Part shown: one piece after another, positions 1 to 64,000 of the stretch
How positions within the stretch are numbered: the first letter of the stretch is position 1
How the letters are laid out: each line of letters opens with the position of its first letter
Assembly (NCBI RefSeq): GCF_024505045.1
Contig: NZ_JANIBM010000008.1
Coordinates: 62,001 to 126,000 of the forward strand
Source: Methylomonas aurea
GTDB taxonomy: Bacteria; Pseudomonadota; Gammaproteobacteria; Methylococcales; Methylomonadaceae
Length of the DNA: 64,000 bases
Direction of reading: 5' to 3'
The notes under the pieces: model-generated
The model's database searches: none
The model's input: only the letters and a program-made list of their open reading frames with translations
Told to the model about the DNA's origin: nothing
Translations under genes and position numbers: made by a program

Positions 1-555
1 CTGAACGTGCGGATCGCCACGCCACCGCCGGGTGCACCGGATGGCGTGCCGCCCGGCATCATGTCTTCGTTCATCTTTAACCTGAAGCCGGGCGATCAAG
101 TCTGGGTGTCCGGTCCGTACGGCGAATTTTTCGCTAAAGATACCGATGCCGAAATGGTCTTCATCGGTGGCGGTGCCGGTATGGCTCCAATGCGGTCGCA
201 CATTTTCGACCAATTGCGCAGGCTCAAGTCGAAACGCAAGATTACCTTCTGGTATGGTGCGCGCAGCAAACGTGAAATGTTCTATGTCGAAGATTTCGAC
301 ATGCTGCAACGTGAAAACGAGAACTTCAAATGGCACGTGGCATTGTCTGATCCGCTCCCGGAAGACAATTGGAAGGGCTACACTGGCTTCATCCACAATG
401 TGCTGTACGAAGAGTTCTTGAAAAACCATCCGGCTCCGGAAGACTGTGAATACTACATGTGCGGTCCTCCGATCATGAACTCCTCGGTGATCAATATGTT
501 GCTGGCTAACGGCGTCGACAGAGAAAACATTTTCTTGGACGACTTCGGCGGTTAA
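1..555 (+). CDS. nqrF: Na+-translocating NADH:quinone reductase subunit F (partial, C-terminal part)
   Basis: The gene is cut by the left edge of the window; the frame is open from base 1 and ends at TAA 553-555. The visible part is the FAD/NADH oxidoreductase half of NqrF, the subunit that takes hydride from NADH at the cytoplasmic face and feeds electrons into the sodium-pumping NQR complex. The nucleotide-binding stretch [17 protein letters not shown] and the C-terminal block with MCGPP and the terminal FLDDFGG are typical of the subunit. The 2Fe-2S N-terminal domain lies outside. It is followed by a hairpin and by nqrM, the usual order at the end of an nqrABCDEFM cluster. Confidence 0.95.
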
Positions 556-574
556 CCTCAGCTTGATCCGGTTG

Positions 575-613
575 AAAAAACGGGGGACGATTAGAAGTCG
601 TCTCTCGTTTTTT
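575..613 (+). terminator. Rho-independent terminator-like hairpin between nqrF and nqrM
   Basis: Arms 575-590 and 598-613 pair over 16 bases with only two G-T wobbles and a 7-base loop. One arm is rich in A and the other ends in a run of T, as in an intrinsic terminator. It lies inside the presumed nqr transcription unit, so it may attenuate nqrM rather than fully end transcription. Confidence 0.75.
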
Positions 614-646
614 CGTTTCTAAGGCTTATATAACAGGACTATCGAT

Positions 647-841
647 ATGGGTTATTTTCTTGCGACGTTTATATTTATGCTTATTGTGATTGCCATTATG
701 GCGGTGGGAGTCATTTTCGGCAGAAACGCGATCAAAGGCTCCTGCGGCGGCACCGGCAACTGCATTTGCACCGAGAAATGCGATAAAAGAAGGAAGTTTG
801 AGGCCGAACAGGCGCAAGCGACGCCGGCCGAACATTCTTGA
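647..841 (+). CDS. nqrM: NQR maturation protein NqrM (DUF539 family)
   Basis: This 64-residue protein has one N-terminal membrane helix (about residues 3-25) followed by a short cysteine-rich tail: SCGGTGNCICTEKC gives four closely spaced cysteines. This is the pattern of NqrM, which is needed to deliver iron to the membrane Fe centre of the NQR complex and is encoded next to nqrF in many bacteria. Its place 91 bases after nqrF supports the call. The C-terminal tail after the cysteines is charged and probably cytoplasmic. Confidence 0.9.
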   Translation: MGYFLATFIFMLIVIAIMAVGVIFGRNAIKGSCGGTGNCICTEKCDKRRKFEAEQAQATPAEHS

Positions 842-876
842 GCGGCGATGCGGCTAGTAAAGGCTGGAAGCTCAGG

Positions 877-1446
877 TTAAGGCGCGATAACCTTGCGGAA
901 AGTCAAATTGATTCGGCCGCTGCCAATTCCCGAATCGGGCGATAAGCTATGCTGCCAATCGCGTTGAAATTCAGGGTGCATAATCAGCAATGCACCGTCG
1001 GTCAGAACAACTTCGCCCTGCCGATCGAGTTTCTTATGGCGAAACGCAAAGTTTCGCGCCGTACCGAATGTTAGAGAGGCGATAATGGGCCGCTCGCCCA
1101 GTTCCGGCTCGTCGTCGGCGTGCCACCCTACGTAATCGTTGCCGTCGCGGTAGAGGTTAGCCAATACCGAATTAAACGAAATGTTTAGATAAGCTTCGAC
1201 TCGTTGCCTAATTCCAGTCAGAAGCGGCGTCCAAGGCCGGGTTTCCAAAAGATTGTAACGGTAACTGTAACGGATCCCCGAGTCGGCATGCCAGGTTTGT
1301 AAGCGTGGCAGGACAAAGCAGCGTTCGCCGACGGTGTAGGTGTTGATCGGCCAATCGTGATCCAGTATGAAACTCTTGTAAATTCCTTCGCATTCGGCCT
1401 GTGAGTAAAAGCGCTCGATAACTCTCAGACTTCCGTTTGCATTCAT
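877..1446 (-). CDS. AlkB-like 2-oxoglutarate/Fe(II)-dependent dioxygenase
   Basis: The 189-residue protein has the AlkB fold signature: the iron-binding HxD in GWHADDEPELG (about residues 120-130), a distal His in WQHSL, and the 2-oxoglutarate-binding Arg near the C-terminus in RINLTFR. The upstream NLYRDGNDYVGWH stretch is characteristic of the AlkB-homologue 2/3-like branch, which removes alkyl groups from nucleic acid bases by oxidative demethylation. No ada or alkA gene is adjacent, so a role in the adaptive response is not shown. It lies 6 bases after the hemerythrin gene on the same strand and may be co-transcribed with it. Confidence 0.85.
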   Translation of the reverse strand: MNANGSLRVIERFYSQAECEGIYKSFILDHDWPINTYTVGERCFVLPRLQTWHADSGIRYSYRYNLLETRPWTPLLTGIRQRVEAYLNISFNSVLANLYRDGNDYVGWHADDEPELGERPIIASLTFGTARNFAFRHKKLDRQGEVVLTDGALLIMHPEFQRDWQHSLSPDSGIGSGRINLTFRKVIAP

Positions 1447-1452
1447 AAAGGG

Positions 1453-1845
1453 CTACGCCTGGTTCTGCCGGATATAACTCGCTAACGCGCTATCCATCGT
1501 CGCTACGTGTACGGCGAACCATCCCGGCAAGCGCTCCCGGATAAAGGCGCGGCCGAACGCGATTAGTCCCTTATCGACTCTGGATTGAAATTGTTTGAAT
1601 TCGGACAATACCCTTTGATGTTCGCCTTTATGTTCGCTTTCCGCCGGAAATCCACATTGTGCCATTAATTGGTTTTCGCGTTCGAAGTGTGCGACGACGT
1701 GTTCGTGTAATAGCCGATAGAGTCGCGCAAATTCGGGATTCTCCGCCTTATCTAATTGATTCACAAGCTGAATAAACTCGGCGTGATCGCCGTCGATCTG
1801 GTCGTTTCCGGTTGCGGAAATCGTAGCTTCATCGATTAATGTCAT
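1453..1845 (-). CDS. Bacteriohemerythrin (single-domain O2-binding di-iron protein)
   Basis: The frame is open up to 1929, but the ATG at 1845 gives a 130-residue protein of normal hemerythrin length. The 28 extra upstream residues have no counterpart in the family. The di-iron ligands are all visible: His in DGDHAEF, His and Glu in LLHEHVVAHFERE, the HxxxH pair in EHKGEHQRV, and the final His and Asp in HVATMD. There is no attached signalling domain, so it is a free oxygen carrier or sensor. Methanotrophs use such proteins to handle O2 for methane oxidation or for protection; which applies here is inference. Confidence 0.88.
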   Translation of the reverse strand: MTLIDEATISATGNDQIDGDHAEFIQLVNQLDKAENPEFARLYRLLHEHVVAHFERENQLMAQCGFPAESEHKGEHQRVLSEFKQFQSRVDKGLIAFGRAFIRERLPGWFAVHVATMDSALASYIRQNQA

Positions 1846-2052
1846 TGTTTGTTGTCCGAAGCGAAATGTCAGCCGTTGTCTGAACAAGGCTAGAGTTATA
1901 TCAGCAGTAATGATGCCAATGCTGAACATGCTGTAGCGCCGCCACTAGAGCTATCGGAGGCGTGCCAAAACCGTTATGCAGCGATAGTGTTCGCCTCCTC
2001 GAACAGCAAGGCAAACCAATCGGTTGGAAATGTAAAAGTTGGATGGCCGGAG

Positions 2053-2096
2053 CACAATCCGCAGAAGGCAAGTGGAACTTGCCCAGGCGGATTGTG
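2053..2096. repeat. Perfect nested inverted repeat in an intergenic gap
   Basis: The outer arms CACAATCCGC (2053-2062) and GCGGATTGTG (2087-2096) are exact complements. Inside them GGCAAGT (2067-2073) and ACTTGCC (2077-2083) also pair perfectly around a 3-base loop. No T-run follows on either strand, so a plain terminator is unlikely. It has the look of a REP-type intergenic element downstream of the diflavin reductase gene. The rest of the 1846-2141 gap shows nothing I can name. Confidence 0.7.
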
Positions 2097-2141
2097 GTAT
2101 AGAAATGCGGAAAACGAACTGAGCTGGATCGGATAGCTCGA

Positions 2142-3884
2142 TCAGTAAACGTCCCTGACGTAACGTTTGTCTTTTTTCAGGCTATTGACGTATTCCACAG
2201 CTTGGACCAAGCTCATTTTGCCGTGCTCCCGAATAACATCGTGCAAGGCTTGATCCACGTCCTTGGCCATCCGGTAAGCATCGCCGCAGACGAAGAAATA
2301 TCCGCCTTGTTCCAGCCAAGTGAACAACTCGGCGCCGTGTTGCTTCATGCGGTCCTGTACGTAAATTTTTTCGGCCTGGTCGCGAGAGAAGGCGAGATCT
2401 AGTTTGGTCAGCAAGCCGCTAGTTTTCATGGCTTCGATTTCGTCTCGGTAAATAAAATCGGTGGCAGCGTTACGGTCGCCGAAAAATAGCCAATTCTTAC
2501 CGCTTGCATTGCGGGCTTGACGTTCCTGCAAAAAGGCGCGGAACGGTGCGATGCCGGTGCCCGGTCCAACCATGATCATTGGCAGACTATCGTCGGCGGG
2601 CACTCGGAAATTATTGTTGGGCGTGAAGAAAATTTTCACGTCAGTATTGCCGTCTACTAGATCGGCCAGATAGGTCGAGCAGACGCCTTTGTGATGGCGG
2701 CCGTGGGCGTCGTAACGCACGCTGGCCACCGTCAGATGCACGGTGTCCGGGGTTAGTTTGCTGCTGGAAGAGATCGAATAGGCCCGATGTTGAAGCGGTT
2801 TTAATAGGCCTAGAAATTCGGCGGCGGAAAATTCGACGGCCGGAAATTGCAACAATAGATCCAGCGTATCGCGACCCCACAAATAATTAGATAATTTTTC
2901 TTTGTCGCCGGCCTGCAGGATGCCGTTAAGTTCCTGGTCGCCGGAACGCTTTGCGATTTCCTCGACGAATTCTTTGCTCGGGGTTTTGATTTCGAAATGG
3001 GTCCGCAATGCTTCCGAAAGCGTCATCAATTCGCCGTTGACCGGTTCGTCTTCGCTGCCGGTGCACCCCAGGGCTTTGACGATATCGGCGACCAATTGCG
3101 GGCAGTTGGTCGGCACGACGCACATCGCGTCGCCGGCTTCGTAACTGAGTCCGGAACCGGCGATCGAGATTTCGTAATGGCGAGTTTCCTTCGACGAATT
3201 CTCGGCTGTCAACAAGCGGTTGACCAGCAATTTGGCAGGGAACGGATTCTTGCGGTTATAAGCCGGTTTGGCTGCAACGCGGTTATCGGTGTCCAGCACG
3301 GCGACGGTGGCCGCGCCTTCTGCCATCAACGGGATTACTTCGCTAAGCCACTGTTCGGCGGGTGCCTCGAAATCGACGTCGCAATCAACGCGGTCGAACA
3401 AGCGTTGCGCGCCTAGGGTTGCCAAGCGCTCGTCCCAATCCTTGCCGGCTTGGCAGAACAGGTCGTAGCTGGTATCGCCCAACGCTAAAATCGAATATTT
3501 GACGTTCTCCAAACGGGGTGCGGAATCTTCTTTAGCGGCATCCCAGAGCATTTCGGCGTTATCCGGCATCGCGCCTTCGCCGTACGTGCTGGTTATGATC
3601 AGCAGGTATTCCATTTTGGTCAGTTGGCCGATATCGATTTCGTCCATGCCTTTGACTACCGGCACCAAGCCGTGACTTTTGGCGCGGTTGGCGGCGTCAT
3701 GGGCCAGGCTTTCGGAATTGCCGGTTTGGCTGCCGAACAGAATATGCAACGTCCGGTTGCCGCTCTGGTTACTGCTAGTGGAGTTTTGCACCATATGGCT
3801 GTGCATGCCGGCAAAAAATCCGCTCAGCCAAGCGCGTTGGACGTCGGAATAGGGTGCGTTTTCAGGGATAAAAGGTGATTTCAT
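2142..3884 (-). CDS. CysJ-like NADPH diflavin reductase (FMN/FAD)
   Basis: The 580-residue protein has the CysJ layout: a flavodoxin domain (about 45-185, FGSQTGNSESLA and STYGEGAMPDN), an FAD-binding domain with RAYSISSS and GVCSTYLAD, and an NADPH domain with GPGTGIAPFRAFLQER and CGDAYRMAKDV. It ends in RYVRDVY, very like the C-terminus of E. coli CysJ. Such proteins move electrons from NADPH through FAD to FMN and on to a partner. The usual partner, the sulfite reductase hemoprotein CysI, is not encoded nearby. The gene instead follows a glutamate synthase large subunit gene by 111 bases on the same strand, so it could be that enzyme's electron donor (inference). Annotation as sulfite reductase alpha subunit would follow the family name only. 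Confidence 0.85.
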   Translation of the reverse strand: MKSPFIPENAPYSDVQRAWLSGFFAGMHSHMVQNSTSSNQSGNRTLHILFGSQTGNSESLAHDAANRAKSHGLVPVVKGMDEIDIGQLTKMEYLLIITSTYGEGAMPDNAEMLWDAAKEDSAPRLENVKYSILALGDTSYDLFCQAGKDWDERLATLGAQRLFDRVDCDVDFEAPAEQWLSEVIPLMAEGAATVAVLDTDNRVAAKPAYNRKNPFPAKLLVNRLLTAENSSKETRHYEISIAGSGLSYEAGDAMCVVPTNCPQLVADIVKALGCTGSEDEPVNGELMTLSEALRTHFEIKTPSKEFVEEIAKRSGDQELNGILQAGDKEKLSNYLWGRDTLDLLLQFPAVEFSAAEFLGLLKPLQHRAYSISSSSKLTPDTVHLTVASVRYDAHGRHHKGVCSTYLADLVDGNTDVKIFFTPNNNFRVPADDSLPMIMVGPGTGIAPFRAFLQERQARNASGKNWLFFGDRNAATDFIYRDEIEAMKTSGLLTKLDLAFSRDQAEKIYVQDRMKQHGAELFTWLEQGGYFFVCGDAYRMAKDVDQALHDVIREHGKMSLVQAVEYVNSLKKDKRYVRDVY

Positions 3885-3942
3885 TTCTTTACCAACTTTG
3901 AGCTGCGCGTTGGCAGCTCGTTAAACTAATAAATCCATATGG

Positions 3943-3986
3943 GCCGGGCAATCGGCTATCCAGACTTAGGATCGGATTTGCCCGGC
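3943..3986 (-). other. Inverted repeat between gltB-like and cysJ-like genes
   Basis: GCCGGGCAA (3943-3951) and TTGCCCGGC (3978-3986) are exact 9-base complements around a 26-base loop that itself can partly pair. There is no clear T-run, so it may be an mRNA-stability or processing hairpin that sets different levels of the two gene products rather than a full terminator. Confidence 0.5.
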
Positions 3987-3995
3987 CGGACAAGG

Positions 3996-6900
3996 TTATG
4001 CGGCTTCGTTTTCCAACAATTCCTTGACGATGCTCAGGCTTTCCAGGCTGGCCAAATTTTTATCGATGGACGGAACGCCGGCCAGAGCTTGGCGGTTGAA
4101 TCGGTCCTGTTCGATGATCCAGGCGGTGGAGCCAATCGAGTAAATGCTCTGGACGTCGCGCAGTTTCAACGTGGTCTTATAGTCGTTCAAACGTTTTTCA
4201 GCCATTAGCGCCGCTAATTGTTGGTCGTCGTATTGACTGTAGGCCTCGCGAATGTTTTTTACCAACGCGTCTTGCAATTTGCGCGGACGCTCCATTAACA
4301 GCTTGTCGGCGTATTTATCGATCAAGCCCTGCGTCAGGGGCATATTGGCTTTGATCAACTGGTCGCGAGCGATTTGCTGGGCCCTGTCTATCACGGCGTA
4401 GCTATTGATCAGTTTCAGAGTCAAGTCGCTGTCGGTTTCCCCGTAGCCGGGTATCGCGCCGTTGAACAAAGCGTTACCGGTTTTGTGCGCTTGTTTGATC
4501 TGTTCGATCTGGTTCTGCGCGAATGCCACCGACAGTTCCTCGATCATCGCTTTGCGGTCGAGAGATTTGCTCAAGTACTCCGCGGTTTGGGTACGGTTCA
4601 ACCATAGTGGCAAGGCGAATTTGAAGTGCTCCCGATGTTGTGGCCAATTGGCGAGGATCGCTTTTGCTTTTGCCGAGCCGGTGTACTCTACATGCTGTTC
4701 CAGCATGTAAAGGATGAACTGTTCGTGGCTGGCTGCTACTTCACTAGCGTCGGTCAATCGATGGATGCTGACCGAGGTGTCGTCGTACAAATCCTCCAGC
4801 CGGTTTTCCGGGTCGTATTGGTAAGCATTGCCGCCGGACATGCCGGTACAAAAACCTTTGCCGAAACCGCCCAAATTCAATACTGCGCCGTTGATCATGT
4901 ATTCGCAGGCAAAATCGCCGACGCCTTCCACGACGGCCATTGCACCGGAATTGCGGACGGCGAAGCGGTCGCCGGCCTCGCCTTCGATGAAGGCTTTGCC
5001 GCCGGAGGCGCCGAACAAGGCAAAGTTGCCGATCAGCACGTTTTCACCGGGTTTATTCGAACCGCCGCCGGGCGATTTGATCACGATCACACCGCCGCAA
5101 GCGGTTTTGCCGACGCCGTCGTTGCATGTGCCGGTGTGTTCCATGCGCATGCCGTCGTTATTGAACGCCGCATAACTTTGGCCGGCGGAACCGTGGGTGC
5201 GGACGACGACGCTATCGTCCGCCAAATAGCGGCGACCATGCTGGTTGGTGTGTACGATTTGGCTGGCGGCGATTTGCTCCGCGCTCATCTCGTAATGCAG
5301 CATACGCTCGATATCGATTGCGGTTTGGCCGCCGACAGTCTTGTTACGGTTGTTGAGCTTGAATTCGGCACCTTCGACCACGACTTGCTTTTGACCGTGT
5401 TCGAACAGGGCTGCTTTTACTTTGGCGAAGATCAGATCGTCGATGGCGAAATCCTTTTCCAGGTATATCGGCTTTTCGACTTTGATTTCCTGCACTTCCG
5501 CCAACAGTTTTTGCAGGTGCAACTGCCCGATCATGCTCGGATGGTTGATCAAATGCAGCAGTTCGGTCTTGCCGCGGATATCCTTAAGGCTGCTGTAGCC
5601 CAAGTCGGCCAGAATTTCCCGAACTTCGTGAGCCAGGTTCATGAAAAACTGCGCCAATACACGCGGATCGCCTTTGAATTCCTCGTGCGCAGTGGTCAAC
5701 CCGGCCGGGCAGCGGATGTTGCAGTTTTTCGCCATCACACAGCGCAGCATCATCAGAGCGGTGGTGCCGAATTCGAACGAGTCGCCGCCGAGGATAGCCG
5801 ATTTGACCACGTCGGTGCCGTTCTGGTGAGCGGCGCTGCAACGCAAAACGACTTTGTCGCGTAAACCGTTCACCGCCAAGGCTTGGTGGACTTCTGCGAT
5901 GCCGATTTCCGGCGAGCGGCCGGTGTTTTTCAGGCTGGTGACCGCGGCGGCACCGGTGCCGCCGGTGTTACCGGCGACGTTGATAACATCAGCTCCGGCC
6001 TTGGCGACGCCAACCGCGATCGTACCGATGCCTTCCGAGGATACCAACTTGACCACTACCCGAACCCGGGCGGCCTTGGCGTCGTGAATCAATTGACCCA
6101 AATCTTCGATTGAATAGGTATCGTGGTGCGGTGGAGGACTGACCAGTTCCACTTTCGGCGTGCCACCACGTAAAGCTGCGATTTCCACCGAGACTTTCGG
6201 CGCTGGCAACTGACCGCCTTCGCCCGGTTTCGCACCCTGGCCGATTTTGATTTCGATTTCTTCCAGATTCGGGTCGGCCAAATAGCCGGCCCAGACGCCG
6301 AAGCGGCCGGAGGCGAATTGCTTGATTTTGCTGGAGCGTATAGTACCGAAACGGCTGGAGTGCTCGCCGCCTTCGCCGGAGTTGCTCATGCCGCCGGCGA
6401 TGTTGGTACCCTGCGCTACCGCTTCGTGGGCCTCGGCCAATAATGCGCCGTGACTCATCGCGCCTGAGGCAAAAGTTGGGGTGATTTCGTGCGCCGGTTG
6501 TATCTTGGCCAAGTCCAGACGCTCGCGGGCGGTGCGGAGGTTACTCAGGTAAAAATGCAGTACGCTGTCAGTGTCGTTAATCCGGACGTTCAGACTGTCG
6601 GTTTCGATGGCGACCGAGAAATCTTGACCGGCGAAACGCGATTTTAGATGTTCCGCCAGTTGTTCCAGTCGGACTTTGCTCGGATTGTCGGTCAATTCGA
6701 CTTTGAACACGGCACCGTTGGTGCGGGACACTTTCAAACCGCGCACCACAAAGTTGTTATTGCCGTGCAGGTTTTGGCTGCCAAGCAGGCGATCGAACTC
6801 GGCTTGCGTCTCTGCGCCGGAAATATCGACCGGGAACTCCATCACGTCGCGCAACGCGGCGGGGCGGTTGGCCCGCTCTTGAGCCAGATTGCGGGTGAAG

Positions 6901-9479
6901 CTGCGATAGGCCGGAGTAATGCCGAAGGCGTCGATTTGCGCCGGCGTACGTTTTTCGTAGCCGAAATCGCGGTAGGCATTATCGCTGGCTACGTTAGCCT
7001 GTTGCTGCGGGATATACAGAATCGGCTCGTCGGTCATCGCGATATATTCGCGAACTGCGGTGTTGCCGAAGGTGTGGCCGGCGCCATCCTGGCGTTCCTT
7101 GAACAGGCCCAGGAACGGAATGTCGTTTTCGCTCTGTACCGACAAGGCCTTATGGTGCCATTCGCAGGAACTGGCGGCGATATCGGCATAGCGCGCGCCG
7201 CCGACCGACGAATTAATGTTCGGGAAATAGGGCTTTAGTTTCGGTTCTTCAGTGTCTAGATAGTTCGATTCGAAAAACTCGCCGCCGATGTAGCTTTCCA
7301 CGGTGCAAAGGCCGAATTTGCCCATGGTTTTCATTAGCGATTTTTCGACGCCTTTCTGGAAGTTGTACAAGGCTTTTTTGCGTCCGGCTTCGTCGGCATA
7401 TTCGGTCGTGACTCGGTTATGCACGCTCAGCGGGCAGATTGCCGAGGCGCCGAAACCCAAAATGGTCGCAACATCGTGCGGGCTGGCGGCCTGGCCGGTT
7501 TCCATAACGATTGAGGAATTGAAGCGCAGGCCCTGTTTGACCAAATGTTGGTTGGCGGCGGCGATCATCAGCAAAGCAGGGATTGCCGCTCTGGTTCGGC
7601 TGATGTTGGCGTCGCTCAGAATGATGATGCCGGTATGGTTGCGCGCGGCTTGTTCGACTTGTTCGCAAACGGCCAGGAAGGCGTGTTCCAGCGCTTGTTC
7701 GTTGCGCGCGGAATCATCGAAGTCCGGCGTATACAGCATGTCCAGAGTCACGGTTTTGACCAGGATCTGGCGGCGGATTTGTTCCAGTTGGGTGCGTTGC
7801 AGAATCGGCGATTCGATCATCAACTGTTTGCTGGTTGGCGGCGCGAAGGTCGGTTTGGCGCCGAGTGCGACGCGCAAGGTCATGCCGTCGCTTTCTCGCA
7901 GCGAATCCAGCGGCGGATTGGTAACCTGGGCGAAACGTTGGCTGAAATAACGGGACATGCCGCCCTCGGCCGAACTCAGTGCGTTCGGGGTCAGACCGTA
8001 GCCCATTGCCGAGACTTTTTCCAGGCCGGTCTGCAGGATCGGATCCAGCAGGAATTTGAAGCTTTCCTGGTTCAGCGAATAAGCGGTATGGCGTTGTTCT
8101 ATGTTCAACGGGTGGTCGTTGCCGATCTCCGACAACTCCACTTTCGGCAGTTGATCCATGTGCACGCAGCGTTGCGCCAACATTGCCTTGTAATCTTTTT
8201 CGCGGGCCAGACGCGCCATAACTTGGTGGCTGTCGTAAGATTCGCCGGTGTTATGATCGAAGTAAAGCATACCCCCGGCCTCGATGCGGCCGCGGCGCAA
8301 TACTTGCTCGGGGGGGAAGTCGATCTGGCCGGCTTCCGACATTACGGCCAAGTATTCTGCAGTTTCAACCGAACGTAGCGGCCGTAAACCCAAGCGGTCC
8401 AGTCTGGCGCCGACGCGGATACCGTCGTTGAATATCAGCGCTGCAGGGCCGTCGTTTTTTTCTTCGTACAAACTGAAATATTCCAGCATCGCGCGAACGT
8501 CGTCGGACAGGGTCGGATCGTTTTCCCAGGCTGGCGGCATCATCGCCAGGATTGCGGTGACGATGTCGAGTTCGTCTTCATTGATGCGGCGGGTCAGGGT
8601 TTGGTCGAGACGGCCGGAGTCGGACTGGCCGCACGGAAACACGATGTGCTTGTTATTCTGGCGGGCGATTGCGTTTTCGCTGAGGCGGTTTTTCTTGTCC
8701 GTGTTCAACTCGCCGTTGTGTGCCATGTAGCGAAATGGCTGCGCCATCATCGTCGCCGGCGCTGTGTTGGTCGAGAACCGGGTATGGAAAAACAGCGTGC
8801 TGATTTCGTGATCGGCGTCGTACAGGTCGACAAAGTAAGGGATGACCTCGAACGAATTCAAGCGGCCTTTGTAAACTTGGGTGCGCGAACTCATCGATAG
8901 CGGGTAGAAGCCCTGCAATTCCGGTCGATTGAAACCGTCGACTTCAATGGCCAGCAAGGCTTGTTGAATATGTTTTTCGAACATGTCGTGGCTGGCGTCT
9001 TGCAAGGATGCCGGGCGGCCGAAAATCACCTGTTTGATCGGTAATTGCGCTTTGACCGCGGCAGCGTTCAACACGGAAGTGTCGACCGGTACTTCACGCC
9101 ATTTCAAAACGGGTAGGTCGAATTCTTTCAGGTGCTCTTCGACCAGTTTTTGCGCTTCCGAATCGTAATGGGCGTGGTCTTCCGGAAAGAAGAAATTGGC
9201 TACGCCGAATTGGCCCAGCGCCAGGCTCGGATTCCCCGTGACTTTGCGGAAAAACTTCAGGGACAGGTCGATGTTGACGCCGGCACCGTCGCCGATTCCT
9301 TCGGCGCTCATGCCGCCGCGGTGCGGAATGGTACAGAGCGCTTCGTGCGATTTCAGCAGCAGTTCGTGAGTCTGTTTGCTGTCCTTGCGGGTAATGAAGC
9401 CGACGCCGCAACTATCCTGGGATAGGTCGGCATCGTAAAGCATGTGTACTGAGTTGATTTTCTGGGCGTTTTTAATCAT
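3996..9479 (-). CDS. Extended glutamate synthase large-subunit-like protein (1827 aa)
   Basis: Domains run in GltB order. A type-2 glutamine amidotransferase domain starts after a propeptide at Cys24 in DSCGVGF and is followed by a central domain. Next come the FMN/2-oxoglutarate synthase barrel (SGAMSHGAL, GEGGQLPAPKVS), a 3Fe-4S cysteine cluster at residues 1247, 1253 and 1257, and the GXGXG beta-helix (about 1350-1560). The reaction expected is glutamine plus 2-oxoglutarate to two glutamates. Two features are unusual. The protein is about 300 residues longer than a typical 1500-residue GltB, with roughly 200 extra residues at the C-terminus. The cluster spacing is C-x5-C-x3-C rather than the usual C-x5-C-x4-C. 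No gltD is adjacent; a diflavin reductase gene follows. It is best called a divergent GltB relative. Confidence 0.85.
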   Translation of the reverse strand: MIKNAQKINSVHMLYDADLSQDSCGVGFITRKDSKQTHELLLKSHEALCTIPHRGGMSAEGIGDGAGVNIDLSLKFFRKVTGNPSLALGQFGVANFFFPEDHAHYDSEAQKLVEEHLKEFDLPVLKWREVPVDTSVLNAAAVKAQLPIKQVIFGRPASLQDASHDMFEKHIQQALLAIEVDGFNRPELQGFYPLSMSSRTQVYKGRLNSFEVIPYFVDLYDADHEISTLFFHTRFSTNTAPATMMAQPFRYMAHNGELNTDKKNRLSENAIARQNNKHIVFPCGQSDSGRLDQTLTRRINEDELDIVTAILAMMPPAWENDPTLSDDVRAMLEYFSLYEEKNDGPAALIFNDGIRVGARLDRLGLRPLRSVETAEYLAVMSEAGQIDFPPEQVLRRGRIEAGGMLYFDHNTGESYDSHQVMARLAREKDYKAMLAQRCVHMDQLPKVELSEIGNDHPLNIEQRHTAYSLNQESFKFLLDPILQTGLEKVSAMGYGLTPNALSSAEGGMSRYFSQRFAQVTNPPLDSLRESDGMTLRVALGAKPTFAPPTSKQLMIESPILQRTQLEQIRRQILVKTVTLDMLYTPDFDDSARNEQALEHAFLAVCEQVEQAARNHTGIIILSDANISRTRAAIPALLMIAAANQHLVKQGLRFNSSIVMETGQAASPHDVATILGFGASAICPLSVHNRVTTEYADEAGRKKALYNFQKGVEKSLMKTMGKFGLCTVESYIGGEFFESNYLDTEEPKLKPYFPNINSSVGGARYADIAASSCEWHHKALSVQSENDIPFLGLFKERQDGAGHTFGNTAVREYIAMTDEPILYIPQQQANVASDNAYRDFGYEKRTPAQIDAFGITPAYRSFTRNLAQERANRPAALRDVMEFPVDISGAETQAEFDRLLGSQNLHGNNNFVVRGLKVSRTNGAVFKVELTDNPSKVRLEQLAEHLKSRFAGQDFSVAIETDSLNVRINDTDSVLHFYLSNLRTARERLDLAKIQPAHEITPTFASGAMSHGALLAEAHEAVAQGTNIAGGMSNSGEGGEHSSRFGTIRSSKIKQFASGRFGVWAGYLADPNLEEIEIKIGQGAKPGEGGQLPAPKVSVEIAALRGGTPKVELVSPPPHHDTYSIEDLGQLIHDAKAARVRVVVKLVSSEGIGTIAVGVAKAGADVINVAGNTGGTGAAAVTSLKNTGRSPEIGIAEVHQALAVNGLRDKVVLRCSAAHQNGTDVVKSAILGGDSFEFGTTALMMLRCVMAKNCNIRCPAGLTTAHEEFKGDPRVLAQFFMNLAHEVREILADLGYSSLKDIRGKTELLHLINHPSMIGQLHLQKLLAEVQEIKVEKPIYLEKDFAIDDLIFAKVKAALFEHGQKQVVVEGAEFKLNNRNKTVGGQTAIDIERMLHYEMSAEQIAASQIVHTNQHGRRYLADDSVVVRTHGSAGQSYAAFNNDGMRMEHTGTCNDGVGKTACGGVIVIKSPGGGSNKPGENVLIGNFALFGASGGKAFIEGEAGDRFAVRNSGAMAVVEGVGDFACEYMINGAVLNLGGFGKGFCTGMSGGNAYQYDPENRLEDLYDDTSVSIHRLTDASEVAASHEQFILYMLEQHVEYTGSAKAKAILANWPQHREHFKFALPLWLNRTQTAEYLSKSLDRKAMIEELSVAFAQNQIEQIKQAHKTGNALFNGAIPGYGETDSDLTLKLINSYAVIDRAQQIARDQLIKANMPLTQGLIDKYADKLLMERPRKLQDALVKNIREAYSQYDDQQLAALMAEKRLNDYKTTLKLRDVQSIYSIGSTAWIIEQDRFNRQALAGVPSIDKNLASLESLSIVKELLENEAA

Positions 9480-9729
9480 AGCTATCCAGATCCTGTCTAC
9501 TGAGTTGATGCGTTGCCGGTGTTTTCCTTGCCGAAAACGCTGTTTATGGTTTTTCTGCCTGCTGCGTGTTAGAGTCGTCCCGAAGAGCGGGGAGAAACGC
9601 GCGATAACTTCCGAATTTCAGTTGGCGAAACTTTCCAATCATATCACGCGGGGCGGGCTCTGTCATTTCGTGAATCTAATCTTGTCAAGTTTGCCGTTAG
9701 GCTTCTGTTTTAAAACTTTGTGACTAAAT

Positions 9730-10950
9730 ATGAAAGAACAAATTGATGTGGTGATCGTGGGTGGCGGCATGGTCGGTGCAGCGTTGGCATGCAGTTTGGG
9801 CGGCAGCCGTCTAAAGGTGGCCGTGGTAGAGGCCCAGACGCCTGAACCGTTTTCCGCCGATCAGCCACATGACTTAAGGGTTTCCGCGCTCAGTATCGCG
9901 TCCAAAAATATTCTGGAAACTGTCGGCGCCTGGGAGGGCGTGACATCTCGGCGTTTTTGTCCGTTTCGCCGGATGCGCGTGTGGGAAAGTTCGGGCGATA
10001 CGACGTTCGACAGTACCGATATCAGTTATCCCGAATTGGGCTATATCGTCGAGAATCGGATTACGCAACTGGCATTGCTCGATCGATTGCGAGAGTTTGC
10101 CAACGTGGAGCTGTTGATGCCGCAGGTCATCAAGAAGATCGATTATGATGGCAGCCAGTCTTGTGTGACCCTGGAGAGTGGCCGGGAATTGCAAGCGAAA
10201 CTGTTGGTTGCGGCCGACGGCGGTCACTCCAGAGTAAGGCAGGCGGTCGGTTTGGGTGTGACCAGTTGGGATTATAACCAGCATGCATTGGTGATTTACA
10301 TCGAGACGACCTATCCGCAGCAGGATATTACCTGGCAGCGCTTCGTTTCGTCCGGGCCGCAAGCGTTTCTGCCATTGACCGGAAACTATGCATCGATCGT
10401 CTGGTATCAATCGCCTGATGAAGTGCGACGCTTGCAAGCCCTGCCATTCGAGCAATTGCGGGCGGAGTTGGTCGCAGCCTTTCCTGATTGTCTGGGTGAA
10501 GTGAAACAGGTGCTGGGAGTGGCGAGTTTTCCGTTACGGCGCCAGCACGCTCAAGCCTACGTCAAACAAGGCGTTGCCTTGGTCGGAGATGCGGCGCACA
10601 TGATTAATCCTCTGGCCGGGCAAGGGGTTAATATCGGCTTGCTGGATGCCGCCGCTTTGGCAGAGGTCGTGGTCGATGCACACGGCCGGGGCAAAAACTT
10701 TGCCGATGTCTCGGTGCTGCGGCGTTATGAGGCGATGCGGCGTAACGAAAATCTGAAGATGATGACCGTCATGGACGTGTTTTACCGCTCGTTCAGCAAC
10801 GACATTCTGCCGGTCAAGTTGCTGCGCAATCTCGGTCTCGGCCTGGCGCAGAGGATCACTCCGGCGCGTAATAAAGTCATGAAAGCGGCAATGGGGCTGG
10901 AAGGTCGCTTGCCGAAATTGGCGCGCGGCCAGCGGCTGTCGGCCGGGTAG
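9730..10950 (+). CDS. UbiH/UbiF/UbiI-family FAD-dependent hydroxylase (ubiquinone biosynthesis)
   Basis: The 406-residue flavoprotein monooxygenase has an N-terminal Rossmann FAD site (VVIVGGGMVGAALACSL), a DLRVSALS stretch typical of the ubiquinone hydroxylases, and the second FAD motif ALVGDAAHMINPLAGQGVNIGL near residue 290. Members add hydroxyl groups to the aromatic ring during ubiquinone synthesis at the inner membrane. Which ring position this one acts on cannot be told by eye. It is divergent from the gltB-like gene and converges with glnD, with only 6 bases between their ends. Confidence 0.88.
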   Translation: MKEQIDVVIVGGGMVGAALACSLGGSRLKVAVVEAQTPEPFSADQPHDLRVSALSIASKNILETVGAWEGVTSRRFCPFRRMRVWESSGDTTFDSTDISYPELGYIVENRITQLALLDRLREFANVELLMPQVIKKIDYDGSQSCVTLESGRELQAKLLVAADGGHSRVRQAVGLGVTSWDYNQHALVIYIETTYPQQDITWQRFVSSGPQAFLPLTGNYASIVWYQSPDEVRRLQALPFEQLRAELVAAFPDCLGEVKQVLGVASFPLRRQHAQAYVKQGVALVGDAAHMINPLAGQGVNIGLLDAAALAEVVVDAHGRGKNFADVSVLRRYEAMRRNENLKMMTVMDVFYRSFSNDILPVKLLRNLGLGLAQRITPARNKVMKAAMGLEGRLPKLARGQRLSAG

Positions 10951-10956
10951 CCGAGT

Positions 10957-13602
10957 TCAAGTTTTCAGGTCCAAATATCTGAGCATCGTGGTGCGTAATT
11001 GTTGTTTTTTATCCTCGTCGTCGATCGGACGCGATTGCCGATCGGTGATGTAGAACATATCTTCGGCGCGACTGCCTATCGTCGTGATCTTGGCGTCGTG
11101 CAACTGGATGTCGAGCTCGGTAAACGCGCGGCCGATGGTCGATAGCAGACCGGCGCGGTCGGTTGTCACTAGTTCCACGATCGTGTGTTTATGCGAAGGA
11201 TCGTCCAGAAAGGTAATGCTGGTTTCGATCGGAAAATGGCGGGCCTGGCGGGACTGTTTGTGGATGTTCTTCGAGGCTTTGACTTTTTTGGCGATTAGGC
11301 CTTGGCGTAGTGCATTGCAGATATGGACTTCCCGGTACAGGTCGTTGATCGCTTCTCCGGATTGTTCGAGCACCTGAAAACTGTTCAAAACATACTGGTC
11401 TGCGGTCGTGATGATCCTTGCGTCCAGGATGGTCAGGCCAAGCTGATCCAGCGTTGCCGTGCATATCGAAAACAATAAGTCTTCATTGCGGGTATAGACG
11501 AATATTTCAGCGCTACCGCGTTGAGTTTGCGGGCGTAGCAGAACGAGAGGCATTTCGCTTTCCTGGCAGGCGGCAATGGCAATGGTATGCCAGGCAATTT
11601 CGTCGGCCGAGTAGCGTAGAAAGTAATCGTCGCTCAGGTGTTGCCAAGACTGTTTGATCGTGGTCTTGGACATGCCCAGTTTCAACAGCTCTTCTCGCGC
11701 CTCCTTCCTGTTTTCTTGTACTCGTTCGGAGCGCGCTACGGGATTGTGCAGGCCGCGGTGCAGCGCTTGGTGGGTCGAGATGTAGAGCTCTTTCAGCAGT
11801 GCGTCTTTCCAGGCGTTCCATAAGCTGGGATTGGTGGCGCGAATGTCGGCCACGGTCAACAGGTACAAATAATTCAGATATTCGATACTGCCGACTTGCA
11901 GCGCGAAGGTGTGAATCACCTCCGGATCGCTGATATCTTTGCGCTGAGCGGTCATCGACATCAGCAGGTGGTGGCGGACCAGCCAGGTAATGACCTTGGT
12001 GTCGTGGTTGGACAATTCGTGTTGCAGACAAAAGTTGCGGGCCAAGGTCTCGCCCAGCGTGGAATGGTCTCCACCGCGGCCTTTGGCTATGTCGTGGAAC
12101 AACGCCGCCAGATACAGGATATCGGGCTTGGCGATCAGCAAAAAAATGTTATTGCAAAACGGCAGCTCGTTATTGTGCTTGGCCAATGAAAAGCGCCGCA
12201 GATTGCGGATCACGAACAGCGTGTGCTCGTCCACGGTGTATATGTGGAACAGGTCGTACTGCATTCTCGCCACGATATTCGCAAAGTCCGGCAGATAGGC
12301 TGCCAGTACGCCGTAGCGGTTCATGCGTTTCAATTGGCTGGTAATCCCGCGCGGCTGGCGCAGGATGTCCATGAACAATCGATTAGCCTGTTTGTTGCGG
12401 CGGAAGTTTTCGTCGATCAGCGGCAGATTCTTTCGGATCAATCGAATCGTGCTGGCGCGAATGCCTTTCAGCGACGGCGACTGTTGCAGGATCAGGAAGA
12501 TTTCCAGCAATGCCAAGGGTTGTTTTTGAAATACGTCTTTGTTGCTGACTTCCAGGTAGCCGTCTATCGACGAGAAGTTGGCCGTTATCGGAATCGGGGT
12601 CAGGCTTTCCTTGTTGCTGATCAAGCGCTCGTTAAGCAATTGCAGCAACATTTCGTTCAGCCGTTCGATGTCGACCACTGTTTTGAAATAGAACTGCATG
12701 AATTGCTCTACGTCCGGCTGTTCGTTGCGGTCGACATAGCCGAATTGGCTGGCAAGTTCCCGCTGGTAGTCGAATACCAAGCGGTCTTCGCAGCGGTTGG
12801 TTAAATTGTGTAAGGCAAAACGCAGGCGCCATAAAATGTCGCGAGCAGTGATCAAATTGTCGTACTCGGATTTGGGCAGGAAACCGTATTTGATCAATTC
12901 CCGCAGTGACGATGCGTTGTAGTGGCGTTTGAATACCCAACTTATGACCTGCAAATCGCGCAGCCCGCCCGGGCCTTCTTTGATGTTCGGTTCCAGGTTG
13001 TAAGCCGTATCGTGGTATTTGGCGTAGCGCTTTTGCTGTTCCTGCATTTTTGCCGGGAAAAATTGGTCGGAAGGCCATAATGCATCCGAGCTGACTTTGC
13101 GTTTCAGTTTCTCGAAAAGCTCGGAGCTGCCGGCAATCAGGCGCATTTCCAGCAGGCTGGTGAACACGGTTTGGTCGTCTTGGGCGGCCGTCAGGCAGTC
13201 GTCGACGTCGCGCGTGCTCAGGCCCGGTTTCAGGCCGATATCCCATAGAAAGTTGCAAAAGCCCGATAGCGCGTGTTGATAGTCGGCCGGATCGGCGTCG
13301 GCTAGTAACACCAGAATGTCGATATCGGAATAGGGAAACAGCTCGCTGCGGCCGTAGCCGCCGGTCGCGATCAGGCAGTGCAGATCAGCTGCCGGGCCGA
13401 GGAAATGCAGCCAGCACGCAGTGAGGATGTTGTCGATGAAGCGGGCTTTCTCGGTGAGCAGGCCGGCAGTAGCCTGGTCCGGGTTGAAGCGCAGTTTTAA
13501 ATGGGAGTTTTCCGCGGCGATTGCGTTCTTAAACGCCGCAATCGGGTTGTCCTGGCTGAAACAACTTAAAAAGTCGCTTTCCGTGAACGGAAACGGGCTC
13601 AC
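10957..13602 (-). CDS. glnD: Bifunctional PII uridylyltransferase / uridylyl-removing enzyme
   Basis: The 881-residue protein has the four GlnD parts: an N-terminal nucleotidyltransferase with GGYGRSELFPYSDIDILVLL (about 100-120), a helical linker, an HD domain with LAALFHDIAKGRGGDHS (about 500), and two C-terminal ACT domains that sense glutamine. It modifies PII proteins with UMP under nitrogen limitation and removes it when glutamine is high, so it controls glutamine synthetase and Ntr signalling. It starts with GTG at 13602; this overlaps the TGA of map (GTGA), implying translational coupling. map-glnD next to rpsB is a conserved gammaproteobacterial arrangement. Confidence 0.96.
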   Translation of the reverse strand: MSPFPFTESDFLSCFSQDNPIAAFKNAIAAENSHLKLRFNPDQATAGLLTEKARFIDNILTACWLHFLGPAADLHCLIATGGYGRSELFPYSDIDILVLLADADPADYQHALSGFCNFLWDIGLKPGLSTRDVDDCLTAAQDDQTVFTSLLEMRLIAGSSELFEKLKRKVSSDALWPSDQFFPAKMQEQQKRYAKYHDTAYNLEPNIKEGPGGLRDLQVISWVFKRHYNASSLRELIKYGFLPKSEYDNLITARDILWRLRFALHNLTNRCEDRLVFDYQRELASQFGYVDRNEQPDVEQFMQFYFKTVVDIERLNEMLLQLLNERLISNKESLTPIPITANFSSIDGYLEVSNKDVFQKQPLALLEIFLILQQSPSLKGIRASTIRLIRKNLPLIDENFRRNKQANRLFMDILRQPRGITSQLKRMNRYGVLAAYLPDFANIVARMQYDLFHIYTVDEHTLFVIRNLRRFSLAKHNNELPFCNNIFLLIAKPDILYLAALFHDIAKGRGGDHSTLGETLARNFCLQHELSNHDTKVITWLVRHHLLMSMTAQRKDISDPEVIHTFALQVGSIEYLNYLYLLTVADIRATNPSLWNAWKDALLKELYISTHQALHRGLHNPVARSERVQENRKEAREELLKLGMSKTTIKQSWQHLSDDYFLRYSADEIAWHTIAIAACQESEMPLVLLRPQTQRGSAEIFVYTRNEDLLFSICTATLDQLGLTILDARIITTADQYVLNSFQVLEQSGEAINDLYREVHICNALRQGLIAKKVKASKNIHKQSRQARHFPIETSITFLDDPSHKHTIVELVTTDRAGLLSTIGRAFTELDIQLHDAKITTIGSRAEDMFYITDRQSRPIDDEDKKQQLRTTMLRYLDLKT

Positions 13603-14363
13603 AATTCTTCCTGTCTAAGGGTCAATATTTCGTAGCCTTGTTCGGTCACCAGAATCGTGTGTTCCCACTGGGCCGACAAGCTGCGGTCCTTGGTGACGGC
13701 GGTCCAGCCGTCGGGAAGGATTTTCATGTGGCGTTTGCCGAGATTGAGCATGGGTTCGATCGTAAAGATCATGCCCGGCTCCATCATTGCGCCTTCGCCG
13801 CGCTTGCCGAAATGCATGACGTGCGGGTCTTCGTGGAATTTTTTGCCAATGCCGTGACCGCAGAATTCGCGAACCACCGAGTAGCGGTTAGCCTCGGCAT
13901 GTTTTTGAATGGCATGGCCTATGTCGCCGAAATGCGCGCCGGGTTTAACTTGTTCGATGCCCAAAAACAAGCTCTCGCGGGTTACGTCTACTAAGCGTTT
14001 GGCGTGGGGGCTGACCTCTCCAATGCAGAACATTTTGCTGGTATCGCCGTGGTAACCGTCCTTGATCACGGTGATGTCGATGTTGACGATGTCGCCGTTC
14101 TTCAGTTTTTTGTCGCTGGGAATGCCGTGGCAGATCTGATGGTTGATCGACGTGCATATCGACTTCGGAAAGCCCCGGTAATTCAGCGGCGCTGGAATCG
14201 CTTTTTGGACGTCGACGATGTAATCGTGGCAGATACGGTCGAGTTCTTCGGTGGCGACGCCAGCGACGACATGAGGCGCGATCATGTCTAGCACGTCGGC
14301 GGCCAGTTTGCAGGCAATCCGCATCTTTTCGATTTCGTCGGCGGTTTTGATAATTATGGTCAT
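13599..14363 (-). CDS. map: Type I methionine aminopeptidase
   Basis: The ATG at 14363 gives a 254-residue protein beginning MTIIIKTADEIEKMRIA, the usual MetAP start; the frame extends 19 codons further but that part does not resemble the family. Metal ligands are present: Asp in DIVNIDITVIKDGYHGDTS, His in EFCGHGIGKKFHEDP, Glu in FTIEPML and the last Glu in SAQWEHTILVTEQG. It removes the initiator methionine from new proteins in the cytoplasm. It lies divergent from rpsB and is translationally coupled to glnD. Confidence 0.95.
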   Translation of the reverse strand: MTIIIKTADEIEKMRIACKLAADVLDMIAPHVVAGVATEELDRICHDYIVDVQKAIPAPLNYRGFPKSICTSINHQICHGIPSDKKLKNGDIVNIDITVIKDGYHGDTSKMFCIGEVSPHAKRLVDVTRESLFLGIEQVKPGAHFGDIGHAIQKHAEANRYSVVREFCGHGIGKKFHEDPHVMHFGKRGEGAMMEPGMIFTIEPMLNLGKRHMKILPDGWTAVTKDRSLSAQWEHTILVTEQGYEILTLRQEEL

Positions 14364-14471
14364 CGGGGCAATGATTTTGAATGAATTACGAGTGCGATTC
14401 GAGCAGGGCCGGTGCCACAAAAATCGGAGCTTACCCGGCAGACTATCCCAAGGAGTCTATCAGACTTGAAG

Positions 14472-14500
14472 TTGTTGTGAAATTGTAATCATGGTATAAA
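14472..14500 (+). promoter_or_regulatory. Candidate sigma-70 promoter for rpsB-tsf
   Basis: TTGTTG (14472-14477) and TATAAA (14495-14500) are separated by 17 bases, a normal sigma-70 spacing. This places a start near 14507 and leaves a leader of roughly 130 bases before the rpsB ATG at 14641. Confidence 0.5.
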
Positions 14501-14506
14501 GGTAAG

Positions 14507-14640
14507 TTCACTATGTAATCAATACTCACACTTGTCGACACGGTCGGTGGGGTGCCGGAAACCATTGGTTCCCGGTCACTGGTCGGGGCGGGTGGAGGCG
14601 TAACCCAAAGCCGAAAATTCGGCAATTTTAGGAGAAGTAA
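14507..14640 (+). promoter_or_regulatory. rpsB mRNA leader, possible S2 autoregulatory element
   Basis: The leader is about 130 bases long and holds a hairpin with arms 14555-14563 and 14567-14575 (one mismatch, 3-base loop) and a G-rich segment to about 14595. A clear Shine-Dalgarno AGGAG lies just before the start. In gammaproteobacteria, ribosomal protein S2 represses its own operon through a conserved structured rpsB leader. That this leader folds into that element is inferred from position and general shape only. Confidence 0.4.
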
Positions 14641-15384
14641 ATGGCAGCAGTGTCAATGCGTCAAATGCTGGAAGCGGGTGTTCACTTCGGACACCAAACC
14701 CGCTACTGGAACCCGAAAATGGCTTCATACCTGTTTGGAGCCCGCAACAAAATTCATATCATCGACTTGGAACAAACTTTGCCGTTGTTCAATGACGCGA
14801 TGAACTATCTCGGTCAAATGACCGCCAATAAAGGTACTATCCTGTTTGTCGGTACCAAAAAAGCGGCGCGTAAAGCTGTAGCGGAAGAAGCGAAACGTTG
14901 TGGCATGCCTTACGTCAATCATCGTTGGTTGGGCGGTATGTTGACCAATTTCAAAACCATCAAGAAATCGATCAACCGCCTGAAAGAACTGGAGGCGATG
15001 AAAGCCGACGGAACTCTATACCAGCGTTTCAGCAAGAAAGAAGCTTTGGGTATGGAGCGCGAGCTGGAAAAACTCGAGCGCAGCCTAGGTGGTATCAAAG
15101 ACATGCGTGGTACGCCTGACGTGATTTTTGTATTGGACGTCGGTTACGAAAAAAATGCGATTATGGAAGCCAAAAAACTGGGTATTCCTGTTGTGGGCGT
15201 GGTCGACTCGAACAATTCTCCGGAAAAAATCGATTATGTGATTCCGGGAAATGACGACTCCATCCGCGCGGTCACTCTGTATTGCCAAAGTGCGTCCGCA
15301 GCGATTTTGGAAGCCAAGGCTCTGCGTATGGATGCTTCGTCCAAAGCCGACGAGTTCGTAGAAGAAGTGGTTTCGGAAGGGTAA
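14641..15384 (+). CDS. rpsB: 30S ribosomal protein S2
   Basis: The 247-residue protein begins [20 protein letters not shown] and contains RYWNPKM and [14 protein letters not shown], all standard S2 signatures; the length is normal. S2 is a late-assembling small-subunit protein needed for S1 binding. Elongation factor Ts follows, with a string of hairpins and a terminator-like structure between the two genes. The short C-terminal tail is acidic. Confidence 0.98.
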
Positions 15385-15396
15385 GTATTTATACCT

Positions 15397-15435
15397 GCCC
15401 GGCGCCGCTGCCGGGCTCCTGAACGTATCGTTCAG
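15397..15435 (+). other. Two consecutive hairpins in the rpsB-tsf spacer
   Basis: A first hairpin has 7-base GC-rich arms 15397-15403 and 15410-15416. A second, CTGAACG-TAT-CGTTCAG (15419-15435), is a perfect 7-base stem with a 3-base loop. Together with the terminator that follows, they fill most of the spacer and may serve mRNA processing or set the rpsB:tsf ratio. Confidence 0.6.
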
Positions 15436-15450
15436 AACAGACTGTCTTTT

Positions 15451-15478
15451 AAACGCCTCCTCTGTGAGGCGTTTTTTT
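15451..15478 (+). terminator. Rho-independent terminator or attenuator after rpsB
   Basis: Arms AAACGCCTC (15451-15459) and GAGGCGTTT (15465-15473) pair perfectly and are followed by a run of T, the standard intrinsic terminator. tsf starts only 26 bases later, so it probably works as partial termination inside the rpsB-tsf operon. Confidence 0.85.
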
Positions 15479-15503
15479 AGTTGATAAATTTGAGGAAAAA
15501 ACG

Positions 15504-16388
15504 ATGAGTATTAGTGCGGCGATGGTCAAGGAACTGCGTGAACGTACCGGTTCGGGCATGATGGAATGTAAGAAAGCCTTGGTCGAAGCTAACGGCGACA
15601 TGGAACTGGCGATCGAGAACATGCGTAAAGCCGGTCTGGCGAAAGCCGATAAAAAATCCGGCCGAATCGCGGCGGAAGGCGTTATTGGCGTCAAAGTATC
15701 CGACGACGGCAAAACCGTGGTGATGGTCGATGTCAACTGCGAAACCGACTTCGTGGCCAAAGGCGACGACTTCATCGGATTCACCAACGACGTCGTCAAT
15801 AGCTTGTTAAACAACAACGTCAACAGCGATGAAGAATTGCAAGCCATGTTGTTGAGCACCGGCGTCAGTGTAGACGAAACCCGTCGAGCTTTGATCGCTA
15901 AAATCGGCGAAAACATCACCGTGCGCCGTTTTGTCAAATACACTACTACAGACGGTGGCCAAGCAGCTTACCTGCACGGCAGCAAAATCGGCGTTATCGT
16001 CGAACTGGCCAAGGCAGATGCCGAATTAGGTAAGGATGTCGCGATGCACATCGCTGCCAGTAAACCGGTTTGCATTTCTGCCGATCAAGTCGCGCCGGAA
16101 ACTATCGAAAAAGAGAAAGAAATTTTCTTGGCGCAACAAGAAGAAAAAATCAAAGGCAAACCGGCCGATATCGTCGAGAAAATGGTTTCAGGTCGAGTCA
16201 ACAAGTTCTTGGCGGAAATCACGCTGCAGGGACAGGCCTTCATTAAAGACGACAGTAAAACCGTCGGCCAACTGTTGAAAGAAAAAGGCAACGCGGCGAT
16301 ACGTTTCGCGCGCTTCGAAGTTGGAGAGGGCATCGAAAAGAAAGAAGAGGACTTCGCTGCCGAAGTCATGGCGCAAGTCAGAGGTTAA
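15504..16388 (+). CDS. tsf: Translation elongation factor Ts
   Basis: The 294-residue protein starts [20 protein letters not shown] and has [20 protein letters not shown], the N-terminal UBA-like domain, and the [10 protein letters not shown] segment that contacts EF-Tu. It recycles EF-Tu-GDP to EF-Tu-GTP. A strong GAGGAAA ribosome site precedes the ATG. Length and position after rpsB are normal. Confidence 0.98.
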
Positions 16389-16403
16389 ACCAGCCCAAGA
16401 CAT

Positions 16404-16429
16404 AAACCCGGTCATCCGGGTTTATTTTT
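16404..16429 (+). terminator. Rho-independent terminator after tsf
   Basis: AAACCCGG (16404-16411) and CCGGGTTT (16416-16423) form a perfect 8-base stem with a 4-base loop, followed by a T-rich tract. It separates rpsB-tsf from the pyrH-led operon. Confidence 0.85.
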
Positions 16430-16473
16430 CTGGATATTTCGTTGCTTTTACCCTTTACTCTGGATATTTGAAT

Positions 16474-17193
16474 ATGACTCAATTGATTTGTCGGAGAATT
16501 TTGCTGAAGTTGAGCGGTGAAGCGCTGATGAGCGAAACGGGCGGCAGTATCGATCCCGATATCGTCCAGCGCTTGGCCCAGGAAGTGAAAGACTTATGCG
16601 ATGCCGGTATTCAGGTTGGTCTGGTCATTGGCGGCGGCAATATTTTACGCGGCGGCGAAAAGGCGTCGGAAGGTTTGAACCGGGTCACCGGCGACCAGAT
16701 GGGTATGCTCGCCACCGTGATCAACGCCTTGGCCATGCAAGATGCGTTGGAATACCTGGGGCAACCGGTACGAGTCATGACCGCGCTGAAAATCAACCAG
16801 GTGTGCGAAGACTATATTCGCCGTAGGGCAGTCCGCCATTTGGAAAAAGGCCGGGTCGCCATCTTCGCCGCCGGTACCGGCAACCCGTTTTTTACCACCG
16901 ATACCGCCGCCAGTCTGCGCGCCATCGAAATCGACGCCGAGCTGATGATTAAGGCCACCAAGGTCAAAGGCGTTTATTCGGCCGATCCGATTAAAGTGCC
17001 CGATGCGGTGTTTTACCCGCGTTTGACTTATGACGAAGCCATCGATCAGCGTCTCAACGTCATGGATACCACCGCCTTAGTGCTGTGCCGGGACAACAAT
17101 CTGCCGATGCGGGTAATGAATGTATTCGAGCCGGGTGCCGTAATGCGTTTGATGCGCGGCGAAGACATCGGCTCTCTGATTGTGAGGAATTAA
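16474..17193 (+). CDS. pyrH: UMP kinase
   Basis: The frame is open from within tsf, but the ATG at 16474 gives the normal 239-residue enzyme starting [19 protein letters not shown]. It has the amino-acid-kinase glycine motif [10 protein letters not shown] and the [16 protein letters not shown] region that binds UMP and ATP. It phosphorylates UMP to UDP as a hexamer, the bacterial enzyme being unlike eukaryotic UMP/CMP kinases. Next to tsf and frr as in most gammaproteobacteria. Confidence 0.97.
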
Positions 17194-17197
17194 CAGA

Positions 17198-17755
17198 ATG
17201 ATTAGCGATATTCAACAGGACGCTGCAGCGCGGATGGCGAAAAGCATCGAAGCGTTGCAAAAAGCGTTCACCAAAATCAGAACCGGACGCGCCCACCCCA
17301 GTTTATTGGACCAAATTACCGTGTCCTACTACGGTAGTGAGTCGCCGCTGTCGCAAGTCGCCAACGTTACGGTCGAAGACGCGCGGACCTTGAAAGTGGT
17401 GCCTTGGGAAAAAAGCATGGTACAGGCGATTGAAAAGGCGATCATGTCTTCCGGGTTGGGATTGAATCCGGCTACCCAGGGTACCGTGATCCGTCTGCCA
17501 CTGCCGGCCTTGACCGAGGAGCGCCGCCGAGATTTGGTGAAAATCGTCAAAAACGAGGCGGAACAGGGCAGGGTGGCGATCCGCAACATTCGTCGCGATG
17601 CCAACGCCGCGATCAAGGACGCCTTGAAAGAAAAGTTGATTTCCGAAGACGATGCCCGTCAAGCGGAAGACAAGATCCAAAAACTTACCGATCAATACAT
17701 CAAGGAAGTAGAAAAGCATCTGGAAGAAAAAGAAGCTGATTTGCTGTCCATGTAA
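17198..17755 (+). CDS. frr: Ribosome recycling factor
   Basis: The 185-residue protein shows the three-helix-bundle family signatures: [43 protein letters not shown] and [17 protein letters not shown]. With EF-G it splits post-termination ribosomes. It begins 4 bases after the pyrH stop, so the two are co-transcribed. Confidence 0.98.
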
Positions 17756-17766
17756 CCGAGAAAGAC

Positions 17767-18528
17767 ATGAATGCTGTTGACGACAAACCGGTGATTGATA
17801 ATGGCAATCCCCGCCATATTGCCATCATCATGGATGGTAACGGCCGTTGGGCGCAAAAACGCCTGATGCCGAGAATTATGGGGCACCATGCCGGCGTCAA
17901 GGCAGTGCGTAAAATCGTCGAGTTCTGCGCCAAGGAAAACATCGAGGTGCTGTCGCTATTTGCGTTTAGTAGCGAGAACTGGCGCCGGCCCAAGGACGAA
18001 GTCAGCCTGTTAATGGACCTGTTCATGTCGACTTTGCAAGCCGAGGTCGACAAACTGGATAGAAACAATATCCGCCTCAAAATCATCGGCGATAAAACCG
18101 CCTTTAGTGAGAAATTGCAAGATAAAATCCGTTCGGCCGAAGCGCAAACCGCAGGTAATACCGGGTTAACCCTGTTGATTGCGGCCAATTACGGCGGGCG
18201 CTGGGACATCGCCAATGCCATGCGGCAAATCGTTGCCGGAATCAAAGCCGGAACCATCGATGAGGGGGATATCAGCGAGGATTTGGTAGACCGGTATTTA
18301 CAGACCGCCGGTTTGCCTGAACCTGATTTGTTCATCCGCACCGGCGGCGAGGAACGGGTCAGTAATTTCCTGCTCTGGCAATTGGCTTACACGGAGTTTT
18401 ATTTCACCGATGCGCTGTGGCCAGATTTCGACCACGGCGCCTTGCAACAAGCCATCGGCAGTTTCAAGCGTCGCCAGCGCCGCTTCGGCCATACCGGCGA
18501 GCAGGTTGTCGCCGGCCGAGTTGTCTAG
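17767..18528 (+). CDS. uppS: Undecaprenyl diphosphate synthase (cis-prenyltransferase)
   Basis: The 253-residue protein has the cis-prenyltransferase motifs HIAIIMDGNGRWA (catalytic Asp), FAFSSENWRRP, and IRTGGEERVSNFLLWQLAYTEF. It adds eight isopentenyl units to farnesyl diphosphate to build the C55 carrier lipid for peptidoglycan and O-antigen. It follows frr by 11 bases and precedes cdsA, the conserved order. Confidence 0.97.
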   Translation: MNAVDDKPVIDNGNPRHIAIIMDGNGRWAQKRLMPRIMGHHAGVKAVRKIVEFCAKENIEVLSLFAFSSENWRRPKDEVSLLMDLFMSTLQAEVDKLDRNNIRLKIIGDKTAFSEKLQDKIRSAEAQTAGNTGLTLLIAANYGGRWDIANAMRQIVAGIKAGTIDEGDISEDLVDRYLQTAGLPEPDLFIRTGGEERVSNFLLWQLAYTEFYFTDALWPDFDHGALQQAIGSFKRRQRRFGHTGEQVVAGRVV

Positions 18529-18565
18529 GGATGTTTTCCATAACCATAATAATTAGAAAATCGAT

Positions 18566-19489
18566 ATGTTAGTAAAACGTATTTTAACCGCTCTGGTTCT
18601 GGCAGCGGCCGCCACGGCTGCGGTGCTGTTGTTACCCGCCACTTATTTTTCGTTGTTCATCGCGTTGATCACATTGGCCGCCGCCTACGAATGGATGCTG
18701 TTGACCGACGTTAGCAAACTCAGCGGCAAGATTCTGTTTATGTTTGCTTTGATCGTGCCTATGCTGGGTGTGAATTACTGGACCGTGTTGCTGGAAGTGG
18801 CCAGTGAAGCAATGGAGTGGCCGGAAATCAAGGATTATTCGGATGCCTTGGAGTGGTTTGTGATATTGCCGGTATCGTTCTGGATCCTGACGATGGTTTT
18901 AATCAGAAAGACCAGTCTGCAGCTGTTGACTATGGAATTCAAACCCCGATTCAAAGCCTTTATCGGCTGGATGGTGCTGCTCGGCGCTTGGATGTTCCTG
19001 AGCAAACTGCGCGCTTATTACGGCACCGGCATGGTACTTTACTTTTTGATCCTGATTTGGGCTGCCGATATCTCCGCTTACTTTGCCGGGAAAACCTGGG
19101 GTAAGGAGAAACTGGCTCCCGAAGTCAGCCCCGGCAAAACGGTAGAGGGCATGTACGGTGCTTTGGCCTCGGCGGCACTATGCGGTCTGGGTTTCGCCGT
19201 TTACGGCTGGCTGACCGTCGCCGAGCCGGCCGAAGCCCAAGACAGCAGCCTGCGGTTTTTAGGCAGTCTGGTTTGGACCGATATGCTGATCTTGTCGGTC
19301 ATGACGGTGTTGGTCTCCATATACGGCGATTTGTTTTTCAGCCTGGTCAAACGTAAAAAGGGCGTGAAAGACAGCGGCAATTTACTGCCGGGACACGGCG
19401 GTATTTTGGATAGAGTCGATAGCGTGATCGCCGCCGCCCCATTCTTTTATGCCGGCATTCTGTTGATCGGCAGGATTTTTTACTCATGA
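18566..19489 (+). CDS. cdsA: Phosphatidate cytidylyltransferase
   Basis: The 307-residue multi-spanning membrane protein has the CDP-alcohol signature near its end, [20 protein letters not shown], preceded by KRKKG, and about eight hydrophobic helices. It makes CDP-diacylglycerol from phosphatidate and CTP, the branch point of bacterial phospholipid synthesis. Its TGA overlaps the ATG of dxr (ATGA), so the two are translationally coupled. Confidence 0.96.
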
Positions 19490-20670
19490 AGGGCATTTGC
19501 ATACTCGGGGCGACCGGCTCCATCGGCGTCAGTACCCTGGATGTGGTCGCGCGCCATCCGGACCAATACAAAGTGGTTGCGTTAACCGCTAACGGCAATA
19601 TCGACGCCTTGTTCGAACAATGCCTTGCGCATCGGCCGGAATATGCCGTTGTGGCCAATCCGGATAATGTTCAGGCTTTCAAGGATAAATTAGTCGGCAC
19701 GCCGATCGCGGACATCCGGGTCCTGGCTGGTGCCGATGCCTTAGCCCATGTGGCGACGCTGGATAGCGTCGATGCGGTGATGGCCGCCATCGTTGGCGCC
19801 GCCGGATTGTTGCCGACCTTGGCCGCTGCGAAAGCCGGTAAGACGGTGCTGCTGGCCAACAAGGAAGCGTTGGTGATGTCCGGCCAAATCTTTATGCAGG
19901 CGGTGGCCGATTCGGGTGCGACGCTGCTGCCGATCGATAGCGAGCACAATGCCATCTTTCAGTGCATGCCGGCCGGCTATACCGCCGGTCATCGCGCCAA
20001 ACAGGCCCGCAGAATTTTACTGACCGCTTCCGGCGGCCCGTTTCGGCAGACGCCGCTGGCCGATTTGGAGCAGGTAACGCCCGAGCAGGCGGTAGCCCAC
20101 CCGAAGTGGGACATGGGCCGGAAAATTTCGGTCGATTCGGCGACGATGATGAACAAAGGCTTGGAACTGATAGAAGCTTGCCTGCTGTTCGATATGGACC
20201 CCGATGCAATTCAGGTGGTGATTCATCCGCAAAGTATCATTCATTCGATGGTGGATTACGTCGACGGTTCGGTATTGGCGCAAATGGGCAATCCGGACAT
20301 GCGTACGCCTATCGCCCATGCAATGGCTTGGCCGGAACGTTTCGATTCCGGAGTGGAACCCTTGAACATCTTTCAGGTCAAGCACATGGATTTCGAGCAA
20401 CCTGATCTGCAACGTTTTCCTTGTTTGAAGTTGGCATATCAGGCAATCAAGGCCGGCGGCATCATGCCTACCGTGTTGAATGCCGCTAATGAAATCGCGG
20501 TGGATGCGTTCTTGAACGAACGTGTGCGTTTCACCGATATCGCCAAAATCATCGAGCGCAGTATGGCGCGTTTTGAACCGGAAGCTGCCGATACGTTGGA
20601 GCATGTTCTGGACGCCGACCTCCGCGCCCGAGAGGTGGCCGAATTCGTCATCGGCGAATTATTGCAATAG
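19486..20670 (+). CDS. dxr: 1-deoxy-D-xylulose 5-phosphate reductoisomerase
   Basis: The 394-residue enzyme begins with the NADPH-binding loop [16 protein letters not shown] and has the substrate and metal segment [18 protein letters not shown] and the [20 protein letters not shown] stretch. It catalyses the first committed step of the MEP isoprenoid pathway, so it supplies precursors for uppS two genes upstream, and for ubiquinone and hopanoids. Confidence 0.97.
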
Positions 20671-20677
20671 GAGTTAG

Positions 20678-22042
20678 ATGGATACCTTGCATACCTTGTT
20701 TTATTTCATAGTCGCCATCGCGGTATTGGTGGCGTTTCATGAATTCGGCCATTTTTGGGTCGCGCGCAAGGTGGGGGTAAAAGTCATTCGGTTTTCGATC
20801 GGCTTCGGCAGACCCTTGTTGGCTTGGCGAAAAAGCGCCGAAGATACCGAATTTGTGATCGCTGCGGTGCCGTTGGGCGGTTATGTGAAAATGGTCGACG
20901 AACGCGAGGAAGCCGTCAAAGAGGCCGATTTGCCGTACGCGTTCAACCGGCGGCCATTGTGGGCCAGGACCGCGGTAGTCGCGGCAGGCCCCCTGTTTAA
21001 CCTTCTGCTGGCGGTGTTGCTGTTCTGGGCGGTACTGGTCATCGGCGAAGTGGGCCTAAGGCCACTGATCGGCGGCGTCGAGCCCGGATCGCTGGCCGAG
21101 CAAGCCGGTCTGGTCAAGGGCGACGAAATCGTCGCCGTCAACGACAAACTCACGCCGACCTGGATCGAAACCTTCGACGCGTTGCTCTCGGCGGCGATTG
21201 CCGGTGAACGCGAAATCAGTGTCACTACCAAATCTGCCGATGACAGTCGGCAAACTCGCATTCTGCGCTTGACCGACCAAGATGCCGAAACGCCGGAAGG
21301 ACTGCACAAGCGGTTGGGGCTGAAGCCTTGGTCGCCGAAGATCAAACCGGTCGTCGGCAAATTGATGGAAGACGGCGTGGCCAAACAGGCCGGTTTACAG
21401 AGCGGCGATCTGCTGGTCAGCGCCGACGGCGTCGAAATCGACGAATGGCAACAATGGGTCGATTATGTGCAGGCCCGGCCGGAAATCGCCATTAACCTGA
21501 CCATAGAACGAAACGGCGTCCGCTCGGTATTAACCCTGACACCGCGCAAGGAGCAGCAAAAGGATGGCAAAAGCATAGGCAAGATCGGTGCCGGTGTTGA
21601 AACACCCAAGGATCTGTTGGATTCGCTGTTGGTCGAGCACTCGTTGTCGCCGCTCGACGCCGTCCCGGCGGCTTTCGAAAGAACCTGGTTCTATGCCGTC
21701 AATACATTGAAAATGATGGGAAAAATGGTGGTAGGTTCTGCCTCGGTGGAAAATCTGAGCGGACCGATCAGTATTGCCCAGTATGCCGGACAATCGGCGG
21801 ATATGGGGCTGACCGCCTTCCTGAAATTTCTCGGTTTGGTCAGCGTCAGTCTCGGCGTGTTGAATCTTTTGCCGGTGCCGGTATTGGACGGCGGCCATCT
21901 ATTGTTTTTTGCCGTGGAGGCGGTGAAAGGCAGTCCGGTGCCCGAGAAATTGCAGATGTATTTTCAACAGGTGGGTATGGTGTTGTTGATGTTGTTGATG
22001 GCCTTGGCCATGTTTCTCGATATCGACCGCCTATTTCAATAA
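20678..22042 (+). CDS. rseP: RIP zinc metalloprotease (site-2 protease)
   Basis: The 454-residue membrane protease has the zinc motif HEFGH at residues 21-25 in the first helix, two PDZ domains in the middle (about 125-280), and the third zinc ligand in NLLPVPVLDGGHLLFF near residue 400. It performs the second cut of the anti-sigma factor RseA and so releases sigma-E under envelope stress. It follows dxr by 7 bases. In many relatives bamA comes next; here a dsbC-like gene follows. Confidence 0.96.
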   Translation: MDTLHTLFYFIVAIAVLVAFHEFGHFWVARKVGVKVIRFSIGFGRPLLAWRKSAEDTEFVIAAVPLGGYVKMVDEREEAVKEADLPYAFNRRPLWARTAVVAAGPLFNLLLAVLLFWAVLVIGEVGLRPLIGGVEPGSLAEQAGLVKGDEIVAVNDKLTPTWIETFDALLSAAIAGEREISVTTKSADDSRQTRILRLTDQDAETPEGLHKRLGLKPWSPKIKPVVGKLMEDGVAKQAGLQSGDLLVSADGVEIDEWQQWVDYVQARPEIAINLTIERNGVRSVLTLTPRKEQQKDGKSIGKIGAGVETPKDLLDSLLVEHSLSPLDAVPAAFERTWFYAVNTLKMMGKMVVGSASVENLSGPISIAQYAGQSADMGLTAFLKFLGLVSVSLGVLNLLPVPVLDGGHLLFFAVEAVKGSPVPEKLQMYFQQVGMVLLMLLMALAMFLDIDRLFQ

Positions 22043-22107
22043 CGCTGAACGAATCCGCTCGATCCGAGTCCGAATCGCTCTCCCTGACAAACTTCCATGG
22101 TACTAGC

Positions 22108-22815
22108 ATGAAAAAAATCTCACACCTACTCGCTTTGTCTGCCGCGATTTTGTGCGGTCAGGCGATTGCTGACGAAGCTGCGATCAAAAAAGCGATCGGC
22201 AATTTTATGCCGGAAGGTAAAATCGATGCGGTGAAACCCTCCGAAATTCCCGGACTGTATGAAGTGACGTCGGGCGGCAATATTTTTTATGCTTCGGAAG
22301 ACGGTAGATACTTGGTGCAAGGCCAATTATTCGACGTCCAAGCCAAGAAAAATATTACCGAAGCCAAACTTGCCGGTGCCCGTAAAGCTGAATTGGACAA
22401 ACTCGGCGAACAGAAGATGATCATCTTCAAAGCGGAGAACCCTAAACATATGGTCTCGGTGTTTACCGACATCGATTGCGGTTATTGCCGTAAATTGCAT
22501 TCGGAAATCGACCAATACTTGGCGCAAGGTATCACGGTGCGCTATATGTTTTTCCCCAGAGCCGGCAAAGGTTCCGATTCATACAAGAAAGCGGTTTCCG
22601 TGTGGTGCGCCGCGGACAGAAACAAGGCTCTGACAGCGGCCAAGAAAGGGGAAAGCTTGGATAGCAAAAGCTGCGAAAATCCGGTCGACGAACATATGGC
22701 TTTGGGTGAAGCGTTCGGCATGAACGGCACGCCTATGATCGTGACTCAAAAAGGCAATATCCTGCCGGGCTATGTGCCGGCCGCGCAATTAGCAAAAATT
22801 CTGGCCAGCGAATAA
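22108..22815 (+). CDS. dsbC: DsbC-like periplasmic disulfide isomerase
   Basis: A signal peptide (cleavage near residue 21 after GQAIA) is followed by an N-terminal dimerisation domain and a thioredoxin domain with the active-site pair in DIDCGYCRKLH (about residues 128-133). A second cysteine pair (VWCAADR and KSCENP) and a cis-proline loop GTPMIV match DsbC. It corrects wrong disulfides in the periplasm and would be kept reduced by DsbD. It follows rseP on the same strand and is closed by a terminator before the convergent ompA-like gene. Confidence 0.9.
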   Translation: MKKISHLLALSAAILCGQAIADEAAIKKAIGNFMPEGKIDAVKPSEIPGLYEVTSGGNIFYASEDGRYLVQGQLFDVQAKKNITEAKLAGARKAELDKLGEQKMIIFKAENPKHMVSVFTDIDCGYCRKLHSEIDQYLAQGITVRYMFFPRAGKGSDSYKKAVSVWCAADRNKALTAAKKGESLDSKSCENPVDEHMALGEAFGMNGTPMIVTQKGNILPGYVPAAQLAKILASE

Positions 22816-22822
22816 TATCCGG

Positions 22823-22854
22823 GCGGTTCGGTTTGCAGCCGGACCGCCGCTTGT
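22823..22854. terminator. Terminator between convergent dsbC and ompA-like genes
   Basis: Arms 22823-22831 and 22839-22847 form a 9-base GC-rich stem with one G-T pair and a 7-base loop, followed by a short T-rich stretch on the plus strand. It sits between two converging genes and probably ends the long rpsB-side transcript. Confidence 0.65.
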
Positions 22855-22855
22855 T

Positions 22856-23449
22856 TTATCGGATTGTGACTTCCACCCGACGGTTTTTCGGTTCCGAGGT
22901 TTCGTCGGGCGTTTTGATCAATTGATTCTTCTCGCCGTGCGAAGTCACGGTCACTTCCTTGACGTCGAGCTTGCTGGGATCGAACAAACTGCTGACTTCG
23001 ACAGCGCGTTCGCGGGCCAGTTTTTCGTTCTTATCCGCGTTGCCGACCGTGTCGGTATGACCGATCACCGAGATGTCCGCTGCCGGATGTTTGCCTGCCG
23101 CTTCGACTATTTTCGGTATCAACGCAGCAGATTCCGGTGTCAGTTTGGCCCCGCCGGTCTCGAAATAGAGCAGGAATACCTCCGGACGCACCGGTTCCGA
23201 GGCCAAGGCCCTGCCGAAATCTTTTTCGATGCGTTGCTGTTCGACTTTAAACACCGCTTTGTCGTTGCTTAACGTAGCGCCGTAGCCGGCTGTTTCGACC
23301 AAGGTTTCGGCGCCGTCCCGGCTGCTGAAAGTCACCTTGCCGGTACTGCCGTCGTGGTCCTCCAACAACACCAGATAGGATTCGGCGCAGCCGCCCAACG
23401 CCAAGGCGGCAATGGTCAGAAATGTTTTTGATGTAGGCATTTTGGTCAT
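22856..23449 (-). CDS. OmpA-family peptidoglycan-associated lipoprotein
   Basis: The N-terminus is a lipoprotein signal with the lipobox LGGC at about residues 18-21. The C-terminal half (about 90-197) is an OmpA-like domain: ADISVIGHTDTVGNADKNEKLA and the terminal KNRRVEVTIR bind peptidoglycan. It is the last gene of a three-gene set with a FecR-domain protein and a CHASE2 histidine kinase. Probably anchored in the outer membrane; role in the module unknown. Confidence 0.87.
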   Translation of the reverse strand: MTKMPTSKTFLTIAALALGGCAESYLVLLEDHDGSTGKVTFSSRDGAETLVETAGYGATLSNDKAVFKVEQQRIEKDFGRALASEPVRPEVFLLYFETGGAKLTPESAALIPKIVEAAGKHPAADISVIGHTDTVGNADKNEKLARERAVEVSSLFDPSKLDVKEVTVTSHGEKNQLIKTPDETSEPKNRRVEVTIR

Positions 23450-23463
23450 GGCAAATACTCGGC

Positions 23464-23910
23464 TTATTCGGCAATTTTGACTAGAAAACGGGTTCCTCTG
23501 ACCGCGATCACGCCGGTCGGGGTATTGAGCCTTACCGCTTCCGGCTTGAGTTTGGCGATGACACCGGAGATATATTGCAGGGTTCCGCTCAATAAGCTGG
23601 CGCTCAACTCCAGCCGGTCCTGTTCCGGCAAAAATTGGTATGCCTCGATTTTCAGTTCGGTATTCGGGCCGATGGACAGGACCGTATTGTCCTTCAACGT
23701 CAATCCTGCGGAACCGTTGGCATCGGTTTTGATGATGTCCCCGACACGCACTGCTGATCCGAGGCCCGCTTTTAACTTATTTCCCGCTCCAATGATTGCG
23801 GTTTCGTCAGTGGATGTCTTGATGTAACCGATTACATTGTCGTCCGCGAATGCGGCAGTGGAGAGCGTAAGGCCAATCCCCACGCATAACGGTAGCAGAA
23901 AACGTTTCAT
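23464..23910 (-). CDS. FecR-domain periplasmic protein
   Basis: ATG 23910 gives 148 residues with a clear signal peptide (MKRFLLPLCVGIGLTLSTAAFA). The frame upstream of it is open but not protein-like. The mature part is a single FecR domain: VRVGDIIKTDANGSAGLTLKDNTVLSIGPN and the closing TPTGVIAVRGTRFLV. There is no sigma-factor or TonB receptor gene here, so it is not a classical FecR anti-sigma regulator. It lies between an OmpA-like lipoprotein gene and a CHASE2 kinase gene, a pairing seen in other bacteria. Confidence 0.88.
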   Translation of the reverse strand: MKRFLLPLCVGIGLTLSTAAFADDNVIGYIKTSTDETAIIGAGNKLKAGLGSAVRVGDIIKTDANGSAGLTLKDNTVLSIGPNTELKIEAYQFLPEQDRLELSASLLSGTLQYISGVIAKLKPEAVRLNTPTGVIAVRGTRFLVKIAE

Positions 23911-24020
23911 AAGAGCCTCGACAATCAATAAAGAAGGGTGGGTGATGCAGTCTCCGGCGGCGCGCTGAGGTATGCCGGCAAAGTATAGCCGCGATTGGCG
24001 TACTGCCCAGAACCCGAATT

Positions 24021-26309
24021 TTATTGGGTGGGCGCAACCGGTAGCTTGACGGCTAGCGGAAACTCTACCCAAAAAGTACTGCCTATTCCGGGGGTGCTGC
24101 TGACGCCGACGCGTCCGTCCATCAATTCAGCCAATTGTTTGGTGATGGCCAGGCCGATACCGGTGCCTTCGATCTCGCCACTCTCGGCGCCGAGGCGCTG
24201 AAAGGATTGGAACAGCAGTTTTTGCTCTTGTTCGGCCAAACCCGGGCCGGTATCGGTTACCGAAATGCGGACTCTATCGCTTTCGTTAAGTTGGGTTTGC
24301 AAATCGATGCGGCCGTTCGGGCTATTGTATTTGACGGCATTGGACAGGAAATTCAACAGAATCTGCCGGGCCCGTTTCGGATCCACTTTCAATAAAACCT
24401 CGGGATCCAGCGAATTTTGAACGGTCAAGTTAAGTCCTTTGCTGCGTGCCAGAGGTGAAATCAAGGCGGTACAGTCACCGATCAAAGCGGCTAGCGCCAT
24501 ACTCTGAATATTCATGGCGATTTTGCCCGATTCTATTTTGGCCAGATCGAGCAGTTCGTTGATCAAAGCCAGCAAATGCTGGCCCGCCTTGAGGATCTCT
24601 TCTACCGAATCCAGATGGCAAGGGTCCAGCGGATGCTCGGGATCGTTCATTTGCAGCAGTTGCGCAAAACCGATCACAGCGTTCAACGGCGTGCGCAACT
24701 CGTGGCTCATTTGCGAAAGGAACTGGCTTTTGGCGAGACTGACCTGCTCCGTACGGTTGATCAGTTCGCGCATCACGGCTTGTTCCTCCGTCTTCTGCAT
24801 CAGCATTTTGGCCATCAGCATTCTCTCGCCGATATCGTTGATGCTGATCACCGCGCCGCTGGGCACGCCTTTAGCGGCCAGCAAGGGTGCAATTGCCAAA
24901 TTGGCGGTAATCTGGTGTTGACCGGATACGGTCAGCCGGCAGTGGCTGTATTTCAACGGCACGTTTTCGGCTATGCTCCGCTGGATCAATTCCGCGATCG
25001 CGAAGGGTTTGTCATTGATTTCGAGGCTGAAAATCCGGTCGATATGAAGACTGCTGGAACTGGGAGGCCTATGGCCGACGATGTCGATTGCAGCCGCATT
25101 CATGTAGTCGACCACGCCGTCCGGAGTGGTCGTGATAACGCCGTCGGCAATTGCGTTCAGCGTGATAAATGCCCGTTTGCGCTCGGCGAACAAAGATTGG
25201 ATCAACTTCTCGAATTGGCGCCAACTGCGCAGCGGGTAACTGAACCACAATACGCAAAGCGCTACCGACGGAGTGAACCAGTAATGGCTCAGGCGTAAAA
25301 GTAGCCAGCTTCCACCCAGAATGGCCGCGGACAGCGCCAATATAGCCAGCGGCAACCAGCGCGGCGAGAACCGGGTGCTCAGCCAAACCGACAAACCGGC
25401 GATCGCCAGACTCGCCCAAAATTGCCAAATCCCCGGCAACGGCTGCCACAGGGTTTGTTTCAACAAGCCGTCCAGGCCGGCGGCGATGAATTCGACCCCG
25501 GTCATCGGCCGGCCGCCGACCGCCAATGGCGCCGGCAATTCGCGTTCCAGGCCGCTTGCCGTCAGGCCGACCAGCACGTATTTGCCGTCGAACGCTCCGG
25601 CGGGAATTTTGCCGGACAACACGTCGGAGTAAGAAAGACGAGCGAAATCGGTGCTCGGATCGAAAAACGGCAGCCAGACTCGAAAGTCGCCGTTCAGTGC
25701 GCCGCGCCGGGCTTCAGTGCGCAAGCCTGGCAGCGCTGCCAGAAATTCAGGATGTTGTTGGGCGTAAAGTGCCAAAGGCATGGCCGGCCACAGCCTGTCG
25801 CCCAAGCCGACCTGCAACAGTATGCTGCGGCTGATCCCGTCCCTGTCGAGGTCGACGTTGGCGTGCCCCAGAGCGGCGTGCTTGGCGTAGTCGGGCAGCG
25901 GCAGGGTTTCCACCAGTGTCTGGCCGTTGTATTCCACCACCACCGGTAACACGACCGGCCGCGCCAACGCCAGGGCATGGGTCAGGCGGGCATCCGCTTC
26001 CGGGTGGTACTTGTCGGCTTCGGAAAAAATGAAGTCCAGCGCTATAGCACGGGGCTTGGAACGAGCCAAAATCTCAAGCAAGCGGGCGTGGATGTCTCTC
26101 GGCCAAGGCCAGCGGCCGAAATCCGCCAGGCTTTTTTGATCGACTTCGATGATCACGATTTCCGGAGAAGCCGGCGACGCCAGCAAAGGCAGTTGCAGGT
26201 CGTAGATCCAACGGTCGACGCGCCACAGCGCATCGCTTACGGTCAGTAATACCGTCGCTAGCGTCAGAATCGAGATCAATAAAGGTTTTTCGAAGCGGCA
26301 TTTCGCCAT
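24021..26309 (-). CDS. CHASE2-domain hybrid-less sensor histidine kinase
   Basis: About 762 residues from ATG 26309 (a GTG three codons upstream is an alternative start). The order is: one N-terminal membrane helix, a periplasmic CHASE2 domain (about 35-290, with IIEVDQKSLADFGRWPWPR), three membrane helices (about 305-370), a PAS domain (about 385-490), HisKA with the phospho-His in QMSHELRTPLNAVIGFAQ, and HATPase_c with NAVKYN, DTGPGLA and GTGIGLAIT. No receiver domain is attached and no response regulator gene is adjacent. The ligand of the sensor is unknown; the adjacent FecR and OmpA-like genes suggest envelope sensing. Confidence 0.9.
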   Translation of the reverse strand: MAKCRFEKPLLISILTLATVLLTVSDALWRVDRWIYDLQLPLLASPASPEIVIIEVDQKSLADFGRWPWPRDIHARLLEILARSKPRAIALDFIFSEADKYHPEADARLTHALALARPVVLPVVVEYNGQTLVETLPLPDYAKHAALGHANVDLDRDGISRSILLQVGLGDRLWPAMPLALYAQQHPEFLAALPGLRTEARRGALNGDFRVWLPFFDPSTDFARLSYSDVLSGKIPAGAFDGKYVLVGLTASGLERELPAPLAVGGRPMTGVEFIAAGLDGLLKQTLWQPLPGIWQFWASLAIAGLSVWLSTRFSPRWLPLAILALSAAILGGSWLLLRLSHYWFTPSVALCVLWFSYPLRSWRQFEKLIQSLFAERKRAFITLNAIADGVITTTPDGVVDYMNAAAIDIVGHRPPSSSSLHIDRIFSLEINDKPFAIAELIQRSIAENVPLKYSHCRLTVSGQHQITANLAIAPLLAAKGVPSGAVISINDIGERMLMAKMLMQKTEEQAVMRELINRTEQVSLAKSQFLSQMSHELRTPLNAVIGFAQLLQMNDPEHPLDPCHLDSVEEILKAGQHLLALINELLDLAKIESGKIAMNIQSMALAALIGDCTALISPLARSKGLNLTVQNSLDPEVLLKVDPKRARQILLNFLSNAVKYNSPNGRIDLQTQLNESDRVRISVTDTGPGLAEQEQKLLFQSFQRLGAESGEIEGTGIGLAITKQLAELMDGRVGVSSTPGIGSTFWVEFPLAVKLPVAPTQ

Positions 26310-26556
26310 GGGGTCCACACAATTAACAGCTATTCGCTAATTATAGTCGGCCCGCGTTTTGTCAACTATTTGATCCGGCGCTTAATGGGTTAATCGCTGG
26401 TGCTTACCAAGGCAAATTGCCTTACAGGCCGAAGTTGCACACCTATATCAAATCTCCATGACGCCCGACCAATAATGCCGCGGCGACTGATCGGCGCTCA
26501 GCCAGACTGTCCAGGGACCCGGCCGGCGCGGGACTCCATGCCAGGCTGACGCCGGT

Positions 26557-29157
26557 TTAGGTTTTGTAGTTTTTCATCAGGCCGGCCAAACGGTATAGAG
26601 TATCCAAAGCTTGTCTGGGGCTGAGTTGGTCAGGGTCGATCCCTTCCAACAATACCAGGGCCGGATGGCATTCCTGGCTGGTAAACAAATCGAATTGGTC
26701 GATTTCGCTGCGGTCCTGCTGTTCGATATAAGCCGTGTTTTCCAGTTGCGCCAGCTTGTGTTTGGCATTGGCGATCACCGCTTGCGGCACGCCGGCCAGT
26801 GCTGCGACCTGCAGGCCGTAGCTCTGGCTGGCCGGGCCGTCTTTCACCGCATGCAGAAATACGATCTTGTCGCCGTGTTCCATCGCATCCAAATGAATGT
26901 TATGGATGCCGGTTTGCTCTTCGGCCAGCGTGGTCAGTTCGAAATAATGCGTGGCGAACAGGGTGAAGGCTTTGACGTTGCGCGCCAGGTAATCGGCGCA
27001 GGCCCAGGCCAGCGACAGGCCGTCGAAAGTACTGGTGCCGCGGCCGATTTCGTCCATCAAAATCAGGCTGTTGGCGCTGGCGTTGTGCAGGATGTTGGCG
27101 GTTTCCGACATTTCCACCATGAAGGTGGAGCGGCCGCTGGCCAAGTCGTCGGAAGCGCCGATGCGGGTGAAAATTTTGTCGATCGGCCCGCAACTCAAAG
27201 ATTGCGCCGGTACGTAGCAGCCGATGTGCGCCAGCAGCACGATCAACGCCGCTTGGCGCATGTAGGTCGATTTACCGCCCATGTTGGGGCCGGTGATGAC
27301 CAGCATCCGCCGCTCGCCGGAAAAATCCAGGTCGTTGGCGACGAAGGGGATGCTGGACAATTGCTCGACCACCGGATGGCGGCCGGCGACGATGTGGATG
27401 CCGGGTTCCTGGGTCAACACCGGCTGGGTCCAGTTCAGGGTTTCGGCGCGTTCGGCAAAGTTGACCAGCACGTCGAGCTCTGCCAACGCGCTTGCACAAT
27501 GTTGCAAATCCAGCAAAGCTTCGCTTAGCGTGCCCAGCAAGTCGTCGTATAAGGCTTTTTCGAAGGCCAGCGACTTTTCCCGCGCGCTGAGTACCTTGTC
27601 CTCGAACGATTTTAGCTCCGGCGTGATATAGCGTTCCGCGCCCTTCAGCGTTTGTTTGCGGGTGTAATGTACCGGCACCTTGTCAGCTTGGGCGTTGGAA
27701 ATTTCGATGTAATAGCCGTGCACCCGGTTGTAATTGACCTTGAGATTAGCAATGCCGGTGGCGGCGCGTTCGCGCTGTTCCATGTCGATCAGGAACTGAT
27801 CGGCGTTCTGGCTCAGGTTGCGCAGTTCGTCGAGTTCGGCGTTGAAGCCCGGCGCGATCACGCCGCCGTCGCGGATCAAGACCGGTGGATTGTCGATGAT
27901 GGCGCGTTGCAGCAGATCGACCAATTCCGGATGTTCTTTAAGCTGTGCGCGCAAGGCTTCAAAATGAGGATTATCGCTGCCGGCCAGTTTTTGTTGCAGC
28001 TCAGGAAGCACCGCCAAGGTTAGGCGCAGGGTCAAAAGGTCGCGCGGTCTGGCCGATTTCAACGCAATCCGCGAGCTGATGCGCTCGATGTCGCCGACTT
28101 GACGCAGGCTGGTTTGCAGGTCCCGATACAACTCGTGGTCGATCAGGCTGGCGATGCAGGCGTAACGGCCGTTGACTACGGCCTGGTCGCGCAACGGCCG
28201 ATGCAGCCAGCGCCGCAAACAGCGGCTGCCCATCGCGGTGGTGGTCTTGTCCAACACGCCGAGCAAAGTGTATTGCAGTTGGCCGCTGGGGTGGCTGTCC
28301 AACTCCAGATTGCGGCGGCTGGCGGCGTCCAGGCTGATGCTGTCGTCGGCATGTTCGACTGCAATGCCCTGAATATGCGGAAGAGCATTGAACTGGGTGT
28401 CGCGCACGTATTGCAACAGACAACCGGCCGCGCAAATCGCCGCCGGCAGCTGCTCGCAACCGAAGCCTTTCAGGTCGTGGCAATTGAATTGCTTGAGTAT
28501 CAACTGTCGGCAACTGCCGAGCTCGAAATGCCAGGGCGGCCGTTTGCACAGGCCTTTGCGTTCCTTGATGGCGGTCGGCAAGGCCTGATCTTCGCTGAAC
28601 AGCAATTCGGCCGGATTCAAGCGCTCGATTTCCGCCAGCAACTGGCTGTCGTTTTCCAGTTGTTGCAACACGAACTTGCCGCTGCTCAAATCCAGGCAGG
28701 CCAGCCCAATCGATTTGTCGAACCGGGCCAAGGCTAGCAACAGGTTATCCTTGCGATCTTCCAGCAGAGCCTCGTCGGTGACCGTGCCGGGCGTGACGAT
28801 GCGCACCACCTTGCGCTCGACCGGTCCCTTGGATTTGGCGGGGTCGCCGATCTGCTCGCAAATAGCGATCGATTCGCCCTGTTTCAGCAAGCGGGCGATG
28901 TAATTTTCCGCGGCATGATACGGAATGCCGGCCATCGGAATCGGCGCCCCGGCCGATGCGCCGCGGGCGGTCAAGGTGATGTCCAGCAATTGCGCGGCGC
29001 GCTTGGCGTCGTCGTAAAACAGCTCGTAAAAATCGCCCATCCGATAAAACAACAATATCTCGGGATGCTGTGCCTTGATGCGCAGGTATTGCTGCATCAT
29101 CGGCGTATGTTGCGGGGCCGGCTCCAGCCCGGATTGATGATTTTTTCGGTTATTCAT
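26557..29157 (-). CDS. mutS: DNA mismatch repair protein MutS
   Basis: The 866-residue protein has the mismatch-reading motif [11 protein letters not shown] near the N-terminus, the ATPase P-loop [17 protein letters not shown] (about 625) and Walker [19 protein letters not shown]. The length is normal. It recognises mispairs and recruits MutL. It stands alone, with about 250 bases before the kinase gene and 210 bases before oxyR; the gap 26310-26556 shows nothing identifiable. Confidence 0.98.
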
Positions 29158-29367
29158 TTATAAATCAGAGGTATGCGAGTTACTTATAAAGTTCGGTTTC
29201 GTTCCGCGCTGGCTTAGCCGGTCGAAATGGGGGGCGACCGTAGCTGACTCGGTCCGGCTATTCGGCATGACACGCCGGTTTCAGCGCTGGAGCCGCAGAC
29301 CGCGAAACTGTATGCCGCCGTCTTCTCGGGGTAGTTGCGACATTGCCGGCCGGAGATGTTGTCCAGC

Positions 29368-30243
29368 TTAAGGCAGCGGTTTGTAAGCCAGCAGCTTAGC
29401 CATCGTTTCCAGTGTCGCGCCGCGCGGATGAGCTTTCAGCCAGACCAGCGCAATGGAACGGCTGGGCCGTTGGCGGATGTCGATGTAACGAATGTCTTTG
29501 TCTTCCGGTTGAATCGCGACGGACGGCATCAATGTGACGCCGACGCCGTTCTTGACCATAAAGCGCAGGGTTTCCAGACTCGAAGCCCGAAAATCGTGTT
29601 CGACGAAGCGCGCCGGATCGCATAACTTCAGCGCCTGGTCGCGCAGGCAATGGCCTTCGTCCAGCAACAGCAGATTTTCCCCGGCGGCCAGATTCAGATC
29701 GACTTCGTCCAGCGCGGCGAGCGAATGGTCGGCGGCAACCGCCAGCGTGAACGGGTCTTCGAATAGCAGCCGGTATTCCAGCGCTTCGTGTTCCACCGGC
29801 AAGGCCAGCAGGGCCGCGTCCAGCTTTTTGTCGATCAGCAACGCGATCAGCGTATGCGTCTTTTCTTCGACCAACTGCAATTTCAATTCCGGATAGTGTT
29901 GTTTGAGCCGAAACACGTATTCCGGCAGCACGTAACTGGCCAGCGACGGAAACGCGCCCAGCGATAGCTGATTGCGGTGCCGGGCGCTGGTATGGGCGGC
30001 AATTTGCCGAATCGAGCCGACGTCGTCAAGTATACGGCGGGCGATGGGCAGAATTTGCCGGCAGGTGTCGGTCACGGCCACATTATTTTTGTCGCGCAGA
30101 AACAGCTCCACACCGAGATAATCTTCCAGCTTTTTGATTTGGGTACTCAAGGTGGGCTGGCTTATCGCACAGTGTTCAGCCGCTTGGCTGAAGTTTCTGA
30201 ATTCCGCTACCGCCAGCAGATAGCTCAAATCGCGCAAAGTCAT
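29368..30243 (-). CDS. oxyR: Hydrogen-peroxide-sensing LysR regulator OxyR
   Basis: ATG 30243 gives 291 residues beginning MTLRDLSYLLAVAEFRNFSQAA, the LysR helix-turn-helix; the open frame extends 27 codons further but without resemblance. The redox pair is visible in LLLDEGHCLRDQALKLC, where the two cysteines are 9 apart as in E. coli OxyR Cys199 and Cys208. Oxidation by peroxide forms a disulfide and activates antioxidant genes. It lies divergent from a catalase-peroxidase gene, its classic target, across a 395-base gap. Confidence 0.93.
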   Translation of the reverse strand: MTLRDLSYLLAVAEFRNFSQAAEHCAISQPTLSTQIKKLEDYLGVELFLRDKNNVAVTDTCRQILPIARRILDDVGSIRQIAAHTSARHRNQLSLGAFPSLASYVLPEYVFRLKQHYPELKLQLVEEKTHTLIALLIDKKLDAALLALPVEHEALEYRLLFEDPFTLAVAADHSLAALDEVDLNLAAGENLLLLDEGHCLRDQALKLCDPARFVEHDFRASSLETLRFMVKNGVGVTLMPSVAIQPEDKDIRYIDIRQRPSRSIALVWLKAHPRGATLETMAKLLAYKPLP

Positions 30244-32861
<2,618 letters not shown>

Positions 32862-32878
32862 GCCAAGCCTTCACGACG

Positions 32879-32909
32879 CTCGACTCGACCGAAACCCGGT
32901 CAAGTCGAG
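32879..32909 (+). terminator. Hairpin downstream of katG
   Basis: Arms 32879-32891 and 32897-32909 pair over 13 bases with one mismatch and a 5-base loop, 18 bases after the katG stop. There is no long T-run, so termination would be inefficient or factor-dependent. Confidence 0.5.
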
Positions 32910-33129
32910 TAACTTTGCCGGGTTAGGTGCGATCCAGTGTTTTGACTGCCGGTCCATTGTTGCCGATTTTTCGGTCAACCGATTTCCGACAAATCTTTTC
33001 AGAAATAGCGGTTCTAACGCCGCGAGCCCAAGCGCACCCTTTCAATCTCGCCAAGCCGAGGCAGACGCGCTAAGCATTGCGGCTCGACGCGTTAGAGTGG
33101 AACTGGCGCAGTGCCGGCGCAAAAACAGC

Positions 33130-34308
33130 TTATTGCGGCTCGGTGAAATCCAAAGCGTAACGGTCAGGTGACCTGAGTTGGCTCAAAAACTCCTGCAAGT
33201 TTTCCCGACTGGGTTCCAGGCCGAAGCGATCGTAAAGTTTGTTGACGTGATCGATTACCGTATTGCGGCTGATACCCAACCGCTTGGCGATGTCGGTCAA
33301 TGAACGGTTTTCGACGAACTCCAGACAGACCTGCCGTTGCCGCAAAGGTAAATCCAGCGAACTGATCTGGCGCCAGAAGGCGATTCGGCGCGGAATATAA
33401 CGTACGATGTCCATGCCGATTGTGCCGCCGTTGTTCTCGGTTGTCGACGATAACAGCCGACCGCGGAAACCGATACGTCCCCAAGCTGTAACCCACTCGA
33501 ACGCCGGAGCTTGGGCCGGTTTGCCGCGCGCTATGCTTTGTAGGGAAGAGCAAATTCGGCGGATGTTGATTTCCACGCCCGGCGTATTGGCGTTGTGGTC
33601 GAGACGCCTGATTTTGGGATACCCGGTCAAAAAAAGCAGCTGTCGGCCTGGGTCATCGCTGTACAACAGCTTGCCTGCGTAATCGAAAACTGCGATGCCG
33701 CGCTCACCGATGCGCTGGAAATTGGATGCTTCGGGTTCGATGCAATTCGAGAAAAGCAGCGAAAGATGGGAGGCGAATTGCTCGTAGTCCAGGCGGTCGG
33801 CGTCATTAAAGGCATGCACGCTGGTTTGGCGATTCAGGCCGATGGAGCCGCGCACCAGACCGCCGGAGTCGCGGATCGGGATGCATATGCTGCATTCCCC
33901 GCCGACCGCATGCATGATCTCGCCGTAAAACGATGAGCGGTAATATCCCTGGTCATGCCGGCCGCCGACCACTGTCGCCCGTTCGCTCTGTTGATACCAA
34001 TCAAGGGTTTTCCAGCCGGGGATGCCAAGCTGATCGAAAATTGACAAATAATTTTGCCAGATCGATGCATCGCCCGCGTCGCAGTAAAAGTTGCAGGGCC
34101 TTTGCTGGGCGTCGACCCAGACGAATTGGCCGTTGTCGCAGCCCATCCATCGACTCAACCCTTTCAGAAGATCGGGCATCACGGTTTCGCTGGCTAAGCC
34201 CAAACTGCACAATTGCTGCAAACTCGCCAATAAGGCATCGTCTCGTTTAGGCCGGTTCGTCATTGCGCTTTGGTTCCCGATGTCCGCATGGTCCATGTTC
34301 GGCCGCAA
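33130..34308 (-). CDS. LuxR-type transcriptional regulator
   Basis: The 392-residue protein ends in a LuxR/GerE helix-turn-helix (about 325-385): LPLRQRQVCLEFVENRSL, TDIAKRLGISRNTVIDHVNKL. The N-terminal 300 residues are a GAF/PAS-like sensory region without receiver or autoinducer-binding signatures, so the signal is unknown. The start could also be the internal ATG at 34263 (MTNRPKRDD). It opens the accessory surface-protein region and may regulate it, which is inference from position. Confidence 0.8.
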   Translation of the reverse strand: MRPNMDHADIGNQSAMTNRPKRDDALLASLQQLCSLGLASETVMPDLLKGLSRWMGCDNGQFVWVDAQQRPCNFYCDAGDASIWQNYLSIFDQLGIPGWKTLDWYQQSERATVVGGRHDQGYYRSSFYGEIMHAVGGECSICIPIRDSGGLVRGSIGLNRQTSVHAFNDADRLDYEQFASHLSLLFSNCIEPEASNFQRIGERGIAVFDYAGKLLYSDDPGRQLLFLTGYPKIRRLDHNANTPGVEINIRRICSSLQSIARGKPAQAPAFEWVTAWGRIGFRGRLLSSTTENNGGTIGMDIVRYIPRRIAFWRQISSLDLPLRQRQVCLEFVENRSLTDIAKRLGISRNTVIDHVNKLYDRFGLEPSRENLQEFLSQLRSPDRYALDFTEPQ

Positions 34309-34788
34309 CCCATTCTATCGGCCAATATCTAACGATTATAGGCGATCGTCCCACCAGGCGCACCGCCCAACCCGCCAATTCGATATCGGTTGTCTGGATG
34401 AGCGACCGATGCGGTTCAACTTATGGAATGTCCGTTATCAACGGTATCAAGCGGCTGCCGTTCGAACCGAGACCATAAATTACGCGAGCGGATTTTGTTT
34501 CGTTTGTTCGGTTGTTTGGCTGACTTGCGGAGATTGAACCCCGACATGTGGGGTGTCTGCCGGCGGCAACGAAACACTAACATGCACGATGTCTAACGAT
34601 CGCACCATATCGGAGCCGCCGAAGATGGGCTGTCAAGTTTGAAAAAAGGGGAATAAGTGGCCGCCGCTATGAATTTTTATTACTCCAAACCACCGCTAAC
34701 AAGGTTTACAGGAGGGGGGCCTCGGACCGAATCCTTGTATTGCCGCACAAAGCCCGTGCCGCTCAGGACCGGTTTGAGGGGGTAAGAC
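34309..34788. other. Intergenic region between LuxR-type and winged-helix/ATPase regulator genes
   Basis: 480 bases between divergent regulators. No convincing gene was seen in any frame. It is presumably the two promoters; I could not assign -35/-10 boxes or operators with confidence. Confidence 0.4.
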
Positions 34789-36432
34789 ATGGAGAAAGTT
34801 GATTTCGGTATCTATAGTCTCGATCGCGCCGCCGCTTGTCTGTTGAAACAAGGCACAATTGTGCCTTTGCCTCCCAAGGCGTTGGCCTTCCTCGCTTATT
34901 TGCTGGAACAACCCGGCCGGTTGGTAAGCAAACAAGAGTTGCTGGACAAGGTATGGGGCCACCGCTTTGTTACCGAAGGCGTTTTGAAGAATGCCGTGAC
35001 GGTGCTCCGGCAAGCGCTGGGTGATGATGCCAAGACTCCGCGCTATATCGAAACCGTCCACAAGCTCGGTTACCGTTTCATTGCCGATACCGCGCCCGGC
35101 GGTCCCTTCCCGTCGCAGCCGGTGGCTGGAGCCGATACCGGCCGCGGCTGCGATATTCCCTTGGTCGGAAGGAACCAGCCGCTGGCGGAGCTGTGGCGAA
35201 TTCTGGATAACCCCACAGACGGTCGACCCCGGTTGGCGTTCGTCAACGGCGAGGCCGGCGTAGGCAAGACAGCGGTAATCGAAACTTTCGTTGGTGTCGC
35301 CTCGTTACGTGCAGTCTGCGGCCGAGGATACTGCTTCGAACACTATGGTCCAAGCGAACCCTATCTGCCGGTATTGGAAGCACTGAACGATCTGCTGCGG
35401 CAGGAGGCCGATCGTTTGCTCGAGTTGATGCGCCAAGTCGCTCCGACCTGGCTAACGCAACTGCCTTGGTATCGAGAAAATGTTTGGCCGCATAGCCGGC
35501 AAGCACCGATGGTCGATTCTTCGGTGCGCATGCCCAGGGAGCTTGGCGAGTTTCTGGCTCGCGGCGCTCGGGAAAAACCTTTGATTTTGGTATTGGAAGA
35601 TTTGCACTGGAGCGACCGCGCCACTTTGGATCTATTGGCTTATCTGGCTCGGCGCAGGCAGTCCGAACGCTGGATGATCGTCGCCGGTTGCCGTTCCGAT
35701 GATGCGTTGCTGACCGGTCACGCCTCGATCGCCGTAAGGCGGGAATTGGCGATAAAAGGTTTATGCCTCGATTTGACTTTGCAGCCCTGGTCGGAGGCGG
35801 AGGTCAGACATTTTCTTGTGCGGCGTTTCCCCAATCGGCAAGTGCCCGATGTTTGGGTAAGCACCCTGTTGGAGAAAACCGGCGGTTTGCCCTACTTCCT
35901 GGTCAGTTTGGTCGATAACATGCCTGGTGAAATCATGGCGAACGACGCAAATCCGGAGGGATTTGGCGTCGCGCTTCCCGAGGGCATGGCGCTGTTGTTG
36001 GCACGGCAGTTCGAACGGCTGCCCGATAGCTATCGGCGAATACTGGAAGCCGCTAGCGCGCTTGGCATGTCATTCTCTGCCGATGCGGTGGCTGATGCGT
36101 TGGATGAGGGTAACGCCGAAGTCGAGGCATGTTTGGAGAACCTGGCGCGCCTGCGGCAGTTCGTGACGGCCGAGGAAGATTGGTCCGGGATGGCTTACCG
36201 CTTTCGATACGGCTTCCAGAGAGAATTCGTCTACGGCCGTTTGCCAAAGGCGCAGCGGCGGCAAACGCATGCCAGTCGCCGAAAAGGGAGCGTATCGACC
36301 CCGGCCGAACCCGGTAAGCCGGCTTCCGGGCCGGTTACGCCTTCGATAACGGCGAAATTCGCCCAGGCGCTGCCTAACATGCTCAGACCGCTACCGAACG
36401 CCAGGGTCGGTGCTTTCCAGGCGAGCGGTTAG
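34789..36432 (+). CDS. Winged-helix / AAA-type ATPase regulator, short or truncated (547 aa)
   Basis: Residues 5-95 are an OmpR/CadC-type winged helix (LPPKALAFLAYLLEQPGRLVSKQELLDKVWG, YIETVHKLGYRFIA). From about 125 on is an AAA/STAND-like ATPase with P-loop FVNGEAGVGKTAVIE and VLEDLHWSDRATLDLLAYLARR. It closely matches the first 490 residues of the convergent 846-residue paralog. After YRFRYGFQREFVYGRL the likeness stops, and about 65 low-complexity Pro/Ala/Ser-rich residues follow to the stop. The TPR-like C-terminal half of the paralog is missing. This suggests truncation by deletion or recombination, though the DNA-binding part could still work. Confidence 0.8.
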   Translation: MEKVDFGIYSLDRAAACLLKQGTIVPLPPKALAFLAYLLEQPGRLVSKQELLDKVWGHRFVTEGVLKNAVTVLRQALGDDAKTPRYIETVHKLGYRFIADTAPGGPFPSQPVAGADTGRGCDIPLVGRNQPLAELWRILDNPTDGRPRLAFVNGEAGVGKTAVIETFVGVASLRAVCGRGYCFEHYGPSEPYLPVLEALNDLLRQEADRLLELMRQVAPTWLTQLPWYRENVWPHSRQAPMVDSSVRMPRELGEFLARGAREKPLILVLEDLHWSDRATLDLLAYLARRRQSERWMIVAGCRSDDALLTGHASIAVRRELAIKGLCLDLTLQPWSEAEVRHFLVRRFPNRQVPDVWVSTLLEKTGGLPYFLVSLVDNMPGEIMANDANPEGFGVALPEGMALLLARQFERLPDSYRRILEAASALGMSFSADAVADALDEGNAEVEACLENLARLRQFVTAEEDWSGMAYRFRYGFQREFVYGRLPKAQRRQTHASRRKGSVSTPAEPGKPASGPVTPSITAKFAQALPNMLRPLPNARVGAFQASG

Positions 36433-36824
36433 CAATCGGCGAGGTCGGGCGGCCGTCCCGCGCCGCATGAAGGACTCGACGCAATATAGGCGCCTGTTCG
36501 AGCGAGTAGCGCACTGGCCTCCTGCAAGTCCGGCGTGGTCCAGCCTTCGCTGAACCCAGCAAGGCTGTCGCTCAGCAGTTTTCTGGCATCGTCCTTACGG
36601 CCGAGGTTTTTCCACAGTCTTGCCAAGCCTGTCGCCGTCCGTAACTCCAGAGCTTTGGCGCCCTGGCGGCCAGCGACGGCCAGAGCCTGGAGGAAAAAGG
36701 CCTCCGCCTCTAGCGGATTGGCATTGCCGGTTTGCATTAGCAACTCGCCTCTCAGGCGGTGGATTTCGGCTTCGTAGCGACGCTCGCCGTAAAGCTCGGT
36801 TTCGGCGAAGGCTGCGTCCAAAAC
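36429..36824 (-). pseudogene. C-terminal remainder of the winged-helix/ATPase regulator beyond an in-frame stop
   Basis: This stretch continues the upstream reading frame directly after a TAA at 36825-36827. Read through, the text goes GRIEEGL-stop-VLDAAFAETELYGERRYEAEIHRL, and the residues after the stop are the expected last TPR-like repeats and tail (about 130 residues). Only TTG or GTG could restart translation at the break (36821 or 36824). So either the regulator is made about 130 residues short or the gene is decaying. The end overlaps the stop of the convergent paralog by 3 bases. Confidence 0.75.
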
Positions 36825-39365
36825 TTACAAACCTTCTTCGATTCGCCCGGCTTGGCCATAGGCTTCGGCGAGGAGGGTCAGATAGCGCGGTGCGATCCAT
36901 CGGGAGCCGGTCGCGCGCCAGGTTGCCAGTCCCTGTTGGATCCGCAGGATGCCTTCTTCGGCCTGCCCCAGCATCGCGCTTGCCCAGCCACGCATGATGG
37001 CGGCCATGGCCTGCCACAACAGGAAACCGTGTTCCTCGGCCAATCGCTCCAATGCTTCGCAACGTTCCAGTACGCTGCTGGGCTCTCTGCGGTCCACATG
37101 CCGCCAGGCCATTGCGCTCAGGGCGATGGCCAGACTGAAGGGATGGCCGAGGTTTTCGGCCAATGCCAGCGCATCGTCAAATACAGTCATCGCCTGTTCG
37201 GGAAAGCCTTTCAGCCAGAGAACCAGTCCCAGGCAATAGCGCGCACAGACCGCGGGATCTTGGGTATAGAGTCGAAACAACGCGCCGTGGCTGTTCGGCT
37301 CGTAAAGCGCCAGGCATTGCCGGGCATGGGCCAGGGCAAGATCGAGTTCGCCACGGTTCATGTGGGTGGTTCCCAGTGCAAAATGGGCGCCAATCAAGCC
37401 TGCCATATCACCGGCTTGTTCCGCTTCGGCCTGCATTTGGCGAGCGTAATCCAGGCTAAGATCGAGCTTGGAGCGCACGTAGTGGAAGGCCCAAACGCCC
37501 CATAGTACGCGTAGTAGGCGCGGCGTGTCCCCGAGCCGATCCACCGACTCCAGCGCCCGCCGGTAGATGACCTCGAGAGCGTCCACCCCGTAACCCTGGA
37601 TGGCCTGCAGTATCATCGCGTAAAGAGTGTTCAGGTCCGTGCCGTAGCGGGCGTATTCGGGCGAACCGGTCAGTTTGTCTTCCAGCAAGGCCAGGCCGTG
37701 CCTCAGTAATTGTGCCGCCTCGTGCAGCGCATGCCGAGCCACGGCAGTGTTTGCGGCCAGTTGCAAGTATTTGACGGCCTTTTCCCAGTGCCGACCGCGT
37801 TCGAAGTGCAGGGCCAGCTCTGTGGCCAGTTCCTCGGGTCGCTTGCGGGATGACTCCAGCCACTCGCCGACATGGAAATGTAGGCCAGCCCGCTGTAGGG
37901 GCGATATATGCTGGTAGGCAAACTTCTGGTAGAAGGCGTGCCGAAAACCGTAGTGTCCCGGAATATCGGTGACCGGTTCGATGAAGTGTCTGGACCGCGC
38001 AAGGTTTTCGCAGCGCGTCTCGACTTCGACCCAGTCAAGCGCCAACGCCGTTGCCACCGTTTCCGCCGAAAAGGTCATGCCAACGACGCTGGCGGCTTGC
38101 AGAATAAGCCGGTAACCGTCCGACAGGCGGTCGAACTGGTATGCCAAAAGTTGTTGCATGCTCTCGGGCAACGCCGCAGTCTGTATCGCAACGTCTTCTT
38201 CTGGGGCCCGCCCGGCTTGAACGGTTTCGATCAACTGCATTAGGAAAAACGGCAGGCCGCCGGTTTTGCGGTGAAGTGCGCGTGCCCAGTTAGCGGCCCG
38301 ATCGGGATCTTTCACATGTGTTGAGAGATATGCGCCGATGGCGGCTTCCGAGAGCGGCTCCAAGGGTATTTCCGTGCAAAGCCCTTGTATCTGCAAGTCT
38401 CTGAGGACGTGCTTGAGGTCGTGGTCGACGAGCATCACGTCCTCGGGCCGGTAACTGCCCAAGATCAACCAGCGTGCGATCTGCTTGCGGCGCGCCAGAT
38501 AGGCCAAAAGATTCTGCGTAGCGTGGTCACTCCAGTGCAGGTCTTCCAAGACCAGGATCAGTGGCCGATCGGCCGCGCATCGATCTATTAGCTCGCCAAA
38601 TTCCCTGAGCATGCGTAGCTGGCTGGCGCCGGCCAGTACCTGCTGCATCGCCATCGGCTCGGTTTGGTTCAAATACCAAGGTAACTGGGCTAGCCAAGTA
38701 GGGGCGACTTGACTCAGCAACTTGGATAGACGGGCTTCGTCTTGGCGCACCAGGTCGTTGAGCGCTTCCAGCACGGGGAGGTAAGGTTCGCTTTGGCCGT
38801 ATTGCTCGATGCACTGGCCACGTCCCGTCAGGGCCGGAAGGGCAGACGATTGCAGGAAGGTCTCAATCAGCGCGGTCTTGCCTATACCCGGTTCGCCGGT
38901 AATGAAGGCCAATTGCGGCTGGCCGGCCAAAGCTTTTTTCGTCAGGTTTCCGAGTTCGGCCAGCGGTTTTTCCCGTCCGATCAGGCGGGACAGCCCGGCC
39001 AATATAGGAACGGCGGCCATCTTGGCCGATTCCGTAGCCGCGGTGGTGCCGGTGTTTACCGCGGCGATGAAGCGGTAGCCCAACCGGTGCACGGTCTCGA
39101 TGTAGAGCGGATTTTTCGACTCGTCGTCCAGCGCTTGCCGGAGCGTGGCGATGGTGTTTTTCAAGACGCTCTGGCTGACGAAGCGGTGGCCCCAGACCGC
39201 GTCCAGCAATTCATCTTTGCCGACCAGACGGCCGCGATTTTCCACCAGATAGACCAGTGCGGCCATCGCCTTGGGTGGCAGCGCCACCCTATCGCCGTAC
39301 TTCAGTAGCCGGGCGCCGGCCGGGTCGAGTTGGAAGTAGTCGAAAGCGAGCATCTGATTAGACAT
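36825..39365 (-). CDS. Winged-helix / AAA-type ATPase / TPR-like regulator, cut by an in-frame stop (846 aa)
   Basis: The N-terminal winged helix (about 5-100: LPPKAMAALVYLVENRGRLV, YIETVHRLGYRFIA) is followed by an ATPase with P-loop FITGEPGIGKTALIETF and LVLEDLHWSDHATQNLLAYL. A long helical TPR-like half follows (about 490-846: ATELALHFERGRHWEKAVKYL, LDLALAHARQCLALYEP). This is the architecture of STAND-type or large multidomain regulators that integrate a ligand signal with ATP binding. The frame stops at TAA 36825-36827, in phase with about 130 further homologous-looking codons. It is tail-to-tail with a shorter paralog at 34789-36432. Target genes are unknown; the neighbouring secreted proteins are candidates. 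Confidence 0.82.
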   Translation of the reverse strand: MSNQMLAFDYFQLDPAGARLLKYGDRVALPPKAMAALVYLVENRGRLVGKDELLDAVWGHRFVSQSVLKNTIATLRQALDDESKNPLYIETVHRLGYRFIAAVNTGTTAATESAKMAAVPILAGLSRLIGREKPLAELGNLTKKALAGQPQLAFITGEPGIGKTALIETFLQSSALPALTGRGQCIEQYGQSEPYLPVLEALNDLVRQDEARLSKLLSQVAPTWLAQLPWYLNQTEPMAMQQVLAGASQLRMLREFGELIDRCAADRPLILVLEDLHWSDHATQNLLAYLARRKQIARWLILGSYRPEDVMLVDHDLKHVLRDLQIQGLCTEIPLEPLSEAAIGAYLSTHVKDPDRAANWARALHRKTGGLPFFLMQLIETVQAGRAPEEDVAIQTAALPESMQQLLAYQFDRLSDGYRLILQAASVVGMTFSAETVATALALDWVEVETRCENLARSRHFIEPVTDIPGHYGFRHAFYQKFAYQHISPLQRAGLHFHVGEWLESSRKRPEELATELALHFERGRHWEKAVKYLQLAANTAVARHALHEAAQLLRHGLALLEDKLTGSPEYARYGTDLNTLYAMILQAIQGYGVDALEVIYRRALESVDRLGDTPRLLRVLWGVWAFHYVRSKLDLSLDYARQMQAEAEQAGDMAGLIGAHFALGTTHMNRGELDLALAHARQCLALYEPNSHGALFRLYTQDPAVCARYCLGLVLWLKGFPEQAMTVFDDALALAENLGHPFSLAIALSAMAWRHVDRREPSSVLERCEALERLAEEHGFLLWQAMAAIMRGWASAMLGQAEEGILRIQQGLATWRATGSRWIAPRYLTLLAEAYGQAGRIEEGL

Positions 39366-39703
39366 TTTCGGACTCTCCGATTAAGACGAATCCGCAACAA
39401 TATGAAAAATAAACGACACTCCACCGTTTCCTGACGTCTTGTATCGTTGCGATTCCTGGACTATACCGGGTTCCGAGTTTGGAGCGGCGAAACAAAGGCA
39501 GCAACCCAAAAAACTGCCTGCGGAGCGTAGGGCGGAAACATGGGACGATTGGTGTTTATGATCTTAACCGGCATGGGATTGGAAATAGATTGCCAAACGT
39601 ACTATTGACATTTTTAGCCGGTGAATTTGCATCGAGCTCCGTTGGAGTGGGGGCCGGTGCCGGCCGGGACAAAGTTATTTAACCTAAGGGACCGCTAAAA
39701 ATT

Positions 39704-39790
39704 GCTTCGATTAACTCAGTGCGAACGGCAGCCCTTATAAATCAGAGCATTATCCGCCCGTGCTTCGACTAACTCGGCACGAACGGATAA
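39704..39790. repeat. Two copies of a REP-like short intergenic repeat
   Basis: The units GCTTCGATTAACTCAGTGCG (39704 on) and GCTTCGACTAACTCGGCACG (39762 on), each followed by AACGG, are 58 bases apart. The second unit is flanked by CCGTGC and GCACGAACGG and can form a hairpin. The form resembles the widespread CTTCGACAAGCTCAGCACGAACGG-like intergenic repeats of bacteria. Confidence 0.65.
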
Positions 39791-40088
39791 TTTTCAGAGG
39801 TTCCCTTGGGCGCGATTGTAACTTGGAACACTATAAAGCCATAGTCCGTCGCAGATTTCGATCATGCGAAGGGTGGCATCAGAGTCAACCCGGGGGCGCG
39901 GAGTCGGCTTTCGAATCTGGTTCTCATCAATCTTTCGTGACGCAAGGATTACAAGAAGCAATGTTGCCGCTATTTGGACCCGGCAAGCTTGCCGGTCGCC
40001 AGGCGGATGCCGTCCACGTCCGTTCCAAGAAAAAATCGGTCGCCGTTGACTGGCAAGCCGTTGAATCCGGCGCAAAATGCCAAAACGA

Positions 40089-40119
40089 GACCAAAACCAA
40101 ACCGTTTCGTGACGATTTG
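40089..40119 (+). promoter_or_regulatory. Upstream element shared with 43580-43610 (copy 1)
   Basis: Its core ACCGTTTCGTGACGATTT (40101-40118) matches ACCGATTCGTGACGACTT (43592-43609) at 16 of 18 bases, and the whole 31-base blocks agree at 24 positions. It lies 87 bases before a small open frame that heads the surface-protein cluster. A further TTTCGTGACG is at 39933-39942. It may be a regulator-binding site. Confidence 0.4.
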
Positions 40120-40206
40120 TACCCGAAGCTTTTTTAAGCTGTATACCGTTTTCGGCCGTGTGCCGCGATTCTCGGAATTTTGAGACCAACTCTATCGGGA
40201 GATATC

Positions 40207-40422
40207 ATGAAACGTCACATCCACCCTTTTTCCCGGTTTGCCATGGCCCTCGGCAAGGCATACGGTTCGGCCCATGCCGCCTGTCCGGACATCAGCCATC
40301 AGCAGCTTAGCCAAGTCCTGAATGACTCTGGTGCCGCCCCCGGCGGCCCCAACGGCTTTGAGCCTCCTTTGTGCAGCGGCGCTGAAGATACCATCAACGA
40401 CCTGCTGACCGGTTGGAAATAA
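40207..40422 (+). CDS. Small hypothetical protein (71 aa)
   Basis: The frame from ATG 40207 is preceded by GGGAG at a good distance, which supports translation. The protein has two cysteines, a basic start (MKRHIHPF) and a Gly/Pro-rich middle (SGAAPGGPNGFEPPLC). I recognise no family. It precedes the repeat-containing surface protein by 215 bases on the same strand. It may be a real small protein or chance; codon use looks like that of its neighbours. Confidence 0.4.
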   Translation: MKRHIHPFSRFAMALGKAYGSAHAACPDISHQQLSQVLNDSGAAPGGPNGFEPPLCSGAEDTINDLLTGWK

Positions 40423-40637
40423 GGGTGGCCGATCAGATGGAACCAAATCCCTCATCGATACCGACGATTTGCTCACACGCGCTCTCCCCAGTTAGGGCGT
40501 TAGATAGCCAATGAGCAGGTTCCCTATTCATCTGCCGTGGCTGTGCATAACACGGGGACCATGCGCAGCAAAGTAACCGACGAATTCCCTCATTGCACGA
40601 AAGAAGCTCCTACTCGACAAACCTAAAACAAATAGTT

Positions 40638-43442
40638 ATGAAAAGATTACAAAACAATGCTATCCACCATGCCAAGTTCCGGCGCAGACAGCTCAGCGCG
40701 GCGATCGTTTCGTTGCTGGCGTGTGGCTTTGCTTCAGCGCAGCAGGTTTATTGGAATCCGCAAGGCATTTATTCAGGTACCGGGTATTGGGATACCCATG
40801 TCTGGTGGGCCAATCACTGGGAGCCCGGACAATCTGCATTACCCGGCGCCGACGACGATGTCATCATCAATACCTCGGGAACGGCCGACAGCATTATTCG
40901 CAACTGGGCTGGCGGACCTTACGTAATCAATAGTGTCAATACCTATAGCGGCGAAGAGACGTTGGTCATCGAAAGCGGCGGGTTGACTCTGAACGGTGCG
41001 GCGACGGCCGACAATGCGACGGGTCTGTCGACAGTAAGCCATTTCAAGCAAGGCGGCGGATACTTGCAAGGCACCGGCCATTTGGTCGTTAACGGCAATG
41101 CCATTTTGACCAACGCCTTGCAATCAGGCAATGCAACCACGACCCTAAAAGGCGGTTCAACCATCAATAATTCGCTGAATCTCGACGCCGGCCGCATCTT
41201 GCGTAACGAAGGCGCGGTGGCGATGAAAGGCAGTGTCAATATGAATAGCAGTGCCAGCGGCGGCGCCGGCCGTATCGATAACGCCGCCGGGGCGTTATGG
41301 GATGCGCAAGGTTACGACATTAACGTTGGCGCGACGGCCGACCTCAACCAATTGCCGGGTTACGGGGTATTCAACAACGCCGGTACCTTCCGCAAGAGTG
41401 GTGGCGCTGGCGGTACCCGATCGTACGCGGCTTTCAACAATACCGGTACGGTCGAGGTGCAAACCGGCAGACTGGAACTGGCGGCCGGCGGTACGCATAG
41501 CGGCGCCTTGAAGGTCGCCAACGGCGCGGAACTGAATTTCAACGGCGGTGTTCACGATCTGAACGACGGCACGACGCTGGACGTGGCGGGCACGCTGTCA
41601 GTCAGCAACGGCACCGTGACTGCCAATGCGGGCGCCAATATCGCCGGTACCACCCGCCTAAGCAACAATGCCACATTGAACCTCAACCAAGACTGGCAAA
41701 CCGCCGGCTTTATCCAGAGCACAGGCGGCTTCTTGCAGGGGACAGGCCATCTGACCGTAACCGGCAGCGCCAATTTGACCAATGCCGTACAATCGGGACC
41801 AGCAACCACCACGTTGAAGGGGGCTTCAACCATCAACAACTCCCTGAGCCTAGATGCCGGCCGTATCTTGCGCAACGAAGGGACTATGACGATGAAAGGC
41901 AGCGTCAGTCTGAATAGAACTGCCAGTGGCGGCGCCGGTCGCATCGACAACGTCGCCGGGGCAGTATGGGATGCGCAAGGCTATGATTTCCAAGGAGGCT
42001 ATCCGTCCGACCTCAATCAGCTACCGGGCTACGGAGTATTCAATAATGCCGGCACCTTCCGTAAAAGCGGCGGCGCTGGCGCTACCCGGTTTTATGCGGC
42101 CTTCAACAATACCGGTACCGTCGATGTGCAAACCGGCAGACTGGAACTGGCGGCCGGCAGCTCCCATACCGGCATCTTGAAAGTCGCCAGCGGCGCGGAA
42201 CTGAATTTCAACGGCGGCACTCACGAACTGAACGACGGTACCACCACGGACGTGGCGGGCAAGGTGGCAATTACCAACGGCAACTTGAATGCCAACGTTG
42301 GCGTTAATGTCGCCGGCCATACCAGCCTGAGCAACAATGCGACGCTGAACCTCAATAAAGGTTGGCAAACCGCCAACTTCACGCAAGGCACCGGCGGCTT
42401 ATTGAAAGGGTCGGGTAACCTGACTGTAGCCGGTACTGCCAATTTGACCAATGCCGTGCAATTAGAAGCCGGTACCACCATCTTGCAAGGCGCTTCAACC
42501 ATCAATAATTCCCTGAGTCTGGATGCCGGGCGCGTCCTGCGTAACGAAGGGGTAATGACGATGAATGGCGGCGTCAACATGAACAGCACTGCCAGCGGCG
42601 GTGCCGGCCGCATCGACAACGTAGCGGGAGCGCTCTGGATCGCGCAAGGCGGACAGATCAATGCCGGCACTTACGCCGATCTGGGTGACCTGCCTGGCTA
42701 TGGCGTTTTCAAAAACGCCGGCACTTTTCGCAATAGCAGCGGCGCAGGTACCACCACGATCAACGCGGTTTTCAATAACAGCGGCACAGTGGAGGTACAG
42801 GCCGGCCGGATCAGCATGCAGGGTGCAGCGACGGCCAATGGCTTTAGCAACGCCGGTACGATAACGACTGCCGGCAATGCCAGCTTCGAAACCAACATGA
42901 GCGGCAAAATCTTTAGCAATACCGGCCGAATTGATGGCGACGGGGCCATATCCTTGTATGGTTCCAACAATAGCCTGACCAACGCCGGCTTAATCGGCGC
43001 CGGCAGCGGCGACGCGGTCGGCAGCCTGACCATAGACTTGGGTAACGGCGGCACCTTCAAGCAATCGGCCGGCGGGGTGTTGGACTTCACGCTGGCTTCG
43101 TTATCCAGCTTCGACACCTTGAGCTTCCAAGGCCTGAACAGCAAGGTGGAACTCGGCGGCACGTTGCAACTTACCGGGTTGGCTGGTTTCAACTTCGGCG
43201 CGGGCGATTTTACCCTGATGACCTTCAATCCAGGGGCCTTGACCGGCACCTTTGCCCATATCGTCGCGCTTGGCTTCGACCCTTCTTGGCATTTCGACGT
43301 GAAATATCTGGATAACTCGGTGGTGCTGCACGCCACTACCTCGGCGGTGCCGTTGCCGAGCGCGGCCTGGATGATGCTGAGCGGTCTGGCGCTGATGGGG
43401 ATGCGTCGGGCGGCGGGACGGAGGTTGGCGGCAACCGCCTAG
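40638..43442 (+). CDS. Repeat-containing VPLPA-CTERM surface protein (934 aa)
   Basis: ATG 40638 is followed by a long signal peptide (about residues 1-34, ending FASAQQ). The body is built from three copies of a 223-residue unit rich in Gly, Asn and Thr with beta-helix-like periodicity (GTGHL, TINNSL, DAGRILRNEG, GGAGRIDN, LPGYGVFNNAGTFR, TGRLELAAG). The C-terminus VPLPSAAWMMLSGLALMG followed by MRRAAGRR is the VPLPA variant of a PEP-CTERM signal: motif, one membrane helix, basic tail. Exosortase would therefore cleave it and release it to the cell surface or matrix. No exosortase gene is in the window. A structural or adhesive role is inferred. Confidence 0.87.
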   Translation: MKRLQNNAIHHAKFRRRQLSAAIVSLLACGFASAQQVYWNPQGIYSGTGYWDTHVWWANHWEPGQSALPGADDDVIINTSGTADSIIRNWAGGPYVINSVNTYSGEETLVIESGGLTLNGAATADNATGLSTVSHFKQGGGYLQGTGHLVVNGNAILTNALQSGNATTTLKGGSTINNSLNLDAGRILRNEGAVAMKGSVNMNSSASGGAGRIDNAAGALWDAQGYDINVGATADLNQLPGYGVFNNAGTFRKSGGAGGTRSYAAFNNTGTVEVQTGRLELAAGGTHSGALKVANGAELNFNGGVHDLNDGTTLDVAGTLSVSNGTVTANAGANIAGTTRLSNNATLNLNQDWQTAGFIQSTGGFLQGTGHLTVTGSANLTNAVQSGPATTTLKGASTINNSLSLDAGRILRNEGTMTMKGSVSLNRTASGGAGRIDNVAGAVWDAQGYDFQGGYPSDLNQLPGYGVFNNAGTFRKSGGAGATRFYAAFNNTGTVDVQTGRLELAAGSSHTGILKVASGAELNFNGGTHELNDGTTTDVAGKVAITNGNLNANVGVNVAGHTSLSNNATLNLNKGWQTANFTQGTGGLLKGSGNLTVAGTANLTNAVQLEAGTTILQGASTINNSLSLDAGRVLRNEGVMTMNGGVNMNSTASGGAGRIDNVAGALWIAQGGQINAGTYADLGDLPGYGVFKNAGTFRNSSGAGTTTINAVFNNSGTVEVQAGRISMQGAATANGFSNAGTITTAGNASFETNMSGKIFSNTGRIDGDGAISLYGSNNSLTNAGLIGAGSGDAVGSLTIDLGNGGTFKQSAGGVLDFTLASLSSFDTLSFQGLNSKVELGGTLQLTGLAGFNFGAGDFTLMTFNPGALTGTFAHIVALGFDPSWHFDVKYLDNSVVLHATTSAVPLPSAAWMMLSGLALMGMRRAAGRRLAATA
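41061..43000 (+). repeat. Tandem 669-bp coding repeats inside the surface protein
   Basis: Equivalent codons fall at 41061, 41730 and 42399, exactly 669 bases (223 codons) apart each time. Units one and two are full length; the third follows the pattern to about 42800 and then diverges. Sequence identity is high at both DNA and protein level, pointing to duplication of one long module. Confidence 0.85.
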
Positions 43443-43579
43443 TCTGTTCGCGGTTTGCCGTTACTCTCCGGAGGCTGCGATTTTTTACGGGTTAATCAAC
43501 CGAGCGGCTAGACAAATCGCTTTCGCGGGATAGCGCCTATCGACGAGCGTGCTGTTATCTCCAGTCTTGTGCCGATTGC

Positions 43580-43610
43580 GACCGAAACATGACCGATTCG
43601 TGACGACTTT
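43580..43610 (+). promoter_or_regulatory. Upstream element shared with 40089-40119 (copy 2)
   Basis: This copy lies 54 bases before the ATG of the secreted CBM2-type protein gene. See copy 1 for the match. Its place just upstream of a second gene of the same cluster argues for a shared operator or promoter part. Confidence 0.4.
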
Positions 43611-43664
43611 GCCTTGCCGGTCTCACTACTATGGATACGTTTTTAACTGACTAAGAACCGAAAT

Positions 43665-45767
43665 ATGAAACATCAATTTTTCACATCGGCGCAAGCCGTG
43701 ATATTAACCTGCGGCTTGTCGATACTGGCGCCGGCCGTTTCTGCGCTGCCGATGGCCGGCAATACGCCGCCGATATTGGCAATGGGCGTCGGCAACAGTC
43801 CGGTCGGAGAGGCCGGCCGCCACGCCGACATGCCGCTCGGCTACCGTTTTCAATATTTCACCGGCGGCCTGGGCGCCGACGACTGGCGTAAGTGGTTGTC
43901 GCCCGACGGCAGCTTCGCCGACAAATGGCTGGAGGAGAGCCATCAAGCCGGCCTGACGCCGGTCATCACCTATTATGAAATCGTCCATGCCGCGCCTTAC
44001 CGCTTCGAAGAGCCGCCGAGCCGCAACCTGCAAACGCCGGCGACGATGAAGGCTTATTTCGAAAACTGGATCTTCCTATTGCAGCGCATTGCCGCCTTCG
44101 GCCATCCGGTAGTCGTGCAAGTCGAACCCGACCTGTGGGGCTATATCGAATGGAGCAACAGCGATCCTGCGCAGACCGGGGTCGCGGTGGCTAGCTCGGG
44201 CTTGGCTCAAGCGGCGGGTTACGAAAACAATGCCCGCGGTTTCGCCAAGCTGATGAAGGCGTTGCGCGACCAATATGCGCCAAATGTGATCCTGGGTTGG
44301 CATGTCTCGGGCTGGGCTACCCGCACCGACCTGATCGTCAATCAAGGCGATCCGGACAAATTGGCTGTGGAAACCGCCAATTTCTATCGCTCCCTGGATA
44401 CCGAATTCGACGTGATGTTCACCGAAACATCGGACCGCGATTCGGGCTTTTACCAGTTGCAGGGCGGCCCCGACCGCTGGTGGAAACAGGAAGACTTCGA
44501 CCGCTTTCGCCAATTCGTGTCCCGCTTGCACAGCGAACTGAATCAGGACGTCATCATCTGGCAGATTCCGGTCGGCAATACCCTGTACCGCAAATGCAAC
44601 AACACGCCCAACCATTATCAGGACAATCGGCCGGAATATTTCCTGAAGCCGGTGGTGGACAGCGGCGACACGACGCGTCTGCAGCAATTTCGCGATGCCG
44701 GGGTGGTGGCGCTGCTGTTCGGCGCCGGCCAGGACGATCAGACCCGCTATTTCGATTACGTGAAGGACGCAGTCGAGGACCCGGCGCCGATCGACAATCG
44801 CGCGCGCAATCGTACCGACCATCTGAACGACTTGCCGGCCTTGAACAGCGACGACGACGGCGGTTTCCTGAGACTGGGCATTCAGCGCTATTACGCCAAT
44901 GGCGCGCTGCCGCTGGCGCCGCGCGTGCCTTCGCAATGCGGCGACGGCATCGATAACGATCACGATGGCTTGACCGACTTCCCGAACGATCCCCAGTGCC
45001 AGTCCCCAACCGACAATAACGAGGTCGAGCCGTTGCCGGCGTGTACCGACGGCGTGGACAACGATAGCGACGGCTGGATCGATTATCCCGACGATCCGGG
45101 TTGCAGCGCAGCGGACGATGGCGACGAATCCAACGGGCCGGTGCTGACTAGCTTGCCTTCCAACCTGGCGATTAGCAGCGACTGGGGAACGGGGTATTGC
45201 GCCGACGTCACCGTTCGCAACAACAAACAGGCCACGGTGCTTTGGCAAACCGGCTTCGAAGCGGCGGGCAGCATCAGCAACATCTGGAACGCCAATTACA
45301 CGCAGACCGGCAAGCAAGTGACGGCTAGCGGCGACGAATGGAACAAGGAGTTGGCGCCGGGCGGAACTGCCAATTTCGGTTTCTGTGCCGACCGTTCGCC
45401 GGCACCGGCGGTTTGCAGCGACCAACTCGACAACGACGGCGACGGCTTGGCCGATTACCCGGACGATCCCGGTTGCTCATCCGCCGAGGATGGCGACGAA
45501 ACCGATGCCAATCCGGGGCAGATTCAGCACAGCCTGCATGTCGACGCCGATTGGGGCTCCGGTTACTGCGCGACCGTTACCGTCAACAATCTTGGCGTTA
45601 GCGGCCAGCAATGGTCTGTCGATTTGAACATCGCGGGCAGGGTCGACAATTTGTGGAACGGCATTTATGGCCAGTCCGGCATCTTGTTGAAGGTCAAGGG
45701 TGAAGTCTGGAATGCAACCCTGGCGGGCGGCGCGTCGACCAGCTTTGGCTTCTGCGCCAGCCGCTAG
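43665..45767 (+). CDS. Secreted putative glycoside hydrolase with two CBM2-type modules (700 aa)
   Basis: A signal peptide (residues 1-27, ending AVSA) precedes a barrel-like region of about 400 residues. Its possible acidic active-site residues are in VVQVEPDLWGY and VMFTETSDRDSG. Then come Ca-binding-type repeats (CGDGIDNDHDGLTDFPNDPQC, CTDGVDNDSDGWIDYPDDPGC) and a CBM2-like module (about 515-590: DWGTGYCADVTVRNN, WNKELAPGGTANFGFC). Another Ca repeat and a second CBM2-like module end the protein. CBM2 modules bind cellulose or chitin. I cannot assign the catalytic part to a numbered family, and it could be a non-enzymatic carbohydrate-binding domain. Confidence 0.78.
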   Translation: MKHQFFTSAQAVILTCGLSILAPAVSALPMAGNTPPILAMGVGNSPVGEAGRHADMPLGYRFQYFTGGLGADDWRKWLSPDGSFADKWLEESHQAGLTPVITYYEIVHAAPYRFEEPPSRNLQTPATMKAYFENWIFLLQRIAAFGHPVVVQVEPDLWGYIEWSNSDPAQTGVAVASSGLAQAAGYENNARGFAKLMKALRDQYAPNVILGWHVSGWATRTDLIVNQGDPDKLAVETANFYRSLDTEFDVMFTETSDRDSGFYQLQGGPDRWWKQEDFDRFRQFVSRLHSELNQDVIIWQIPVGNTLYRKCNNTPNHYQDNRPEYFLKPVVDSGDTTRLQQFRDAGVVALLFGAGQDDQTRYFDYVKDAVEDPAPIDNRARNRTDHLNDLPALNSDDDGGFLRLGIQRYYANGALPLAPRVPSQCGDGIDNDHDGLTDFPNDPQCQSPTDNNEVEPLPACTDGVDNDSDGWIDYPDDPGCSAADDGDESNGPVLTSLPSNLAISSDWGTGYCADVTVRNNKQATVLWQTGFEAAGSISNIWNANYTQTGKQVTASGDEWNKELAPGGTANFGFCADRSPAPAVCSDQLDNDGDGLADYPDDPGCSSAEDGDETDANPGQIQHSLHVDADWGSGYCATVTVNNLGVSGQQWSVDLNIAGRVDNLWNGIYGQSGILLKVKGEVWNATLAGGASTSFGFCASR

Positions 45768-45806
45768 AGGATGAACCCGGCACAAGGAAGCGCAATGTAA
45801 TCTTTC

Positions 45807-45853
45807 GGCCGGCTCACATCGGAAAAGGATGATCCACTTTGGGGAAGCCGGCC
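45807..45853 (+). terminator. Possible terminator hairpin after the CBM2 protein gene
   Basis: GGCCGGCT (45807-45814) and AGCCGGCC (45846-45853) are exact complements around a 31-base loop and are followed by CTCTTTAAA. The loop is long, so this is only a candidate. Confidence 0.35.
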
Positions 45854-45980
45854 TCTTTAAATTGCCCGCATCGGTTCCGCGCGGCTTAGGCTAAGAGTTT
45901 TTAAAAGCAGGTTTGCACGATCAGGTCCTGTTTTTTATGGTTTTTCAAGAAGTTCGTATTTATTCTTTCGGAGCAAAGAA

Positions 45981-47096
45981 ATGTTAAAACATGCGTCGGC
46001 CGTTCTTGGCCTGGTAATGATTCCATTGGGCCATGTCCATGCGGCATCGCAAATTTCCGGTTGGGAGTACCGCGGCAACACGACTACACACTTTTCCCAC
46101 TCGGATGACCATTCGCCGGTGAAGCATAACTACTACGCCCCCGGGCAGCACCCGCCAATCGTCTATCCGGACGGGGCTCCCACCGGAAACCATACCTCGG
46201 GATATGCTGACGCGACCAGCCAAACTTTGCGGGCTTCGGCGTATTCATGGGCGCGTCCTGGGCAAAACGAAACTCCTTCTAATGACGCACAGTCAGTCAT
46301 CGCGGCGAGTTTCACTAAAACCCTGACCGTCAATGCCGGAAGTTCCGGTCTTTCCGTTGGCTCGCCGGTTACCCTCCGGCTGGCCATTAATTTCGACGGA
46401 GCTTACTCCACCCAACAGGGGTGTACGACCATACCCTGTGTGATTACCAATGGTTATGATGTCGCATCTGGCGGTTGGGTTGTTGTCAATGGCAGCTACC
46501 GAATTACCGACTCGAACCACCTGATCGGGCCGGGCAACAACCCCGAGGTAGTGGCCGCCTTCGATTTTCAGGGAAAAGAAGCTAACGAATCGAGGAGCTG
46601 GGGCTATATCGACCGGGTGTATGGTGAAGAACACCCTTGGTGGATAGACAAATATGACCCCGATCACAATGGCATGAACGATATGAGCGAGGACTGGTGG
46701 TGGAGTGCCGCGAGCAATGGTATCGAAACGGCAGGGGATAGCGTGCACAACTCGTATAGCGGACCCTTCGGGCTGCCATTCTCGGGCACGGCGCCCAATA
46801 TCGTACAGACCATCGATTTTCAAACCTATATCGGTGCTCAGCTTGCGATTTCCGCCGGCATGGATATCAGCACCTATGTGTATTACCACGGAGACGCCGG
46901 AGAAAAGACCGTCTACGGCAATTTCATGAACACCTTCAGCGCCGGCATCACGTCTCCCAACGCACCAGGGGTCGAACTGTCTTACCATACGGTGGCTCCG
47001 GTTCCGTTGCCCGGCGCTGCCTGGATGTTTTTGTCCGGTTTGGCGGGTTTTTGGGCATTGAGGCGGGGCAAAGTAGCGATATGCGATAAGGCCTGA
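45981..47096 (+). CDS. VPLPA-CTERM exported protein (371 aa)
   Basis: A short signal peptide (about residues 1-21, GHVHAA) is followed by a 310-residue secreted domain rich in Asn, Ser, Gly and Tyr that I do not recognise (an acidic KYDPDHNGMNDMSEDWWW stretch may bind calcium). The C-terminus VPLPGAAWMFLSGLAGFWALRRGK is a VPLPA-type PEP-CTERM sorting signal. GGAG precedes the ATG by 7 bases. With the 934-residue protein it makes a pair of exosortase substrates around the CBM2 protein. Confidence 0.82.
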   Translation: MLKHASAVLGLVMIPLGHVHAASQISGWEYRGNTTTHFSHSDDHSPVKHNYYAPGQHPPIVYPDGAPTGNHTSGYADATSQTLRASAYSWARPGQNETPSNDAQSVIAASFTKTLTVNAGSSGLSVGSPVTLRLAINFDGAYSTQQGCTTIPCVITNGYDVASGGWVVVNGSYRITDSNHLIGPGNNPEVVAAFDFQGKEANESRSWGYIDRVYGEEHPWWIDKYDPDHNGMNDMSEDWWWSAASNGIETAGDSVHNSYSGPFGLPFSGTAPNIVQTIDFQTYIGAQLAISAGMDISTYVYYHGDAGEKTVYGNFMNTFSAGITSPNAPGVELSYHTVAPVPLPGAAWMFLSGLAGFWALRRGKVAICDKA

Positions 47097-47340
47097 TTCG
47101 CAAAGACCGTTCGTCAGGCGATTGTTTAGCCTACTACCCGATTTTCGCGGCGTTTTAGTGGCCAATTCATGAGCGGTTGCCGACCGCTGGCAGTAAGCGC
47201 CTGGTGAATCCAACCAGCGCTTATGCCGAGATTGCGAAGGTGGAACCGCGTGCCGGCTTCCCGGTGATGGCGGCGGACAGTGCATTCTTCATGTGTGATG
47301 TCAGCCTCGATACGTTCGGGGACGGCGGCCTCCTTTTATT

Positions 47341-47703
47341 ATGAAGAGAAACAGCATGATCGATAGCATTTTTCGGCTGTCCGAAAGCATTCGCTACGTT
47401 GCCGTCTATCGGAATGGACAGCTCCGGTCGAAGTCAAGGACCGGCCTATCGGGCGCAAGCAGCTCCGAGAGCGACCGATATGAGGAATTATTGGTCAATC
47501 CCGCCTTGTTGAAACTAGCCTCGCAACGCGGCAATATCGATTGCGGCGGCCTTGATTATTTGGTGGTGCGCTACGGAAATTTTTTCCAGTTCGTTCTTCC
47601 CACCGAATGGGGGCATGTGTCGGTTTGCATCGAGCCGGATGCGGAGCCGATCAGGATCGGCGAATTGATAATGCTGCAGTGCCTAAGGGAAGGACCATGT
47701 TAA
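47341..47703 (+). CDS. Small conserved-looking protein of unknown function (120 aa)
   Basis: MIDSIFRLSESIRYVAVYRNGQLRS near the start and the alternating hydrophobic pattern after it (LDYLVVRYGNFFQFVLP, WGHVSVCIEP) suggest a small mixed alpha/beta domain, possibly of the Roadblock/LC7 or profilin-like kind. The start may be ATG 47341 or 47356. It lies 232 bases before the CheB/CheR/GGDEF/EAL fusion on the same strand and could belong to that signalling unit. Function unknown. Confidence 0.6.
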   Translation: MKRNSMIDSIFRLSESIRYVAVYRNGQLRSKSRTGLSGASSSESDRYEELLVNPALLKLASQRGNIDCGGLDYLVVRYGNFFQFVLPTEWGHVSVCIEPDAEPIRIGELIMLQCLREGPC

Positions 47704-47935
47704 GTTAAGCCTGACCGCTTCCGCAGCCCAGGTTCAGGATCGGTCTGATTTGGGGTTTGGGCGCTTTTCCGGTTAAGCAGCCGCTGCCGCGGTTGCCGCC
47801 AGCGCCGGCGTTATCCGCCCGCCGCGTCGGGAAAATCGGTGCGAAGCTTGCCTGACTGCTGCCGGATTTCCGGTCGCTAATCGCGGCGATTGTTGACCGC
47901 GCGCCAAGTTTGCGCCGTGACAATCCCACCTACTT

Positions 47936-50900
47936 ATGGATAATACCCCGGGTATTTCGAATCGCCCAACCCACTCAATGTTAGAACCCAATTCATCGAG
48001 CAAGCTTTACGTCGTCGGCATAGGCGCATCGGCAGGTGGATTGGAGGCTATTAGCCAACTCATCAGCCAATTACGCCCCGAGTTACCTTGCGCCTACGTG
48101 GTGCTTCAGCATCTGTCGCCCAGTTACCGCAGCATGATGGTGGAGATTTTGAGCCGGGAGACCGTACTCAAGGTCAAGGAGGCGCAAAACGGCGATCTAC
48201 CGGAAGCCGGCTTCATCTACGTCGTTCCCGCAAATTACAACGCTTATATCAAAGAGCGCCATTTGATTTTGGTGACTGCCCAGCCGGAAGTCGTTCCCAA
48301 GCCGTCGATCAATCAATTTCTGATTTCCCTGGCGGCAGAAGAAGGCGATTCCGCGATCGGGATCGTGCTGTCGGGCACCGGCTCCGACGGCGTCGCCGGC
48401 TTGCGCGCGATCCAAGCGGCTGGCGGATTTACCTTTGCCCAGACGCCGGAGTCGGCCAAATACGACGGTATGCCCAGATCCGCCATCGAAGCGGGGGTCG
48501 CGGACCATATTCTACCCCCCGAAGACATTGGGGCGCGATTGCAGCAATTGTTGGAAACGCCGGCACCCAATCCGGAAGTCATCCCGCCGCCGGATCAGCT
48601 CGACCAATTGCTGGGTAAGTTGCGCGACAAACTGCATCTGGATTTTTCCGGGTACAAAATCGGCACTCTGTTGCGGCGGGTACGCCGCCGCCAAATCGCG
48701 ACCTCCAAGTTGGAATTGAAAGATTACTTAGACTGGGTGGATCGCGATTCCGGCGAATTGGATGCCTTGGCCCGCGACATCTTGATTTCGGTGACCGCTT
48801 TTTTTCGGGATCGCGAGGCATTTGCCGCGCTGGGCAGTTCCATACAAGAGCTTTGCAAGCGCAAGCCGTCGGGCGGCGAGATTCGGGTTTGGGTTGCCGG
48901 TTGCGCCAGCGGCGAAGAAGCCTACTCGGTCGCCATGCTCATTGCCGAAGCATTGGGCGAACGGCTGCAGCACCATAGAGTGCAAGTATTTGCGACCGAC
49001 ATCGACGACGATGCATTGAATGTCGCGCGCCGTGGGATTTACCCTGCCGCCTCGATGGCGGAAGTGCCGGCGGAGTTATTGGGCCGCTATTTCAGTCCTG
49101 CCAACCAAGCTTACGAGGCCGGCAAGTTGCTGCGCGACATGATCGTGTTTGCTCGGCACAATCTGGTCAGCGATCCGCCGTTTTTGCGCCTGGATTTGGT
49201 GTCTTGCCGCAACGTTCTGATTTATTTCGACTCGCCGTTGCAGGCCAAGGTATTGCAAACCTTTCATTTCGGGTTGCAGAAAGAAGGCTGTTTATTCCTG
49301 GGACGTTCGGAAAGTGTGGCCCAGGCCGAACAATTGTTCACGCCATTGGATCGCCGCGAACGCCTGTTCAAAAAAACCGGCGACTCGGCGATATTGCCGG
49401 GCCCGGTCAATACGGCCAGTTTTAAGTCGCCGCTGCATAAGCGCGATCATAAGCAGGAAGCGTTGCTATCCGGTTTGGTCAGGCACTATGGGGTGACGGC
49501 CGCCCTGATCGACAGTAAAGGCAATATCCAGCATACCGTCGGAAAGGTCGACCATTACCTGCAATTTCCGGTAGGGAGCACCCGGCTGTCGATTGCCGAT
49601 GTCAGCGTGCCGCAATTGCGCGGCGAACTTTTGACGTTGTTGCACCAGTGCGAACAAACCGGCAAGCCTCAGCGCGGGCGTAAACGTAAGTTGAGTAACG
49701 AGCGCTTTCGGATTTATGTCGAGCCGATTGCCGATAGCAATAGCCAATATCGGTTGGTGCTGTTTGTGCCGGATAGGGCAGACGCCGCCAACGACGAGCC
49801 CGCCGGCCTGACTCCTAACCGGGCGTTGGAAGACGAGTTGGTCGCTACCCGCGAACATTTGCAGGCATTGGTGGAAGAGCTCGCCACCGCCAACGAGGAA
49901 ATGCAGGCGCTCAATGAAGAAACTCAGGCCTCGAACGAGGAGTTGCAAGCGACCAACGAGGAATTGGAGGCCGCTAACGAAGAATTACAGGCCACCAACG
50001 AAGAGCTGATCAGCTTAAACGAGGAACTCAGCGTCAAGACCCAGGAATTGGCGCGGCTGACGGAAGAATACGCGCACTTGTACGACGCGTTGCAATTTCC
50101 GATTTTGGTGTTCGATCGCGCATGCCAATTGATCCGCTTCAATGCGCCGGCGGCCCGCCATTTCGACCTGCGCCCCACTGCGCTGAGGCAACATGTCAGT
50201 CGCCTGCGCCTGCCGGAATCGATGAAGCATCTGGACAATTTACTGGGCAGCACCTTGGCGCATGCCGACCGTATCGAGCGTGCGGTCAAGTTTAACGAGC
50301 GCTGCCTGCAACTGGCAATCACTCCGGGTCTGGACGCGACCGGCAACGTGGTTACCCTGGTCGCGACCCTGATCGATATTACAGAAATCAGTCAAGCGCA
50401 GACTCAATTACAGAAATCTCAGTCGCGTTTGAGCGCATTGATGGAAAACACTACCGTCATTTTCGCGATGAAGGACACCAAGGGCGATTATTTGTACGCC
50501 AATCGGCGATTTCTCGAATATTTCGACATTCCGGCCGAAGGCTATTTGGGCAAAAACGATTTCAATCTTTTGCCCAAAGACTTGGCCGCCAAAATCTGGA
50601 GCGCCGATCTGGAGGCCTTGCGCATGCAAAAAGCTGTGGTGTGCGAACATGTCATCAATAACGGCAGCGAAACCCACCACTTGCGCACAGTACATCAATC
50701 CTTGCAGGACGAGGACGGCATTCCGACCGCGTTTATCACCGAAGCCGAGGATGTTACCGCCGCTAAACATGCCGAACAGCAATTGCGCATTACGGCACGG
50801 GTTTTCGAACAGGCCGGCGAAGCCATCGCGGTCACCAACCCCAAAGGCGTTATCGAAACGGTCAATGCGGCGTTTACTCATATCACCGGATATCTGATGG

Positions 50901-52450
50901 AGGAAAGCATTGGCCACACGGTCGGTTTTCTGCTGAAATCCGGCCGCCATAGTCTCGAGTTTTACCAATCGATGTGGCAAGCCTTGAATCAGAAAGGCTA
51001 TTGGCAAGGCGAAATCTGGAACAAACGCAAGAACGGGGAAATCTTTCCGGAGTGGCTGACCATCAATCGGATCGACGATAAAGATGGCAACCCCGAGCAT
51101 TTCGTTGCGGTATTTTCCGACATCACTAGTATCAAAGATTCGCAGCGTAAAGCCGAATATCTGGCGACGCACGATCCTTTGACCGGTTTGCCCAATCGTG
51201 CCTTGTTTCAAGACCGGTTAAGACATTCGCTGGCCAAGGCCAGACGAAGCAATAACCAGGTGGCGCTGTTGTTCATCGACTTGGATAATTTCAAAAACAT
51301 CAACGATAGCCTGGGTCACGATTATGGCGACGAATTGCTGAAACTGGCTGCCGCGCGGTTGACGGATGTCGTGCGCGACATCGATACGGTTGCGCGTTTG
51401 GGCGGCGACGAATTCACCGCCATTCTGTCCGATTGCAACGTCAAAACGGCGCAAGCCATCGCGCAACGCTTGCTGGACGATTTATGCGCTTCGTTCGAGA
51501 TCGATGGGCGCAGCCTGTTCATTTCTGCCAGCATTGGCATCGCCTTTTTTCCCGAAGACAGCAACGATAGCCAGGGGCTGATCAAAGCCGCGGACACGGC
51601 CATGTACCGCGCCAAAGAGCAAGGCCGCAATCGTATCGGATTGTTCAAACCCGATATGCAAATCAAGCTGTTGAAGCAACAGGCGCTGGAAAGCGGTCTG
51701 CGTGAGGCCATCCGGCAGAAACGGCTCAGATTGGTTTACCAACCCAAATACCGAATCGAGGCCGGCAAACAGTTGATCGGCGCGGAAGCCTTGCTACGCT
51801 GGCACGACCCCGAACTGGGCGACATATCGCCGGCAGAATTTATTCCGATTGCGGAAAGCAGCGGGTTCATGTTGGATTTGGGCGAACATGTGTTGCAGCT
51901 GTTGCTGGCGCAAATCGCCTATTGGCTGGGCCAGGGCCTGCATGTTCCGACCATTGCGCTCAATGTATCGGCCAAGAGTATTCGGGAAATCCACTTCGCC
52001 AATAAAATGTTGAGCTCCTTGCAGCGTTACGGCGTCGCCGCAAGGCAAATTCAAGTCGAAATCACCGAAAGCGCATTGTTGGAAAATAGCGTTACGGTCC
52101 GAAATAATATACTGGCGATTCACGAAGCCGGCGTCGGCATCGCGATCGATGATTTCGGTACCGGTTACTCGTCTTTAAGTTATTTGAAGCATCTGCCTTT
52201 GACCGAATTGAAAATCGACAAGAGTTTCGTCGAAAGTTTGGGCGAGCGAGCCGAAGACGAAGCCATTGCCCGGGCGATTCTGGGCCTTGCCGGAGCGCTA
52301 AACTTGAAAACCGTCGCCGAAGGCGTTGAAAACGAGCAGCAACTGCGCTGGCTGCAGCAAAACGGCTGCGACATCTACCAAGGCTATTTATTTTCCAAAC
52401 CATTGGAAACCGACAATTTCGAGGATTTATTGGCAGGACTGCGGTTATGA
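47936..52450 (+). CDS. CheB-CheR-PAS-GGDEF-EAL fusion protein (1504 aa)
   Basis: Order: a CheB methylesterase domain (about 20-200, with Ser in GIGASAGGLEAI, His in VLQHLSP, Asp in SGTGSDGVAG); a CheR methyltransferase domain (about 215-480, AGCASGEEAYSVAML, LVSCRNVLIYFD); a coiled coil (about 635-710, repeated TNEELEAANEEL); three PAS-type regions (about 715-1070); GGDEF (about 1085-1240); and EAL (about 1250-1500). GGDEF keeps its active site, and RDID five residues before it is a c-di-GMP inhibitory I-site. EAL keeps EALLRW, the ITESALLEN segment and DDFGTGYSS. So synthesis and breakdown of c-di-GMP both look possible. Its TGA overlaps the phytochrome ATG. Confidence 0.92.
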   Translation: MDNTPGISNRPTHSMLEPNSSSKLYVVGIGASAGGLEAISQLISQLRPELPCAYVVLQHLSPSYRSMMVEILSRETVLKVKEAQNGDLPEAGFIYVVPANYNAYIKERHLILVTAQPEVVPKPSINQFLISLAAEEGDSAIGIVLSGTGSDGVAGLRAIQAAGGFTFAQTPESAKYDGMPRSAIEAGVADHILPPEDIGARLQQLLETPAPNPEVIPPPDQLDQLLGKLRDKLHLDFSGYKIGTLLRRVRRRQIATSKLELKDYLDWVDRDSGELDALARDILISVTAFFRDREAFAALGSSIQELCKRKPSGGEIRVWVAGCASGEEAYSVAMLIAEALGERLQHHRVQVFATDIDDDALNVARRGIYPAASMAEVPAELLGRYFSPANQAYEAGKLLRDMIVFARHNLVSDPPFLRLDLVSCRNVLIYFDSPLQAKVLQTFHFGLQKEGCLFLGRSESVAQAEQLFTPLDRRERLFKKTGDSAILPGPVNTASFKSPLHKRDHKQEALLSGLVRHYGVTAALIDSKGNIQHTVGKVDHYLQFPVGSTRLSIADVSVPQLRGELLTLLHQCEQTGKPQRGRKRKLSNERFRIYVEPIADSNSQYRLVLFVPDRADAANDEPAGLTPNRALEDELVATREHLQALVEELATANEEMQALNEETQASNEELQATNEELEAANEELQATNEELISLNEELSVKTQELARLTEEYAHLYDALQFPILVFDRACQLIRFNAPAARHFDLRPTALRQHVSRLRLPESMKHLDNLLGSTLAHADRIERAVKFNERCLQLAITPGLDATGNVVTLVATLIDITEISQAQTQLQKSQSRLSALMENTTVIFAMKDTKGDYLYANRRFLEYFDIPAEGYLGKNDFNLLPKDLAAKIWSADLEALRMQKAVVCEHVINNGSETHHLRTVHQSLQDEDGIPTAFITEAEDVTAAKHAEQQLRITARVFEQAGEAIAVTNPKGVIETVNAAFTHITGYLMEESIGHTVGFLLKSGRHSLEFYQSMWQALNQKGYWQGEIWNKRKNGEIFPEWLTINRIDDKDGNPEHFVAVFSDITSIKDSQRKAEYLATHDPLTGLPNRALFQDRLRHSLAKARRSNNQVALLFIDLDNFKNINDSLGHDYGDELLKLAAARLTDVVRDIDTVARLGGDEFTAILSDCNVKTAQAIAQRLLDDLCASFEIDGRSLFISASIGIAFFPEDSNDSQGLIKAADTAMYRAKEQGRNRIGLFKPDMQIKLLKQQALESGLREAIRQKRLRLVYQPKYRIEAGKQLIGAEALLRWHDPELGDISPAEFIPIAESSGFMLDLGEHVLQLLLAQIAYWLGQGLHVPTIALNVSAKSIREIHFANKMLSSLQRYGVAARQIQVEITESALLENSVTVRNNILAIHEAGVGIAIDDFGTGYSSLSYLKHLPLTELKIDKSFVESLGERAEDEAIARAILGLAGALNLKTVAEGVENEQQLRWLQQNGCDIYQGYLFSKPLETDNFEDLLAGLRL

Positions 52451-53898
52451 AACCACGCTTTCTCGATCAGTGCGAACAGGAAGCCTTGCATCTGTCGGGC
52501 GCGATTCAAGCTCACGGTGCGCTGATTATCGTCAACGGGCAAGGCATTTGCGACCGCGTTTCCGAGAATATTGAACGGTTCGCCGCGCTGCCGGCCGAGC
52601 GATGGCTGGGTCGCACGCTGCCTGCGGAGCCGGCCGATTGGCTGAAACTGTTCTCCAATCAAGGTTCGCGGCGCTTGATCTTATACAAAACGGCTTTAGC
52701 GGATCGCCCGCTCGATGTGATTTTAAACCGGCTCGATAGCGGCGCTATCAGTTTTGAATTGTTGCCTCATGTTCCCTGGCGCCAAACCTCGCACGGTATT
52801 TTCTTGCCGCAAACGCCAGACAGCGAGGCCGAAATCGAGCGAATGCAGCAGGCGTTGACCGAAAAGGTAGCCGCCATCACCGGCTTTCAACGCGTCATGC
52901 TGTATTTGTTCAGGGAAGACGGCGACGGCGAGGTCATCGCCGAAACGGTTGCTGCCGACGGCCATTACGGTACTTATCTGGGCTTGCGTTTCCCAGCCAG
53001 CGACATTCCGCAAATCGCGCGCAAGTTGTATTTGCGAACGCCTTGGCGTTTTATCGCCGATGCCTTGGCCGATCCCGTTGCGTTGCTGGGTAACGATGAC
53101 CAAGCCGACTTGAGTTTGGTCGATTTGCGTAGCGTCTCGCCGGTACACCGGACGTATTTAAGCAACATGGGGGTCAGGTCGTCCTTGTCTTTCCCCGTCG
53201 TCGTCAATGGCGCTTTGACGGCGCTGGTCGCCTGCCACCAGCAGCAGTCGAGCTTGCTTTCCCCGCAGACGTTGGAGTTGGCTGCCGAACATGTTCGCGC
53301 TTATAGCGTCGCAATAACCAGTTTTCATGCTCGCCGCCGCATCCGCATGATAGATGGGTTGACCCAACGTTTTGAACAGGTTAAGCATCTGCTCCAGCGC
53401 CATGGTGCTATCGAGTCGGCCTGGCCGGAGCTGGCACCGTGGCTGGTTAGTGAATTCAAAGCCGACGGCATTTGCTTAGCCTTGGGCGACAGGTTTATCG
53501 TTTGCGAACACGGTTTCGAAGCGGAAGCCCTCGGGTACATCGACGATTGGTTTTGCCACGAAGCGGGCGAACTGGTCTGGCAATGCGATAGCTTGAGGCG
53601 CGAGTTCCCGGATTTTCCGTTATCCGAGGTTGCCGGAATCATGGCCATGCGTCTGACCACTCAAGCGGGCATCGTGCTTAGAATCTATTTGACACGCATG
53701 GAGCACATCCACGAAGTGGCATGGGGCGGCAATCCGGACAAACCGGTCGAATACCACGACGGCCGGCTAGGCATTGCGCCGCGCCGCTCCTTCGAAAAAT
53801 GGCTGGAAAAACGCATGGGATACAGCCGGCCTTGGGAAAACGAATCACGTTTATTGCTGCACAAATTGCGTGATCTATTGCAAAACCTCTATGTTTAG
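52447..53898 (+). CDS. Bacteriophytochrome photosensory core without output domain (483 aa)
   Basis: PAS-GAF-PHY layout. The bilin-binding Cys is Cys9 in DQCEQEALHLSGAIQAHGAL, the bacteriophytochrome position before the PAS domain. The GAF domain has FPASDIPQIARKLY and SVSPVHRTYLSNMG (His by the chromophore), and the PHY tongue has VAWGGNPDKP and PRRSFEKWLE. The protein ends straight after PHY, with no histidine kinase, GGDEF or other output. It therefore must act on a partner. Its ATG overlaps the stop of the CheB/CheR/GGDEF/EAL gene (ATGA), and a heme oxygenase gene follows by 5 bases. Confidence 0.9.
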   Translation: MKPRFLDQCEQEALHLSGAIQAHGALIIVNGQGICDRVSENIERFAALPAERWLGRTLPAEPADWLKLFSNQGSRRLILYKTALADRPLDVILNRLDSGAISFELLPHVPWRQTSHGIFLPQTPDSEAEIERMQQALTEKVAAITGFQRVMLYLFREDGDGEVIAETVAADGHYGTYLGLRFPASDIPQIARKLYLRTPWRFIADALADPVALLGNDDQADLSLVDLRSVSPVHRTYLSNMGVRSSLSFPVVVNGALTALVACHQQQSSLLSPQTLELAAEHVRAYSVAITSFHARRRIRMIDGLTQRFEQVKHLLQRHGAIESAWPELAPWLVSEFKADGICLALGDRFIVCEHGFEAEALGYIDDWFCHEAGELVWQCDSLRREFPDFPLSEVAGIMAMRLTTQAGIVLRIYLTRMEHIHEVAWGGNPDKPVEYHDGRLGIAPRRSFEKWLEKRMGYSRPWENESRLLLHKLRDLLQNLYV

Positions 53899-53903
53899 TA
53901 CCG

Positions 53904-54491
53904 ATGCAATCTGATTCAGCCGACCGGGGCGTTCCGAGCAATTCTTGCGCCGCTAAGGTCTTACGCCAACTGACCCAAGATCGGCATCGCGCCGTCGAAG
54001 CGCTGCCGATATTCCGGCGCTTGCTGCTGGCTGAAGTTACCCTAGCGGATTATGCGGCAGTGCTGACGACGCATTACCGGTTTTATACGGTGGTCGAGCC
54101 GGTTTTGATAGCGAATAATGCGTTGGGCTTGTCTTATCAAGCACGACTGCCTTTGCTAACGCGGGACTTGACCGCTCTGGGCTGCCCGCTTCCCGCAAGC
54201 ACTAATCATTCGCTGACGATACCGACGAAAGCCGCGGCGTGCGGCTGCCGTTACGTGATCGAAGGCTCGGCGTTGGGCGGTAATATCATCACTGCGCACC
54301 TACGGGCGCGTTTGGGAGATGCGATCGATTCCGCTCTGGCTTTTTATACGTTGGACGGCCGGCCATTGTTGAGTTGGCCTAAAGTGCAAGCGGCTTTATC
54401 CGAACAACTCGACAGCCAGCAGGCGACAAATGAAGCCGCTGCTTACGCCAATCTGGTTTTTAGCCTATTGGAGCGGCTTGCCAATGCTTGA
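53904..54491 (+). CDS. bphO: Biliverdin-forming heme oxygenase (BphO type)
   Basis: This 195-residue heme oxygenase-like protein has the proximal His at residue 28 (LTQDRHRAVEALP), the YRFYTVVEP helix, and EGSALGGNIITAHL, which matches the GSxLGG distal helix of bacterial heme oxygenases. It opens heme to biliverdin, the chromophore of bacteriophytochromes, and is commonly encoded next to one. It begins 5 bases after the phytochrome stop, so it is co-transcribed. The start of the protein may be a little further in. Confidence 0.85.
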   Translation: MQSDSADRGVPSNSCAAKVLRQLTQDRHRAVEALPIFRRLLLAEVTLADYAAVLTTHYRFYTVVEPVLIANNALGLSYQARLPLLTRDLTALGCPLPASTNHSLTIPTKAAACGCRYVIEGSALGGNIITAHLRARLGDAIDSALAFYTLDGRPLLSWPKVQAALSEQLDSQQATNEAAAYANLVFSLLERLANA

Positions 54492-54645
54492 TTTTCGCCG
54501 GCTTGGGGGCTTTGTGCGCTACGCGTCGGCTGGGGTCGCAGCGGCCGAATCCGACGCGTTTGGTCTCGCTCTGGTTTTCATTGAGATTTCGCAATCTCGC
54601 GATACGATACTCGGCCGAATAGAGCAATAGAAAAGGATAAATGCC

Positions 54646-55197
54646 ATGCGAAGTCAATGCGCTAGATCGTATTCGGTGTTGGCGGCTTTGCCGCTGGTGG
54701 CGATGTTCGTTTTCGGTGTCTGCCGCGCCGAGGTCCAGCTTAAGCCAGATCCGCGGCTGACGCCGGGCGACACGGTGACGACCGATATTCATGTCGTCTG
54801 CCAATTAGGCTACGCCCAACAGGCCAGGGAGATTACCGAAACCGAAAAAAGGCAGGTATTTCGTTTGTACGGTATTGGAGCGCAAAATGCACGCCGTTAC
54901 CAAATCGACCATCTGATCAGCCTGGCATTAGGCGGCTCGAATGCCGTCAGAAATCTGTGGCCGCAATCGCTCAATACTCAACCGTATAACGCTTATCGGA
55001 AGGACGAACTGGAAAATAAGTTGCGCGAATTGGTTTGTGCCGGAGACCTTCCAATTCGTCAGGCGCAGGTAGAAATTTCGTCGGATTGGATCGAAGCTTA
55101 TAAAAAATACTTGGGGCCGCCGCCGAATACGGCGCATAAACCGGCGGCGAACGCTCGGCCTGCGGATGCGGTTGTGCGCGACGAATCGGCGCAATAG
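54646..55197 (+). CDS. Secreted HNH-nuclease-like protein (183 aa)
   Basis: A signal peptide (about residues 1-28, ending FGVCRA) is followed by a domain with IDHLISLALGGSN and NLWPQS, the His-Asn pattern of HNH/DUF-type nucleases. Two cysteines and a C-terminal Pro/Ala-rich tail are present. Nuclease activity is inferred from this motif only. It stands alone, with its own GAAAAGGAT ribosome site before the ATG. It could act on environmental or matrix DNA. Confidence 0.75.
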   Translation: MRSQCARSYSVLAALPLVAMFVFGVCRAEVQLKPDPRLTPGDTVTTDIHVVCQLGYAQQAREITETEKRQVFRLYGIGAQNARRYQIDHLISLALGGSNAVRNLWPQSLNTQPYNAYRKDELENKLRELVCAGDLPIRQAQVEISSDWIEAYKKYLGPPPNTAHKPAANARPADAVVRDESAQ

Positions 55198-55754
55198 TAT
55201 CGATGGCCTCGAGTTCGGTTCATGCGGTGCGTTTTCCGATTGGTGTATCGGTTGGGAGCATCGGTAGTACCGACGATGGCTCAACAGCGGAAATTGGGCA
55301 AAGGCCCTGCCGAGCACTTCACCTGGTACCGTATCCGTATGGAGGGCTGTTAAAGTTCGGCCGGTGTCCCACCCTGGCCGGGGCGGTTAGGTTCGTGCTA
55401 TCGGTTGGTTTTCGGCGAAAAGCATTTCGATGACTCGCCCCGCACGGCGCGGATGTTGGACAACGATTTTTTGCGGCAGGCTTTGCTGAAACGCTCCGAC
55501 TTCCTCAACGGCAAATACTTTCCCCCAATGGGCGCTGAGTAGTGCTAACGGCATAGAATAGGGAACGGAACACTGTGGCAACTGGTGCGCAAAGCCTCCA
55601 AGAGCCGTCCGCCTGACAGGTGCAAATTTTAACGGTTTTGTTGTCGGGCCTTTTGCGGCCGCGGCTTAACCGATCTGTTTCCCGCGCAGGCGATAGCATC
55701 GAGTTCGGACCAGCGGGCGGACTGTCGCATCCGCCCCTCAATACATCTTCGATA
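55198..55754. other. 557-base gap after the HNH-like gene
   Basis: No full gene was seen. A 62-codon open frame at 55354-55542 ends in protein-like text (GEKHFDDSPRTARMLDNDFL then RQALLKRSDFLNGKYFPP) but has no plausible start, so it may be the tail of a lost gene. The rest shows nothing identifiable. Confidence 0.4.
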
Positions 55755-56321
55755 TTAAATAACGCCGCCACAGGTTCCGGTTACCGGATTGTAATGTTGT
55801 CCAGCTATCGGGCACGTGAACCTGAAGTTGACGATCGGTTTCCGATATTGGCCGATCGAGTCCAGCATGAAATAGGGTACCAACGGCACCGGACCGTTAA
55901 ACTGGTAATCCAAGCCGACGCTGGAGAACGGCGCTTTACCGCCGACGCCGACGAAAAAGCCGTTTTTGAAATCGTAGCCGCCGCCGACTTCGCCTTGCAG
56001 GTAGTCGGCGCCGTTAAAGTATTTCAACCGGATCTGTCCGGGTTGCAGTCCACCCCAAACCCGAAACGAAAACGAAATATCGCCGCCATAGGTTTCGCCG
56101 TTTGAGCTGACGTTGGCATGGCGAAATCCGACGACCACTTCAGGAATGAAACTTTCTCCCAAGGTCCATTTCAGGCCGGCATAACCGTTATCGACATTGC
56201 GCGCACTACGCGAACTGTTGATCAGCGGCGAGGTATTGACGAAGGAGGCCATTGCCGGCGTACTGAAAATTAATGCGGCCGCCGCGATTGGCCCAAAATT
56301 ACGGGTATTGGGGAAAGTCAT
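55755..56321 (-). CDS. Predicted outer-membrane beta-barrel protein (188 aa)
   Basis: ATG 56321 gives a signal peptide ending TPAMASF. The mature part alternates aromatic and polar residues in strand-like blocks (YGGDISFSFRVWGG, QIRLKYFNGADYLQGEVGGGYDF, GFFVGVGGKAPFSSVGLDYQF), typical of a small porin-like barrel; it ends with a Cys-containing loop TCPIAGQHYNPVTGTC. Specific function unknown. The open frame upstream of this ATG does not look like protein. It may belong to the same surface theme as the VPLPA proteins. Confidence 0.65.
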   Translation of the reverse strand: MTFPNTRNFGPIAAAALIFSTPAMASFVNTSPLINSSRSARNVDNGYAGLKWTLGESFIPEVVVGFRHANVSSNGETYGGDISFSFRVWGGLQPGQIRLKYFNGADYLQGEVGGGYDFKNGFFVGVGGKAPFSSVGLDYQFNGPVPLVPYFMLDSIGQYRKPIVNFRFTCPIAGQHYNPVTGTCGGVI

Positions 56322-56689
56322 GGTTTTTCTCGTTATTGTTGTTATCGGTATTCCGAACGCCGAGCATTCTTGATAGACAGTATCGAAGAGATTTCCGCGA
56401 TCCAACAAACGGATTCGGCAAAATAAGGCCGGGTAGTCACACTTTTGCGAACCGGTTCCGGGATGGTTGCATTAGCGCCTGTAATTTTTAGGGCCTACGG
56501 CGTTTGGCTTGGAACCGTCAGAATGGAGTGTTAACACGCTTTTGGGGCAACGGTGTTGCGTTCGGACTGACGGCCGGGACAACAAGAGAGGAGCGTGTTC
56601 GTGCTGCGCCAGCTTTAGCAGCGGAACGAGTTGAGGTACGGAATACCGGGCAAGCCGGTCGGTGCTTGCCCGGTTGGGTCGATAACCGC
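56322..56689. other. 368-base gap between the barrel protein and norB
   Basis: No convincing gene. It contains a 9-base perfect hairpin (56646-56673) just after norB. The remaining sequence shows no recognised promoter or repeat. Confidence 0.4.
56646..56673 (-). terminator. Hairpin after norB (possible terminator)
   Basis: CCGGGCAAG (56646-56654) and CTTGCCCGG (56665-56673) are exact complements. No T-run follows on the minus strand. It lies 17 bases after the norB stop, so it probably stabilises or ends the nor mRNA. Confidence 0.45.
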
Positions 56690-58189
56690 TTATTCGGCTT
56701 GGCTAGCGATTACTGCGGCCGGCCGTTGTTCGCCTTTGCCGATTTCCACTAGATCCCAGAACAGTAAGCCGCCGCCGGCCGCGGTCATCAAGCCGAACAC
56801 CATGCGCCAGACCATGGCTTGCATGAACCACGGGTGGTTTTGCGCGGCGAAGTAACCGGCCCAGGTCGAGCCTTCGACGGCGCGTTCTATGAAGGATTGC
56901 TCATAACCGGCGATCAACAGCGCTACGGTCATACCCAAGACGCCGAGGTTCAATAAAATCGCCGCCGCTTTCCAGCGCCAGCCGTTGGCCAGATCGCCGC
57001 CCATCCAAACGTTACCGCGCGCCTGTTGCGCCGCTAAGTAAAAGAAGGCGATATTGATCGTGGCGTAGGCGCCGAAGAAGGCCAGATGGCCGTGCGAGGC
57101 CGACCATTGCGTACCGTGTGTGTACAGGTTGATTTGCGGCAAAGTGTGCATGAAGCCCCAGACGCCGGCACCGAGAAAGTTGCCAAAGGTGTGGGCAATG
57201 ATCCAGGCCAGGGCAGGGTGGTTACTGTTTTTAAAGCGATGGACGCCGGAATCGTAGACCGAATGCACCACCATCGCTACCAGCGGGATCGGTTCCAAGG
57301 CCGAGAAAAATCCGCCGATGCTGAACCAGTATTCCGGCGTGCCGATCCAGAAATAATGGTGGCCCAAGCCTAAAATGCCGGAGCCGAACATCAGCGCCAC
57401 TTCGATATATAACCAGGTTTGCACGATTTGGCGGCGCACGCCGAGCAGTTTCATCAAGCTCCAGGCCATGATGCAGCCGACCAATACTTCCCAGGTGGCT
57501 TCCACCCACAAATGGATCACCCACCACCACCAGTACTGGTCGACCGAAATGTTGGTCACGTAAAACATCCCGGCCAGATACAAACCGGCCAATGCCACCA
57601 AGTCCAGCACCAGCACGCCGGCGATGCCGGACCATTGGCCTTTGGCGAAGGTGGCGGCGACGTTGTAGAAGAACGTCAATACCACGACGACGATGCCGAT
57701 GTCGGCCCAGCGCGGCGCTTCGATGTATTCGCGGCCTTCGTTGATCAGCCACAGCGAGGTGTCGTTGCCGGCGCCGAACTGGATGAACAGGTAGACCAAA
57801 ACCACCAGCGTCACGGCGCCGGTCAGTACCCAGAATGCCAATTGCCCCCATTTCAGACCGACGATTTCGACGCCGCTTTCGTCTTCCAGAAACCAGTACA
57901 CCGAGCCGATGAAACCGTACAACATCCACACCACCATGGCGTTGATGTGCACCATGCGGTTGACGTTGAAATCCAGGATTTCGTAAAGAAAACTTGGAAA
58001 CAAGAATTGCAGGCCGGCCAGCAGGCCGAACAGCAATTGCGCCATGAACAGCACCATGGCGACGGTGAAGTAGTGCACCGCCAGTTTCTGGCCGCCGCTC
58101 AAATGCGGATTGGCCATGAACTCGGCGTGGCGTTGCTTGCAGCCGGACCAGCAGGCGGCCGCTTTGTCTTGGAAAGTTGTCGCTGTCAT
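56690..58189 (-). CDS. norB: Nitric oxide reductase subunit B (cNOR catalytic subunit)
   Basis: The 499-residue membrane protein has about twelve helices. It shows the His ligand and nearby Glu of the NorB active site in VIHLWVEATWEV, a His pair in GLGHHYFWIG, and the heme histidines in SHGHLAFFGAYA. It reduces NO to N2O with electrons from NorC, in the cytoplasmic membrane. There is no N-terminal quinol-oxidase extension, so it is the cytochrome-c-dependent type. It is 4 bases after norC. In a methanotroph it would detoxify NO or support denitrification. Confidence 0.95.
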   Translation of the reverse strand: MTATTFQDKAAACWSGCKQRHAEFMANPHLSGGQKLAVHYFTVAMVLFMAQLLFGLLAGLQFLFPSFLYEILDFNVNRMVHINAMVVWMLYGFIGSVYWFLEDESGVEIVGLKWGQLAFWVLTGAVTLVVLVYLFIQFGAGNDTSLWLINEGREYIEAPRWADIGIVVVVLTFFYNVAATFAKGQWSGIAGVLVLDLVALAGLYLAGMFYVTNISVDQYWWWWVIHLWVEATWEVLVGCIMAWSLMKLLGVRRQIVQTWLYIEVALMFGSGILGLGHHYFWIGTPEYWFSIGGFFSALEPIPLVAMVVHSVYDSGVHRFKNSNHPALAWIIAHTFGNFLGAGVWGFMHTLPQINLYTHGTQWSASHGHLAFFGAYATINIAFFYLAAQQARGNVWMGGDLANGWRWKAAAILLNLGVLGMTVALLIAGYEQSFIERAVEGSTWAGYFAAQNHPWFMQAMVWRMVFGLMTAAGGGLLFWDLVEIGKGEQRPAAVIASQAE

Positions 58190-58193
58190 GGTG

Positions 58194-58796
58194 TTAGTCC
58201 TCTGCGCCGAGTGCTCTGAAATTGTGCGGGAAGCCGTTGGTATCGATGGATGCCATCCATTTCAGGAAAGCGACGATGCCTTCGGCCTCTTGTTGAGTGA
58301 TCTCCAGATTCGGCATCTTGCGGTTGGAACCGAAGGTGCGGGCGTTCTTTTCCGGATCGAGCAGGAAATTGAGCATCATCTGTTCGCGCGATTCTTTGGC
58401 GATCCAGCCCTGGTCCAGCCAGGCCTTGGTCAGATCCGGCGCATAATAGGCGCCGTTGCCGAGCAGGGTGTGGCAGTTCATGCAGTTTTTCGCCTGCACG
58501 GTTTTCTTGCCCAGATCGACTAGCTTTTCCGCTTCCTCTTCGCTCAAGCTTTTGCCGAACAACGGCGCGTCGTCGCCGATCACGGGCTGGTAACGCTGTT
58601 TGCTTTTATCGAAACGGTAACCGATGTCTTTGTTGATCACGCTGTAAGCCGGCACCCGCGGGCCGCCGGCGGAAATCTTCGCCAACGAGTCGAAAGTTAA
58701 TACCACTAGCAGTACGAATGAGCCGCCGGTGACCCAGATTGCGGTTTTCTTCCAGAAAGTTTCCGACGCCCAGCGGGGTGGAATTTGTTCAGTCAT
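58194..58796 (-). CDS. norC: Nitric oxide reductase subunit C (cytochrome c)
   Basis: A single N-terminal membrane anchor (about residues 18-35) carries a periplasmic cytochrome c domain with CMNCH at residues 105-109 and the methionine ligand in NRKMPNLEI. The length (200) is somewhat above the usual 150 because of a longer linker before the heme motif. It passes electrons to NorB. Its start overlaps the end of the gene for a small membrane protein by 8 bases, so the three are one operon. Confidence 0.94.
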   Translation of the reverse strand: MTEQIPPRWASETFWKKTAIWVTGGSFVLLVVLTFDSLAKISAGGPRVPAYSVINKDIGYRFDKSKQRYQPVIGDDAPLFGKSLSEEEAEKLVDLGKKTVQAKNCMNCHTLLGNGAYYAPDLTKAWLDQGWIAKESREQMMLNFLLDPEKNARTFGSNRKMPNLEITQQEAEGIVAFLKWMASIDTNGFPHNFRALGAED

Positions 58797-59124
58797 GGTG
58801 ACCTCCAGGTTGGTGATGGTGGTGGTCCGGCTGGTGCGTCGCAGCGCACAATCGCCAGATGAAACGCGGCATCCAGCCGTAACCCAGCGCCATCAGCAGC
58901 GAAAGCGCCAGCCAATAGCCGCTGAAATGGTTGACGTAGCTGAACAGTGCGACGCAAACCAGTAAAGCGAAGTAAGTCACCCAGGCGGCGATACCTAGCG
59001 AACGCCGTCCGGCGATCTTGCTCCAGGCGAATAGCGCCGCGTACAGTGCGGCGAGCAAAATAATCAATGCCGCACTGAAAAAACTCAGAAAAAAATCGGA
59101 TAAGGCCACGGGTTCGATCAGCAT
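58789..59124 (-). CDS. Small membrane protein with His-rich tail, head of the nor operon (111 aa)
   Basis: Three hydrophobic helices (about residues 8-33, 44-66, 70-92) are followed by a short tail HQPDHHHHQPGGHHD. I do not recognise a named family. Its gene overlaps norC by 8 bases and is read first from the nor promoter region under NsrR-like sites, so it is probably an assembly or metal-handling factor of the nitric oxide reductase (inference). The His-rich end suggests binding of iron or copper. Confidence 0.65.
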   Translation of the reverse strand: MLIEPVALSDFFLSFFSAALIILLAALYAALFAWSKIAGRRSLGIAAWVTYFALLVCVALFSYVNHFSGYWLALSLLMALGYGWMPRFIWRLCAATHQPDHHHHQPGGHHD

Positions 59125-59150
59125 CGGTTACCACCGTTGGTTCAGTTTTT

Positions 59151-59173
59151 AAGGTGTTTTTTAAATGCAACTT
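59151..59173. promoter_or_regulatory. NsrR-like operator, site 1
   Basis: The 23-base site reads as AAGGTGTTTTT, one central T, and AAATGCAACTT. It matches the 11-1-11 E. coli NsrR palindrome (AAGATGCYTTT-N-AAARGCATCTT) at 18 of 22 arm positions. It lies 27 bases before the ATG of the nor operon. Confidence 0.65.
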
Positions 59174-59195
59174 TACGGCAAGTGTAAGCGCCATT

Positions 59196-59218
59196 AACAT
59201 TTATTTCAAATGCAGCTT
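59196..59218. promoter_or_regulatory. NsrR-like operator, site 2
   Basis: AACATTTATTT, one C, then AAATGCAGCTT. The right arm is a good match to the NsrR half-site, the left arm weaker. Its centre is 45 bases from that of site 1 and it ends 16 bases before the nsrR ATG, so it may give autoregulation. Confidence 0.5.
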
Positions 59219-59233
59219 TAACGAGGACTGAAC

Positions 59234-59692
59234 ATGCAACTGACTGCCCATACCGATTACGCGCTGCGCGTGCTGATATATCTGAACGTCAATAACGAAA
59301 AATTGGTAACGATTACCGAGCTGGCCGATTTCTTCGGTATTTCCCGTAACCATCTGGTCAAAGTCGTGCACAAACTGGGCGTGAAAGGCTTTGTTCGGAC
59401 GGTGCGCGGCAAAGGCGGCGGCATTCGCTTGTCCCGGCCCGGCCGGGAAATCAGTATCGGCAGCGTGGTCCGCGAAGTCGAAGGCCGGTTTCAGATGGCC
59501 GAGTGCTTCAATCCGAAGAAACAAGGGCTATGCCCTTTGGAATACGGCTGTGGCTTGACCGGTTTGCTGGGCAGCGCCATCGAGCAATTCTTGCAAACGC
59601 TGGATAAAGCCGCGTTAAGCGACATCAGCGTGCCGGCAATGCCGGCCAAATCCATTGCCGGTCTGGCCGAGTCCGGCGGCAACCCACGCTAA
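59234..59692 (+). CDS. nsrR: NO-sensing Rrf2-family repressor NsrR
   Basis: A winged helix at the N-terminus (ITELADFFGISRNHLVKVVHKL, VRGKGGGIRL) is followed by the iron-sulfur loop AECFNPKKQGLCPLEYGCGL with three cysteines, the NsrR pattern. NO destroys the cluster and relieves repression. It is divergent from the nor operon and separated from it by 109 bases containing two NsrR-like palindromes. Length (152) is normal. Confidence 0.93.
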   Translation: MQLTAHTDYALRVLIYLNVNNEKLVTITELADFFGISRNHLVKVVHKLGVKGFVRTVRGKGGGIRLSRPGREISIGSVVREVEGRFQMAECFNPKKQGLCPLEYGCGLTGLLGSAIEQFLQTLDKAALSDISVPAMPAKSIAGLAESGGNPR

Positions 59693-59704
59693 ACACCGCC
59701 GGTT

Positions 59705-60421
59705 TTATTCTTGCCAGAGGCAGAGTCCGCCGCTGGCTTTGCTGATTTTGGCCAAACGTTGCTGATGAGCCGCCAACTCCTCCGCGCCGCAGGCAATCAC
59801 TTTCAAACGCGGCCGTTCCGCCGGCAATCTGACGATACCACGCTCGCCGCCATCTTGCTGTTGTTCGCCGTCGTCCAGCAATGACGCTTGGCCGCCGGTC
59901 ATCAATAAATAGACGTCCGCCAGAATCTCGGCGTCGAGCAATGCGCCGTGCAATTCCCGATGGCTGTTGTCGATGCCGTAACGTTTGCACAACGCGTCCA
60001 GACTATTGCGGGCGCCGGGATGTTTTTTACGGGCGAAAGCCAGGGTATCGAATACGCTACTGTTGCTTTCCACGGTGCGGGTTTCGCCGGGCAGTAGCGA
60101 CAGTTCGTGGTTCAAGAAGCCGACGTCGAACGGTGCGTTATGGATGACCAGCTCGGCGCCGGCGGTAAATGCCATGAAATCGTCGACCACGTCGACGAAG
60201 CGCGGTTTGTCGCGCAGAAACTCGTTGGTGATGCCGTGCACCTCGATCGCTCCGGCATCGATTTCGCGGTCCGGATTCAAGTAGACGTGGAAATGCTTGC
60301 GGGTCAGCCGGCGGTTGATCAATTCGACGCAACCGATTTCGATGACCTTATGGCCTTCTTTCGGATTGATACCGGTGGTTTCGGTATCGAGGACTACTTG
60401 GCGGTTTACCGGTTTGCTCAT
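59705..60421 (-). CDS. dnaQ: DNA polymerase III epsilon subunit (proofreading 3'-5' exonuclease)
   Basis: The 238-residue protein has the exonuclease motifs LDTETTG (ExoI), HNAPFDVGFLNHE (ExoII) and HRELHGALLDAEILADVY (ExoIII with the HxxxxxxD form), and a C-terminal tail for binding the alpha subunit. It proofreads replication. It follows ppk1 by 9 bases on the same strand and converges with nsrR (12-base gap). rnhA, often next to dnaQ, is not present. Confidence 0.95.
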   Translation of the reverse strand: MSKPVNRQVVLDTETTGINPKEGHKVIEIGCVELINRRLTRKHFHVYLNPDREIDAGAIEVHGITNEFLRDKPRFVDVVDDFMAFTAGAELVIHNAPFDVGFLNHELSLLPGETRTVESNSSVFDTLAFARKKHPGARNSLDALCKRYGIDNSHRELHGALLDAEILADVYLLMTGGQASLLDDGEQQQDGGERGIVRLPAERPRLKVIACGAEELAAHQQRLAKISKASGGLCLWQE

Positions 60422-60430
60422 GGCTTCGCC

Positions 60431-62500
60431 TCAGGTACAAAAGTGTTTCAGCAGCTCGGTCTGCACTTGGTAGGGCGGATGCCGCTCGTCATGGACCCGC
60501 TGATACTGGCCGTCCGGGCCGAGTAGCCAGGCCTGGGTGTTGTCTTTCAAATAACCGTCCAGGTCGCCGAGTATGCGTTCGGCGATTCTCTTGTCGGCGA
60601 TTGGGAAGCAGACTTCAACACGGCGAAACAGGTTGCGGTTCATCAAGTCGGCGCTGGAAGCATAGACGGCCCAGTCGCCGCCGTTGTAGAACGCATAAAC
60701 CCGGGTATGTTCCAGGAAGCGGCCGACGATGGAGCGGACTTCGATATTCTCGGAAACGCCCGCTACTCCCGGCCGCAGACAGCACACGCCGCGCACGATC
60801 ATTTTGATCTTGACGCCAGCCTGTGAGGCCCGATATAGCGCCTGGATCGCCTGTTCCTCGACCACGGCGTTGACCTTGATGACAATCTTGGCCGGCTTAC
60901 CCTTTTTGGCCTGTTCGATTTCCCTTTCCACCATTTTCAGTAAGCCGTGGTGCAGCGTAAACGGCGATTGCAGCAATTTATTCAGTTTGCTGACCTTGCC
61001 CAGGCTGGTCAATTGCATGAATACCCGGCGCACGTCCTCGGCCAATTCCTTTTCGCAGGTGAACAGGCCGTAATCGGTATATAGCCTGGCCGTGCGCGGA
61101 TGGTAGTTGCCGGTGCCGAGATGGACGTAATTGCGCAACGTGTTGCCCTCCTTGCGCAGCACCATGCACATTTTGGCGTGGGTCTTGTAACCGACCACGC
61201 CGTATACCACGTGAGCCGCGGCTTCCTGCAATTTGGCGGCCAGGCCGATGTTGTCCTTCTCGTCGAACCGGGCCCGCAATTCGATGACTACCGTGACTTC
61301 CTTGCCGGCGCGAGCGGCTTTGATCAGCGCGGCGACGATAGGTGAATCGACGCCGGTACGGTACAGCGTTTGCTTGATCGCCAGCACGTCGGGATCGGCC
61401 GCGGCCTGCTTGATGAAATCGACCACCGGCGAAAACGATTCGTAGGGGTGGTGCAGCAGGATGTCCTGTTTACGGATGCTGGCGAAGAAGTCCTTGTTGC
61501 GGCCGAAGGCCGACGGTACGCTGGGTTTGAATGGCGGGAACTTCAAATCGGCCCGCTCGATCATGCTGTAGATCGCTTGCATCCGACTTAAATTGACCGG
61601 GCCGTTGGCCAGAAACAATCGGTCCTGGGTCAAATCGAAGCGCGCCAGCAGAAATTGGGTGGTTTCTTCCGGGCAGTTGGCGTCGATTTCCAACCTGACC
61701 TCGTCGCCGTAGTTGCGCATCGCCAATTCGCCTTCCACAGCCAACAGCAGATCGTCGATCGCGTCGTCGTCGACGAAAAAGTCGCTGTTGCGGGTGACCC
61801 GGAATTGGTAGCAGCCTTTCACCGTCATGCCGTTGAAAAGGTCGTTGACGAAGGCGTGGATGATCGACGACAGAAACACGAAATCGTGCGGGCCGCTGTC
61901 GGTTTCGTTGACCGGCAATTGGATGATACGCGGCAGCGCCCGCGGGGCCTGCAGCACGGCGCGGCCACTGTTGCGGCCGAAAGCGTCTTTTCCGGTCAAC
62001 GAAATAATGAAATTCAAACTTTTGTTCAGGATGCGCGGAAACGGGTGGGCCGAATCCAAACCCACCGGCGTCAGAATCGGCAGCAATTCCTCGTTGAAGT
62101 ATTTTTCCAGCCAGGCCTTTTGCGACGGCGACCAGCGGTCGCGACGCAGGAAGCGGATGTTTTCGCTTTCCAACTTAGGAATTAAGATTTCGTTCAGCAC
62201 CCGGTACTGTTCGGCCACCAGTTCGTGCGCTTTTTGCGAAATTTTCTCGAACTGTTCGTTGATGGTCAGGCCGTCGGCGCTGACCAGATTGGGGTCCATT
62301 TCCGCCATCTGCAACAAGCTGGCGACGCGCACTTCGTAAAACTCGTCGAGGTTGGAACAGGATATGCATAGGTAATTCAGGCGCTCCAGCAGCGGCAGCC
62401 TTTCGTCCAACGCTTGCGCCAGCACCCGGACGTTGAATTCCAGCAGGCTGTGTTCGCGGTTCAGGTAGAGTTCGGGACTCGTCAAATCGATGGATTCCAT
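60431..62500 (-). CDS. ppk1: Polyphosphate kinase 1
   Basis: The 689-residue enzyme has the four PPK1 domains; the phosphorylated His is in YVHLGTGNYHPRTARLYTDYG, with a second conserved His in VGRFLEHTRVYAF and Arg-rich segments for polyP binding. It makes polyphosphate from ATP reversibly. The length is normal. No ppx follows; dnaQ is 9 bases downstream, an arrangement that suggests one transcript. Confidence 0.96.
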   Translation of the reverse strand: MESIDLTSPELYLNREHSLLEFNVRVLAQALDERLPLLERLNYLCISCSNLDEFYEVRVASLLQMAEMDPNLVSADGLTINEQFEKISQKAHELVAEQYRVLNEILIPKLESENIRFLRRDRWSPSQKAWLEKYFNEELLPILTPVGLDSAHPFPRILNKSLNFIISLTGKDAFGRNSGRAVLQAPRALPRIIQLPVNETDSGPHDFVFLSSIIHAFVNDLFNGMTVKGCYQFRVTRNSDFFVDDDAIDDLLLAVEGELAMRNYGDEVRLEIDANCPEETTQFLLARFDLTQDRLFLANGPVNLSRMQAIYSMIERADLKFPPFKPSVPSAFGRNKDFFASIRKQDILLHHPYESFSPVVDFIKQAAADPDVLAIKQTLYRTGVDSPIVAALIKAARAGKEVTVVIELRARFDEKDNIGLAAKLQEAAAHVVYGVVGYKTHAKMCMVLRKEGNTLRNYVHLGTGNYHPRTARLYTDYGLFTCEKELAEDVRRVFMQLTSLGKVSKLNKLLQSPFTLHHGLLKMVEREIEQAKKGKPAKIVIKVNAVVEEQAIQALYRASQAGVKIKMIVRGVCCLRPGVAGVSENIEVRSIVGRFLEHTRVYAFYNGGDWAVYASSADLMNRNLFRRVEVCFPIADKRIAERILGDLDGYLKDNTQAWLLGPDGQYQRVHDERHPPYQVQTELLKHFCT

Positions 62501-62585
62501 GTCTGCTGCGGGTTGGATTGGGGTGATTGGATTATAAAGGAAAACTTTTAGGCTTGGGTTACAGCGGCGCTCCAGCCCTCGAACT

Positions 62586-62594
62586 TGCTATAAT
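62586..62594 (+). promoter_or_regulatory. Extended -10 promoter for cysM
   Basis: TGCTATAAT is a perfect extended -10 (TGnTATAAT) with no good -35 before it. The start of transcription would be about 62601, giving a leader of about 23 bases before the ATG at 62624. Confidence 0.6.
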
Positions 62595-62623
62595 CGCCGC
62601 GATAACGCAAACGGATACCATTG

Positions 62624-63514
62624 ATGAACTTCCCAACCATTGAGACTTTTGTCGGAAATACGCCATTGGTGCGCCTGCAACGTCTGCCGGTGGCCGGCGG
62701 CAACACCGTTTTATTGAAGTTGGAAGGCAATAACCCGGCCGGTTCGGTCAAGGACAGGCCGGCCGTGAGCATGATCAAACATGCCGAAGCCCGCGGCGAG
62801 ATCAAGCCCGGCGATCGACTGATCGAAGCGACCAGCGGCAATACCGGTATCGCATTGGCGATGGCCGCGGCGATCAAGGGCTATAAAATGACCTTGATCA
62901 TGCCCGACAACATGAGTGCGGAACGGATCGCGTCGATGAAAGCTTATGGCGCCGAGATCATTTTGACACCGGCAAAACAAAGCATGGAAGGCGCGATCGA
63001 TTTGGCGCGGGCGATGGAAGCGCGCGGCGAAGGCCGGATTTTGGACCAGTTTGCCAATCCCGATAACCCGCGTGCGCACTACGAAGGTACCGGCCCGGAA
63101 ATTTGGCGCGACACCGATGGCAAAGTGACCCATTTCGTCAGTTCGATGGGGACTACCGGCACGATTATGGGGACTTCGAGGTATCTTAAGGAGCAAAATC
63201 CGGATATTCAAATCGTCGGCGTGCAGCCGGCAGGCGAATCGAAGATACCCGGCATCCGCCGCTGGCCGCAGGAATATCTGCCGAAAATCTACGACGCCCG
63301 CCGCGTAGACCGGATCATCGAAGTCGAGCAATTGGATGCGGAAAACACCACGCGCAGTCTGGCGGCGGTGGAAGGTATTTTTGCCGGCGTCTCGTCCGGC
63401 GGCGCCGTGTTTGCCGCATTGAAATTGGCCGAGCAAGTCGAAAACAGCTTGATCGTCACCATCGTCTGCGACCGAGGCGACCGCTATTTGTCGACCGGCG
63501 TATTTCCGACCTGA
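62624..63514 (+). CDS. cysM: Cysteine synthase B (O-acetylserine sulfhydrylase)
   Basis: ATG 62624 gives 296 residues beginning MNFPTIETFVGNTPLVRLQR (a TTG just upstream is not needed). The PLP lysine is in NPAGSVKDRPA, with the substrate loop ATSGNTGIALAMAAAIKGY and the phosphate loop MGTTGTIMG. These fit CysM rather than CysK. It makes cysteine from O-acetylserine and sulfide or thiosulfate. It is divergent from ppk1 across 123 bases. Confidence 0.93.
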   Translation: MNFPTIETFVGNTPLVRLQRLPVAGGNTVLLKLEGNNPAGSVKDRPAVSMIKHAEARGEIKPGDRLIEATSGNTGIALAMAAAIKGYKMTLIMPDNMSAERIASMKAYGAEIILTPAKQSMEGAIDLARAMEARGEGRILDQFANPDNPRAHYEGTGPEIWRDTDGKVTHFVSSMGTTGTIMGTSRYLKEQNPDIQIVGVQPAGESKIPGIRRWPQEYLPKIYDARRVDRIIEVEQLDAENTTRSLAAVEGIFAGVSSGGAVFAALKLAEQVENSLIVTIVCDRGDRYLSTGVFPT

Positions 63515-63600
63515 ACCACCTCTTTTAAACTATCCGTCTTCGCATCCTGTCATGTCGGGTTGCGCTCTACCGAGCGGCCCCGACCTAACTTCTACTGATA

Positions 63601-64000
63601 ATGGCCCACAAGAAAAAACTTCCGCTCGAACCCGTCACCGTAACCATCGAATCACTGTCCCACGACGGCCGCGGCGTCAGCCACGTCAACGGCAAAGTGG
63701 TATTCATCGACGAAGCCTTGCCCGGAGAAACCCTGGATTTCGTCTATACCGACAGCCGCCGCGATTATGCCGAAGGCAAAGTCGTCGAATTGCACGACCG
63801 CAACCCGCATCGGGTCGAGCCGGCTTGTCCGCATTTCGGCCGTTGCGGCGGTTGCAGTTTTCAGCATGTCGACGACGCCGAGCAAATTCATTTCAAGGAA
63901 GAATTGTTGCGCGACCAGTTCCGTCGGATCGGTAAGCTGGAAATCCCGCAAATCTGGGAAGCGTTGACCGGGCCGCATTGGGGTTACCGGCGTAAAGCCA
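63601..64000 (+). CDS. rlmD: 23S rRNA (uracil-1939-C5) methyltransferase RlmD (partial, N-terminal part)
   Basis: The frame is open from ATG 63601 to the right edge (133 codons). Residues 10-70 are a TRAM domain (VTVTIESLSHDGRGVSHVNGKVVFI). The cluster motif C-x5-C-x2-C in ACPHFGRCGGCSFQH is the 4Fe-4S site of RlmD/RumA. The methyltransferase domain lies beyond the window. It starts 86 bases after cysM and may be read with it. Confidence 0.9.
   Translation, partial: MAHKKKLPLEPVTVTIESLSHDGRGVSHVNGKVVFIDEALPGETLDFVYTDSRRDYAEGKVVELHDRNPHRVEPACPHFGRCGGCSFQHVDDAEQIHFKEELLRDQFRRIGKLEIPQIWEALTGPHWGYRRKA

Follow-up and report, generated by a model that had tools for sequence, protein, structure and literature searches.

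We propose that the output-less bacteriophytochrome of Methylomonas aurea belongs to a conserved, mobile two-protein light switch, in which it would act by direct, reversible contact on the protein encoded upstream of it – a CheB-CheR-PAS-GGDEF-EAL fusion. We put the probability of this reading, which is built on sequence comparison, at roughly three in four. An output-less sensor lies beside such a c-di-GMP/methylation protein in several families, so light signals are probably passed between proteins here rather than along a single chain.

The window (the whole 64,000-nucleotide stretch that we analyzed) carries the fusion, phytochrome, and heme oxygenase genes, in that order, as three plus-strand open reading frames at positions 47936-54491 (Table 1). 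The initial annotation had described three genes with an ATGA overlap and a 5-base spacing, and both the reading frames and the junction letters bear this out: between phytochrome and heme oxygenase the sequence runs TAG, a 5-base gap (53899-53903), ATG. Promoter and terminator scans returned about as many hits as shuffled sequence (6 versus 4.7 and 12 versus 11.8, respectively). AMO/PMO-family genes occur at two places in the window's genome, in line with a methane oxidizer.

Table 1. Features of the three-gene locus (window positions; aa, amino acids or residue numbers)
Feature	Position	Strand	Basis
CheB-CheR-PAS-GGDEF-EAL fusion, 1504 aa, operon gene 1	47936..52450	+	ORF, Pfam, NCBIfam
CheB methylesterase domain, aa 27-202; GASAGG, LQHLS, SGTGSDG kept	48014..48541	+	Pfam 187 bits, motifs
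CheR methyltransferase domain (CheR_N/CheR), aa 221-472; AGCASGEEAYS, CRNVLIYF kept	48596..49351	+	Pfam 180 bits, motifs
Coiled-coil-like stretch, aa 628-714, Glu/Asn/Leu-rich	49817..50077	+	Own reading of sequence
Three PAS domains, aa 715-816, 837-944, 955-1063	50078..51124	+	Pfam PAS_10/PAS_4/PAS
GGDEF domain, aa 1077-1233, with I-site RDID	51164..51634	+	Pfam 179 bits, motifs
EAL domain, aa 1255-1489	51698..52402	+	Pfam 232 bits, motifs
ATGA, holding the fusion stop codon and the phytochrome start codon	52447..52450	+	Sequence letters
Output-less bacteriophytochrome PAS-GAF-PHY, 483 aa	52447..53898	+	ORF, Pfam, alignment, profile match
Cys9, expected biliverdin-binding cysteine; kept in 15/15 output-less rows aligned	52471..52473	+	Alignment
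PHY tongue motif PRRSF, aa 445-449	53779..53793	+	Alignment
Heme oxygenase (BphO-type), 195 aa; genome's sole heme oxygenase match	53904..54491	+	Pfam, genome search

In the window phytochrome, Pfam identifies PAS_2 (residues 9-100, a weak match of 25.9 bits against a cut-off of 21.4), GAF (130-283), and PHY (318-481). Since the PHY match extends to residue 481 of 483, nothing follows it: the protein has no kinase, PAS9, GGDEF, or other output domain after PHY, and the chains of its relatives likewise stop there. A profile of seven output-less rows matched solved PAS-GAF-PHY chains almost end to end (best E 1.6e-105). The motifs Cys9, SDIP, WGG, and PRRSF are all present, so Pfam and the motif alignment agree with the earlier description of a phytochrome with Cys9, GAF, and PHY tongue motifs whose chain ends after PHY. 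The N-terminal Cys is the expected biliverdin-binding residue, and the DIP motif, the conserved GAF His, and the PRxSF tongue are further hallmarks of the bacteriophytochrome photosensory module.

Residue conservation was assessed on 15 aligned output-less rows, a set that excludes G941 and G345. Cys9, Asp186, Ile187, Pro188, Tyr195, Arg201, Arg228, Ser229, His234, and His264 are identical in all 15, and sensor and tongue residues are kept at identities to the window protein as low as 31%. The phytochrome is thereby predicted to bind biliverdin at Cys9. All but one of the 15 rows also keep the tongue residues, and these 14 are precisely those that lie beside CheB-CheR; the exception is G971. 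In the G971 phytochrome (L158:7181-8692), which has no neighboring fusion, the tongue has lost the PRxSF arginine and one of the WGG glycines.

Pfam and motif alignment likewise upheld the claim of intact CheB, CheR, GGDEF with I-site, and EAL motifs in the window fusion, in which the CheR_N match itself falls slightly below its Pfam cut-off and the RDID I-site sits five residues ahead of GGDEF. Our own reading of the sequence adds a further PAS-like stretch at about residues 490-612. Domain order was assigned by Pfam for the window, G011, the metagenome-assembled genome (MAG) contig described below, G110, G092, and G1003, and by alignment and motifs for the others. The CheB, CheR, GGDEF, and I-site motifs are retained in all 12 fusions checked (10 plus two further), judged by the CheB Ser-His-Asp and CheR SAM-site motifs; CheR CRN reads FRN in G823 and G921. 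GGDEF and RxxD occur in 10 of 10 aligned fusions, in which EAL motifs are clearly degraded only in G921, with small changes in others. The two further fusions contain GGDEF, RxxD, DDFG, and AEGVE (the EAL pattern, which matched a chance place, was left unused for these two). Because DibA, a phosphodiesterase, is the family that NCBIfam matches best to the C-terminal part (613 bits, under the cut-off of 980), net c-di-GMP hydrolysis by the fusion seems as likely as synthesis.

We searched for related phytochromes, with a single sequence or a profile, in 201 genomes of the order, 369 of the class, and 398 of the phylum, as well as in further samples of 48 and 244 genomes (the orders of G573 and G941, respectively) and one contig collection; some genomes fall in more than one sample. 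Together with the window phytochrome, 17 of those found stop at the end of PHY; they come from at least two classes. The order sample yielded those of the window, G011, G110, G192, G092, and G008; the contig collection a Gammaproteobacteria MAG contig (JADGBD010000038.1); the class sample G279 and G345; the phylum sample G573 – outside the window's class by its label – G823, G921, and G941; and the 244-genome sample G971, G1003, G1134, and G1137. This count leaves out G182:C3, G149:C85, L130, L131, and some even shorter matches. By eye, we rejected four further candidates: G562 (447 residues, without the N-terminal Cys region and with a separate GGDEF frame downstream), G165:C258 (a frame break), and G731 and G760 (fragments).

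The genomic context of these phytochromes is distinctive. A uniform tblastn scan placed both CheB and CheR within 5.5 kb of 16 of the 17 output-less phytochromes. The same held for 0 of 40 longer ones; one of the 40 has CheR alone nearby. These controls, a fetched subset of a larger match set, were classed as longer by their open frames of at least 680 residues and have flanks of about 4.7 kb or more (except one with only 2 kb on one side). Nine of the 17 loci have the exact order of fusion, phytochrome, and heme oxygenase with the first two intact (window, G011, the MAG, G110, G092, G008, G279, G1003, and G1134). G823 and G921 have fusion and phytochrome without heme oxygenase, which is absent from beside three of the 17 phytochromes, the third being that of G192. 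The fusion is broken in G192 and G573, and the phytochrome lies in two frames in G941. Apart from the fusion, only heme oxygenase recurs as a neighbor across families (ORF lists, by eye).

Where the spacing was measured, at 12 loci, the fusion is the first gene and the phytochrome start falls at -8 to +47 bases relative to the fusion end, by starts chosen in ORF finding; G1003 and G1134 fit by ORF ends. The rule that the fusion lies upstream was tested on four later finds: two obey it exactly, one is unfused (G1137), and one fails (G971). G1137 (L161:7538-14530) is a natural unfused version of the fusion: an output-less phytochrome comes first, accompanied by a divergent heme oxygenase on the opposite strand, and a CheB-CheR-PAS protein (835 residues) and a separate GGDEF-EAL gene (660 residues) are placed after it. 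G971 has phytochrome and heme oxygenase only, and its best CheB-CheR-PAS match, an open frame of 856 residues, lies elsewhere in the genome.

Several loci are disrupted. In the single-contig genome G941 (L088:7324-8813), the phytochrome occupies two overlapping frames with the break inside the GAF domain. In G345 (L062:6456-13353), CheB-CheR is followed by a phytochrome that is N-truncated and in a different frame, and then by heme oxygenase, with a separate PAS-GGDEF-EAL frame upstream – a layout that reflects either true rearrangement or faulty assembly. In G573 (L083, L084, L085), parts of the cassette recur on different contigs in several near-identical copies, with breaks in the fusion frame and, by eye, transposase- or recombinase-like frames nearby.

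Phylogenetic analyses point to a shared history of the two proteins. Against 44 longer phytochromes, the output-less forms fall on one side of a branch (support 100/99 with 11 rows and 100/95 with 15); in the 15-row tree G1137 forms a long basal branch and the remaining 14 group at 98/87. Phytochrome-linked fusions also form one group, at 100/99 both with 10 rows and in an enlarged tree with 12, outside which the G1137 CheB-CheR-PAS protein falls. The outgroups of the 10-row tree were one CheB-CheR-PAS protein, judged on its N-terminal half, and six GGDEF-EAL-like fusions that have no phytochrome. Midpoint roots serve drawing only, and the trees leave out the G941 and G345 phytochromes, the broken or rearranged G192, G573, and G345 fusions, and G971, which has no fusion. 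With 17 output-less phytochromes, 16 of them by CheB-CheR, and a single clade for each protein, the refuting case named in the initial annotation – a lone truncation – is ruled out, and the comparative evidence supports its proposal that light signals pass from the phytochrome to the fusion.

Both trees share one main split, which separates the window, G011, the MAG, G110, G1003, and G1134 from G092, G008, G279, G823, and G921; branch order within the window's set differs in places between the trees, some of it weakly supported. The window pair is closer to those of G011, from another family, and the MAG than to those of G092 and G008. Since the two trees have this split in common although the window and G092/G008 share a family, the pair appears to move as a unit, and its distribution requires horizontal transfer or an old duplication with losses. 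The tree group nearest to the phytochrome-linked fusions consists of CheB-CheR-PAS-GGDEF-EAL fusions without a phytochrome (L119, L120, L121). Three such proteins (G169:C8, G061, and G070:C37) align over their full length with the same motifs, are 42-44% identical to the window fusion, and have no phytochrome within the fetched region. This enzyme type can thus work on other inputs, perhaps through its own PAS domains.

In the mechanism that we propose, heme oxygenase would make biliverdin, which would become attached to Cys9 of the phytochrome. Red/far-red light would then flip the photosensory module and refold the PHY tongue, and the altered PHY/tongue surface would contact the fusion directly and reversibly, shifting its net c-di-GMP synthesis or breakdown and possibly methyl transfer too. 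Light-driven refolding of the PHY tongue is known in the phytochrome family. We propose signaling to a separate protein because the phytochrome chain has no output domain, and place the contact at the PHY/tongue because of the specific pairing, the spacing, and the retained tongue; the contact, the direction of its effect, and which activity dominates are inferred from sequence comparison. Several observations count against this reading: the close relatives of the fusion that stand without a phytochrome, the three loci of 17 with no heme oxygenase, G971, the one of 17 without CheB-CheR, and G1137, in which the phytochrome precedes the other genes.

We looked for a contact site in both proteins. 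Within the fusion, the PAS domain after the coiled coil has the highest ratio of within-group to between-group identity (1.6). It was rejected as a docking region, as the effect was equal or stronger in two clades of CheB-CheR-PAS proteins used as controls (of 6 and 11 rows, irrespective of their gene neighborhoods). The phytochrome has only four clade-specific columns (Leu14, Ser17, Gly73, and Asp226), versus seven in a control clade, and none of the four lies in the tongue or last helix, so no docking surface could be assigned. Across nine taxa, distances in the phytochrome correlate at 0.85-0.96 with those in GGDEF, CheB, EAL, CheR, and the last PAS domain, and at only 0.43-0.73 with those in the coiled coil and the remaining PAS domains; co-inheritance alone explains these correlations.

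CheB and CheR usually act on chemoreceptors. Two loci, those of G1003 and G1134, have a gene for a membrane chemoreceptor (4HB-HAMP-MCPsignal) next to heme oxygenase and a PAS-MCP gene bordering the set, which suggests methylation as one component of the output in these genomes. A tblastn search with the G1003 and G1134 proteins found chemoreceptor-like genes at 2 of the 17 output-less loci, both in one genus, and at 0 of the 40 controls; the flanks covered measured 1.6 to 10 kb, with a longer upstream flank for the window, and queries from these two genomes may miss distantly related receptors. The chemoreceptor genes lie at L159:1574-4965 and at L160:1096-2838 and 9536-11158, and the PAS-MCP proteins cover just positions 14-110 or so of the 172-position signaling domain. 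As a CheR substrate in its own right the phytochrome was rejected: 11 of 11 lack an E/Q-E/Q-x-x-A/G-S/T site of the enterobacterial type and are thus not obvious substrates.

These observations bear on a rival account in which methylation is the main target, the phytochrome steering CheB/CheR to tune chemoreceptor methylation and phototactic adaptation while c-di-GMP is secondary. Retention of CheB and CheR motifs in 12 of 12 fusions, the chemoreceptor genes beside the set in G1003 and G1134, and the free-standing CheB-CheR-PAS protein by the G1137 phytochrome are all consistent with it. We nevertheless consider this account doubtful, given that the GGDEF and I-site motifs are kept equally well (12 of 12), that chemoreceptor-like genes were found at two loci of a single genus in a search that may miss distant ones, and that no phytochrome of 11 has the E/Q-pair site. 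We entertain only tentatively a light-driven hub with two outputs, in which a freely dissociating phytochrome would steer one polypeptide that both writes and erases chemoreceptor methyl marks and makes and breaks c-di-GMP. If true, light would reset chemotactic adaptation and the motile/sessile choice together, with no helical spine between sensor and enzyme.

Other explanations dispense with signaling between the two proteins, or with light. The genes may merely be co-transcribed, with the fusion sensing otherwise through its PAS domains and the phytochrome targeting another partner, such as a kinase or transcription factor. The sister group of phytochrome-free fusions fits this idea, as do matches to the N-terminal half of the fusion in 165 of the 201 order genomes (E of at most 0.001; many are weak, single-domain hits), but pairing with a single fusion clade at tight spacing, and the recurrence by eye of heme oxygenase alone as another neighbor across families, make it unlikely. 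We consider it rather improbable that the phytochrome acts on the fusion mainly as a sensor of biliverdin, redox state, or temperature: it keeps the tongue and DIP residues that Pr/Pfr cycling is expected to require, although PMC9587094 mentions roles of apo-forms and doubts light sensing by one PadC group. Least credible is a decayed relic or assembly artifact, a non-functional phytochrome that has lost its output. Broken copies do occur (the two-frame G941 phytochrome, the frame-broken G192 and G573 fusions, and the rearranged G345), but output-less forms are one clade across classes, 14 of 15 rows keep sensor and tongue residues at identities to the window down to 31%, and two single-contig genomes, G011 and G823, encode both fusion and phytochrome in intact form.

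The locus resembles PadC, PadC-EAL, and BphG1 of Rhodobacter sphaeroides in coupling a bacteriophytochrome sensor to GGDEF(-EAL). In these proteins, sensor and enzyme share one chain, and the coiled-coil linker is described as essential (PMC9587094); such phytochrome-activated diguanylate cyclases, where studied, relay the signal from PHY to GGDEF through a helical spine, and the length of the linker is considered decisive (PMC9587094). The window pair, in contrast, has no covalent link between sensor and enzyme and adds CheB-CheR; the same genome also encodes a one-chain form. Light-induced binding of a kinase-less phytochrome to a separate protein is described for RpBphP1 and RpPpsR2 of Rhodopseudomonas palustris (PMC6899989). 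RpBphP1, however, retains a C-terminal PAS9 and two-helix output part, neither of which the window phytochrome has, and its partner is a gene repressor rather than a c-di-GMP enzyme. The fusion can also be compared with the Wsp system.

Wsp ties a methylesterase and a methyltransferase to GGDEF output, using a separate CheA, CheW, receptor, and phosphorylated GGDEF regulator, whereas here one polypeptide holds CheB, CheR, GGDEF, and EAL and there is no kinase among the three genes. Among the open-access literature matches listed (titles and abstract starts), we recognized no pairing of an output-less bacteriophytochrome with a CheB-CheR-GGDEF-EAL protein; CheB, CheR, and bacteriophytochromes are mentioned in PMC12826048, PMC8846402, and PMC5812497. 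Sensor and enzyme genes kept together across classes without a covalent link would indicate a second signaling route. Such a family makes it testable, with two separate proteins, what PHY itself presents to an effector. It also supplies a likely input for one group of CheB-CheR-PAS fusions and offers optogenetics a natural split red/far-red pair.

The third gene matches the Pfam heme oxygenase family (38.6 bits, cut-off 23) and has both BphO hallmarks, the proximal His and a YV.EGS.LGG segment; the His is retained in the ten operon copies aligned (14 loci have heme oxygenase). The initial annotation had called this the phytochrome's own heme oxygenase. That description holds in the window and at the 14 of 17 output-less loci with the gene within 1.5 kb of the phytochrome, but such proximity is also common beside longer phytochromes (26 of 40, one being a degenerate frame in the window's genome). 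The second phytochrome in this genome (G000:C43) is a single PAS-GAF-PHY-PAS-GGDEF-EAL chain. Because the operon gene is the genome's only heme oxygenase match and the frame beside the second phytochrome is degenerate, the operon enzyme may serve both phytochromes. A Pfam scan of that frame gave no match up to E 10. At this locus (L039), the frame (5615-6118) precedes the one-chain phytochrome (6093-9377); its 168 residues align with heme oxygenases in MAFFT without the proximal His and the YV.EGS.LGG stretch, and it resembles a heme oxygenase with an internal deletion. In G060 and G024, of the same genus, a 218-residue heme oxygenase-like frame stands, by eye, at the same position beside the second phytochrome.
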